From Mesodorylaimus sp. YZB2_4 (taxonomy: Eukaryota; Nematoda; Enoplea; Dorylaimida; Dorylaimidae): a stretch of DNA of 64,000 nucleotides. Below are positions 1-64,000 of this stretch, one piece after another. A model generated the notes under the pieces. The model worked only from the letters and a program-made list of their open reading frames with translations. It did not search any database and was not told where the DNA came from. The DNA is taken from the NCBI GenBank assembly GCA_030248295.1, contig JASANH010000846.1, positions 124,001 to 188,000 on the forward strand, written 5' to 3'. The translations under genes were made by a program, and so were the position numbers. Positions within the stretch are counted from its first letter, which is position 1. Each line of letters opens with the position of its first letter.

Positions 1-375
1 AAAATCAGTCGGTATAATTTATATGCTTGCTTGGCAGGCAAAGTTACTTATGTTCGATTTGGACATACTCACTGTCCTATCCAAGAATACGTCATATAAC
101 TGCAAACCTTAAATGTAGTAACGTATTAAGAAAATACGTGAAATCAGTCTGTTCAATTTATATGGTTGCTGGGCAGGCAAAGTTACTTATGTTTGATTTG
201 GACATACTCACTGCCTCATCCAAAAATACGTCATACAACTGCAAACCTTAAATGCAGTAAGGTATTAAGAAAATACATTAAAGCAGTCTGCATTTTTATA
301 TATTCGCTCGGCAGGCAAAGTTACTTATGTTTGATTCGGACATACTCACTGTCTCATCCAAGAATACGTCATATC
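1..375. repeat. 139-bp tandem repeat, about 2.7 copies
   Basis: The block starting AAATCAGTC at position 2 recurs at 141, and as AAAGCAGTC at 280, which gives a 139-bp period. Copies share landmarks such as GGCAGGCAAAGTTACTTATG and ACATACTCACTG. The array is cut off by the left window edge and ends near 375, where the sequence switches to CAGCTGG. Short open frames across it simply follow the repeat and show no protein family. This is probably a satellite or minisatellite edge. Confidence 0.9.
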
Positions 376-3104
376 AGCTGGAAAGGCAGTGGCATATGTC
401 GCCAGTCGAGCACCTGCTTGCTGTAGGATATGCTCACATTAGGTCTTGTTTTTGTAGACACCTCACTCTGGTGCTTGTTTTGTACAGCGCTCTGTGATCA
501 TTTAAAATGATGTGTGTTGCGGAAAAAGCAATCTTCTAGGTAGTGTTTTTAGGCGGCACAATCCCTCGCTTAAGCCTTTAATTTTAAAAAATGTACTGGT
601 TCTCAATATTTTCTTGCAGGTTTGAGGCTCAGTGAGATTCAGAACGCAGGGATGTATTGCGTGCCTGGCGCTTTTGACACAATGCAAGGGATTGACACTC
701 GCAAGTATTAGTAGCTCTCTTTCAACCCTTCCGTAGTCCGACTCGCAGACTCATATTCTACAGTAGGGGGTTTACGCGTCAGACGTCGTTTGTGATCGAT
801 ATTTCCCGAATGATTAAGATATCGCGAAATCCCATCGTAGGGTTTTCGGTTGCTATGTCCCGCATGCTGGGGTCAAATTTCATCAAATTCCGTCAATCGG
901 TGCCCGAATGGCGCCGAAGAAAGCTTCCCAGAACTTTATAGACCTCGTTTGCAACGTAAAATACTGTAGTTTTGTAGAACTGCGGGAACTATTGTCCAGC
1001 ACAGGTTTCGAAAAGTAGCTATTCGGTGTTACCAACCTTTTGACCAACTAAGGGTTAAAAGTAAACAAGAATTCTTTGATTTTTCCAAATGATGAGTTGA
1101 TAGCCTCCAGTGCTGATGTTCTACTCATGTAACTTTAGGCAAGAAAATTTTAATGCCAACTATGAAGCCGATTTCATTTAATACAGAACTTTTGTTATGC
1201 CTGTTCATTAGAGTTGGTTCCATTGTATGATTTCAAGAAAAATTCATTGAAAACATGGCGGCGTGTCCACGCTAGCTTTTTCTGCCCTGGGCGCAGGTGC
1301 TTTTAGAGGACACTGCTGTTTGAGCACCAAATTGTCTAACTGTTGCCACGTGTTGGTGGGGATTTGATGGGGCAGGATAGTCTCTTGTCCTGATCGACAG
1401 TATATCATTTTGTGCAGTGGATAACCTAGGTTTCACGCTCTAGTAATTGTTTCGTACAGCACTCTGTGAGCCATGGGTCTCGAAGATAAAACGCTGTGAT
1501 TTTATGGGCTTGTGATTGGGTCTATAGAGCATTTGTAAGTCATGAAACAAGCTTTCTTTACGGTCCCTAAACCATTCTGCTTCGTGGGAATGTTTTACCT
1601 GATCACCTTCGGGATTTATTCTGTGCGTCTAGTCAGCAAAGATCTACTATCAAGATATTTGCAAAGATGCATGTAGCTAGATCTACAGCAGCAAAACATT
1701 AAAGCCCTCAAAATTTGTGAATGGGTGTACGGCTGAGCACCGTTTTGATGTAGCATCAATGAATAAATATTTAATCGTCCTAGTAATCGTCCTAGCTGCA
1801 CTGTATCGCAATATTCGCATTTCCCTGGCATTCACTGTTTCCACTGTTTCCTGAACAATCACTTGCGCATTGAGCATTACTCCGGGTCTAATAAGTACCA
1901 CCTGACGTGGCTGGTGACATAAATGAGGCTAGTTGTTATGGTCTTCTTGTCAACCCCAAAACCGCGAGTACATGTGACCAGCCAGTAGCCAGGCAGGATC
2001 TTTCTCGATCACCTTTTGTCAGCCTGGACCGGCCTGCTCCGATAGCGTTCAAACCACATGTACTACCTTTCGCAGTTTCATTTCATGAATTTTTTGATAA
2101 TTTTACTTTTTTCAGTCCCGATTCTTATCCACCCATCTGCTGTGCTCATCGAGGACTGGCTGCGTTCGAGCGCATGACATCCCGAGTGCGAATGGCACCC
2201 TTCTATGCACAGATTCTATTCATACGCGTGCGCTTTGACAATGAGATGAAAAGCAGCGGTCATTGTTTTGTCGCTCGACAAGTGTGACTTCGGCACAAGG
2301 TCGCCGCCCTCCTCAATCTTCCACCAAATCTCTCTCAGACGATGGGTTGACTAAGATTAGGCACCTTTTGCCCGTGTCTGAGTGATAAGTAATACAGCCT
2401 TTCTATCGAACTTCATGTTGTACTGTGATATTTTTTAAAAGTTCTGCTAAAGCAGTAACATTTCAGCGAACATTAGTTCAATTTTTTATGTCATTTATGT
2501 CATTTATTCTTTATTTCAATCTCATTGACTTCCAATATTTTGTTTTTAAGTCAAATTTGATGGTGAGTGAGAAGCAGTATTCTAAAGAACCAAATTTCCT
2601 GCCGTATTTCACGCATTATTTTAGACATTATTTCTTGCATTACAATTTTACAGCATTATTTCTTGCCAATCTTTGCACTCTGTCATTCGCAAACACATCC
2701 GCGTTTGTCGGTCAAAAATGATGATACTTAGGGTAACCGCGAAAAAAATATTTTTCTGTGTTACTGGCCTTGTGAGTCTCATGTTCTCACTTTTAAACGT
2801 GATTTCCATGCATAGGATTTTAGACTCCCTTTCCCATTTCTATGCATCTATATTATGTTAATTGCAGCTCATACAGCGACCCCGTTTTGCTTCTAGCGTG
2901 CAAAAGTGTCAGGACAAGACGCGAGTATCCGCAAACAGTGCCCTCTTACCCACTATTATTGTCAGTCACTCTTCATAATACACCCTTTTTACTATAAACA
3001 CCTTTCTCAACGTCGAATTTCTAAATTTGAAGTTCGCGCCATTTTTTCAAAATTTTTGAATGGGTGTCATTTTTATCTTGCAAGCATAATTGTGGCATCC
3101 TTGT

Positions 3105-3250
3105 GCGGGGGAATCGACCTCGCATCCATGAATTGCAGGCTCAATGTAATAGCCACTAATCAGCGTGCGACCATATCTGAAGTCGGCGAACTGGTGTAAA
3201 GTGTTGGCAGAATATAAACGGTTGGAGTCGAATTTTAAAAAACCGACTTT
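3105..3250 (-). repeat. tRNA-like SINE fragment (second family)
   Basis: Read on the minus strand, the segment contains GAGGTCGATTCCCCCG, which resembles a tRNA B box (GGTTCGANTCC). It shares a following block (tGGTGnAAAGTGTTGG on the plus strand) with the repeat at 25040-25170. Both copies end in an A/T-rich stretch. The copy is old and I cannot fix its exact ends. Confidence 0.5.
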
Positions 3251-3599
3251 TTTAACTGTCCTGTGTTTTTAACTGTTTTTACATCCCTCTCCTGTGAACT
3301 TCAAATAAGGTGTGAGACAAACACCAGCTTGGACAGGGCGGTTTCTAGCTTGGCAAATCCCAACTCGCTGGGCTGGCCCGCCGCCCATGTAGTACTGTGC
3401 GGAACAAGGGGACTGGCATGCTGCATTTGCTGGCTGTTAGGTTCATTCAGCCATTAACACATACTCGTTGAGCGAAGCGAACCTTATGGAAAATCGTGAA
3501 CACTGCGGTTTTTTAAGCGCAATACTGTCTTTTTTGGGCCGAAACCCTATAGCCTTCAGCCGGCCAGCTGTCAAACCTTCTAAGCAAAAATGTGTGGGG

Positions 3600-3850
3600 A
3601 CCAGCTCTCATGGCAGGTTCCCTTTGCGTGTCTCCACTAGGGACCCCTCCACGCGAGGGTACCGACTTCCTCAAACGATGTTGAGCGGGCTTTGAACCCT
3701 GTCAGTGTTTGACGGACCGACAGTCAACTCGTTTGGCTTCCGCCTCTCCACTCGGAGCACCTCGTGGGTACTGGGTGAGTCGCCCACAGTCTGGCGTGCA
3801 GGGTCAGCGAGGGTTGATGGCGGGCGTGCTAATCTGCGCCACGATTGTGA
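3600..3850 (-). repeat. Degraded SINE, main family, tail part
   Basis: It contains GTGTCTCCACTAGGGACCC and CTCCACGCGAGGG, matching the same block in repeats at about 26050, 33838 and 37785. A later block, GTGCAGGGTCAGCGAGGGTT, matches GTGCAAGGTCAGCGAGGTTT at 34000. The tRNA-like head is not recognisable here. Confidence 0.6.
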
Positions 3851-4987
3851 GACGATTCCCCAACTGTGTCGTTTCCCTCACCTTGTCTGGTGAAGAAATC
3901 GACTCACTGAAACATGCGTCGTTCCCCCCACTGGGACGGTTTCCCCACCGTGTCTTTTCCCCCACCATCAGTTTTGAGCAACTCGGCTATTCAAATTTTG
4001 AGCCTTCGTCTAAGAATAAAGCACTCAAGCACAAATCGTCATCAATAGTCCTAGAAGATATAAAATATATCCCTCAAAAAGTTTACGATTTTGTTGTTTT
4101 ATTATTCAATTGCCATGCTAATGCCATGTTGAAATAGCGGCCTTAAAACGTTTGCTCCTTGGGTCACTCTCGCCTGGCCCAAGAGCAGCATCGACCGATC
4201 CGATCCAGCCGATCCGCTTCAAAAAATTTGAGATTGATGGGGATGACGTACTTGGCACTGCGTCCTCGCCAACCTGCTATGCTTCCTCGCTGTCACTCTC
4301 TCTCTGGCATTCAATCCCGCTTCATGCTCTACTCATCTCTCACCTGTGTCCTTTGGAGTAGACTGACAGAGAGTCTGGCCAGAGCCGCGGTGGCTCTGGC
4401 CTAGTCGACCTTGCTCCAAACGCAGATTCTTCTACTCTCACCTCTGAAGCAGTCAAATCATCACCCTCAGATTTAAACCTATTGACTTGACTGCACAAGG
4501 TGAAATTGCAAATCCTCCAATACGTAAAATCTTCCCGATTTCTTCTCCAAACTGATTTCAAATACAACTGACCCACAAACCAGTCCGCAAAAAAAACATG
4601 AATTCATCAAAATTTTACTTCATCACCAAAAAAATGAAAAATCGAAGCTCACGCAAAATCCAAAACCAAAACGGTCAATCAAAAACGTATTTTATGCCAA
4701 ATGACTCAAATGCATTCGTTTCTACTCAGAAAACTTGCCACCATGGAATGAATACTTTCATTATGCCATGCACGAAAACCCGTCAGATCCAGCCGCCCCT
4801 CCCCCATTGCCTCTCATCGTCAATTCCAAAACTGGAATGACCCAACCTACTTTTCCAACCTTAACTATCCCAGCCCATGGCATTAGTCCCTCCCCAAAAG
4901 ACACGCACTTAACCAACATTTTAAGCAATTCAGTTCATTCAAAAAATTGAAAATCATTAAGTGAAATCAGGAAATACTTTGTTAAAT

Positions 4988-7808
4988 TTATTCCTGAAAT
5001 TCGATGTCAGACTGTCCGAAATTCGGCACTGTAACGAGCATCTGCTCTCCTGCCATTCTGCGACCACCACACGAACGATTCTGACGACGATGACCTAGAC
5101 GTTGACTGAGCGACAAAATAGCATCTGAAACAAAAAATATAAAACATTAAAAACCAACTGAGTTTCCCCAACTAACTGTTCATGCCTTCTTCAAATGCAA
5201 AATCGCCTTCCATCGGAACCGCCGCGCAGCTACCATCTTCGTCGCCTCGCATCCGTTTTGCGGGCAATTTCCTGCGCAAATCATTCGGCGGCAACGAACG
5301 CTTCGACGCCAAACGCAACCTCAAGTCATCTTGACCCAACCTTGACGAATCCTTAGCCACCAAGACACCCGACCCATTTTCGTAGAAGCATCGACGACTA
5401 GCACGTTGACGATGTGGTCTATTCTTACCCTTCTTCGGCTGCCCTTTAAAAGGTGGATAGGAACCATGACGATTTGAATTCCGCTGGTTCTGATCGCCGA
5501 GACGTAATTTCGCTGAAATTTTAGGCTCGCCAACAAAAACTTCTTCTTCGTTTCCATCATCGAGATGATCTTCAGGTTGAGCAAACTCGTCATGCTCATT
5601 TTGGACAACCATTTCGTAATCGTCGCCTTCCCACCAGTTAATATCAGAATCATAAAAACCATGATTGTTCCAATTTCGCCGATTCTGATCACCGACTCGC
5701 AAATTAGCCGATAGCTTGGACTCGCCAATAAAAACTTCTTCGTTTCCATCCTCGAAATAATCTTCAGATTCATCAATCTCGACATGTTCATTTTGTGTAA
5801 ACGTATCGTAACCGCCACACTCTTCGACACTCTTGCTTCGGCCTTGTTCTTGTTTAGCATTTCTATTCTGCTCCCACGCAGCGACCGACCACGGCGCTCC
5901 GACTTCCTTCTTCTTCCACCACGGTGCCGTATCAACTTCATCGTTTTCTATGAAGATCGCAGTTTCTTCTGGCAATGGTTCAGGTTCCTTTTTGGCCGAA
6001 AGCCGTTCAAATATGGAACGTTGTTGCACAGACGAATCGTGCGCCCGATCGTCATTTAGATCAGACCATGGAAGATTGCAGACGACGTTGCTATAAGCAT
6101 ATAGGATTGGGTTGACTCGAAATAGTGCCGCTTGTAAAGGCAATGCTGGTTCCAGGCGCGGATATGTCGAGGGACTCACTCGAGCTGGCGTAACCGGCAT
6201 GTTCTGCTGAATATTCGTGTCCACAAATTGCCTGTCGTCAACAAGGCCAGATACCGAAGGAAATAAAAATGCAGGAAATGGTGATAGCGCTGGAGAATAT
6301 CTGGCAGTGATTGGAAATATTGGCGAAGGCGAAGACACTTTTGGCATCTCGAGAAGTAACGCTTTTTGAGCATCTTGATCAATCGATAAAGTCTCGACCG
6401 GACGACTTTGTTGAAGCTCAGGTACAGGAGACCTATCAATATGAGCTTGTGCCGATTTCATAGTTTGAATAGCCTGTTCACCCTTCAACGTCGCCTTTGT
6501 TCCTTGCAATTGTTTCAACATATCCATTAATTCGTTCACTGTTCCAGGATCAGAATTTCGAAGCAGTTTCTCCATTTCTAATAACGTCACTTTTCGGCTG
6601 TCCATCCGTGTCGACAAATCCCTTTCATGACCCCTTTCCGACGACTCATCATTTTGCCCTCGAGATTCTGCATATTCCACATCAAGGCCACATGCTTCCG
6701 CAATACTAGGACGAGGTTTTTTGGCCACATTAGCCACAGATGATAAATTCTTGCCATGATCTTCATCGAATTGATTTATTGAACGAGACGATTTGCATTT
6801 GATCGGTTGTTGACACAGCTTCGATGATTCCGATTTCGATTTCTTCGAGAGCACCCCTTCATCGGGCAGTTTCTTCGTGCGTTCAGTTGTTTGAAAACGA
6901 TCTTGTTGTTCGCGCTCTTTACGTCTGGTCGATAGGATGGTCTCGATCGTACGCAATCGCTCAACGTGTTCCTTCGGCGCCTTTCCGCCATTTAAAGTAA
7001 TAAGTTCCATCTCCTTTTGCAATAACGCACTGACCAATTTTTCCATCAGATCTTCATTCCGGTTGAATAGCGGCGGCGTCTGATCATGGGTTTGTTGAAT
7101 CGTGTTTTGCAAATCGGAGGTTCGAACTTTCGATTCCAATGCATTTTGCCTCGAGGACGTTGAAGTAGATGAGCTCACGATTGATTTATCTTTATTTATT
7201 TCGGCAGAAAAACCAGTCATTTTTGACTCTGGCGTCGTTACCTTCTCTTTTTCCGAAGATTCATCGCACGAAACAGAGGAGTCATTCGAATCATTAAAAT
7301 ATCTTTGAAAATCTCCCGTACAAACTCCCAAAACGTTCAATACCGAGTCAATACTCGGCGTGTCTGAAGATTCGTTCGATGACGGATCGGGAATGATTGG
7401 ACCTGACAAAATACTAGTAACGGCTGTGGCTGCTTTGCGCCAAGCTTTGTCGGCCTCTCGTTTCGTCATTTCCGACATCGTTAACGTCGAATTCGGTTTT
7501 CGTGTTTGACTCGATTCTGATCGTAGTTTCTTAGTACGCGACGAGTTCGTTTTAGATTTTGATTGATCCAAATCGTCGTTTTCCAATCGTCGCCGTGAAT
7601 TTTTAGGCGTATCGATTTGTTCACCGTTTCCACCAGGTTCTTCACACGAATGACTGTAGTTCTGACTGTAACTTTGATTTGATATTTTTTCCCCTGGTTG
7701 AGCGCCCTCGTCTGGCATCTTCCTTCGAAAATGACTCAATGCATTTATTTCATTTTTATCGATTTTTTGATCGGCGTTTAGCAATGTTGAAAATACCGAT
7801 TTGGACAT
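4988..7808 (-). CDS. Large low-complexity protein, possibly eIF4E-transporter (4E-T)-like
   Basis: Two exons on the minus strand: 7808-5177 and 5124-4988, split by a 52-nt intron (GTTAGT...TTTCAG). The splice avoids a stop 3 nt into the intron and adds about 42 residues ending at TAA 4988-4990, giving about 920 aa. The start is the ATG at 7808; the same frame closes upstream at about 7912. The protein is rich in S, K, E and Q. It contains an imperfect duplicated acidic segment near residues 690-800 (QNEH...E.YFEDGNEEVFIGE, later DDGNEEEVFVGEPK) and tryptophan pairs (PWWKKK, NWWEGDD). A stretch near residue 170 (IDSVLNVLG...GDFQRYFN) and a later SIFERLSAKKE resemble short conserved pieces of metazoan 4E-T (P-body mRNA repression). 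I see no N-terminal YxxxxL eIF4E-binding motif. The gene is real; its identity is tentative. Confidence 0.7.
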
Positions 7809-8601
7809 TCTTTCCACAATGAAAAAGGCATTCGTCGGAAAATGGCAGTTTCGGAGTTTGGAAGACGAATCAATCGACGATGAGATTGCATAGAAGACAA
7901 CGAACTAGCACCTGACGATGAGGGATGATGCAAATAGCAGAAATGATGGAACCAAAAAAAAACGAGAACAAAACAAATCAAATTCGGCCAGCCAAGCTCC
8001 GTGTTTCGGTGTTGTGCTCTGACCCAAAGCGGTAAAATTGAGATTCAGGCTAAGGTGGGATTGTCACCCCTTCTCGAGGCAAGAGCTGGCCTGCCCAGTG
8101 TTTGGAGTTGTGTAGAGGCTATTATCGCAATAAGATTATTTTCCTTTTGTAAATGAACAGTGTAGGAAAAACAGCGCAGAGGGTGGGACGAGACACAGAC
8201 AAGTTGGTCTGCAGTGGCAAAACAGACGGCACCAAAATTTTACCTGAATACCTCACCCCCATAAATGCAAGGGGGAAACTTGCGCACGATCTGTGAGAGC
8301 TGGGAGATGGCATGGTGTCATGATCGGTGAGAATAGCTCAAATATTGTGCTTTATAGCAAGGATTTGCTGGTAAGCGCATGAATGACGGGCAGTTACTCA
8401 TGGTCGAACTTTGTGCATTCTCGATCTGACTAAATCAGCCGTTTTTGACACAAGAAACTTTCGGCTTGGCTCCAGTATCGAGATCGAGACCCATCTTCCC
8501 ATCTGCCGCACAGCGTGGAGGTAGCCCCTGAAGAAGAACGGAGTCCACTCGTCGCCAGACCTTCCACGAGTCAGAAACTGTTATGTTTTCAAACGAGTTC
8601 C
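7809..8601. promoter_or_regulatory. Intergenic region between divergent genes
   Basis: This roughly 790-bp interval separates the start of the minus-strand low-complexity gene (ATG 7808) from the start of the PP1-like gene (ATG 8602). It probably holds both promoters and 5' UTRs. I cannot point to a convincing TATA or initiator element. Short open frames inside it have no family match. Confidence 0.4.
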
Positions 8602-9787
8602 ATGTACTCTGGAAAATCCGGCAAGTCCTCGAAGTCGCACCATGGCACGTCGGCATCGCGGCCACAGAATCAGTTGCAGTCGATTCTCGATCGTCTCGTG
8701 GAGCCGAAAAAACTCAAGGCGAATCCGTTGTTGGCGTCAGAAATCAAATTTCTGCTCGGGTCAGTCAAGAAGCAGCTGAAAGTGACCAGGTCGGCTTTGG
8801 TCGAAGTTGATGCGCCCGTCAACATCTGCTGCGATACGCACGGCCAGTACCGAGACGTCCTGCGAATCTTCCACCTCTGCGGATGGCCGCCGGAAAAGAG
8901 GTACCTGTTTTTGGGTAAGTGTGCTTTAACGCGTTGCCAGACAACCAAAGCCCTGAGAATGTCGTCTTTGCAGGAGACTACGTGGATCGAGGACGACGCA
9001 GCATCGAGGTCATGTGCCTGCTGTTCGCCATGAAGCTGACGTACCCGCGCCAGATCTACCTGCTGCGAGGCAACCACGAGGCCAGGGAGATCAACAAATT
9101 CTACGGTTTCTACGAAGAAGTCAAGCAACGATACAGCGAGCAGCTCTGGCACGACTTCAACGTAAGTTGTCTCCTGGTCTTATTCTTACCTAACCCGTCC
9201 TGTTTTAGGAGGTGTTCACGTGGCTGCCGTTGGCGGGTCTGGTTGGAGGGAGCATGTTGTGCATGCACGGCGGGATCCCGACCCAGGAGCTCAGAAGTTT
9301 GGACGAGCTGAGGAGTCTGCCCAAGCCCATCCAGTCGCCCCGAGACAACGAAGTCGTGGCCGACCTTCTCTGGTCAGATCCTTCCGACGACGTTGACGGT
9401 AAGTGCGTCCCACTGAGAGCCCGGTGACACATTTTCTTGATCCTAACACTGTCTTTCTCGTTCAGAGTTCGTCCCGAATCCGCGAGGCTTGGGCCATCAA
9501 TTCGGCGTGGACCAGGTGGACAGTTTCCTCAATAAGCACGGCCTGGAAATGGTGGTTCGAGCGCACCAGGTAAATCTTCAGTTGTTGCCTCTGTGCTGTT
9601 GTTAGCTCGTCTCCTTTTCTAGGTATTCAAAGAAGGCTTCAAGTTTTTCGGTCCATCCAAGCAGTGCGTGACCATCTTCAGCGCACCCAACTACGGCGGC
9701 GAGTTCAACAACAACGCCGCAATCCTGGTCGTCTCGAAAGTCATGGAAATCTCTATGAATGTGCTGGCCCCGTTCAACAAGAAGTGA
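8602..9787 (+). CDS. Divergent PP1-like serine/threonine phosphatase
   Basis: Five exons: 8602-8914, 8974-9161, 9209-9398, 9466-9569, 9623-9787. They join in frame to 319 aa, close to the usual PP1 catalytic subunit (about 330 aa). PPP-family landmarks appear in order: YLFLGDYVDRG (split by intron 1), YLLRGNHEAREIN, MHGGIP, DLLWSDP, VRAHQ, TIFSAPNYGGEFNN. This is the PP1 fold with a two-metal centre that removes phosphate from Ser/Thr. Several positions differ from canonical PP1. The first metal motif reads NICCDTHGQ instead of ICGDIHGQ, so the glycine is lost but Asp and His are kept. APNYCGEFDN has become APNYGGEFNN. The N-terminus is a Ser/Lys/His-rich 20-residue extension. It is either a rapidly evolving paralogue (for example germline-specific) or a PP1 with altered regulation. 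A decayed copy lies directly downstream. Confidence 0.88.
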
Positions 9788-10093
9788 GAAAAGGGAAGCC
9801 GACCACGATCGTGACAACTGCCCCTTCGTTGATCTGACTTGTCTGGTGCCGTTGTTGTCTGTGCAGCGAACTGGTGTTTTCGATGAATGAATGCTCCTAA
9901 TCTGGTGTGCCAGCAAAAAAAGTGCGGATATACATGCACAAACCTACTCGTAATAGCGAGCACGCGACGATGCATTCGAAATCAGTCTACGCACCAGACT
10001 GATCGTGAGATTTCAAAGATTTGTTGTTCCCTAAAGCACTTTTGTCTGCGTTTCGAATGGTTCCGCGTGCGCTCACGCGTTTATGAATGAAAA

Positions 10094-10570
10094 AAGCATG
10101 GCATGACAGTGCCCGGCGGTATCCCGATCAAGACGCTGAGATGTATAGACGACCTGGGATGTGTATCCAATCGCCACGAGGCATCGAAGTGGTGGCCAGT
10201 CTTGTGGTCCATCCCATCAAGGGAAGTTGATGGTGAGCGAGAGATATTTGTGGTCTTTGCTTAGAATGAAGGTCGCTCTGGTCAGTCTGTTCCCAACACG
10301 CGTGGCTCGGATCACGAGAAGCAAGTGGCCACCTCAAGAGCCGCAGTCTGGAAGTGGTTCGTAGCGCATCGAGTAAAGGTCTGCAGTAGATATTGCACTT
10401 GTTTTGCGCTGCCTCACCTATCTGTCCCAGATATTCAAAAAAAGGTACAAGTTCGTCGGCCGCACGATGAGTTCGCAAGTGTCTTCAGTGCACCAAACTG
10501 ACAGTGGCGATCTTGGTCGTCGACCAGAAGATGTCAATGAAGGCGTAGGCCCCGTTGAACAAGCAGGAAC
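10094..10570 (+). pseudogene. Unprocessed pseudogene copy of the PP1-like gene (3' half)
   Basis: DNA-level similarity to exons 3-5 of the upstream gene is visible in the same order. CCCGGCGGTATCCCGA matches CACGGCGGGATCCCGA, and GAAGTGGTGGCC matches GAAGTCGTGGCC. An exon-4 relic includes GGAAGTGGTTCGTAGCGCAT. An exon-5 relic runs from ATATTCAAAAAAAGG through TCTTCAGTGCACCAAACT to CCCCGTTGAACAAGCAG. Splice-site relics remain (GATG|GTGAG and TGTCCCAG|ATATTC), so it arose by genomic tandem duplication and not by retroposition. The frame is broken by many substitutions and indels. Exons 1-2 are not detectable. Confidence 0.8.
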
Positions 10571-12718
10571 AAGCAGAATTGCGACCATGGTAGCTGCTGT
10601 AGAATACTGCATGCAAATGAAGGACTGGTTAGACTTATCAATATCACTACATTGTCCCCTCTCCAGATACGCAAACGTCCCCGTATGCCTACATAATACA
10701 CATACAAAACTGCGTGCGAAAACAAATCACGAAGACTGGACGAGTTCGGCACCATGAGAACGGATTAAGTCGAGCACTCTGAGCGAACTGTGATGTCGCG
10801 CAGTGGTAACGGCGCCGGCAGGCTGTACCGCTCTGAATCAATACCACTGGGACCGAATGGCTGCCACTCCAACCGTCTGACCCGCTGCCGAACTAGTCTT
10901 GGAATCAGACCGGAAAGCTAAGAAACGTAAGCAAAACATTTGAAACCGAGGCATTGGCAAACCCGCCCAAAACAAGCACGCCGCCACCACGCAATGTGAA
11001 TGCTCGAACCGTCGGAACTGAGAAACAGTGAGCCGGACATTATCAAAATCTCGAAAGGTCCGTATGGCGAGAGATCTACATATACCCCTGATGAGCCCGT
11101 TGTAACAGCTCCTTCTCCTGGTGTGATAGGAAGTCGCCATCCATAGGAGGACGCCAAAAGGCTGGGAATTCGCCAAATCACTCTCGTCGGGTCCCGGTAA
11201 AGGTGGAAGAGTCCTAGCCACGTCAGGGATTGTTACAGGCGCTCCAGGGACCCAACCCGGTCGTAAATGCCGTTGACCACTCTGCATCGCCTCGCGTGCC
11301 AACGCCAACCTTGTACGGTGATCCACGACACGTGCACGATGAGAAGATGCGCCAGGGCCGCCTTCCATGCGTGAACTTCGACCTTCGAGTGTTAATAACA
11401 ACAGAAAAATTCGATTATGACCGTCACTGAAAGAAGAAGGTCGTCTTCCAATTCTGCCATAGCAACTATGATATTTTTCTTCTTTGACCGAATCAATATC
11501 ACTACAGCGTGACTGGCCCAACGATGGTTGGTGATCGTTGTCGCGTGATGTGCGGGGATGAAATAAAGTAATCGTCTTCGAAGATAGTAGGATAAGAAAG
11601 GTGCTGGTCCATTCTATTCAGATGTACAGTAGCTGCCTCAAATACGGAACAAGAAATCACCACGGCACACCGCTGATAGCTGATCCCGTAAGTGATCTAG
11701 AGATCGCTCGAGCGGTTTGTGATGTGCCCTCAACGTTGTTGAACAGTGTCTCGCACAATTAGTGTTCGTGTGTACCGATCTCAGTCCAGGATACCTGCGC
11801 ACGGTCAGGCACAACTTGAGACCCTCTGCAGTCCAGCCAAGTGGCCGTAATCTCCAGAGCGAATATTCGACAATGGTCATTTTGCATGGACGGATTCGAT
11901 CTTCGCTCATCCATAAAACTGCGAGGACCAACCCCAACCCCACCACCCAATTTATCAAGGATCAGCAGACTTGCTGACTGGAGCAGAGATGCCTATAACC
12001 TATTTTCTTTGAGAATATACACGCCCTCCACGTTACCGCATAGGCCGCGTGTACATTCTTAAAAACAGATAGTAGTTATCCTAGCCAGTCATCACCTTCA
12101 CATTTGCGAGTTCCGCCTATATGTTCCCCATCAGCTGAGGCCGTATTCCAGAAACTTGAAGGAAACTTCGAGGTAAAAAGAAAATTTTCCTTCAAGGCCA
12201 CTGTAACTTTTCTTCGAACTCAAAGATCTCTCGTAGTCCGACAGAACTTTCCAGAGACTTGACTTTGAAAGAGAACGCTGGCCTAGGAAGTAAGTCCTGC
12301 AGACTGGATTGCCTGAGTGTCTGAGGTCACACAGGAGGAAATGGAGGCTGAACAGTCGGAAGAAGATGATGTACGCTGGTCACTCATTTTTGTCGCTAAC
12401 TGTATATTTGAATGAGCATGCTGTGCCTTGGTCCTAACTAGTTTGTAGCAAAACTGGAAAACTGTCGGGGCGTCTAGCTAAGCGCCGGAGGCATCGGAAC
12501 TTCTTATGCCTCTCCTTACATTTATACAGAAAAAGCAGCTCCTGCTTCTGCTCGTTTCCTGGCTGCCATGGCTGCTTATTGCAGTGGCTGAGAAGACTAG
12601 CCATTGCTCGCCACAGTATGCATCGCCTGGTCTAAAAGTTTCTGGTCTGTGATTTTATTGCAGAGAAAAAACAATTTTATTGCGCCCCATACTAGTACAT
12701 GTGTCAAACAATGACACA
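10571..12718. other. Stretch without a recognisable gene
   Basis: The longest open frame, 227 codons on the minus strand ending at 10838, shows no domain, no signal peptide and no splice partner I can support. It may be chance or a decayed gene. I see nothing else of note. Confidence 0.5.
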
Positions 12719-14591
12719 CTACAAAAAGTCGAACATGGACTTTGTGTATCGTTCATTAACGAACGAAATAGGAAGGCCTTCTTTCGTTGAGACCGTGGCC
12801 TGGTGTTCGAGAATGCGATCAGGTATATCCAACGTCTGGTCACTCCTCGGGACTACACACTCCATTTCCCAACCGTAGGGTAATGGGCGCCAGAGAAAAT
12901 TGACCGAGTAGGTCTGACGGAATGGTTGGAACGGGGCCACCACCTTACCGAATGGAATGTTGGTTGTGTCCAAGGCCTCGTTCATCTCGGGCGTCAATCG
13001 ATCGGACACGTACCAGTTATCAGCCACTGATAACACCTTATCACCACAACTCAATTGCACACTCCGATATCGCACTGTCTCATTGGGCTTGGCACGAAGT
13101 AGTGATTGAGCCAGTGGTGGTGGAGCCGGGTCCTGCCCGACACCCATTTGTGTCGCCACCACTTTCGGCACGGAGGCCAGTTTATGATCGCGGCACCATT
13201 TCTCCAAGGTCATAGTAGCACTACTACTCGCCAGTAAGTCTCCGTTCAAGGTTTGCAGGAGTGCCTCGGCAGTCAATGCTTTTCGACCTACAGCATGGGG
13301 GCAGTCATCGACCTGATTCCCTGTGTTTCCTTCTTCTCTCCTCACACGCACATTAACTTTTGTCACCCGCAAGCCGTCAAAGGTCGATGGAGGAAGGGGG
13401 TCCTTGGAGCCCTGCAATACGCCAATGTCTTGCGAAGCTATGCACGTGTAAAATACGAAGGTTTGTGGGTCGGGCTGGCTTGGTGCCACTTGCAAGGAGA
13501 TGGTGAAGTTGTATGGCGACGACAGGTCGGAGGTAAGGGCGGCTGTGTCGTTGACCAAGTCAGAGTATTGGTAAGTGATGGGAGCTGTGCCCTGAAGAGG
13601 AGATGGGTTGTCAAGGGCGGCAAAGCACTGCGCTTTTACACAGGTGAATAGACTAATCGTACGTGCCTCAGCATGGCAGAAAGCAGCGTGGCTTTCCTCC
13701 TTATGTCCCCCCGCCTGAATGCGATCTCTCCTGATGCAGCTACGCCTGGCAGGCGCAGGAGAGTGCGAGTGACCAAAATCGGTGGGGCAAAAACTCCGAC
13801 TGTAGCAAGGCGAAGTCTTGCGACTATACCTGCGACTGAAACATCAACGCAAGGGGTTTCCAGCCAGGGGGAGATAAATAATTCTCTTTGACTAGCCATG
13901 GGCTTCCACGCAGTGAGGTTACGCCAAATATTCCCTCCCCTTCCCCCTGGTGACCAATGCTAAAAGATAAACAGGCCTTTGCAAGAAAAGTGTGCCTCTT
14001 ATCAATTTCTTGAGGTATCTGGGATAAATATCACACTTATCGCTGTGATAAAAGGGCGATTAAGTCGAAATGGTCTTGGCATAAGCCACATGTGAAATAT
14101 TTGCACATTTGACCAATATCAGGATATTAGATTCGATCTACAATAGCCCCATCGAATGCCCCTCCTCAGGTTGTTCCACACAGTATTTTCTAATCGTAAG
14201 AGGTGCGCAGCACCACAGTAGGCTTGGATATCCTAATCTGCACCGTCCACCTGTCAGTCGTAGCTCGCCCTAGGACAAGGGAAGACAAAACGAGAACTCA
14301 CGCTGCGAAGGAACAAGGCAGCGCACAATGGCCTCCTCCTGCACCAGGCTAACAGACACCCCGATCCTTCTCCCATCCACTTACCCTTTGGTACAACTTT
14401 ATCCACCTGACCGCATAGGGGGCCGTGCACTGCAATGCTACACTGTGCCCCTGGAGTACATCCAAACTGATATCCCTCCTGGACCCATTCACACTCGGTA
14501 CCACTAGTTGCTGGTCGTCGCATCGATTCACAGCACCATAGACCGAGAGTGACCATACTCCCAGAATGTACACGAGTCCGTACATGGTCAT
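12719..14591 (-). CDS. Secreted protein with Ig-like domain and bacterial-type chorismate-lyase-like domain
   Basis: Two-exon model: 14591-14385 and 13591-12719, phase 0, 359 aa. Exon 1 encodes a signal peptide (MTMYGLVYILGVWSLSVYG) and the start of an Ig-like fold (GHSVALQC...VRWIKLYQR). The donor is AGG|GTAAGT. Exon 2, after an acceptor with a good pyrimidine tract (CATCTCCTCTTCAG), continues the Ig fold with NFTISLQV, FVFYTCIAS and VTKVNVRV, which supports the join. From about residue 165 the protein reads like a bacterial UbiC/UTRA-superfamily (chorismate-lyase-fold) protein: LQTLNGDLLASSSATMTLEKW, then VQLSCGDKVLSVADNWYVS, RLTPEMNEALDTT, IPFGKVV, ILEHQATV and VNERYT. No hydrophobic anchor follows, so it is probably secreted. 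The intron carries a repeat at 13740-13920. An alternative short splice path (14340-14190) would end in a stop and drop the C-terminal domain; I think it less likely. The function is unknown; I do not claim lyase activity. Confidence 0.72.
13740..13920 (+). repeat. Interspersed repeat copy within intron
   Basis: It contains GGTGGGGCAAAAACTCCGACT, the motif CTGAAACATCAACGCAAGGG, and a tail with ATTCTCTTTGACTAGCCATGG. The same order of blocks appears at 44290-44450 and, more weakly, at 37604-37740 and 34815-34915. It lies inside the intron of the Ig/chorismate-lyase-like gene. The family is not one I can name. Confidence 0.7.
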
Positions 14592-15352
14592 GACGCAAGC
14601 ATTCATTGACGATGTCAACCCAGTCTTCACCGACACGCATTGGCAGTCTCCGCTGCATCCACTCTTATATCCAACACCCACGCCATTTGTACTCGCTCGC
14701 ATTCGCACAGCGCGCGTGATTAGTTGAACGAGTGCAGTAGGTACAAGCAGACAGGCTCTTGAATGAGTTGGTGGAAGAGGATGCGCAGACCGGTTGCTTA
14801 CAAGACCTATTGACAGTACAATCGATATTTTTGGCGCGACACACCGCTCCATGTTGACTTTAGACACATTGTGTACTCACCTAAGCAAACAACCTGACCC
14901 TTATCACAGGCTCACACCAATTGACGTCAGCTTTTTTCCACAGCCGCAACACGCCTAGCTTCCCCAACACCTGCCCATCGCGAGTTTTTCTTCCATCTCT
15001 TTACCATTAGCCATTTCAAAATGAGGGACCTACGATATCTGCAAGGTCGTCCTTACCAGAAGGCACGTTACTCAATAGTGGGCGGTGCCTATTCTGGGAG
15101 TGGCAGACTATGTTTAGCCATCTCTGACAACGGGCTAGTGTCATGGGTTTTATGTCGTAAATTTCCATTTCCAAACATTCCGCACAAAATTGTCTTACTG
15201 ATGAAAATAAGATTATGAAAATTGAAGTAAAAGCCCCCTACATAGGATACATAAGGGCGTCAATGAAACAAGAAATCACAAAAAACTGAAGAAAACCTAA
15301 AAAGCGCCTCAACGTTTCATATACGCCGAAATGGCATGACTCCAAAAACATA
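14592..15352. other. Gene-free interval
   Basis: Presumed promoter and 5' UTR of the minus-strand secreted-protein gene at the left, and the 3' flank of FANCI at the right. Short frames here have no domain support. Confidence 0.5.
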
Positions 15353-18300
15353 CTAATACTCGACAGACTGCTTCTTTCGTTTGATCTTTTTCGCCCCCTC
15401 CCCATTTTCCGCTTTCCTTTTATTCGACTTGGCCACCACAGCCATTTCTTCTTGCATTTCTTCGCCACGAGCCACCTGAAAACTACGCGTTTAAAAACAT
15501 GTGGACTCTAAATGCCAAAATTACTAACCATGTTTTCTTCGACTTCCCCATGATCAGTCTCCCCGTCGCCATTGTTGGCCGCCATGTGCGCTTTCTCCAG
15601 CTTTTTGTAATTGATACGAAAATCTCGATTATGGCCCAAATATACCCGCTTAATCAATGTCTTGTCCTTGCATTTTCCGCTCAAATTGACAAGCCATTTC
15701 TCAAACATTTCCAGCGCGAACACCAAATCAGCTACGTCCTTGCTTTCTTTCAAGGCCTGTTTCGCCAAAACAGCATTTTGTTTTTTGTTTTTCCCAGTCG
15801 ATATTGATTCATCCGCATTACACTAAAAAGAAATCACTCATTGAGGACGTCCAACCAGACTTATGCTCCCTTACTTTAGTGATACTGATAAAGCTATCAA
15901 CCGCCTGAGCCAAATTGCTCCCCAAAAAATTTGCCAGATCGACAAATTTGGCCGTCACTGTTCCAAATTTGCTTTGGTGTAATACTGTGTACTAAAAAGA
16001 AGCAAGATGCAGATACCGCACACTCCCAAATACATTGCTTGGATAAAAGACACTCCCTCTTGGAGGGAGACACAAAAAATGTGGACAGTGCTCTTAGATC
16101 GGAAACAATGGCAAAATTTTCGGATCTTTTTAAATGTTTTGCTTCTCCAGAACCTTGACGCTTCTTAAAAATAGAACTTTTTTACACGGCTATGACAATT
16201 TCCGGAACCAACCGCAGACCCTCAGACACATGTCCATACATTCTATGTTGGCCCTACTCTGATCATTTCAGGTAAAAATGAGCCCCATCCTGTCCCATAT
16301 TTTGAGGGGTCATATATTTGGAAATACATGAAAAAACTTACATAGCGCGTGAGAGCCATACAGCTGTCGTAAAAACCACGAAGTAATTTTATAGTCATCG
16401 AGATATGCGCACTGGGTAACGACGATCGAATCAGCTCCAACCACACTTCCGCTAAAGCCTTCAAATGACTGCATACGACATTCTCCAACTTCTCATTCGG
16501 ACTCCAATCCGTATCTTCAAGCATAAAAGTATTAAAACGTTTAATCAACAATCTCGCACGCCCTACCTTTTCTGCCTTTTGCAAACATCAAATCGCGCCG
16601 CAAATAATCGACTATGAAGGCGCACTCATCGCGCCATTCGTCCAACATTGGGAAAAACGTACTCGCGATCGAACAAACCGTCCTGATTGAAACACTAGAA
16701 TACACAACTTTCGGCTCCGAAGTATCGTCGCTCTATAAACATCATGTAGCAAGAGTCAATTATTTCCAACTGATATCTCAATAAATCAAACACTTACCGG
16801 GTTTAAATTACCAGACTGAGAACGTATATTAGACGCCAGCACGAGGGCCAAACCAACGTTTGTATTCATACGTCGTTCCAAGCAAAACAGTAATTGCCAC
16901 AAAGCTTTCGCTACCGCAGCATCTTCTGAAAAGAACATCAATGATGCAAAAGAAGGAACAGAAGCAATGAAAGCTTACTGATAGTTAGCTCTCGGCATAA
17001 CTCCAACATAAAGTCGTAGGCTGCTTTGAGTTGATCCGCTTTCGGTGACAGATGTTGCAAAATCGCATCGATTAATCGAATCAACGTTAGTAAATGGCGT
17101 GGAGATAATTCGTCTGTTAGGTCATCATCGTCAGCCTCTTCTTCCTGCTCAGCTCCGACTCGACGACGACCAGGTGGCGCTTCTGACCGTTTCACGATCA
17201 AGTCTTTCAATTGACGCTAAAAAGGAAGCAGTTAGCTAAGCACCATTCACATGCAAATCAGTACCTGAAACGTCCTTCCGTACGAGGCTAATTGTTCATT
17301 GTACTGCTGAATCGACGTGATCTGACTGGCGTCCATTGCGTTGCCTGATAAAAATTTCACGTAGAAATGAAAGAGACACCCGAGAATGGATTCGACATAC
17401 TCCAAATTTGTATGGCTTCTTCGAATTTATTTGCGAACTGAAGCTCCACGACGTCAACAACCGAGACAATAATTTCCAATGCGACGAGTTTAAGAGGCTT
17501 TAATTTGGCTCGCTTCATTTCCACCACAACGCTCGCATCGTCCGCATAATACTGATGCATCAATCTTAAAACACCAAAATTCATTTACTGCGCCTGTCAA
17601 ATTCAACCATAACTTACGCTGAAATTTTGCAAATAGTTTCGAACGATTTTGACGAGTCAGCTTTTCGATGAGACGACATGTTCTTGATGGTGGCTAACAT
17701 CGTATCAAAAATCCAGCGGACAAAGAAGTCATCACTGCGCATTGCAGCCAAGGCTTCTCTTCGCATCGGAGATTGATCTCGCAGCAAATGAGTCGCTACG
17801 TCCAACAAACAGGACAAATCCACAGCCGACACACCAACGCTGTCAACGGGTTCGGAAATGCCAGACGCTTTGGGCTTTTGAGAGCTAATACCAGCTGGGC
17901 CCGCTGCAACTGCCGCCTTCTTTCCTTTCTTTTTGGTCGCATCTCTCACAGTTTCCTACAAAAAAACATCATGATGAATAATTTTAGACAACGCGTTGAG
18001 CAATTACTTACTTCCAGCTTCCGCCACAGATCATGCAAGCAAAGTACAATATCGGCAGTTTCTTTCCTCAAAAGAGAACACTAATCTTCAAAGGCCGCAA
18101 AAAAGACCAACTAGCGAACGTACTTGAAATCGAAAAATGTTAATCGAAATCCAATCAACGCTTCCAACGTCGATAACAAAACTTTAGCTAATTTCAAGTT
18201 TTTCTCGCCACTTGCAGTCGCTGAGAAATCCGTCGTTTTGTCCTATAAGGCCATATCCGTCTTCACTAACACACACTCATGACTGAATATGCACTTACCA

Positions 18301-21300
18301 AGGCAAAGTCTTCCTGATCCATTTCGGAAACGCGATTTGCTAAGTTTCCCAATACTTGCTGAACGTTCGCCACCACAAGATAGTTAAAATACAATTGGTT
18401 GTTCTCGGCAGAAATATCTGCATCATTTTCAGCTGCGTCCGCTCTCTTTTTGTCATCTTCGGCCTGCTTCAGAATCTTGGTAATAGCGTAAATTAGCCAG
18501 CCCTAAAAATTCTATTGTCACCCCACATTGTTCCTGACGAAAAATTCAACACCAGCTTACAAAAGCTTCCATCGTTGTGACATCATCAACCGTCTCCTTG
18601 ACGCATTGATTCAATTTGAATGGCGGAACCGTGTCCTGGCCTTGTTCCAAGTACGTTTGAAGATGACGATACAGCAAATCCAAAACTGGTTGCAGCGTGA
18701 CAACGTTTCGGCGAACCACCGATAGTAGACCCTATGAGTAAAGAGCCCCATCTGTGTCTGGCCCTTGCAAGCCGAAAGGTTCACTAATGTAGGGAAGTGG
18801 TCTAGCTACCAACATGCTATGGTGCTTCGTGGTTTTCCGAAAAGGGGGCCGAGATTTCACCAAAAATCATTGGGTCCTAATAGGTTACCCACCCTGTTTC
18901 GGATATTCCTTGCAAGGGTAATTACTAGACACTGAATTGCTTACGTAATACAGTTTCTCTTTAACCTCTGCTTCTTGGTTCAAAATGCGTTTGAGACATC
19001 CGATTACTTCAAAGCATAACCTTTGGTAACTGGCTCGTTGTGGATCCGCATTCAAATCGGAAAGCGACTGGAAACAAAAAACTGTTATTAAAAACCTCCG
19101 CGCTAGGAGCAAGAGCAGTTTCTACCTGGCTACCGAATGTCGGAAAACTATGACAATAAATCGATTGTTGCTGACTGCCGACAGGTTTAAAATTATTCAT
19201 TATTTTGAAATGCTTCAAAAATAGAAGGAAGCCACCAGCAGCAGTTTTCTTTCCGTCAAGTCGTCTAAAACCAATTTTATAAAAAATAAATCGTCTAAAA
19301 TAAAAACGTAAACACACAAGTGTGCAAATACCTCGTGAATAAGGTTTTTTTCAAGGCCCAAATAAAGGCATCGCGTAATTTTGATCTCTGCTTGATAATT
19401 GGCAATAGAGCCTTCAAGAATGGAACAGCAATGTCAGATGACAACGTCGGAATGGCCACATCGAAAAGATTAGCCAATTTGTCTTCGTATGCAAAAAAAG
19501 CCGACGGTCCTCGACAGACCAAACCGGTTAGCACTTCTAAAAAGATACTTTCGTTATACCAACTACAAACTGTAAGGGGACCTAAGAAGCACGACGAACC
19601 AATGAAAAACAAAGGAGCGTTCCGGGCACTATTAGACGATGGAATTATGATCAGATCTAACACTCGTTTTAAAACGAGTTTACGCATTTCGAGATTATAC
19701 TAAAATAAAAACCTGCATTAAGACGAGTAATATTCCTAAAAACCCTACTTACTGCCGCAAAACACTTGTAAATTATAGATTTTCCAAGCTCGCAGGCGTT
19801 ATATCCAGCAGAATTTGGTGTCTCGGCAGTAAGTTTCCCACTTCCAAGAACGACTAATTTCGGCAAATGAATGTCGAGAAGCAAGAATCCCAATTCGCGC
19901 AGGCCAATCAAAGCGTACTCCCATCCGAAACCAACTTCGCTAAAAAGAAATCCGCTTTACTCGCGCATTGGAATGGGTAGGGGAACCCACAGGCCTGCCT
20001 GGATACGCCGGGTTTTTATGAGTTACCAAGAACATTATTCCTTCACAACATTGCCATACCATACTATGATCATTGATCATACACGACGATGGTTGATGCA
20101 AGCCAAATTTTCGACTACCGTTCACTCATGATCCTGCGCGTGTGCTGTTCCTAGTTGTTACCTGAGCCTTTGCCTATGTATTACGATTATAGGTATGTCA
20201 ATTGGGGACACTTTAAACCTGAATAAGCCCATACAGGGCCATACAAGAAGCAGAAAATGATGTTCCCTGATTTTTCCAGGTTTTTTTGAGGCAATCATTT
20301 GAATTCCGCCTTCGTTATTTTTACGCTACCGCAGTACTACCAGACCGATTTCGACTGATTTGTTGATTGCCCGCATGACCAACAAGTGCATAGAAAAGGC
20401 AGAAAATTCACTATTTGAACCCTCAAAATGCAATCTCTCTCAAAGTTTCCCCTGGCTTTAGCAAAAAAATTGCCATTTTTAGCTTTCCCAGATTTCCCAC
20501 CCTTGTACGTATGAACCCTGCCATACCTCATTTCCGTCAGCTCTTTAGTAAGACTGTCAAAGTTGACTTCAGTCTTCAAGTGCGATCGTATCCAAGACGA
20601 TTTTGCTTTCTTCTCCACAAGTTTCAGATACTGCAAAATAGTTGCCTTGGCAATATCGAGGCACTGAAAATATACAGCATTATGATACGATTGAGCATCC
20701 TACTGTACTCCGAAAAGTAATCACTTGTTCCTTCAGACGAGCGTTAACTTCCGTCATCGCCAATAACAATCCGAAATGAAATTGTACCAGCAAATCATTA
20801 CTCTTTCCCTACAAAGATTTGGAATTGATCAGCCTGCTAGATCCAAAATACTCGCATGATCATACCTTCAATGTGTTTAAAACAACGCGACCCATTTCGT
20901 GGTTTATCTTTGCGCCGTGCATGATATGAAGAATGACCAAGCCTTCGCACCGTTTCAGAGCTTCCCATTCATTCGCTGATGGACCTGAGTCAGCTCCGCT
21001 AACACAAACTCCAACGTCAATAAAAACCTGAAGCGGCAATGGACATCGACTACTTACTTTCCAAAATTCTCTCGATCGCTATTTGTAAAGAACTCGCATA
21101 TTCCACTAAGCGCCAATGTCCTGTCATCTACCTAAAAAGCGCTGCAAGATTCAACTTATCGTACATCAGATTTTAAACGTACTTCTGTCGTTAAAGCCAG
21201 AAGCTCGTAGACGACATTTGGAAGTCTTGAGAGATCGATTTTCGGAAAAAGGCCAAGCGCCTTTCTTGTTGCCCACAGTCTTTCCGAAGCGCTTAGCTCG

Positions 21301-22972
21301 GCATCTCTAATAATGAAAACCCAAATAAAAACGAAAAGCCAATGACGAATGGTCGCTTACTTTAATGCCATCATGATATGCTCGACCGAAGTGGGATGCC
21401 ACACAACGGCATTGTCCTTCCCAGCGTCTTCACAGTCGTTTTCAGGCTGACAAAATTCTTTTAAAAATTTTGCTTTTAGCTGCGACTCGGTCGCTTCGCC
21501 ATCCGAAGAGCCATCGTTTTTGGCCAACGTTAACAACAGCTTCGGGAACACGTCGATGTATCTAAAACCTTCTCATCATTGCCGACTGGTTTAATAAACG
21601 ATTTATAAGTGTCTCAAACCTTGAACTGACATTTTTGTCTAGCCCTCGTTCAAAAGCCCTTTTATAATCACGCAACAGATCCAAGATATCCGACGTTTTG
21701 AGAAAATCAATCTAAAAAAATTAACATTTTTTGACTGAAACTTGCACTTTGAGGTTTTTTTACTGTCGCACAAGATCACGTCTTCTTCAACGTACTGTAG
21801 GCCAGCTCGTGTAGGATATATGTGAATCTATTCACAACAGCAAGCCAGCCTCAGCCCAGAGATACTGCTCGAGCAGCAAGCACAGAAGTCTCGCGCAGGA
21901 TCATGCATGTATTTGTTTCGAAGTTTCTTCGGCCTCCTTACCTCTGAGAAAAGCAGAAGCAGTATTCCGGATTCAACGTGCCGGTCCAAACGAAAGTCGC
22001 GAAGAGCTTCAATCAGAATTCGCGTCAGTTTTTTCCGTTTCACTTGACTTGCTGGACTGTCCGACAAGAGTCCTGCAAAACATCTGACGTAGAATCATTG
22101 GAACTCACGATCAATGCACACACAAACAACGAGAAAGGCTTATCCTAGCTCTGACTAGGAGGCCTAAGGGTAAGACTCATATTCGGGCTTCTTTTAATTT
22201 TGTATTGCGGCCTAGGACGAAAACGAAGAAAGATCTTAGATGAGCACTGCGAGCAGATGGCAACTAAAGTATTAGTCATTCTGTTCTACACCCGCATGTA
22301 AAGCATTTAAATTAGAAGGGGATGACGCATGGGTAATACTGGTCCACAAAAGAGAGTTCATCATGGCTTATGTCAATTGTCAGGCCTGATTCGCCACCTA
22401 TTAGGTCCTTATTTTTTGATACTAGGAAACCTGATCCGTTTGGGTTGTGGCGCTCCGGATAAAAAGTCGTAAAATGTCAAAATTTCATGTTTTCCGACCG
22501 ACATTTTGCCTAAGGTATCTGATGAGAAAATGAATATTTTTTGCTTCCGAGGGGCTTCTGACATCTAAAAAACTACATTATACATTATGTGGCCTGCCTA
22601 TCGTAACCCCAGAGAAAAACTAGTCGCGGCAGAATTAGAATATTGCATGTATCCTAGTTTAGTCGATCAACTTACATACCAACGAAAATGATCTTCGTCA
22701 ACGGAATCAACTGCTGCTCGTCGTGTGTGGCAACAAATTCCACCGCTTGCAAAATCTAAAAACCATAAAGCGGTAGAGTATTTATTAATACCAATTCATC
22801 TTATCGTATGAAAATTAGCATCAGTCAGGGGATAGAATAGGCTCACCTTCGCTTCCTCCGTCGATGAAATCAAACTTTGGATTTCTTTCTCGTTTTCGTG
22901 GCTGCCGTACATTGGCGCTGGGAAAGACAATATCTTCTGGATCCACTTTGTCAGTTCGGGTCTTGAAGTCAT
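15353..22972 (-). CDS. FANCI: FANCI, Fanconi anaemia ID-complex subunit
   Basis: A many-exon gene on the minus strand, from ATG 22972 (MTSRPELTKWIQKIL) to TAG 15353. It has twenty or more short exons with mostly 45-70 nt introns and a longer intron at about 22075-22677. Matches to vertebrate FANCI run in order. The segment KTAAGGFLLFLKHFKIM near 19250 matches SAVAGFLLLLKNFKVL. VADLVFALEMFEKWLVNLS near 15730 matches the conserved C-terminal block, followed by NRDFRI. The last exon (about 15475-15353) ends in a basic tail (NKRKAENGEGAKKIKRKKQ), as in vertebrates. FANCI pairs with FANCD2, and the monoubiquitinated clamp directs interstrand-crosslink repair in the nucleus. Introns near 18730-18900 and 19930-20330 are longer and may hold inserted DNA. 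Individual exon edges are approximate; the identity is firm from the C-terminal half. Confidence 0.88.
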
Positions 22973-23316
22973 TCTTTTCTTTTAAAAATGTATTCAATTA
23001 TTTGAATTTGAATTTTGATAAAGCGTAGAAGGGAGACAACGCAGAGGGAAAGACAAAATTTAATAAATGGCGGGAACACACACCAGTAATTTCCTATCGC
23101 AACATGCAAATGTTGTCTGCAAAAGGCGGGAAGTTCGGCGAATCGATATTTGTCGTAGCAGTTAGCACTAGCAGATTCGCCACCCTAGAAATTGTTTCTG
23201 TTCCTTGCTTAACTTTTTTCTGTCTCTCATATCCGGGTCTTCGATCAGAAATAAATCGTGTAAACCGACGACAATCGTTGGCTCTATTTTGAAATTTGTT
23301 TGGTTACAATTTTAGG
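22973..23316. promoter_or_regulatory. Shared divergent promoter of FANCI and SNRNP27
   Basis: Only 344 bp separate the FANCI start codon (minus) from the SNRNP27 start codon (plus). The interval must hold both 5' UTRs and probably one bidirectional core promoter. I see no TATA box. Confidence 0.55.
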
Positions 23317-24472
23317 ATGGGTCGTGACCGAGATCGATCACCGAGAGGTAGGATAGAGGAGGTTGAACAGAAAGAATTATTTACTTCCTTCGCTGAAACT
23401 GATTTTTTAGGTTTGTTTTTAACTTCTATTTGTGGCCTAAAAAAGGCTTTTACCTTTTGAAAATTTTGGTTCGTTTCTTTCGTTCAAAAAGATTAAGTTC
23501 TGATGGGGCTTCAAAAAGAAAATTTCTCACGGACTTCAAAATCACGGAGTTTTGTTTTAGAACGAAGGAGGAGTCGTTCACCACGAGACCGTCCCTCTGG
23601 TGGGCATGATCGTGACAAGACAAAAGATCGAACGGAGAAGAGCAGTTACAGTCGAGGAGAAGCCCGACGAAGGTTAGCGTTTTAATTTTTACGTCTTTTT
23701 CATTAGTTTTGATTCAGGGACGAATTAATTCTCTGAATTGTGCTAGTCTCCGCTTGCTGCACACAGCAAAGAAGTCTGATCAAAGAAACTGAGTATTCTT
23801 TTTTCTTGTAGGTCACCATCTCCGTCAGCCCCTGGCCGTCGTTCGCGATCGCCGAGAGACAGGGATCGAAGTCATCGAGAGCGCAGGTATGGTTCTTCGA
23901 CGTGAATTATCATCTTTAGTTTTAGAGGACAGTACACTTTATTCTTGCTCATTGCAGACCCTCACGTGAACGTGATTATCGTCACGAGAGAGAACGCGAA
24001 CGCGATCGAGACAGAAACAAGGACCGAGAGCGAGAGAAAGAACGCGATCGTGACAAAGAACGATCTCGAAAAGAGCGTCTAGAAGAATGGAGAGAACAAA
24101 TCGATAACGCGAGTGGATCAAAAGCAAAGCGTAAGTCCGTGCTAAGATGCACTCAGCTGTCGAAAGTAGACACTTAATATGTTCTAGAACGAGATGAAAG
24201 CACTGAGAAAATAGATGAAGACGAAGGTGATGAAGAAAAGGCCGACGATACGGAAGAGTCCATGATGGCATTGATGGGATTCAGTGGGTTCGACACTACC
24301 AAAGTACGTTATTCATTTGAGTCACGTGCTCATAACTTTATTCAGCATCGTTTAGGGAAAACACGTGACTGGCAACAATATCTATGCGGCTGCAGTTCAC
24401 AAAAAAAGAAAGTATCGTCAGTATATGAATCGCCGAGGAGGCTTCAATCGTCCTTTGGATCCGATAACTTGA
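23317..24472 (+). CDS. SNRNP27: SNRNP27, U4/U6.U5 tri-snRNP 27 kDa protein
   Basis: Six exons: 23317-23347, 23561-23672, 23812-23886, 23958-24130, 24188-24303, 24356-24472. They join in frame to 207 aa. The N-terminal two thirds is an RS/RE/RD-rich domain (for example RRSRSPRDR, then [18 protein letters not shown]). The C-terminus is the diagnostic conserved block: [13 protein letters not shown], then [12 protein letters not shown] and [19 protein letters not shown]. The human protein is shorter (about 155 aa); the extra length lies in the RS region. The protein belongs to the spliceosomal U4/U6.U5 tri-snRNP in the nucleus and influences 5' splice-site choice at B-complex activation. It is divergently paired with FANCI. 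Confidence 0.95.
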
Positions 24473-25029
24473 CCCCATGCGAATTTAAGTGGTAGGACTG
24501 AATTTTTTCGTTTTTTTTAGGTTTTTCTGGATTTCTCTGACGCATATTTGTTGTGAGTGCTTTTCAAAATGCTAATGGATTACACATACCGCAGGATATT
24601 GGCTATCGGGTCGTGAGAAACTGCATTTTGCATTTGAGGAGGAATGTTTTTGGGATACATCCTAAATTTGAGCGGTGTTTTGTTCGCCGATCACATCCTT
24701 GGTATTCGCAGGGGAATCTGACTAGTGGCCACTGGGAGTTGGTTTCTCAGACTGGGTGCTCACTTACCAGCGAGTGTTTCGACTCTTGGCAGGGAAATCG
24801 TTTTATGTGATGTGCGATTGGGTGTGTATCGCACACACCGACTAATGAGCGCGCTGACAGCTGTCTTGTGAGTCCTTATTAACAGGTTGCATCTTATGTT
24901 GTAGGCTGAATAGAGTGAATCATTCATGCCTCCAACTCCCATCTGTAGTTCCTCTCCCTGCTGCACCTAGTCAGACCAGACTCCAGCAGACTCAAATATA
25001 TAATCATATGCTCCCCTATAGACCAGGAA

Positions 25030-25210
25030 AAACATGATCCTCGAGTGGGAATTGAGCTCGCCTCCATGAAGTACTTCAGGACTCCGGCACACGACCATCG
25101 AATTGGTGCAAAGTGTTGGTAAAACATGAACGTAGTCGAACTTTCAAAAAACCATGCGACCTTAGCAGGATTCGAACTCGTGCCTGTGGATTACTTGTGT
25201 GAGTAGCTGG
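25030..25210 (-). repeat. tRNA-like SINE remnants (second family)
   Basis: The minus strand reads GAGTTCGAATCCTGCTAAGG (around 25155-25175), an exact B-box match, followed by GTCGCATGG and a short A/T-rich stretch. A second degenerate B-box-like element lies at 25040-25060. The block between them, with GGTGCAAAGTGTTGGTAAAA, is shared with 3180-3220. Confidence 0.55.
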
Positions 25211-26039
25211 ATGTGGAAGGAAGTCAACTGAGGAGTAGGTCAAGGACTCGTTATCCCTGGATGGGTGACCAGAGCGGCAACGGGAAGAGGGCAATTTGTG
25301 ATTTCAGCATCACCACACACAAGACAACGGGATCGATCGGGGTGGTGGTTCGCCGAAACATCTTCCAGAGGCAACGACGCTCCCATCAAAAAAGGTGCCC
25401 ACGACCGCGGTGAACAACGCCGTGGCATTTATATCGACCCCTCCATTTCGTGCTGTCCGTCTAGAGGGGGCATGGGCTCGGGCCCGTCGTATTGTCTGCT
25501 CATCCTGAGAATCTACCCGGCACGTCCGCCCAAACGCAGGCCAACGTCAAGAGCGCTTCGATCGACAATGCGCCCATTCCCGCCCGAGGTGGCCGCGACG
25601 GGCGCGACATTTTGATCACCCCCTCTGTTTTCGTCTCCATGCTCGTGATCGGTAGTGATCCAACGATGGCCGGGTGCTCGTTGTCGAAACATGTGCCTGT
25701 AATCCGTACTTCATTATGTATGTGTTCCTCCTCCGCCTGTCCGCGCGGCACATGTGCTTCCAGCAGGCGGGTTACTTCCACGTCCACTGCCCTAACTGGC
25801 AACATCACCAGGTCTAGCCAAATGTTGCTCACTCTGCCAGCTCTAGGTCTTTGGCCAACGCGCACCAGGTTGGTCCGCGAAGTCCTTCAGTTCGAAAATG
25901 AATCCCGTCGTCGGCTACTAGCGCCCTCTCGCCTCATATCCAGGTTTTGTGGGTTGGCGCCCGTGCCGCCCCAGTTCCCCACGGGCTTTCTAACCCGTTT
26001 TGCCTGTAGCGCCAGCAGCCATGACATGATAAGCGAGGC

Positions 26040-26290
26040 CGTGAGGTGACCAGCTCTCACGGCAGCTTCCCTGTGTGTGCCTCTACTAGGAGCACCTCCA
26101 CACGAGGGCATCCTGTGCCAGAACCAGCGTCCCAGGATGACACTGGGCGAGAAGGGAGGGACCTTCCCGACTGGTGGTCGAGAACCAGCTTCCTGATCCT
26201 TTACTCGTTCAGTGTCCGCCACTGGACGGTACTGATAAGTCGCCCAGAGCCAGGTGTGCAGGGCCAGCGACGGTCTCACTAAATCGCCGT
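26040..26290 (-). repeat. SINE, main family, tail part
   Basis: It carries CTCTACTAGGAGCACCTCCA and ACGAGGGCATCC, and later CCAGGTGTGCAGGGCCAGCG. The same blocks in the same order occur at 33838-34020, so this is the same element on the minus strand without a visible tRNA-like head. Confidence 0.65.
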
Positions 26291-26798
26291 CGAAGACTGG
26301 GTCCCACTTGAACGGACTTACTAAAGTGCCGTCCTCAGCCGCAATAGAACTGCGGCCTCCAGTCATGGTTGCTGCCCCGACAAACTCGCCCCCCCCCTTA
26401 TATCCATACCTGCTCAAGTATTTGTGTAAGATCGATCTATCGTGGAGGCATCCGCAAGTTGAGCTGGTACGTTACTACGGATATTGTCCGGCTTCTGGGA
26501 CGGTGCAGAGACTTGTTCGAAGCTGCAGAGACCCGTGTTGGCTGCCCCGCCTATACAAGGAGCAGAAAGCACACGTCCTTTAGCCTTATTGTTATTTTTG
26601 CAGCTGCCAACTGTAAGGTCGCATAGGATTTTGCGATTGTGAGGAAACAAGATGAGTTCGCCGCCTTACTACTCGTGCCACGTGTGAACTCCGCGTGAGC
26701 TATAAACGACAATAAAATGATAAAGAAACGATGCACTGATAGGCTCGGCTGGCCGCTCTTTGGCGTTCGGGCAGATGGGAAGGTTCAAAGCGTGAAAC

Positions 26799-27524
26799 AT
26801 GGCAACGAGCGAGGAGAGCAAGATTCAGGACTGGCTTAAAGTAGCCTTTCAAGAAGGTAGGTGTGAGCAGTGTGCTTTGGGGGAAGTCGAGACTGCCTTC
26901 GAAAAGACACGAGGACCCGCTCATATTATCTCATGCTAGCACACCCCTCGCAAACTTACCTTCCTGCTTCTCAAAATTGTCTTTTTTTTAGCGGAAAAGG
27001 GCGTTCTAAACGGAGGCAAACCATTCGGAGCAGTTGTCGTGAAGGACGAAAAGGTTGTCGGTCGGGGGCACGACGATGGACCCATATTCAAGGATCCAAC
27101 CAGACACGTAAGCAATCACACCTGCCCAAAGCCCTTGCATTCTATAGCTCTAATTCCAGGCCGAGGTCAACGCAATTCGCCAAGCTGCTGTAAGCGTCAA
27201 AGTACTGAGCTATCAGGCAGCACAGTCCCTCACTCTTTTTTGCAGGCAACCTTGGGCACAGCTAGTTTGCAAGGCTGCACTCTGTACAGCAGTTGCGAAC
27301 CGTGTCCAATGTGTTTCGGTGCTTCAGTATTCGCCCGCATCGACAGGGTCTACTTTGGACTGACCATGAAAGATGCTGACGAGTATGGATTCCTGGACGA
27401 CATTTGCCACTCGATGCTCTTGGATGACACTCGGCGAAGAGAGTACTGCCAACAAGCTCGAGCTGACGGAGCTATAACTGCCATGAAGATGTGGAAAGCT
27501 GGGAGCGAGGAGCGGAAGGCGTGA
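26799..27524 (+). CDS. CDA-fold deaminase, guanine/guanosine deaminase-like
   Basis: Four exons: 26799-26856, 26992-27107, 27160-27189 (only 30 nt), 27246-27524. They join in frame to 160 aa. Zinc-dependent deaminase motifs are complete. The H-A-E motif is split by intron 2 (RH|AEVNAIRQAA), and the second motif is SCEPCPMC. Flanking sequence (KPFGAVVV, GCTLYSSCEPCPMC, RVYFGLT..DADEYGFLDD) and the length resemble the bacterial GuaD guanine deaminase (about 156 aa) and plant guanosine deaminase more than cytidine, dCMP or ADAT2 enzymes. The likely reaction is hydrolytic deamination of guanine or guanosine to xanthine or xanthosine; a related base remains possible. No signal or targeting peptide is visible, so it is probably cytosolic. 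Confidence 0.85.
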
Positions 27525-28928
27525 ATTGAATTGGAGGTGTGACAGTGAGTGGCTGTGCCAGAAGTATTTTGGCGAATTTAAACTCGGGAATCTATGTTGG
27601 AGCTTAGGACGGGGCAGCTCCTGTTGAGAATGCCGATCGTGGTTGACTCATGTTGGTGCACATCGAATTCTTTCGCCTGCTGTTGAAATGATGATATAAC
27701 ACGTAAATTGACTGCCATTTTCCATCTTGAGAGTGCTTGCCATGAAATATGGGAGTCGACTCGGATCGCGGTGCGGGTGATTGAAGTGTATTCATGAAGC
27801 CCATCTTTTCAAGTCGTAAAAACGATCTGCAAGCGTGCTGTAGGTACCTGGATGCCGTACTGTACTCCTGGCTTGATCGATGAGTCAGGACAAGATGCCT
27901 CGACTCAAACAAGCATGTACCGTCTACCTCGGATTATTGCAACGCCAAAAAAGTTGCAATATCAAAGTTCAGAAGAATTGAATTTTCCGCAAAATTTGAC
28001 TCGAAATATGGAAAGTTCGTTCCCCACATTTCGTGCCCCACCAATTCGTCCCCGCATCAAATATTGAGGGGTTAATATGTAGGTCAGGAATGACACCAGG
28101 TCATAAATCAATGCACTGATCGTCGCGATTCGTTCAAGGTTCACGGAGCGTCACGGGGATGCGATGGAGCGATGGAGCTCAGCATGGCGCTTCTAAAACA
28201 CGTCTACACTCTGGAACAGTCCAGCCCTTGTGCTATAGCATTTATTTATTTAGATTTACAAGTTCGACTTTTTCGAGGGAGATGCAGCGTTTTTTGAAAT
28301 CACATAAAGCTGAAAATAGCACTTCATTCGTTAAACCTGTTTTGATTGGGTCACTTGGCGCACCTTGCTTGGACAGCGACAAAAACACATGCACACACTC
28401 AAAACTCATCTTCAGCTAGAAAAAACTGCCCTTATGGCCCGTTATTTGAGTGAGTGAGCGACAATTTACGAACGGGACTTTCTGGGGACGAAGTGTGCAG
28501 GAACGAACTTTCCGCAAACCATCAGCCTCACCCACTAGTCAAATACAGATTGGTTGATTTCAACTGATTTGATGCATCGTGGAGAACAGCAATCAGGCAA
28601 ACTGCAGGCACTGAGCATGAGAGACCCACTCTTCGAATTCATGTCAGCATTATCGTTCGCACGCTCATGGTCTTTGGAGATTGAGTGTCTTGGAGTTAAA
28701 TCAACCAGCTTACGGATTGTTGAGAACACGATTCGCTGAACTCCTTTCGACCATTTGTCTTTCGGCATGGCAAGGGCATGGTCTTTTTCAAAGTGGAGAG
28801 ACCCGACAAAACTACCCGTCTCGCCGCCAGGGTTATTCTTGCACTCACATCACCTTCGACATCGCACTCGAGCTCCACTGGTCACAGGATACTCATCTCC
28901 GACTCGCATCACATGCACGACCACTGGA
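27525..28928. other. Gene-free interval
   Basis: I find no domain-bearing frame or exon chain here. It lies between the 3' end of the deaminase gene (+) and the 3' end of the membrane-protein gene (-), so both 3' UTRs should be here. Confidence 0.5.
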
Positions 28929-30219
28929 TCACTGGGCCGTCTTGATGACCATCGACATCGTCTTCTTCTTGGCCACAAACTTGCGCCGCCCGCTGGTGAC
29001 TTGGTGACTTTCGACATCGGTTCGGGGGCTCGCCACAGTCCGCGCCTCACGATCAGAGGCCGCCGTGGTTCCACCAAAGACGGTTGCGGTGGGCACATTC
29101 ACGATGCTCTCGGCTCGGGTGGTCAGCCCAGTGGGCTCGCGTTGACTGGACTTCGCCCCGGCTGCAACGGTCGCGCTCGCTGGCCCTTTCATGATGGCTA
29201 AAAGGAAGAAGTTCGAGGCTTTACGAACTTATACGAACAGCTTTACCAACAATCACCTTTTTCAGGGGCTGCCGTTGTGCTCCAGGCCATGGCTTTCCCT
29301 CCGCCCATGCTCCGCTTGTCGCTAAACGAAAGGTATCATCGTAAAGATCGGACTGGCTTGAAGGCATGAACTTACTCAGCCGCGCTGGCCAGGCCGCCTC
29401 CCCTCAAGGCCTCCGTCGCGTCGGTGCCGTTGGCTTTTCGGTCCTTTTCGGTCGGGTTTTCCGATGCTCCTTCCTTCTTGGACGCGTCTTTTTTGCCCTC
29501 CTTCCTGGTCGCTTTCGACGAGCCTTCGCCCACCCTCGACCTCGTGTCCGTGTCAAGGGGGTGCGATGGAGCGATGACGGTTTTCGCCACCACGAATGGC
29601 ACCATCAGCCTCCTACAAAACGGATTGAGCGTATAGAGGCAGGAGAGGAGATAAACTGAACTCACTTACGGCTGGGTGGTCGTTTCCGTGGTCGGTGGCG
29701 GTGCAGGGGGCGGGGGCAGCGATTGAGCCGACGTTGGACGCATCATCGGAGCCGCCGATTGCTGGACACTCGACGTCGGCTTGGTTGGCGCAGATACTAG
29801 TTCCGGAGCAACGTTGCTCGCCTGGGGCATCGGCGCCTTCGCGATCGACGCTGTTTTCGTTTGGGACTGCGTTTTGCCAAGCGACACTTCGGTTTTGGCA
29901 TTCTTGGACTGCTGTTCTTCGGCGGACGTGCCGGTCTCGTTGACAGAAGCGGCGGAGACTTTGGACTCGCGACCCGAAGTTGGAGGCTGAACCTAGGGAG
30001 AGCAGACCATACAGTACAAACCATAAGCGTGCCATGAACAGTCACCACCCTTCCTTCATCGTCGTCGTCCTCTTTGTTCTTTCCTCCAGCGCATGCGCAC
30101 AACACGAGCACCATCAACACCAACATCGATCCCAAGGCGGACACGAGGATCGCACCGAGCCACAAGGTCGAGTTGGTCTCGACACTCGCATCTTCTTGCA
30201 CAGTCAGGATCGGAGCCAT
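28929..30219 (-). CDS. Unrecognised single-pass membrane protein
   Basis: Five exons on the minus strand, about 360 aa, from ATG 30219 to TGA 28929; an in-frame ATG at 30327 would add 36 residues. The start MAPILTVQEDASVETNST is followed by one hydrophobic segment (LWLGAILVSALGSMLVLMVL), a Cys pair (CACAGG) and an acidic cluster (KNKEDDDDEG). The rest is disordered and rich in S, T, A, P, K and Q, with a proline run (SLPPPPAPPPTTETTTQ). It ends with a basic stretch (RRKFVAKKKTMSMVIKTAQ). The topology is probably a short N-terminal ectodomain carrying an NST glycosylation site and a long cytoplasmic tail. Exons connect in phase through introns of about 50-60 nt. I do not recognise the family. 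Confidence 0.65.
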
Positions 30220-31166
30220 TTCGACCAGCACCAACCGACTCTCGCTCTGACAGGGACGCCGAATGAACGGCTCCTTGATTCTTTGGTGGCTCTTTGGCTG
30301 GGCAGTGTAAAGCGAGGACCTGTTCATTACAGCAAGAACAAGTACAACAGCTAGGCTACACGTTCCGCACCAACGCCAGTCCCCAGGTTCCTAGAACAGG
30401 AATAGACAGGCTTACGAACTGGTAAGTTGACGCCAATCAACAAGCGGCTCAATTTAAGTCTGTCCCGTTTCTTCCCAGCACGTTCACAGGAGAGTGATGC
30501 CGGCAGCGGACGTTGCTTATTGCCCATTGCCGTGATCACTCACAGGCAGGTTTGACGAGTCGTTGACATTCCTCGGTTAGACATTGTCTTCGGACATATG
30601 CCGAATGCTATAACCTGTCTTTGCGCAGAGAGCTTACTTCACCTTAATCTGTGGGTCACTCCTGTCATCATACTAGCCACTGACTCGCTAGAATGGCCCT
30701 TCTGTTAGCCGGTGAATACAGTATTCCCCCCCCCGCCAAGATAAAGCAATTATTGCAGATCAGTTGCGAGCGCTCCACCTCCGCTACGTAATGCAAATAA
30801 TATACATACTGAACAGTGGGCGCAGTCCCATGCAAAATGACAGGCGTCTACCGTGAGGCACCTTGCGGGGCATGAGTGACTGCCTCGATCTGGTTCAAAA
30901 TATTGAAAAATCTTGTATACTAGCCACAAATCCAGTGCTCCCACGTTTGAGCCCTCAATCAAAGGTGTTTGAGTCCGTGCGGCTAATATCGTCCATGAGC
31001 AATGACCGGGAGTTGGCCCCGATGTATCATAGACCATATCACCTATATCTGATCTCCATGGCACTCATGTCCACATACTAGTAGGACGGCAGTTCAGTCC
31101 TTGGTTTGTCTGCTAGAAGCGCGCACCAGCTGAGACACCACAAGGCCACACCGACCGAAAGTTAAA
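30220..31166. other. Intergenic interval between divergent genes
   Basis: Lies between the starts of the membrane-protein gene (-) and DCAF17 (+). No gene is seen. It includes a short C-rich run near 30726. It presumably holds both promoters. Confidence 0.5.
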
Positions 31167-34100
31167 ATGAGAAAATTAATGATGAAACCTCGTAAGGACA
31201 AAACGGTGATTGATTATTTACGATCTCGGGAACTCGGTTTTTGCGCGTCGATGCCAAGGAATGATTATAAATTATTCACTGGCTTGGTTCTTTCTGTAAG
31301 TACCCGCATCCACTCCGGTCCAGGCCATTAGCCATCCCTGCTTTCAGGACAATCGGGTGTTCCGGAAAGCGGAAGCGTACACGAGCTCGAATCCTATCTT
31401 CTTCGAAGCGTAAGTGCAATGCTTGTTTGGTGATGGGCGCTGGATAACCTGGACTCCCAACAGAGGCACCTCGGAGTGATATGAAGAGAATCCGATCGAG
31501 GAGTACAGTTTATGATAAAGGTCAATTCAGTCCGGGACCTGAGTCTGTATTCCGGGACTTCTTCCGCGCGCTTTGTGGCTGAAACATCACCCCGACAGGT
31601 GATATCATTAGATGCAGCGCCAGAACGCTATGAAGGCTAACCCATCAATGGAGTCACAAATAATACACTCAATCAGGAGTTGTACCAAACTGACGGGGGT
31701 GTCACAGATGGTGCTATGCTCTTTCTAGACGATAGGTCTAAGCCCATGAAAGCAGACTCAGTAAGTGCGCGTCATATCGTGTGGCCTGCTGTGTACCACG
31801 GTACCTCTGACAAAAATAAACGCTATCATTAGCTCTATCGATCAGGCAAGGATCTTTGGTGGTGGATGCTGTTTTCTCTGGCATCTGATCTGTCGGAACT
31901 CCAGGGACATCGGCACGACCTTTTGTTTCATGCAGGTGTACAACAACGTACTGTACTGTGTGTAGGGTCAGTGTTTGGACACCAAAGGGAGGGGTGCCAC
32001 CAAACATCGCTGTGTGAGTCGGGCAGTGTTCGCAGGTCTTGGGGTTCAATTCAGTTTTCCGGAGTGGCGGTCAAATACTTATGCTGACTCAGGCACGCTA
32101 TACGCTGGAGCCTACCTGGGTTGCCTGTGGCCCGGTACCTCGATGGGTACATACATATCATAACTACACATTAGTAGGCTCACCTTGACTTACTTGGTCG
32201 AGTCGAACACTCGCCAAAGTGCACGCCCCGTGAGGCAGGCGCACGTCTTACCTACAAATCACTATCAGGATTGATCCCTTATTGCTTGGGCCAACAACCC
32301 TGACTTTGTGTCCTCAGTTGCACATGTATATTTCGGCTGGAAGAGACAATTTAGCAGGTCCGTTCTCGCAGGGGGCAACTGTTCTTCTCTGGCCTTGCGC
32401 ATATACGCGAACAGTGCCCATTCGTTAACGAAGGTATCGCGGGAAACGAATGGACTCAAAAAATAGTCTATAGAGGTCTTGTCATAGAAGGCCGAAACAT
32501 CAACTTGACGGGTTTCTGCCTTATCATCGATGGCAAGGCAATACAAAGGCACTCTCCCACAGGCCAAGCACCCCAATTGCCATCAGTATCATGGGAGGAC
32601 CCTGATCGTAAAGGAGGTCGTAGTGGGACAGTGGTGCAAGTACAGCATAACCTGAGACTACTATACTGTACAGTGTAATGTAGACACTTTAGGGGAGGCT
32701 GCAGTGCAGTGCAGGGAACTTTTGCTTTTGCCAAAAGCGGCTAGGCCCCGGTGAGAGGTCCATTTATCACAAAAATTCAAACTGTCTTTTTTAGTGATCG
32801 AATTTACATGAACCACTATCGTCGTGCCTATTCAGCGTAAGTACTCATTTTCATGTCGTTAGCCTATTCCATATGTTTCCATTTGAGGATTAAACGGAAC
32901 TTGGTCTATGATTTGGACAAGTCATTATTTCAAACCAATTCTAAAGAACGAATAGCTGATTCGGATATTTTCTATTTGACCTCGGCATCGAAACCGGCCG
33001 ATATTATTTCTTGCGAATTATTCGTTGGACTGACCGACTCGCATCGATTGCTGCTGCTCGATGCCAGATCTGGCAAGTTTTTGAAATCGTTCCAATTGCC
33101 AGCGAAAGGGCAAGGATACAAATTCAGGTGGGGTATTCGACTACTGTACAATGGACTTCTGCAGATTGTTTTACACAATCGATTTCCACTTTTCAGCGAA
33201 ATCGGTATCGGCAAAGACAACGAGACCTTGTTTGTGAAAGGACGAGTCATAAATGTAAGTTTATTTCTGTATTTTAAAAAACTTAAAAAATTTAAAAACT
33301 GCAGTTCTTCATTTCAGAATCCACCAACCAGACAACCGAATTTTGTGTTTGCAATTTTCAATTTAGCCCCGTTTAAATTTCATTGCATGTTCGTCTTGGA
33401 TGAGAAGGTATGCTTGCCCGGGGATTTGGCAACCTTAGCTTGTACCCCAGGGAGTATTCTGTCAGGTCAGGCCAGGTCAGGTAGGAGGCTAAACAGTACA
33501 GGATGCACTACACTGTAGAATTGCGAAGAAGTGCAACGTGTGGCTGTATAATTAGACCTCCATACCTGGCATGTAGGTCGTAGTAATGGAGCGAAGGGCA
33601 AAATTGGAAAATGAAAATCATAAAGGTTTCCTTTTATAACCTTCTCACAGAAAGGTTTTTTCAAATTTTTTGGGCTTAAGACGGTTTTTGCCTCTAACCG
33701 GCCGGCAGTCAAAACCTGTAAGCAAGCCTGTACACACAACTGCACACACACCCCCACACACCAGCACCCCCACGCACACCAGCACACTCACCGCACACCT
33801 GCCCACACACCTGCCCACACACCAGCACACACAACTGCGTGTCTCCACTAGGAGCACCTCCACGCGAGGGCATCCTGGACTGGACACGTACTTCCTCTGG
33901 CTATGGCGGGTGGGCTTTAAACTCTGCCGATGTTCGACAGCTGAGACTGTCTCCTCGTTTGTCTTCCATTTCTCCGGATGATTACCCACGGCCACGGCCT
34001 GGTGTGCAAGGTCAGCGAGGTTTGTGGTTCGCTAACCGACCTTCATCACCGGGGATCGAACCCGGGACGAGTCCAGCCACTCGCTCCCAAGCAATACGGA

Positions 34101-37100
34101 GAGACGAATGCCGAACCGCTGCACCGCCGCAGCCGCTCACAGAATGGTTTGACTCATGGGGCTATAGATTTTCACGGGTGCCATGCCATGTCATGTCATA
34201 TTGGGGCCTGACTTGGGGGTTGTGCTGACATACCCAAAATGACATGGTCATCCGTGCCGTATGACTTGTGTCATCAGTCGTCATCATCCTTTTTCAAGAG
34301 TTTAGCCCAAGTATGGGCAAGGTCGGCTGGGTTAGAGGGGGGAGCGGGAGGGAATAGAGATCCGATCAGATCGCCTAATCCCGATCTGATTGCGTGTGAG
34401 ACAGGTCAGGCCAGGTCAGGTTTGGGTCGAGTCGAGTGAGCGAGTTGTATGACTGTTTAAATACAGTACTGTAGGCTGGCTAGACAATTGGCCTGTGCTT
34501 GGAGGCCATACAATTTGATCGCTTTTGCTTGCTTCCTTTTCTTTCTTCCTGCTGGACCTGAGGCTGGAGGGGGGTGGGGGCTCGAGAGGAAGGGTTCAAT
34601 GTCCTGGCCGGCCCAACGGGGGAGGGGTGTAACCCCCAACCCCCCCCCCCCCCCCATACTTGGTTTAGTCCCGCTTGGGGACAGGGTCCACTTTTTGCAG
34701 TCTGTATCATGTCTTTGTCTGTGTGGACTCATGTCTTCTTCGAGAGTGTCCAGCCATCTTTTCTTTGGTGACTCATGTGCTCAGTATACTGTACTCTGTA
34801 GCAATTGTAAGTATCCTGGCTGGCGCAGGAGAGAATGTCGGCGAGATAAAAACTCTGACGGGAGCAAGGCGCGACTGCGACTATACCTGCGGCTTTCCCC
34901 AGCCAGTTTCTGTTGCGTCTCGCAAGTATTGTAACCTTTCCCATCAACCTCTGACTGACCCCTTTTCCCACTGGCACCTATCATTTGTCTGAACCTTGCC
35001 TGCTAGTGCCAATGAAATGTTAGATCGAGCGGTTGCGCCTAACATCCACTGCGCCCCGCACAACATCGGAAACGGGCACTCTTTCCGACACTCTCTCACT
35101 CGCCATGCCTAGGCAGTGAGGTCACAGTGCAACCTGATAAAGCCAAAGAAACCGATTCGAATACAATGGGTTCCTATTACTGGAAGGAGTGAGCCCTAGG
35201 ACAGCCAACCAGGTCATAGTCCATGGCGGCTGAAACATCATCCTGACGGGTGACGCTCACACATGCCGGCTCCGTGCAGAGTATCGATTGCCAGTCGAGC
35301 CTCTAGAACTATTCAATGTTGTGATTTCAGGTCGTCGGTCCTTTCGTCAATGTCAGCATATCGCAGGATCTGATCATTTTCGTGCATAGTGGCTCGTTGT
35401 TGAAGTTCTACAGTTTGGATGATATCCTCTATCAGGCCAATCAGGTAGTGCCATTGATCTGGCAGCCAGGCCTGCGTATTTCAAATAAGCATGCTAGTCT
35501 TTTTTAGAGACAGAACGAAATTCGAGAAAATGAAATTTTACAACCAAATGCATCGATCGATTGTAAGTCACGTTAATGTTTGGTTGTGGTAACTGATGGA
35601 GTCAGACGTATGAGGCCACCTGTGCACTGCATATTGACTCGCCATGATACTTCGCAAGGCAAGGTTTTATACGACTGGGTCCGTCTTTCTAGAGGGAGTG
35701 ACCCTGGGCAGCCAACCATTCGACCTGGTCAATAGTTACAACAACTTCCTGACCAGTGGCGCTCCCAGCTGCCGGCTCACAATCAGTGCAGAGTATAGAT
35801 TGCCAGTCGAGCCTACAATGGCTGGTTTTAGAAGTGCCATGGCATTTCTATAATCGATTGCTCCAGTGGATGCAAAGAAATTATTTTTGGATAATCCACC
35901 ACACCAGTGTTGACTGACCTGAATCAAGTTTATGTACAGAGGCCGTTGCCACATAAGAAGCAGCTGAAGTGTTTCCTCGTGAGAGGCCAACCCACGCTGA
36001 TAAGCCCCACCTGGAGTTCTGTGCGATGGTCATAGTGTCCAGGCCCAACCTTTAGTAATTGCTTTCTGTTTCAGGGCCGTGCCCTTGCCTCTACGAACTG
36101 AGGGTCACGTCGGAGACATTGGAAATGGGTGGTTTTCCATGGCATTGCTTGTACAAACCACCAAAACAGTTTTCGTATCGATTACAAGCTGTGGCCACGG
36201 ATAAGTTGGTAAGAGGTCGAGGGGAGGGGTGGTTTGAGATAACCCTGTTTACTGTATACCCTGTGACTTTTTCCGCTTGAAGAAGCCTAGAATTTTTTGG
36301 GTGTTGCAGTTGGCTCAGTACGGGGAGCCAGAGAAATATAAGAACAGGCCCCTGGGTGAGCGTAGAACAACGTACGTCATAACAGTGGGCAAGGCCATTG
36401 GAGGCTCACATCAGTTAAAGCAGTGACATTAGATTAATAGCCAGACACCAGTGAAAAATCAACCTGACTGGTTAGTGTAATCTACATACCGGTCTCTGAT
36501 GGTACTCTTCCTCTAAGAGACAAGTGAGGATATATAGTAAGCAGAAACAACGAAAAACATGGGCACCGAGTGGGAATCGAGCCCGCACAATGTACTTGAT
36601 TGGTCACCTCAGTGAGGTTATCTCAGTGATGCGCGTTCGACTCCCATCTAGGGCTCATGTTTCTCTTTGCTTCTGTTTACTCTATATCCTTACTTGTCTT
36701 TCAGAGGCAGAGTACCATCGGAGGCCGTTACGTAGATTACAATGAACCAGTCAGGTTGATGTGATACTGGTTTCTGGTTTCTGGCTACTAGTATAAGGCC
36801 CCTGATGTAGCTGATGAAAACTCCAAGTGGCCTTGCCTAGTGGCATATAGTATTCTACTCTCACCCAGGGCCTGTTCTTGACTACCCTGGCTTCTCCCCA
36901 CAGAGCACAGAGCCAACTACTCCAGCGAACCCTACTGTAATCTCTTGGTCAACCTCTGACTCAGGGAGGCATCATCGTGGGAGTGATCTTTGCGTGGCAC
37001 ACTGGCCGCTACAACATAATCTACCACCATACTGTGGGCAACCATATTGGATTGGTTTCGGGTCCGAGGGCGGTCTGTTGTGACTTGTTGGGTCCTTGCG

Positions 37101-39051
37101 CAATCCTGTCAGCACTATATGGCTGGGTGGGGGTTTGCAGTGCCACTGTTTCAGGTAAAAATGGACAGAAATCAGTTGCGGCAAACGGACCCGGGTCACG
37201 GAATGGAAGTGAACGTATTTTTCAGTCCCGATGAAAGCGGATCGATAATTTATGTTGGCGAAAGGGAGATCAAGTGAGGCTGTTGCAAAGTATTGCTCAA
37301 TTGTCATGCTATGCTCATTCTTTTTTTGTAGGAAACTAATGATTACCAAAAATCGATCAAACGATAATTTCCACTTGACTGAAGTTTGGTCATTGGTGGT
37401 AATGAAGGCGTTGAGTGAGGAGGAAGTAAGCACTTTTTCGGCCTTGTCTGATAATTGCTGTTGGTCAGGATCAAGATTCCAATCCATTTAAAGCCAACGT
37501 TTTGAATTGCCAGCTAGCACGTGTGGGAGGGGTGAGAATATCTAACAGATCCTGTTTTGCCCTAACTCGCCTGTAAGCAAGGTTGTGGTGGGTGTAATCA
37601 AGCCTGGCAGGCGCAGAGAATGTGGCCGAGCGAAGTCAGCGGGGAAAAGTCCAACTAGAGCAAGGCAAGTCTTGCGGCTGAAACATCAACCCGAGGCGCG
37701 ATCTCCCACTTGCCATGGCCTACCAGGCACGAGGGCTACACGCTACACGGAGACCGGGGACGAGCACACACAGTAGTGTCGCTCTGTGCGTCTCCACTAG
37801 GAGCACCTCCGCATAAGGGCATTCTAGACCAGACTGTGCCCCCCCCCCCCCCCCCGAACGATAGCAGGTGGGCGGTGCTGGACAGCCGAGGCTGCCCCCT
37901 CGTTTGCCACCCGTTTCTCCTGTTGGAGTGCCCCATGTCTTCAAGGTTCTATGGATGTACTACGATCACACTTATGTTTAGGATGTGGTGTACACCGCCA
38001 GTGGTCGCAAAGCTCATCGATCTGCTTGGATGTGCAATGATGATCTGCAGTACATTCACTGCGTCCATTACTTGTCTTCTATCGACGTCTTTTGTGTCAT
38101 CATGTACTACGAAACTCCAGGATCAGACACCGAGTGGGATGCCGATGTTCCCCGGCTCGGTGGCGGAAAAGCTAAACTGCTTCTTGTGGATAATCGATAC
38201 GGAAAGATAAAAAAACAGATCGATTTGGATGAACCTTGGAATAATGCGGTAGGTAGATTGGAATAATCACAGGTTTGTGGAGCCGGTGGGAATTGGGATA
38301 TGGGAGGGCCTGTTTCTGTGCATTCAAAGGAATAAGGAGAATGTAGCAGGTGTACGTGGTAGTCTTGACTGGCCGCCACATACAGCGCATCAGTTGCCTT
38401 CGTTGATCTCCAGGCGAGGCAGAAACCCGTCGGGTCGATGTCTCTGGCTGCTACGACTAGCTGGTCTGCCTGGAGGCTTTTTGAGACCATCCGCTCCCCG
38501 CGGTATCTTCTCCAATATAGGGCTATCCTGCCCATTACAAGCCACTAGTTTAGGAAATAACTGTAACGACTCTATTCGGCAATTGTGTTCACTTGCACAT
38601 GTCCAGACTGTCCATATCTACAGTACCTCACCGGACTGGTTCCCTTGTTAGGCACTCAGCCCCTGCCTGCACTTTGCTGGATCCAGCAGTGCCAAGTCCA
38701 ACTGATCAATATGGCGCAAGGCCACATGTCTACTGTAATATTACCATTTAATTTTAGACGGAAGAACACCACATCGAATTGGATGACGATGTCCTCATTC
38801 ACTTAGTCAAACACCGAACTGGTAAACATAGCTGCCATGTTTATCGCCTGACCGAACGATTCGCAATGTCAGAAGAAGAATCGAGAAAGTCGAAGAAGTT
38901 GCTGAAAAGAGCGAGAAAGACAACAGGTCACACTCAGAAGCGACGACGTGATTCAAGTACTGACAACGCCCAGACAGCCGATGTCGATGTAGCAAATAGC
39001 CGCAGTGGTCGTGCGAGAGGATATAGCCTTAGGGCGAGAAAGGAAAGGTGA
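31167..39051 (+). CDS. DCAF17: DCAF17, DDB1- and CUL4-associated factor 17
   Basis: Exons start at 31167-31295, 31348-31409, 32795-32836 and 32888 onward and continue to the stop at 39049-39051. Matches to vertebrate DCAF17 follow in order. DRIYMNHYRRAYS (about 32798) matches GRIYFDNYRR. ISQDLIIFVHSGSLLKFYSL (about 35360) matches the LSHGILIVMYSSGLVRLYSF block. GGFPWHCLYKPPKQ (about 36130) matches GGHPWHYIVTPNK. VFFSPDESGSIIYVG (about 37220) matches IYFHPDASGRIIHVG. VYTASGRKAHRSAW (about 37990) matches VTASGRVVKKSF. The tail has basic clusters (KKLLKRARK, QKRRR). DCAF17 is a substrate receptor of the CUL4-DDB1 ubiquitin ligase and is nuclear or nucleolar in vertebrates. This is the most repeat-invaded gene here: introns hold SINEs, a direct-repeat pair and an inverted duplication covering the exon at about 36309-36354. 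Confidence 0.88.
33730..33836. repeat. CA/ACC-rich simple repeat
   Basis: An irregular array of CACACA, CACACCAGCAC and CACACCTGCC units lies inside a DCAF17 intron, directly beside the tail end of a minus-strand SINE (33837 onward). Confidence 0.85.
33837..34150 (-). repeat. tRNA-derived SINE, main family, fullest minus-strand copy
   Basis: On the minus strand the element starts with a tRNA-like head: GGCGGTGCAGCGGTTCGG (A-box-like), then GGGTTCGATCCCCGG (B box). A family-specific body follows (GTCGGTTAGCGAACCAC, GCTGACCTTGCACACCAGG). It ends with ATGCCCTCGCGTGGAGGTG and CTCCTAGTGGAGACACGC. The same head and body occur at 59073-59210. It lies within a DCAF17 intron. Confidence 0.8.
34640..34656. 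repeat. Poly-C run
   Basis: A run of about 15 C residues follows AACCCCCAA within a DCAF17 intron. A similar run of about 19 C lies near 37841-37856, and a G run near 53830. Run lengths may be assembly-sensitive. Confidence 0.8.
34815..34915 (+). repeat. Interspersed repeat fragment, same family as 13740-13920
   Basis: Shares GGCGCAGGAGAGAATGT, AAAAACTCTGACGGGAGCAAGG and TGCGACTATACCTGCG with the copy at 13740-13920. Truncated at its 3' part. Confidence 0.65.
35178..35820 (+). repeat. Pair of direct repeats flanking a DCAF17 exon
   Basis: Two copies of a roughly 135-bp unit lie at 35178-35310 and 35686-35820. Shared blocks include GGAGTGA.CCT.GG.CAGCCAACC near the start, TGCCGGCTC near the middle, and CAGAGTAT.GATTGCCAGTCGAGCCT at the end. 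The first copy also carries GGCTGAAACATCATCCTGACG, the core shared with other repeats. The DCAF17 exon encoding ISQDLIIFVHSG lies between them. Confidence 0.75.
36305..36925. repeat. Long imperfect inverted repeat, inverted duplication of a DCAF17 segment
   Basis: The left arm (about 36305-36605) is matched in reverse complement by the right arm (about 36615-36925). Paired blocks from outside in: TTGGCTCAG with CTGAGCCAA-like 36905-36915; AAGAACAGGCCCCTGGGTGAG with CTCACCCAGGGCCTGTTCTT; ATCAACCTGACTGGTT with AACCAGTCAGGTTGAT; AGACAAGTGAGGATATATAGTA with its reverse complement at 36669-36690; and a tRNA-like centre (GTGGGAATCGAGCCC). By eye, identity is about 75-90% along the arms. The left arm covers the small coding exon (about 36309-36354), so the right arm holds an antisense, degraded copy of it. 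Confidence 0.85.
37604..37740 (+). repeat. Interspersed repeat, same family as 13740-13920
   Basis: Contains GGCAGGCGCAGAGAATGTGG, AGCAAGGCAAGTCTTGCGGC, the core CTGAAACATCAACCCGA and the tail CATGGCCTACCAGGCACGAGG. The tail matches CATGGCCCGCCAGGCACGATGG at 44420. Lies inside a DCAF17 intron. Confidence 0.7.
37780..37960 (-). repeat. SINE, main family, tail part
   Basis: GTGCGTCTCCACTAGGAGCA, CCTCCGCATAAGGGCATTC and CCCTCGTTTGCCACCCGTTT match 33835-33975 in the same orientation. A run of about 19 C interrupts it. The tRNA-like head is missing. It lies directly beside the repeat at 37604-37740. Confidence 0.65.
38395..38520 (-). repeat. SINE 3' segment, inverted relative to 59290-59400
   Basis: CTGCCTGGAGGC and CCGCTCCCCGCGGTATCTTCT are the reverse complement of blocks at 59294-59345 (AAGATACCGCGGGGAGCGG and CTTCCAGGCAG). 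It also carries GAAACCCGTCGGGT, the reverse of the ACCCGACGGGTTTC core. Lies inside a DCAF17 intron. Confidence 0.65.
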
Positions 39052-39189
39052 TCGTGCCCGTGCTGGCTTGCTACTGGCAGTGTAAAATGTGCTAAATTAC
39101 TGATATACAGTTTTGAAAAAAATATTTTTGTATGCCAGCAAAGAAAAAGGCACGAACTGTGGACTATCCTCTACTGACTTGAAAACAGC

Positions 39190-40066
39190 TTATTTAAAAA
39201 GGCCAAAAAGGGATTTTTTCTTTTTGTGGGACTCGTCGACTTGAGTAATGTGCTCGAATTGGCATTGCCTCAATTCGTCTTTCAATTGATTGATGACTTT
39301 TTCGATATTTTCAACGTTAGGCAAGTTACCTATTCGATATCGCTTTAGACCTCTGAAGATAAAAGGCTTGGATTAGTGTTTTTATGGACGCAGTCTTACT
39401 TGACACGCCGCAATGCCAATAAGCCTTCGTCCGACACCCCGCACAAGATGACGTCCAGATGCTGCAACGTGTCCGGGATACATTCGGCCATATACCGCAT
39501 TGCACTGTCACCAACTTCCCAGCAATTGACTAGTTTTACTTCGCGTACGTGTTTCAGACCGTCTGAAATCAAACGAAGTACCCAATATGATTAGGTACAT
39601 CAGCCCAGAAAAATGGATTGTCAACCAAAGCAAATATAATCCAAAGGCTGGTGGGCCTCAGAGTTACGACAGAAGAGAAGCTTCACGTACCAAAATGTTT
39701 GAACCCGCGATTGCTGACACTGCTGCCCGTGCAGTCGATGGCTTCGATATATCGACCACCTGATATGCCAATCTGATTATAATCTCTGAGCGCTTCATGG
39801 TGACCTTGCCAACGAACCGATGCCCCATTTTTCAGTAACCATTCGGCTGCGGCGCGATCAGGTCCTACTTCTTTGACTCGATCTGAATCATATCTATAAG
39901 ATTAGACCCACTGCGAAACAGGATCATATATGTATTCATAGAATTAAGGGATCGGAACTTACAGATTAAATGCGCCGATTAAGTATTGCCAAAATTGACG
40001 CTTTCCGTTAGATAATTCAATCGCTTTCAAAAAGCGCGATGAAGCTACTCCTGCACGAGCCAACAT
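39190..40066 (-). CDS. DMAC2L: DMAC2L / ATP5S (coupling factor B)-like mitochondrial protein
   Basis: Four or so short exons on the minus strand, from ATG 40066 (MLARAGVASSRFLKAIELS) to TAA 39190. The N-terminus is basic and hydroxylated, consistent with a mitochondrial presequence. Family landmarks follow: VGPDRAAAEWLLKNGASVRW (vertebrate VGPDRAASEWLLRCGAMVRY), then IEAIDCTGSSVSNRGFKHF, and LRR-like repeats (DGLKHVREVKLVNCWEVGD, TLQHLDVILCGVSDEGLLAL, then LKRYRIGNLPNVENIEKVI). The C-terminus is basic (SHKKKKSLFGLFK). The vertebrate protein is a small LRR protein linked to mitochondrial ATP synthase and respiratory-chain assembly. It is divergently paired with HELLS. Confidence 0.85.
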
Positions 40067-40320
40067 TTGTATTACGTAGCTCCAACGAAGACCCAACAAC
40101 CAAAAAAACCGAAATGATGGTGAGCGGAAATTGTAATACTGTAAATTCCCGCTTCTACGCAGACACCTTGATGCGCAAGTGCACCACTTATGACAACGTG
40201 AGCGGCAAAGTGCGTTTCGCGGGCAGTCGCACAAAGGCGGTTCATCGATTTCCAAGTCTGGCTGGCCGGCTGGATCGGATCTATTCAAAATATTTCGGTT
40301 GTGCAAATTCGAAAATCAAA
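40067..40320. promoter_or_regulatory. Shared divergent promoter of DMAC2L and HELLS
   Basis: Only 254 bp separate the two start codons, so both 5' UTRs and promoters must overlap or abut. No TATA box is evident. Confidence 0.55.
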
Positions 40321-44722
<4,402 letters not shown>

Positions 44723-45132
44723 TAAGGTGGGCTTTTTCAATTTCTTCTTGACATTGTCGAAAATTTCGCTTTCTGAGCATTTCTCATTCTAAGCTTGTTT
44801 GAGTGATTTCAGCTGTCTGATTATTTCGTGACTTTCCAATTCATTGTTAGCTATGCAGATTGGAGATGGGAGGAGTGCTCTGGCATGTCTTAGTAACTCA
44901 GAATATTGTGGGGCCATTATGTAGTGCCTTTTTTGGAATGAAACACTGCTTGAGTGAGAATAAAATGCAACGTAGTCGATCAAAACTGGACTTACATGAA
45001 TTTACTGCACGTACAGAAAGGGCGAATCGTGCGTGGACAGTGCGCAGTCAGAAGTAAAACGTAGGTTGACACTACTCTCCCGCCATTCGTCAATGAATTT
45101 GAATTTGAGTAAACCTTACGGTTAGTATGGGC
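44723..45132. other. Gene-free interval between convergent genes
   Basis: The 3' ends of HELLS (+) and VRK1 (-) face each other here. Only 3' UTRs are expected; nothing else is seen. Confidence 0.6.
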
Positions 45133-47037
45133 CTAACTGTCTTCCTCAGAGGATGAGGAAATGCGATAAGACTTGACATTCTTCCCATTCCTCGATGGTC
45201 GCGTTGAACCGGAAGTGGTCGTTTTGGTGGCCACAGTTTTCTTCGGAGCCAAGTATTTTTTCTTGACCATAATCGACGACCGCCGTTTTGCAGCAGCTCC
45301 AGGGTCGTAGCGTCGAAGATTGGCCTTGCCAGGAATGATCGATCTAGGTGACATGCGACGAGTTGGAGTTGGTGATGGTGTATCGTCGGCCAAAATGACT
45401 TTTTTGATAGATGAGCGGACCATACCTTTGGATGACAATGAACTGCTGTCGTCCACGTCTTCATCACTCGAACTGCTCTCCTCGTATTTCTGAAGTAATG
45501 GGATCCGTTTCTTCGCATTTGAAGTCTGCATCCCATTCTGATTGGCCGCCGGGGATAGTCGTCGACTGGCTCGCAAAGGCGATCGAGTTTGCACTTTCAA
45601 CTTGGCGCTAGCTGGCGATGAGGACGAGGTCGATGTTGAACTAAGGGCACCCTTCTTCGTTTTATTCAAAGCGCGTTGCGTGATCTGTCGAAGATGATCA
45701 AAATCGGGTCGCGAAGCGTAGTCTAATGTGTACACGTATTCGAAAAAATTGGTCAATTCTTGAGTGAATGGAGCCAATAACGGAAAGCGAGCTAATTCCA
45801 CGCGTATGTGTTTCGAAAATGCTAGTTTCGACTCAAATACTTTATCAGGGTTATCCTGAATCTAAAACCACAAGATTTTTCAGATTTATTAGGAAAGCTG
45901 GTAAGAAATGAGGGCTTACTTTTATCCAAGGCAATGTACCCGTTATCCAATAAATGATATTGTAGCCGAGTATTTCCACATCGCCACGATACGATGGGGC
46001 GCAACCACGATGAGCATCGAGGCTGGTAAAAATTAAGGTGCCGTCGTGAGCTTTTTTGGGCGCCTCTTTGAATACTGGCTGATCGGGAACTTTTCGTGCT
46101 AACCCGTAATCGACGAGAAAATACTGATCGCCGTTGCCGAAAGACTTCTCCGATGCCGCCAACAAATTCTCGCCCTTTACATCGGCATGAACGTATTGAG
46201 CAGAATAATGCAAATATTCCAACGAATCCAGGCAGCAAGAAGTTAGTCGAAATACGAAAGCTGGATCCAGACGACCGCCTTCGCACGATTCGCGATAGCT
46301 CTCTAAATCGGCGCCCAAATGTGGCATAACCATAAATCGAAAATCCATATTGCTCTTCGAATGAAGTCCGGCAGCAACAAATGGCGGAATGCCCAAAAAT
46401 TTCAATCCTAAAAACACAAATCAAGTAGAGGAGGGCGTTAAAAAAGCGAAAAACCGAAGATGAACTAACCTTTAGTTGTCTTCCATCGTTGCAACATTTC
46501 TTCTTTCCCGACCCGCTGATAACAGTGTATTTCTTGGAACAACGGTCCATTATTGGACGGCTCCATTTTTACGACAAACTGGGCGCCCTTCTCGCCAACC
46601 TAAATTGGAAGACAGTGTCAATCAGGATAGAACAAGTGATCAACATTTCAAATCGCCACTGCACTAATTAAAAACATTTCGTATATTCTTCCCGTACGTC
46701 TAGATCTCACTTTCACTGGTCTTTACTTTGATATTGCACAGTGCTCCGATTTCAAGTGTGTGGAGTGGATACAGTTTGTCGAAAGTCAGGCCGCTGCCTG
46801 TTCTCCGAGAAAAGGACTCTTTATTTTCCTCCAACTTACTCTGGAAGCCAAGTAGATTCGTCCAAAGCCACCGCTTCCAATCGATCGACCAAGACGCCAT
46901 TGCTTTTTTGAAAAATCTGTCAATATTTCACCCTCAGGCAGTTCTGGCGCCTTCCCGTATACTTTCTTCGACTTCCCTTTTCCAGCTGCTACCGCTGCTG
47001 CACCGGCCGACTCGGCAACTTTTCTTTTTGGTGGCAT
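45133..47037 (-). CDS. VRK1: VRK1-like nuclear serine/threonine kinase
   Basis: Exons on the minus strand run from ATG 47037 ([20 protein letters not shown]) to TAG 45133. The N-terminal basic tail is followed by [15 protein letters not shown] and the glycine loop [12 protein letters not shown], matching VRK1 GEIITDMAKKEWKVG and IGQGGFGCIYLA. Next come [10 protein letters not shown], a catalytic loop [12 protein letters not shown] (VRKs have HGDIK; Asp and Lys are kept), VDYGLA in place of DFG as in all VRKs, [13 protein letters not shown] and [20 protein letters not shown]. The long C-terminal tail is Ser-rich and basic with acidic Ser clusters ([14 protein letters not shown] and a final SSSSEEDS), typical of chromatin-bound VRK1. 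Known VRK1 substrates include BAF and histone H3. It lies upstream of actin on the same strand but is a separate gene. Confidence 0.92.
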
Positions 47038-47239
47038 TTTTTTAAGAACTCAACACAAACTCGAAACAATCAGCTGGTATGAAAGCAACTTTTATGGCCG
47101 TCTAAAACGTCAGATCTAAAAAAGCCGCGTTCGTCAACGCCTGCAATTCAAGATTACGCACTTCTAGCAGACAAAAGCTGCTTACTGCAAAAAGCGGGAA
47201 TTTAAATAGTAACATAAAATGTAATTTTCTCACGTTGCT

Positions 47240-47267
47240 ATTGGTCTCGATGAGTCAGTCACGTGAC
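47240..47267 (-). promoter_or_regulatory. CCAAT box and palindromic GTCACGTGAC upstream of VRK1
   Basis: About 200-230 bp upstream of the VRK1 start lie ATTGG (CCAAT on the minus strand, about 47240) and AGTCACGTGACT (about 47257-47268), an extended E-box palindrome. The same pair of elements occurs upstream of actin. Binding is inferred from motif only. Confidence 0.45.
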
Positions 47268-47506
47268 TAGATTCGCTCTAGTTAGTTGCTTGCTTGCTTG
47301 AATATATTTGCGACCGCAACGAAACCAAACATATTCAGGTTTTCTTATTAGGCCAAAACAAAAAAATCGACATTCCAGAAAAAGAAAACCTAACGTGACG
47401 CACATCACGTCAAAATTAGTACATGAAAACGATTATGCGAAAAAAAGCCAAGAAAAAACATCTTTGAACTTTTATCCTGCAGATTTGGCGATCGAACCGA
47501 GCCTTT

Positions 47507-49007
<1,501 letters not shown>

Positions 49008-49261
49008 TTACCTTCTAAAAGAAAGGAAAGCAAATGAGAATTACACGCAGTTTTTCGGACACCCATATTCTAAACCCTCAATCCATTCCAAACCTAAAAT
49101 CTGTCCATTCGATTCTCAAACAGGCACTGTAGCCTTTCCAGTTTGAATTTCTTACCTTCAAAAAAACGTACAGTAAACGATCAAACTTCAAAAACCGAGA
49201 TTCAACGAGAGCGCACAGCCGATCGACTCGAATCAACAAGGGTACAATGCGTGCAGCTCGC

Positions 49262-49432
49262 CTTATAACCTATCGTGCGCCGCCGTACACAAATGGCGAT
49301 TCCCAGAATCGGCTGGCCTGCGTCATCATGGTCTTGTCTATTTGTGGATGGTGTCTGCTAGTCTGCTCGCATTCCTATTGGCTACTTCCTTCCCGCGCTC
49401 AGTCACGTGACCGCAAGCGCGACAGTGATTGG
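49262..49432 (-). promoter_or_regulatory. Actin promoter: TATA box, two CCAAT boxes, E-box
   Basis: On the minus strand a TATAAGG element lies at about 49262-49268, a CCAAT at about 49377-49381, an extended E-box GTCACGTGAC at about 49402-49411, and a second CCAAT at about 49428-49432. They lie in the expected order upstream of the noncoding first exon (about 49155-49235). No perfect CArG box is seen. Confidence 0.6.
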
Positions 49433-50261
49433 TCGGCTGGCCTGTCGATTCAGCGACAAATAGGGCTCGAGACGGGATGACGTAGCGAGAAAAGGCCGGT
49501 TCGCCCTTAGCGAATCATCGAGGAAGAAAAGGGGGCGTCTACATTCCATTATGCTTGCTCATGATCCTTCCCGTCAGTCGGGCCATGAACTGGCGAGAAT
49601 GTGAAGAATATGGGCCAGGAAAGGGAAAAACATCCTATCATTCCCATCACGCCTGGCTGCCACTCGGTCAAGGCCCCTAATTGAGAACATAAACACATAC
49701 TGCACATACCTCGGCCTGCCCACCCACATCTTACCAAGGTGCCCTGCGATCATTAGGAAAGAGCAGTGACCAGGAACGAAGGCGAATATGGATCGGCCAT
49801 AATTTAGTTACTGTAGGTACCCCAGAACACACGACTGATCAGAGCACGCAATGACTGACCAGATGTCAAGCAATCATGCCTTGCATTGTCAAAACAGGTA
49901 AATTGGAGGACGGGATAAGGAAGCGAAATTCTCACTTTTGTGGTTTGACATCGCTCACATACTCTGCGATTTAAATTTGACGAAATTTGAAGACTTCGTG
50001 CAGGAAAATTTACCAAATATGGTAGTTATCTTTTGTACAGTACCTCCTTAACATTGAAATTTTGAAATGGCGCCTTTTTATGAAATAGGATGCTTATGAC
50101 AGTTCAACTGCATTTCATTCTACGATGTGCGCAAAAAATTTTGACGAAACTAAAGTTTTCATTTGTTCTTTTTTCTTCTCGTCATTCTCGAAGAAATTAG
50201 GTTAGCCTAGTTTCGAAAAAGCTCTTTTATTTGCGGTTAGTAATCTTTGCTCGCTAAAAAA

Positions 50262-53200
50262 ATGGCGGACGATCCATGGGCCGAAGCAGCAGCGTGTCAA
50301 GAACAGGATGAACGCCGAAAATTAGAAGAAAAAGTAAAGTTTGTAAAATTCTTCTAGGGAAAAGCTGCATAAACTTTTTTGTCAGATGCATGAATTAAAT
50401 CTCAGACGTGCTCAAAAAAGTGGAAGTACCGAAGAATCAAATGGATGGCCGAAATTGTCTCCGGATGCAAAACAACAGTCGGGTGGTAACGATAGCTGGG
50501 ATTCGGTAGCCACCTCGCGTCCTCCACCAGTCGGCGGCGCGGGAAGAGGTAAACCATTCAAGTTACGCGAAGGTAAGTATCGCAGAGACCCTAGAATGTT
50601 AGGTTCGACTTGATTCTGCATGCACGAGGGCTCGTCTTGCTTTACAAAGCTGCTTTGCATGGTGGTAGATTTGCAGATTCGTTAACATTATTGGTGACGA
50701 GCGCTTGGCTAACTAAGGGGCTAGTATTGACAGAGAACTCTTTCTAGCAAAGAACATTTAGCTGTTAATGTGCCGTACATTTTAGGTGACCAAAGCAACA
50801 CACCTGGAAGTTTTTCGGACCTAGGAAGTGGTACTGGTGGTAATAGCCGTAGTTTTGGGCAATTCGGTGGTTTTGCTGGAGCCACTCTCCAGAAAACTTT
50901 TGGGGACCAGCAAAATCGAAGCAAGCCAGCATCGTCGTTCGGTAGTCCAAACTTTAATTTCAAAGCGTCGAACAGCAATTCCGGTTTTCGTTCAAACGCT
51001 TCCAACGACACCAATAATTTTGGCTCTAACTCTTTTGGCGGATCTGCTTTCGGCAATCAGAGCTCTCCGTTTGGCGCTAGTGGCGGCGGGGAAGGCTCTG
51101 GAAACAGACAGAATAGTTGGCCGAATTCGAAACAGGACGACAAACTCGGTGGCGAATCAGTTTCAGGAGCATGGTCGAGTTATGATGACGACTCTGAACA
51201 ACAGCGTCCTGGACGTCAGAATTTGAGTGGTCCTCAATCGCAACCTGGAACAACAGTTGGGCGTTTACCTGAAGAAAATTGGGACGACGATGAAGGCGAA
51301 AACCGTAAGTAAGCTTTGAGATGATAAGAATTACAGTAAAGTCAGACCTTTATTCCATGGTTTATTCTTACCGCTCTCCCTGAGTTGAAAAATCTGTTTC
51401 ATCATTTTACCTCGGTTACTCCCCTAGAGTTTGCAATAGGCTTGATTCTGGTCGTATACTGTGTCTGGTCCATGTAGAAAAACGTTCTATTTTGTCTTCT
51501 AGCTCTGCCGGACACCGAAATCTCGCTTTTGAATAAAATTCTTAACGATAAATTGAGGAATGCGAAATACGACGTAGAAATCGAGCGTAAAAATCCCAAT
51601 AATCCATTGTTCTCTGTTAAGAAATTCGAGGAATTACCATTGTACGTATTTTAATTTCTTCACGAACAGAATTTTTCAAGCTTGGTTTATTTTTTCAGAA
51701 GCGACGAATTGTTGCAAGGCGTTTACGAAATGGGTTTCAGTTACCCGTCCAAGATTCAGGAGTCCGCTTTGCCAACTTTGTTGGCTGATCCGTAAGTGTT
51801 GTTAATCGTTGTTTGCGTTCCTTGCAGTCCAGTGCAATATTTCTCTCTATAGGCCACAAAATATGATTGCTCAAAGTCAATCGGGTACGGGAAAAACGGC
51901 TGCTTTCGTGTTGACTATGTTGAGTCGTGCGGATCCGAGTCTGCGTCATCCGCAGTGCATATGTTTATCGCCAAGTTACGAACTGGCTTTGCAAACGGGA
52001 AAAGTAGTGGAAACGATGGGGAAGCATTTAACCAACGTAAAAATCGCCTACGCCGTTCGTGGAGGCTTGCGTAAGTTTGTTAATCAGTAGTGATTGGGAC
52101 CGATGTACATGAACTGAATATATTTCAGGGGTTTCGCGAGGAATGCAGTTAACTGAACAGATCATTATCGGTACGCCTGGCACGGTACTGGATTGGCTTC
52201 TCAAGTTTCGATGCTTCGATCCGTCATTGATCACAGTATTCGTTTTGGACGAGGCCGACTTAATGATTGGTCTGCAAGGCCACCAAGATCAAAGCATTCG
52301 TATCCATAAGTAAGCGCTGCTAGCCGGCTATTGCTTTGTGAGTCTGACGTATAATCATTTGCAGGATGTTGTCCAAGACGTGCCAACATTTATTGTTTTC
52401 GGCTACTTACGACGAGCAGGTGATGGAATTCGCGTACAAGATTATCAACGATCCAGTTGTTATCAGGTTAGTTTTTTAATTTTTCACGTTGTGGGCGTAC
52501 GGAAGAAGGCGTTTCCTTGATTAGGCTGCGACGTGAGGAAGAGACTGTGGATTATATTCGGCAATTTTATGTCAACTGCCGCACACGTGAAGAAAAATAT
52601 CGGGCCTTGTGCAACATTTACGGTGTTTTGACTATTGGACAAGCGGTCATATTTTGTCGTGTAAGTGGTTTTGGCGTTGTGGTTTTATCGATTGGTGATG
52701 TGATGATTTATTTGGTTAATTTTCAGACTCGTAAAGAAGCTGCTTGGCTGGCTGGAGAGATGAGCAATGACGGTCATGCTGTCGGACTGTTGTCAGGCGA
52801 ATTGGAGATCGAGCAGCGAGCGGCTGTTATTGAACGCTTCAAGCGAGGACGCGAAAAAGTATTGATTTCTACTAACTTGACTGCTCGAGGTGAGTATGCT
52901 TTGGTTATTTCGTTTGAAGAATTGGATGTGTGTGTGAGCGCGTGCTTTGGTCTAACAGTGCGTTAGAGTAGGCAGTGTCCCCTATTTCGGGAATGTTGGA
53001 ATAGGTTTGGGGCTGGTCTTGTGTATTTCCTGTGTTCGCAAATTTGTCTGTTTTCAGTCGTTGCCCTTTTTAGGTATTGACGTGGAACAAGTGACTATCG
53101 TGGTCAATTACGATTTGCCAACGACAACTGACGGTCAGCCAGATTTCGAGACTTATCTCCATCGAATCGGCCGTACTGGTCGATTTGGCAAGGCTGGTAT

Positions 53201-53403
53201 TGCTATAAATTTCGTCGACAGCAATTGGAGCAAGAATGTCCTGAATCAAATTGAAAGCCATTTCGGTAAGTGTTTTGATTTTAGGTGTAGCTTTTGGAGT
53301 GGAAAGCATGTTATCGACTGTAATTGCAGGAAAAAAGATTATGCCGCTGGATACTGAGGACATCGATGCCTTAGAATCTATCGAGAGGGCCGAGTATTCG
53401 TGA
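50262..53403 (+). CDS. DDX19: DDX19/DBP5-type DEAD-box RNA helicase with FG-rich N-terminal extension
   Basis: Exons 50262-50333, 50386-50572 and 50786-51304, then about eight more to TGA 53401-53403. The core is clearly DBP5/DDX19: [136 protein letters not shown] and [16 protein letters not shown]19 remodels mRNPs at the cytoplasmic face of the nuclear pore with Gle1 and Nup214. The oddity is residues about 87-260: a Gly/Ser/Asn/Phe-rich stretch with eight FG dipeptides ([39 protein letters not shown]) that human DDX19 lacks. Exon 3 encodes it and splices in phase on both sides. Confidence 0.93.
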
Positions 53404-53657
53404 AAAGTTAAAAGTATGTTATTTGTCCTTTGTTGCGTATAAGTGAAATAATAAGAAGAGGGGCAGAAGATTCCTGCGTCTATGCGCGCATTCAAACTGA
53501 GAAAACCTTTGTTTAATTAACGGGATGTGAGAAAAAGTAAAGTATATGCTGGGACTCACGGATTTAATCAGGAAGATGCATTCAAGCACTACAGGGTGGA
53601 AAAGTGAAAAAAACAAAAGCGTTGCAACTGGTTCCTCTGTATGTATTGGATGGCGGC
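53404..53657. other. Short gap between convergent genes
   Basis: Only 254 bp separate the stop codons of DDX19 (+) and DHCR24 (-), so the 3' UTRs are likely to overlap or nearly meet. Confidence 0.6.
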
Positions 53658-56018
53658 TTAGATCCTTGCCGCCTTGGACACTTTATCGTAAGCTTCAGGG
53701 AAGGCTTCCTCGCTCTGGTACTTGACCCGCATTTGATCGTAGAGGGTGTGGTCGAACATGGTCCGGAACTCGTCCTTGGTCATGTACGTGTCGGCGTACA
53801 TCATTTGAAATCTGAAACTAATGAGATAGTGGGGGGGGGGGCAGGATGAGACGGATGGGTTCTTACCCATGCTGCTTCCTGACGTAGCCTTCGATGCGTC
53901 TGGTGGTCTCGACTGGGTCGTACTTGGTCACCTTGGGGGTACCGTAGGCGCCCACGTCGACGTATAGCTCATCACGCTCGCGTTTCGGGTGCACGAGTCC
54001 AGGAAGAGAGGGTAGCATGAATGGACACAACCAGAGGGGATAGAGCTGAAATTAAGTAGGCTGAGGGAAGGGAGAATGGTGGAGGAGGGGCAGGACGCAC
54101 CTGGACTTCGCGGTCAAACACCTTTAAGGTCTGTTCCAAGGTGACCAAAGGTACGAGCATGTCTTGCAGCATGTGCGTCCTTTCGTACAAGCGTTTGATG
54201 GCACGAGTTTGAGTCAGTTTGAGGAAACTGACCTTGGGTGGCACTGTCCAACCGACCAGCCAACGGAACCACCATCGGTTGCCGAATGGGATTATGTCCT
54301 GTGAGCAAAGTGTGGCTAGACCTGGGCCTGGGGGTGTGGGTTGGTTCTGTTTCCAGCTGCCATCCTCCAGACTCCAGCATCCTTTTGCCTGTTGCTGGTC
54401 AGCAGTCACCATAAGTATCACACTTCCCGCGAGGCCCACTATATGAGAAACAGATCCGTGACGTCCTGTGGTCGCATCAGGATCTTGGGAAGCGGGCGAG
54501 AAAGGAGAGACCTTCCCTAGGACTACTTTTCTGAGTGCTCATTTTGCATCCGCCTCTCTACTGCAGGAGTCTCCCAGAGCCAGGTGTGCATGGCCAGCGA
54601 CGGAGCTCTTGACTGCCGCTCCCAGCGGCATCAGAATGTGGGTCAGGGTTGCAAGGGACCAACGCCAGCTGCTGAGCCACGGCTAATGTCTAGACAGACT
54701 AATGTCCGTCCTTACCTGCAATTCCCAGAAGATACTCTTGGTGTGCCGATGATAATAGTGCCGCAAAGGAATGTACTCAGGCTCTTTCACTGCTCTGGTC
54801 AAGTAGGACTCGACATGTTTGAAGAACCATGGCTTGAACCAGAGACCGATCGAGTTGATCTAATGAAGGGAGAAGATGCTGATGAACAAGGAAGCCCCGC
54901 ACTAAACGGCCTACCTTCCAGAATTCAGGCCGATCCGCGAACTCTCCTCGCATGACCACACCCTTGTCCAAACTGAAAACAATGCCTTCTACAAATTCGT
55001 TATTCTGATCTTTCGTCTCTTTCGTGAAGATTTCAGTGAGCTCCTGCAAAGACAGGCTTGAAAAGTTTGAAGCGACGCAGGATTAGAAAGCAGGATGGGC
55101 ACTTACCTGCAACGAATGGCAAGGCAAGTACGTCAACTTGACGAAAGGTTTGGCTGGTATGATACGAATCTCGGCGGCTACGAGGAAGCCTAATGTGCCG
55201 TGCGACCATGGCAATGCATAGAACAAGTCGGGGTTTTCGTCCTGTCACGAGAATACAGCTAAGGAAACTAATTTTACATTTTGCTGAGCACTTACAGCCG
55301 AGCAATGGACCAGTGAGCCATCAGCCACAACCACATCGTAGCTGACACAGATGTGTTGGAAGAGACCGTACTTGTGACTCGACGTCTCGATACCCGCCCC
55401 GTTGATCAATCCTCCCACAGTCAGATCGTCAAGTTCGGGTACGATGGGAATCGTCCATCCCATCCCGATCAGAGTGGCAGTCAATTGGCCCATAGTCACC
55501 AATGGTTCTACACGAACCGTTCGTTTTCCTGTATCGATCTACAACGAATACATGTGCACGGATCAAGATCAATTGCTCATTCATGCACTCACCTCCAACA
55601 CATCCACCAGATCCACCTTGATCCGTCGGCACGTCTCCTTATATTTGGGTAAACGAAAACTCATGGTCAGCCATCCGGATCGTGCCGTGCACATTTTCTC
55701 ATGTCGCCCATTCGTGCTCCATTCTCGAACCTAAAATAGTCGTTTATGTGATAAGGTACTGATCCAAATCCACGAGCCCTGACCAACCTGTCTTTGCACT
55801 TCTCGCACTTTCTCATCGTGTTTCCAAGGCGCCGTGTGCAACTTGAACACGAGCCAGTTACGAAAATAGAAGTAGACCTCGTAGGCGACCGAGAGGGGCA
55901 ATAGAAATAAGCACACGAAAACCCATCGATAATTTATTAGTACATACTCAATTGCCGAATCGACATATTCCATAAAAGCTTTGTAATTGAACCAAATCTT
56001 CACACCAACCACAGACAT
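53658..56018 (-). CDS. DHCR24: DHCR24, delta24-sterol reductase
   Basis: Eight or so exons on the minus strand, from ATG 56018 ([20 protein letters not shown]) to TAG 53658. One N-terminal membrane segment ([20 protein letters not shown]) is followed by the FAD-binding PCMH-type domain: [39 protein letters not shown] and [17 protein letters not shown]. Then come [68 protein letters not shown] and the C-terminal [20 protein letters not shown], ending KVSKAARI like vertebrate KICKAARH. The enzyme reduces the sterol side-chain C24-C25 double bond (desmosterol to cholesterol, or after phytosterol dealkylation) in the ER. One intron (about 54390-54715) contains a SINE remnant. Confidence 0.95.
54470..54610 (-). 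repeat. SINE, main family, tail part
   Basis: Contains GCGGGCGAGAAAGGAGAGACC, like GGGCGAGAAGGGAGGGACC at 26145, and CCAGAGCCAGGTGTGCATGGCCAGCGACGG, like 26245-26275. Lies inside a DHCR24 intron. Confidence 0.6.
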
Positions 56019-56902
56019 TTTTGTGTGCAAGACACAGCTCCTGCTTTCACCTTTTCTATACCTTACCCTCTCACGCCACTGTCTTCGCGATGCTGGGCTG
56101 CCCTTGCGCAGAAACAGCGCCTAGATAAAAAGCTGTTCGATAAGACAAACTCGCCTTGACGTGATGATAAATGACTGCTGAGTTCTCGACGCTGCACAGG
56201 GCCAACTGAACGAGCGCAGTGCAGATGCTTCGCAGGTGTACTGTTCAAAGTTCAGGGCGCGGTTGTTTGATTGTTCTTCCTTTGACGGCCGCTCAAATGC
56301 TCGCAAACAAACAGCTAGTTTTGACAAAAAACCACACTGACTAGTTGGACTTTGGTGTTACCACTGTTGCTTAGAAGGATGAGTCATCGTAGTGGGATCT
56401 GCTTATCAAGCAGATCTTGAAAAGCTGACTGACTCTGACATCCTGCCCTGACCATTTTCACCATAATTTTTACCTATTCAAAATTATAGGAAAGCTTCTT
56501 GGCTCGGTTCCCTCGGGGCAATGCCTTTGTGCCGTGCTGTGCCACCGAGCCTGTGTTATGAGGGTAATTTGCAACTTGGCGAGCCTCCCGTCTCATTTAT
56601 CGTACCAGGCACTGCTCCTCTCATCAGAAATGATAAGGCGTCTGATAATCTGCATGTGCCGCATCTATATTGTGGTCCGTGTTCAATCAGAAACGGCTCG
56701 TGCATAGGGTAATCCTGTCTGACTATAATCTCCAGAAAATTTTCCCTAATTAATTATATGCGTCATAGTCTGACAAACATCCGTTACAGACAAAGCAAAA
56801 ACTATGCGTAGGATGTACTCAAACCCGTGCGTCCGCCCATAAATACTATAGTTCGGTCTGTGACTCGTACCAGTGTTTGTCCCTCAACCACGGCTCATCA
56901 TA
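56019..56902. other. Intergenic interval between divergent genes
   Basis: Lies between the start codons of DHCR24 (-) and the small secreted protein (+). I see no gene. It presumably carries both promoters; TAATTAATTATATG near 56748 is AT-rich but not a clear TATA box. Confidence 0.5.
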
Positions 56903-57157
56903 ATGCTCCCCAAACTGCTGGTCTTCGTGCTCATTTCATACGCTCTTCTGCTGGACTCGCAAGCTGCCACCTCCGATCTCAGAGGACACGGCCAATCGAA
57001 GGAGAAGAAACTGGTCAATAAACCGTGTGTCATTCAAAAAAAGGTGGTTCGAGAAATCGCTGGGCACTGTGTGCGCGTCAGTGGCGGCATGGAGGTTTGC
57101 GAGTCTCTGGATGGAATGTACATGGATCCGATAGGATGTTTGAACTGGGTCATGTAA
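56903..57157 (+). CDS. Small secreted cysteine-containing protein
   Basis: An 84-codon frame begins MLPKLLVFVLISYALLLDSQ, a clear signal peptide, likely cleaved after AAT or nearby. A basic linker (SKEKKLVNK) precedes a C-terminal part with four cysteines (PCVIQ, GHCVRV, EVCESL, IGCLN). TAA follows WVM. The stop region also reads as a splice donor (CAT|GTAAGA), so the protein might continue into an exon I cannot find. I do not recognise a family; a short secreted effector or neuropeptide-like protein are both possible. Confidence 0.55.
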   Translation: MLPKLLVFVLISYALLLDSQAATSDLRGHGQSKEKKLVNKPCVIQKKVVREIAGHCVRVSGGMEVCESLDGMYMDPIGCLNWVM

Positions 57158-57500
57158 GATGTGTTTGTGACAGTCATATACCATCTCTAGTGTTCTATGG
57201 GAGTATTTAGAGACTGACTCATGTTACCTCATGTAGGCTGGCAAATCTCTGATCATGTCACGTACTATAAGTACAGCGGGCTCTCCCCGTAGTCTAGTAG
57301 GTCAGACCAGGTCGAAGACGGACTTAAAATTGGTGCGTGTTTGAGTGATGTGGTCAAACGTTAGTATGAACATGAACTACAATATACCGTCGGTGTTCAC
57401 AATAAGGCGATCATTTCTCCCCTGTGAGAACGAAACCATCACATCTACAATACGCGCGAGTAAAAAGTGATCAGTCAAGAGCTTTATCACTCCTTCATTA
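57158..57500. other. Gap between convergent genes
   Basis: Nothing recognised between the small secreted protein (+) and the end of the DM9 gene (-). Confidence 0.5.
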
Positions 57501-60486
57501 TCACAAGGGCGTGCGGCACAGCACGTGAGCATTCTGGAACTGAGAATCGACAAAGTAGTAAGTTTTACCCGCGTAGCTGATCCAAGCCATCTCTCGCTTC
57601 AAGTTTCCTTTGCCCAACAGCTCGCCACGAAACGAGCCCTCACGAATATTATGCAAGACCATCGAATTGTACATGTCTTGCTCCACAGGCTGGTAACGGG
57701 AATTTAGTTCACTCACTCGAATCCAAACGTAGCGGAAGTTCTGTTTCGGTGGTCCACGATAGATGAGGATACGAAAGGAGGCAACCGAGGGTTGGGAACT
57801 AGTATACTCATCTTCACCCCATGGGAACGAAGCCTCCACTTTGCCCTTGTTATTTCGGGCACGACCGAAGACGGGTTCGTCATTGTGCATCCTACAAGAA
57901 TGTATCCATCAGGGCTATTTGAACTGATCACCTATTCGCGCTGAAACTCATGTTCGGCACTAGCCCATGCAACACTCACCACAAGGCCACATAACAGAGC
58001 CTAGTCGCCTGATCGTTGTTCGTCAAAGGATGACCCATGGCTTGAACAGCTCGTTGCGGGAATGGCGATCCGTGACGAACTTCGATCCATGCATCTTCGC
58101 CTGGAGTGACCGATGGCGGGCGCGGAGGGATTTGATACGACAGTGGCACGCGACATAGCACATGAGCCTTATCGAATTGCGAGTCCTCAAATCCGTATTC
58201 CTTGCCGGCGTAACCGACGTAGGCCTCCCGCCGATTCCAACATCCCTCTCCGAGGAGCTCACCACGGAAGTTTTCCTCGTGAATACCATGCACAACAACC
58301 GGACAGATCGTCTCTTGCTTTACAGGTTGATGCACAGAAGTCACCTGGTCAATCTGAATCCACTCGTATCGAAAATTCTGCGTGGGTGGCCCATAGTATA
58401 CGAGAATACGAAACGAAGGGGGAGACAACTGGGAGCTCGCGAATTCACTCCAGCCCCAATGAAACCATGCTTCCACTTTTCCATGATTATTTCGGGCGCG
58501 ACCAAAAACGGGCTCGTTAGGGTGTTTCCTGAAATGAAAGAGGCTATGATTTCGAGTGTGGCAGGCGGTCCTTATCCCATTACTTAACGCCATCGCATGA
58601 AAGTTAGGAAAAGCGAACTTCCTCAAAATACACAGCGGGCTTATCTCTGTACTAAGCAATGCCTATGCTTAGTGTGCCACCTCAAACTGACGTAGGAGCA
58701 GCCCCTCCCATCAACTACTACCTGACGCGGCCGCGGTGGTGCAGAAGTTCGGCATTCGTCCACCCGTATTGCCTGGGTTCGATCCTTGGTGATGGAGGTC
58801 GGTTTGCGAGCCATGAACCCTCACTGAGCGTGCACGCCAGGCTGTGGGGGCTCACCTGGTACCGTCGAGGCTATGAGGCTATGAGAGGCTATGATTTCGA
58901 GCGTGGCAGGCGGTCCTTATCCCATAACTTAACGCCATCGCATGAAAGTTAGGAAAAGCGAACTTCTTCAAAATACACAGCGGGCTTATCTCTGTACTAA
59001 GCAATGCCTATGCTTAGTGTGCCACCTCAAACTGACGTAGGAGCAGCCCCTCCCATCAACTACTACCTGACGCGGCCGCGGTGGTGCAGAAGTTCGGCAT
59101 TCGTCCACCCGTATTGCCTGGGTTCGATCCTTGGTGATGGAGGTCGGTTTGCGAGCCATGAACCCTCACTGAGCGTGCACGCCAGGCTGTGGGGGCTCAC
59201 CTGGTACCGTCGAGGCGCTCCGAGTGGAGAGACCGAAGCCCAACGAGGAGACTCTCGGCTGTCGAACAAGTGAAATAAGCGTAGCAACCCTACATTAGAA
59301 AAGATACCGCGGGGAGCGGATACGTTCAGACCTCCTTCCAGGCAGGTCACCTAGTCCTAGGTGCCTGAAACATCAACCCGACGGGTTTCAGCCTCACCTG
59401 GAGGAGCGTATCGACTGGCCAACGAAGGCAAGCCAATACGCTGCTTCGCGTATAAGGCGGCTAATCAAGGCAACCAGATACACTACCTTCTCCACAGGCC
59501 AAACCCACCTACTACACAAGGACAGAATTCAAAGCCCACAGACATCGTCCAAGAAAGTCAGTGCCCAGTCCAGGATGCCCTCGCGTAAAGGTGTTCCTAG
59601 TGAAGACATGCAGAGGGACTCTGCTGTGTGTGCTGGCCGGCTATAGACAAAACACATGCTATATAACGCAAAAATTAAGAAAAAAAACTACCACCTAACT
59701 CCGCTGCAAAATGCTGACTGATGCATCATCCAAGTCATTTTTGAACAGGACTAAGTTCTGCTCACTCTACAAGTTGTTGACTCGCAGTTGACCTGGCCCT
59801 GACCTGTCCGCACGAAAGCAAGCAAGGCTTGTACTTGGGCTGTCCTAACGAGCTGACTTGTCCCGACTTTTATGCGACTGGCCCATGCCCCACATTTGTC
59901 TGTCTCTGCCATCTTATGGACTACTTACCATAAGGCCACGAAGCATATCTTTGTCGCAGGATCGCTGTTCTCCAGCGGACGACCTATGGTTTGCACAGCC
60001 TGCTCAGGAAACACCGATCCATGGCAGACTTCTACCCATGCGTCCTCACCAGAGGCGAGGGCCAACGACGGGTGGGGCGGAAGTTGGAGCGATGATGACT
60101 GCAAACGGCACAACACATGAGCATTGTCGAATTGCGGGCCAACAAAGTTGTACTCCTTTCCAGCATGACTGATCCAGGCCATACGACGCCACAGATTTCC
60201 TTTGCCCAACAGTTCGCCATGGAAACTTGGCAAGTGAACATCATGCACAACCATAGGACTGTATTCGCCTCGACTGACGGGCTCGCTCATCGAGTGTACC
60301 TGGTTGACTGGAATCCAGACGTAGCGGAAATTCTGCTTAGGCGACCCGTTGTAGACAAGAATGTGATAATACGACAAAGGCGAGAAACCAGAGCTGGAGA
60401 ACTCCTTGCCGCCCCACGGAAACCATGCATCAACTTTAGCGTGCTTTCCTCGGGCTCGACCGAAAACGGGCTCGCCTTCGTGCGTC
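57501..60486 (-). CDS. DM9-repeat (DUF3421) protein, at least three repeats
   Basis: Three phase-matched exons on the minus strand: 60486-59929, 58528-57980 and 57891-57501 (stop TGA). Each exon starts with EPVFGRAR (exon 3: NDEPVFGRARNNKGKVEASF), continues through QNFRYVWI, FRGELLGKGN, AWISYAGKEY and NAHVLCR, and all but the last end with DAWVEV.HG..FP..AVQ......CYVALW, where the next intron begins inside the Trp codon. This matches DM9/DUF3421 architecture (W.....G..P..A...G......YV.RA......GKV), known in insects, molluscs and other invertebrates; some members are mannose-binding or stress/immune proteins. Exon ends at identical codon positions show growth by exon duplication. No signal peptide is visible in these exons, so the 5' end lies upstream, probably beyond the partial repeat at 60630-60750. 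Confidence 0.85.
58541..59218. repeat. 345-bp tandem duplication within a DM9-gene intron
   Basis: The sequence from 58541 (AGGCTATGATTTCGAG) repeats from 58886 at an offset of exactly 345 bp. Only a handful of substitutions appear by eye (for example GAGTGTGG/GAGCGTGG and CCCATTACTT/CCCATAACTT). The unit includes intron sequence next to exon 2 plus the first half of a SINE. The junction at about 58868-58890 carries small GAGGCTATGA repeats. Confidence 0.93.
59073..59420 (+). repeat. tRNA-derived SINE, main family, fullest plus-strand copy
   Basis: The head GCGGCCGCGGTGGTGCAGAAG (A-box-like) and GGGTTCGATCCTTGG (B box) lead into GAGGTCGGTTTGCGAGCCATG, GCTCCGAGTGGAGAGACC, GATACCGCGGGGAGCGG and the core CTGAAACATCAACCCGACGG. 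The first half also occurs in the duplicated copy at 58728-58870. It gives the orientation for all other copies in the window. Confidence 0.8.
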
Positions 60487-60629
60487 CTGCAAAACCATAG
60501 CTTTTACTGTATAGTGCGAGAGCTTAGCCAAAAAGGCGCATGCGCCATCTTACCAACGCTCTCCTTTTAACAACTTTCTCAATAACTAATCCAGACCCCA
60601 CTCCAGTAGGCAATTTGTTTTGGACTCAC

Positions 60630-60750
60630 CACAAGGCCACGTAGCACTGCCGCCCCTCGATATCATCATTCTCTAATACTCGATCCATGGCTTGCACAGC
60701 CCCCGTGGCAGTGGGGAGCTCCGGAACATTTTCACCCAAACATCCTCAGA
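60630..60750 (-). pseudogene. Partial upstream DM9 repeat with a broken frame
   Basis: The minus strand reads GAG GAT GTT TGG GTG (EDVWV), aligning with EDAWVEV of the other repeats. After CCACGGGG the frame must shift by one base to read AVQAMDRVLEN and RQCYVALW, which end at the usual donor (TTGTG|GTGAGT). Both halves match the repeat family, so this is either a one-base-deleted DM9 exon end or a sequence error. If it is an error, it belongs to the gene at 57501-60486. Confidence 0.55.
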
Positions 60751-61578
60751 AATCACTCGCGACGATTTTTCACTTTTACCGGAGCGTCCGAATGGCCACA
60801 TCGTGCCGTGCCACGAGCTTCTTTGAGCATGCTTTGCACCTTGAAGTGCGAACAGAAAGATCAGTGAATTGTAAAACAGGCCTCGATCGTAATATCATTC
60901 ACGTCATTTCGTAGTTGTCAAGTACAGTACGAATACTGATTCAGGACTTACGCGGAATGGACAGAAATAAATAGCAGCTCTCTGCTCGCTTATAGAACGA
61001 GATCAACAGCCAGACCGTTGATATCGCTCGGTCAGAAGGGCGAAAAGACGGCTGTCTAAAAGGGCAGAATGAAAGGCCGAGGATATAGCAAACAGAAAGT
61101 TGCACTCCCAGAAGTGGTGATGATCGATTAGCGAACAATTGATTACCTACGATTGACCTAAGCTACCAACTGCTCACGAAGAAATGACCTAGCTAATGAA
61201 TTGTTGTTGGCGAATAATTGCCTGCGAACAATTGACTAGACAGCCAAAGTAACTGCCTATTCCTTTGCGACATAAGTTTTGGTCGACAATCGTGTTTTCT
61301 TGTTCAACAGGAATTTTAAACGTAGTCCGTTGTCCATGGACCTTATAATCTTCTTAGCAGACAAACCTTAAGGTCACGCTGTCTTGTACAATAGGTACTA
61401 ATCGCGCAGCATGGCACATTGCTTTACAGCTCTGTCATGGGGTTGCATTGATGACGAGAGGATAGGTCGTTTACACTGTCGTAGGAAAAGCCGAATGTCA
61501 CGGGGCTAGTCAGTGTTCGGTTCATGTTTCTCCGCGATCGGTTGCTTCGTTGGTTCTGAGGTGAGCGTCATCGATACA
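60751..61578. other. Intergenic interval without recognised gene
   Basis: It should hold the 5' end of the DM9 gene (-) and the promoter of the USP48-like gene (+). A run of related GAACAATTG-type motifs (61130-61250: GCGAACAATTG, GCGAATAATTG, GCGAACAATTG) forms a loose short repeat. Confidence 0.45.
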
Positions 61579-63590
61579 ATGATCTTTGGTTTCAGCCATG
61601 CGAAACGTGATGCTGCCGTACTTCCACAACGAGGACTTGAATGGCTCGATGAAAAGTTTTTTCGCCAAAGGTTTGGCTTGAGCAACCCTTGTGGTCTCGG
61701 TGACTGCCCCAAGAATCGAGAGTACGTCCCCTTCTGCCTGTGCCATCTAGACAGTCTGGTGGTACAAAAAGAGCAGACGGAAGCGATGAAGTTGAAGTCC
61801 GAAGAAAGCGTAAGTTCGCGGGTCAAACAGAGAAGCTCTGCGATTTCAGAGTCTTTTTCAGATACCGGCCGGTCTGGAGAACTTGGGAAATACGTGCTAC
61901 ATAAATTCTTATCTCCAGGTACATGCTAACATTGACGCTTTCGACATAGCGCTCATAAAATGTATCCTTTTTCAGACTCTCTTCCATCTCTTGCCGGTTC
62001 GTCGAATCCTCTACGCATGGCGCCGACCCGCTACCACTGATCAGGTTGAACAAGAACGGCAGTATGACATCGTGGAAGCGTTGCGAAAGCTGATGGGTCA
62101 ATTGCAATCCACACGGAAGCAGTACGCAAGTCCGCGCGAGCTAGTTCAGACGGTTGGTATGGACGTGACGAGGCAACACGACGTTCAAGAGTTCTCGATG
62201 CTGTTTCTCGAAGGGGTCGACAAAGTAATCGCCGAACGAAAGGGCGAAGAGAAACTGCAAGGCCTGTTCACCGGACGATGCCAGTCGATTGTCACGTAAG
62301 CCAATCACGGTTTTATCAGCAGAGTTTCTGTGTGATTCTTGCTCAGGTGTCGTACATGCAAAGGGGAATCGAAGAGTGAAGAAAAACATTCTGGCTTCGG
62401 ACTGCAGACGAACGAGATCGCGACTGTCAACGACAGCCTAAAGAAGTACTTTGCTGTAAGTCGGTTCGTTAGACACACTGTACTGTGCGGGATTTTGCGA
62501 TTTGTTTGTTGCCAATATAGGCCGAACAGATTGACGATTACGCCTGCGAACGCTGCTCTCAACGCCGAACAGCTGACAAGCGCCTCCAAGTGATCGATCT
62601 GCCGCGATTCCTCAACTTGCACCTGCATCGATACTTTTACGACAGGTAACGAAAGATGCGGTCATTCATACATCGGTAACGAAAGCATCGCTCCAGGGCT
62701 ACACAAGAGCGTAAAAAGCTGGATCATGCTGTATCGTGTTCTTCCGTTCTGGACCTGCGCCCTTTTTTAACCAAAGAGCTCGAGCAAGAATGGGGCGAGC
62801 AAGGGTGCTGCTACAATATGACCGCTATTCTCATCCACCGAGGCCGTGATTATGGTCACTACTTCGCCCGCATACGTGTCCCGCCGGACGGTCAATGGTA
62901 CACCTTTGACGACGACGTTGTGTCCCGCTTCGAGTTCACTGAAAGTGAGTTGGTAGAGTGGAGCAGCATAAAGCAGCAGATGCTTCAGTAATTTTCTGGC
63001 AGACAACGTCGATGACGCCAAGGGCGCTTACCTGCTGGTCTACGAGAGGCAGCGAGATGTTGAGCACAATCCGACGATCCCGGCGATCCCAGATGGTATC
63101 GATCTTCGTGAAACCGACTCTGGAGCCGATGTGCCTGCTCCGCTGCAAGACGGAAGCAAAACCGTGGAAGATGATCGTGCACATAGTTTTCTGATGACTT
63201 TGAAAGTTCGTGCCAGTAAGTTTTTCTTCCATTTGCTCTAACGTTCTTTCAACTCCCTCCCACCAGGCTCTCGCATCGTGTGGCTTCCGACCGATTGGCT
63301 GCGTGGGGTTGTTCAGGTCGTGAGGAGCGGCAGCTTGGCGGTCGACGTGGTGCCTGGGCCCGACATGTCCCCTTACATGTGCCCTCATCACCGATTGCAA
63401 AGCGTACAAGGACTGAAAGCTGTCGATTTTCTCAAAGCTACCGCAACGCTGAAAGCTTTCGGAGTAAAACCAGAACCGCGACGCTTGGACGGGTTAGCTA
63501 TACTGTAAGTTCAGAATTCCTAGTGTTTTTCTAACACCTCTTTTGTACAGGACGTCGTACTGCCCGTCGTGCACGAAACTGCTCGCCTAA
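61579..63590 (+). CDS. USP48-like ubiquitin-specific protease
   Basis: About eight exons to TAA 63588-63590. The start is uncertain: ATG 61579 opens the frame, but an upstream exon is possible. A Cys-rich N-terminal piece (FGLSNPCGLGDCPKNREYVP) mirrors the C..N..CLVGIG region of USP48. The UCH catalytic Cys box is LENLGNTCYINSYLQ, followed by VGMDVTRQHDVQEFSMLFLE (vertebrate LGLDTGQQQDAQEFSKLFM). A zinc-ribbon is formed by CRTCKGES and YACERCSQ. The His box is ILIHRGRDYGHYFARI, with GAYLLVYER at the end of the domain. The part after it (VWLPTDWLRGVVQ..., CPHHRLQSVQGLKAVDF, YCPSCTKLLA) resembles one DUSP domain. The protein is about half the length of human USP48 (1035 aa) and lacks the further DUSP copies and the UBL domain. 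It cleaves ubiquitin from proteins; in vertebrates USP48 is nuclear. Confidence 0.82.
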
Positions 63591-63764
63591 ACGTCAAGTA
63601 GGACTTGAATCGGTGATGGTGCAATGTGATGAAAGAGTGCCATTAAAAAGATTTTCTGTGAGACAATGCTGTAAGATTAGGAAGCAATCATTTTTGTGCG
63701 ACCAGACTCACTATCAGATTCTGTTTGTGCACTCGAGGGAGAGGAGCACGTGTGCTCAATATGA

Positions 63765-63860
63765 TTTCCCCAGTCGCGATTCGAACGCTCGCTGGGAAGG
63801 TTACACCTCTGCGCTACTACCTTCCGTGTATCGGGTAGAAAAGAACCTGTGCCTATGGGG
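63765..63860 (-). repeat. tRNA-like SINE head or tRNA pseudogene
   Basis: The minus strand reads TAGCGCAGAGG (an exact A-box match), 17 nt of spacer, then GTTCGAATC (B-box core). The stem regions do not fold into a complete cloverleaf by eye, so a SINE head is likelier than a functional tRNA. It differs from the main SINE family head. Confidence 0.5.
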
Positions 63861-64000
63861 GCAAGTCGTCAATAGCAAAGAGCAGTGACTTTTGTCCATG
63901 GGGAAGCTTGTGAATTTGGCAGCTAAATTCACGGATCAGGCTTCTGGCTAGCCTTCGTTGACTGGTCCATACGTTTTTCACACGAGGAGACCCTCCCCCT

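Follow-up and report, generated by a model that had tools for sequence, protein, structure and literature searches.

Organisation of the locus

The window, by which is meant the whole stretch of 64,000 nucleotides analysed here, carries on its reverse strand a frame of 374 codons without a stop (12719-13843), such that the open frame originally reported at this locus is real. The features of the gene proposed around it are as follows, a slash marking an exon boundary.

14385..14591, reverse strand: proposed exon 1, with a signal-peptide-like start and the first half of the putative Ig-like region; donor CAAAGG/GTAAGTGG
13592..14384, reverse strand: proposed intron of 793 bp, GT...AG, phase 0
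13301..13591, reverse strand: first part of exon 2, with the second half of the putative Ig-like region and a linker; Ig matches are weak and confined to the joined sequence
12722..13300, reverse strand: second part of exon 2, 193 codons for the bacterially derived chorismate-lyase-fold domain
12719..12721, reverse strand: stop codon, the end of the exon 2 frame
12654..12681, reverse strand: two polyadenylation-type AATAAA signals, with their first bases at 12681 and 12659, 3' of the stop codon

The first Met in the exon 2 frame is that of the motif SATM, which lies within the conserved domain. Necessarily, a full-length domain then needs an upstream exon. The join 14385/13591 provides one: it reads CAAAGG/GTAAGTGG...CATCTCCTCTTCAG/GGCACAG, is in phase 0 and yields a joined protein of 359 amino acids. 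Both the donor and the acceptor (CTCCTCTTCAG/GG) are of good form and, when two starts, nine donor places and three acceptor places were tried around it, this was the only join listed with both GT and AG. We infer that exons 1 and 2 form one gene through this join. The initial annotation had further described an intron-free exon of 291 codons amid short exons; the long open frame of exon 2 stands, but such frames also occur elsewhere, the reverse strand at 5175-7904 being open for 910 codons. A Pfam search to E 0.1 gave no match for that longer frame. Neither for exon 2 nor for the N-terminal part was a paralogue found in the assembly beyond the locus itself.

The N-terminal region

The N-terminus of the proposed exon 1 begins with a signal-peptide-like hydrophobic stretch, the best 10-mer having a mean KD of 2.09, which bears out the secretion-type start proposed for it. 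No second membrane-like span follows this stretch in the joined protein, which contains four N-glycosylation sequons and seven cysteines, two of the latter being the pair that is invariant in the bacterial family described below. The product would, on these features, be a soluble secreted protein.

The character of the remainder of the N-terminal part is less clear-cut. Searched as a joined sequence, it matches the Pfam family Ig_3 over profile positions 2-77 of 78, with an E-value of 0.061 and a score of 14.3 bits, below the cut-off of 30; exon 2 alone and the exon 1 frame alone gave no Pfam match. Against the PDB, 11 matches were returned at E up to 10, of which seven are antibody light chains and three are non-Ig proteins, the best being a Fab light chain (E 0.14, residues 42-120). 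Cys 55 and Cys 119 fit Ig spacing, and in the best Fab alignment a Leu occupies the place of the core Trp, with a Trp three residues before it. An Ig-like segment is likely but unproven. The earlier description of a secreted Ig domain joined to a chorismate-lyase-like domain holds in its bacterial domain, superfamily, animal genome and secretion-type start; its Ig fold, for which the Ig_3 and Fab E-values are weak, and the union of the two exons in one transcript are putative.

It is in this regard that another reading must be considered. It accepts a bacterial domain resident in the host, but takes the first exon to be either not Ig or part of another gene, the protein being a bacterial copy with a different first exon. 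We regard this as fairly unlikely: the weak Ig scores point towards it, as do a join drawn from the sequence and GC3 values of 0.64 in exon 1 and 0.63 in the Ig half, both above those of five hand-chosen host frames, yet the good donor and acceptor in phase 0, the signal-peptide-like start of the joined exon and a near-complete Ig_3 match that appears only after joining all argue for a single gene.

The chorismate-lyase-fold domain

As modelled, the domain has the three-dimensional fold of the chorismate-lyase superfamily. Its initial assignment to the UbiC/UTRA superfamily is borne out by a match to PDB 2nwi, by marginal Pfam matches among its relatives, by profile alignments and by a structural match, the structural comparison being a second look at the ranking given by Foldseek. 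The family profile matches 2nwi, which is Rv2949c-like, with an E-value of 4.2e-4. Identity to this Rv2949c-like chorismate pyruvate-lyase family (DUF98, PF01947) is 19%. The window domain itself has no Pfam or NCBIfam family match. In an alignment of the window sequence with 43 of the best 80 bacterial genome loci (alignment A2, 44 rows), PF01947 is marginal in eight rows, with a best E-value of 0.011, and UTRA (PF07702) is marginal in 15, the window row being in neither set; PF04345 (UbiC) is not among the families listed by the Pfam profile search for any of the 44.

The family profile gave nothing significant against a single Escherichia coli UbiC and an hhalign probability of only 4.3% against three UbiC sequences. 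Local alignment to 16 UTRA sequences (score 22.8, E 0.0056, probability 6.5%) places domain residues 58-101 on the C-terminus of UTRA, which is not the equivalent part. With regard to the pocket, R79 of the 193-residue domain, identical in all 44 rows, pairs with Arg76 of UbiC (E. coli numbering) in the local profile alignment. E183 pairs with Glu155 of UbiC only in a global alignment that is non-significant (E 0.23); in the structural match, which ends at residues 192 and 164, respectively, each of the two lies nine positions short of that end, if the stretch is gap-free.

The named members of the superfamily differ from the window protein in their setting. The UbiC chorismate lyase (PF04345, PDB 1fw9) is cytosolic, whereas the window protein is of a secreted type and leaves PF04345 unmatched. 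UTRA occurs in GntR/HutC regulators, whereas the window protein, again of a secreted type, showed no GntR-type DNA-binding domain, its exon being without any Pfam domain.

Bacterial relatives and origin of the domain

The closest likeness is to an unnamed family of bacterial proteins, alike over the whole domain with 41-57% identity and sharing the conserved Cys pair, Arg and Glu. Its annotated members are 222-269 amino acids long, examples being WP_010974912 of pTiC58 and a protein (L009) of a Parvibaculaceae metagenome-assembled genome (MAG). In these the domain follows a brief N-terminus of signal type, whereas in the nematode protein it follows a longer N-terminal region that would span an intron. 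When 12722-13300 was compared with plasmids by tblastn, 193 records matched at E up to 1, all from rhizobial or kindred genera, the best with 50% identity (2e-47), a similarity well beyond chance; weak matches outside this kin (two in Alteromonas, one in Thioclava) appeared only at E up to 10 and were left out of use. Across the bacterial and archaeal genomes searched, 479 encoding stretches match the domain. Among the best 80 of these, which were kept, the top two come from the Parvibaculaceae MAG (57%) and a Hyphomicrobiales MAG (L010, 56%).

A tree of 86 rows, from the 80 genome loci, seven plasmid loci and the window domain minus two identical rows, groups the window domain with these two alphaproteobacterial MAG rows at 100/96 and places it within a 34-row set at 100/99, on a long end branch of 0.78. 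The tree comprises bacteria and the window domain only and, since the best 80 of 479 matches were kept, leans to close relatives. The plasmid matches, the 479 genome stretches and the nesting among bacterial rows sustain the bacterial origin claimed for the C-terminal domain. Where a check was possible, none of the outcomes named beforehand as refuting the initial interpretation was seen. A phage route was also considered and found no support: a search of phage records to E 1 gave no match, and none of 14 pattern matches in viral contigs was confirmed.

A hydrophobic stretch precedes the domain in 80 of 87 bacterial relatives, a count in which starts were picked by rule and in which the domain part itself attains the same value in 14 of the 87. 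On the basis of this stretch the family is probably secreted or periplasmic. Pfam and NCBIfam searches of its members gave marginal matches only, and gene neighbours in the 80 loci offered no functional hint. Apart from a mixed cluster of 44 reverse-strand ORFs in 30 loci, 21 of which overlie the gene itself, no neighbour family occurs in more than 12 of the 80 loci, the gene's own ORF having been displaced by the ORF picker in 21 of them. Most neighbour clusters are confined to one kin group, and three of the 25 largest extend over distant kin: 10 Rhodanobacteraceae loci with one from Acidobacteriota; four Dyella with one from Acidobacteriota; and three Ancylobacter with one Rhodospirillaceae and one Methylococcus. 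A PF04345 match was found in two of 12 bacterial carriers (L015, L017, L035, L037, L041, L049, L057, L061, L071, L075, L077 and L079), which neither supports nor excludes a role in replacing UbiC.

The relative on pTiC58, ATU_RS23770 (WP_010974912; NC_003065.3, L092:7408-8118), lies near tzs and virA and, judged by position, is probably atu6162. One paper names atu6162 among suggested members of the vir regulon (PMC6546132), and another reports its up-regulation upon virulence induction (PMC6629968). By homology, the pTiC58 protein should share the chorismate-lyase fold.

Residence in the nematode genome

The window covers positions 124001-188000 of a contig of 559,844 bases, on which the gene lies at 136.7-138.6 kb; the gene is single copy in the 145-Mb assembly. 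In a profile search, MFP2b, a family of nematode sperm motility, was found in three frames of the window and in six stretches across the genome. Motile_Sperm has 102 matches in the genome, many with equal score, which points to a large family. The long contig, the presence of MFP2b in both window and genome and the Motile_Sperm matches all accord with the residence in an animal genome that had been proposed, and the host is concluded to be a nematode.

Several further features of the window and assembly were observed. The three MFP2b frames form a cluster on the reverse strand at 57504-60503, one of them also matching DM9 below the cut-off; between MFP2b frames, two forward-strand frames (58656-58949 and 59001-59270) share their first ~70 residues as a direct repeat. 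A forward-strand frame at 26940-27521 matches cytidine deaminase and MafB19-like families. Under mitochondrial code 5, a COX1 frame is open throughout its 523 residues. COX1 has 15 matches in both orientations, some with internal TAA or TAG (C73, C273, C741, C47 and others; L089-L091), which may stem from repeated mitochondrial DNA or from nuclear copies. The SL1 leader was not found with up to two mismatches; SL2 (RF00199) was not found either, in a search in which no control matched. That the host is an enoplean is no more than possible.

Base composition bears on whether the gene could instead derive from bacterial contamination or an assembly chimera. The GC3 of the domain is 0.56, against 0.41-0.55 in the five host frames and 0.73-0.87 in six bacterial relatives, all of these frames being hand-chosen. 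A single-copy gene is what contamination might leave, but this one sits within a 560-kb contig carrying nematode-type genes, has a GC3 below all six bacterial relatives, is equipped with AATAAA signals and a splice acceptor, and has a closest bacterial match of only 57% among the best 80 of 479. Contamination is exceedingly improbable and was rejected on the contig placement and the GC3.

The window domain keeps 39 of the 41 columns that are invariant in the 43 bacterial rows. In a neutral simulation, a simple model starting from L009, an open frame with at least 39 columns kept was obtained in none of 2000 runs at 57% identity, none of 2000 at 75% and 22 of 2000 at 85%. Taken with the GC3, these values suggest that the copy has probably been long resident in the host and under selection. 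Part of the divergence or conservation may predate the transfer, in an unsampled bacterial lineage.

A proposed origin and function

Starting from the demonstrated bacterial kinship, fold and residence in a host contig, the overall account that we consider probable is that a nematode gene with a secretion exon and probably an Ig-like segment now ends, at its 3' side, in an acquired bacterial domain. The donor would have been an alphaproteobacterium, perhaps a member of the Hyphomicrobiales, in which the gene encoded a small chorismate-lyase-fold protein of secreted (periplasmic) type; an ancestor of the nematode would have taken this gene up directly or via another, possibly eukaryotic, organism. 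A new signal peptide, supplied by the proposed first exon, would then have taken the place of the bacterial one, and the domain would have become the 3' end of a gene that probably also carries an Ig-like segment.

With respect to function, the conserved pocket suggests a small aromatic carboxylate as ligand, of microbial or plant origin and of the chorismate/hydroxybenzoate kind, which would be bound around the invariant R79 and E183 as counterparts of Arg76 and Glu155 in UbiC. The Ig-like part might anchor the domain to a partner protein or surface, such that the whole protein would work as a secreted scavenger or sensor. This combination of aromatic-carboxylate binding and Ig anchoring is put forward tentatively, at somewhat less than even confidence.

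Catalysis is an alternative, in which a secreted chorismate pyruvate-lyase would convert chorismate to 4-hydroxybenzoate and pyruvate outside the cell, for example in the lumen of the gut or within an organism taken as food. We think this doubtful. It has a parallel in the chorismate mutases that plant-parasitic nematodes owe to bacteria, but chorismate is a cytosolic intermediate, whereas 80 of the 87 relatives have the hydrophobic stretch before the domain, and PF04345 itself is unmatched. Nor does the host show marker families of plant parasites: GH12 and CM_2 (chorismate mutase) were not found in an exon-by-exon search in which controls matched, and pectate lyase was not found in one in which no control matched, such a search being able to miss split genes. 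The putative extracellular location makes chorismate an unlikely everyday substrate and leads us to favour a secreted binding protein, whether scavenger or sensor, over an enzyme.

Relation to known transfers and significance

Nematodes are known to have acquired bacterial genes, which often encode plant-acting enzymes. Among these, the chorismate mutases likewise derive from bacteria and have a part in chorismate chemistry. Those of plant-parasitic nematodes have another fold and catalyse another reaction, and CM_2 has no match in this host genome. The transfer itself is of a known kind; no printed precedent was found, in the portions of the open literature that the searches returned, for the domain family, for its occurrence in a nematode or for its union with an animal N-terminus that is of secreted type and probably Ig-like.

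What emerges is a secreted bacterial domain, with an apparently intact chorismate-lyase-type pocket, that appears to have been fused behind an animal secretion exon. The nematode in question gave no match to either plant-parasite family whose search had working controls (GH12 and CM_2). The finding also highlights an unnamed bacterial family of hundreds of members, one of which lies in the vir region of Ti plasmids. It is conceivable, if unlikely, that the protein represents a new class of secreted animal recognition molecule, in which an Ig-like domain is combined with a bacterial pocket. If this were true, it could allow the worm to detect, or to sequester, an aromatic metabolite indicative of certain bacteria or plants.
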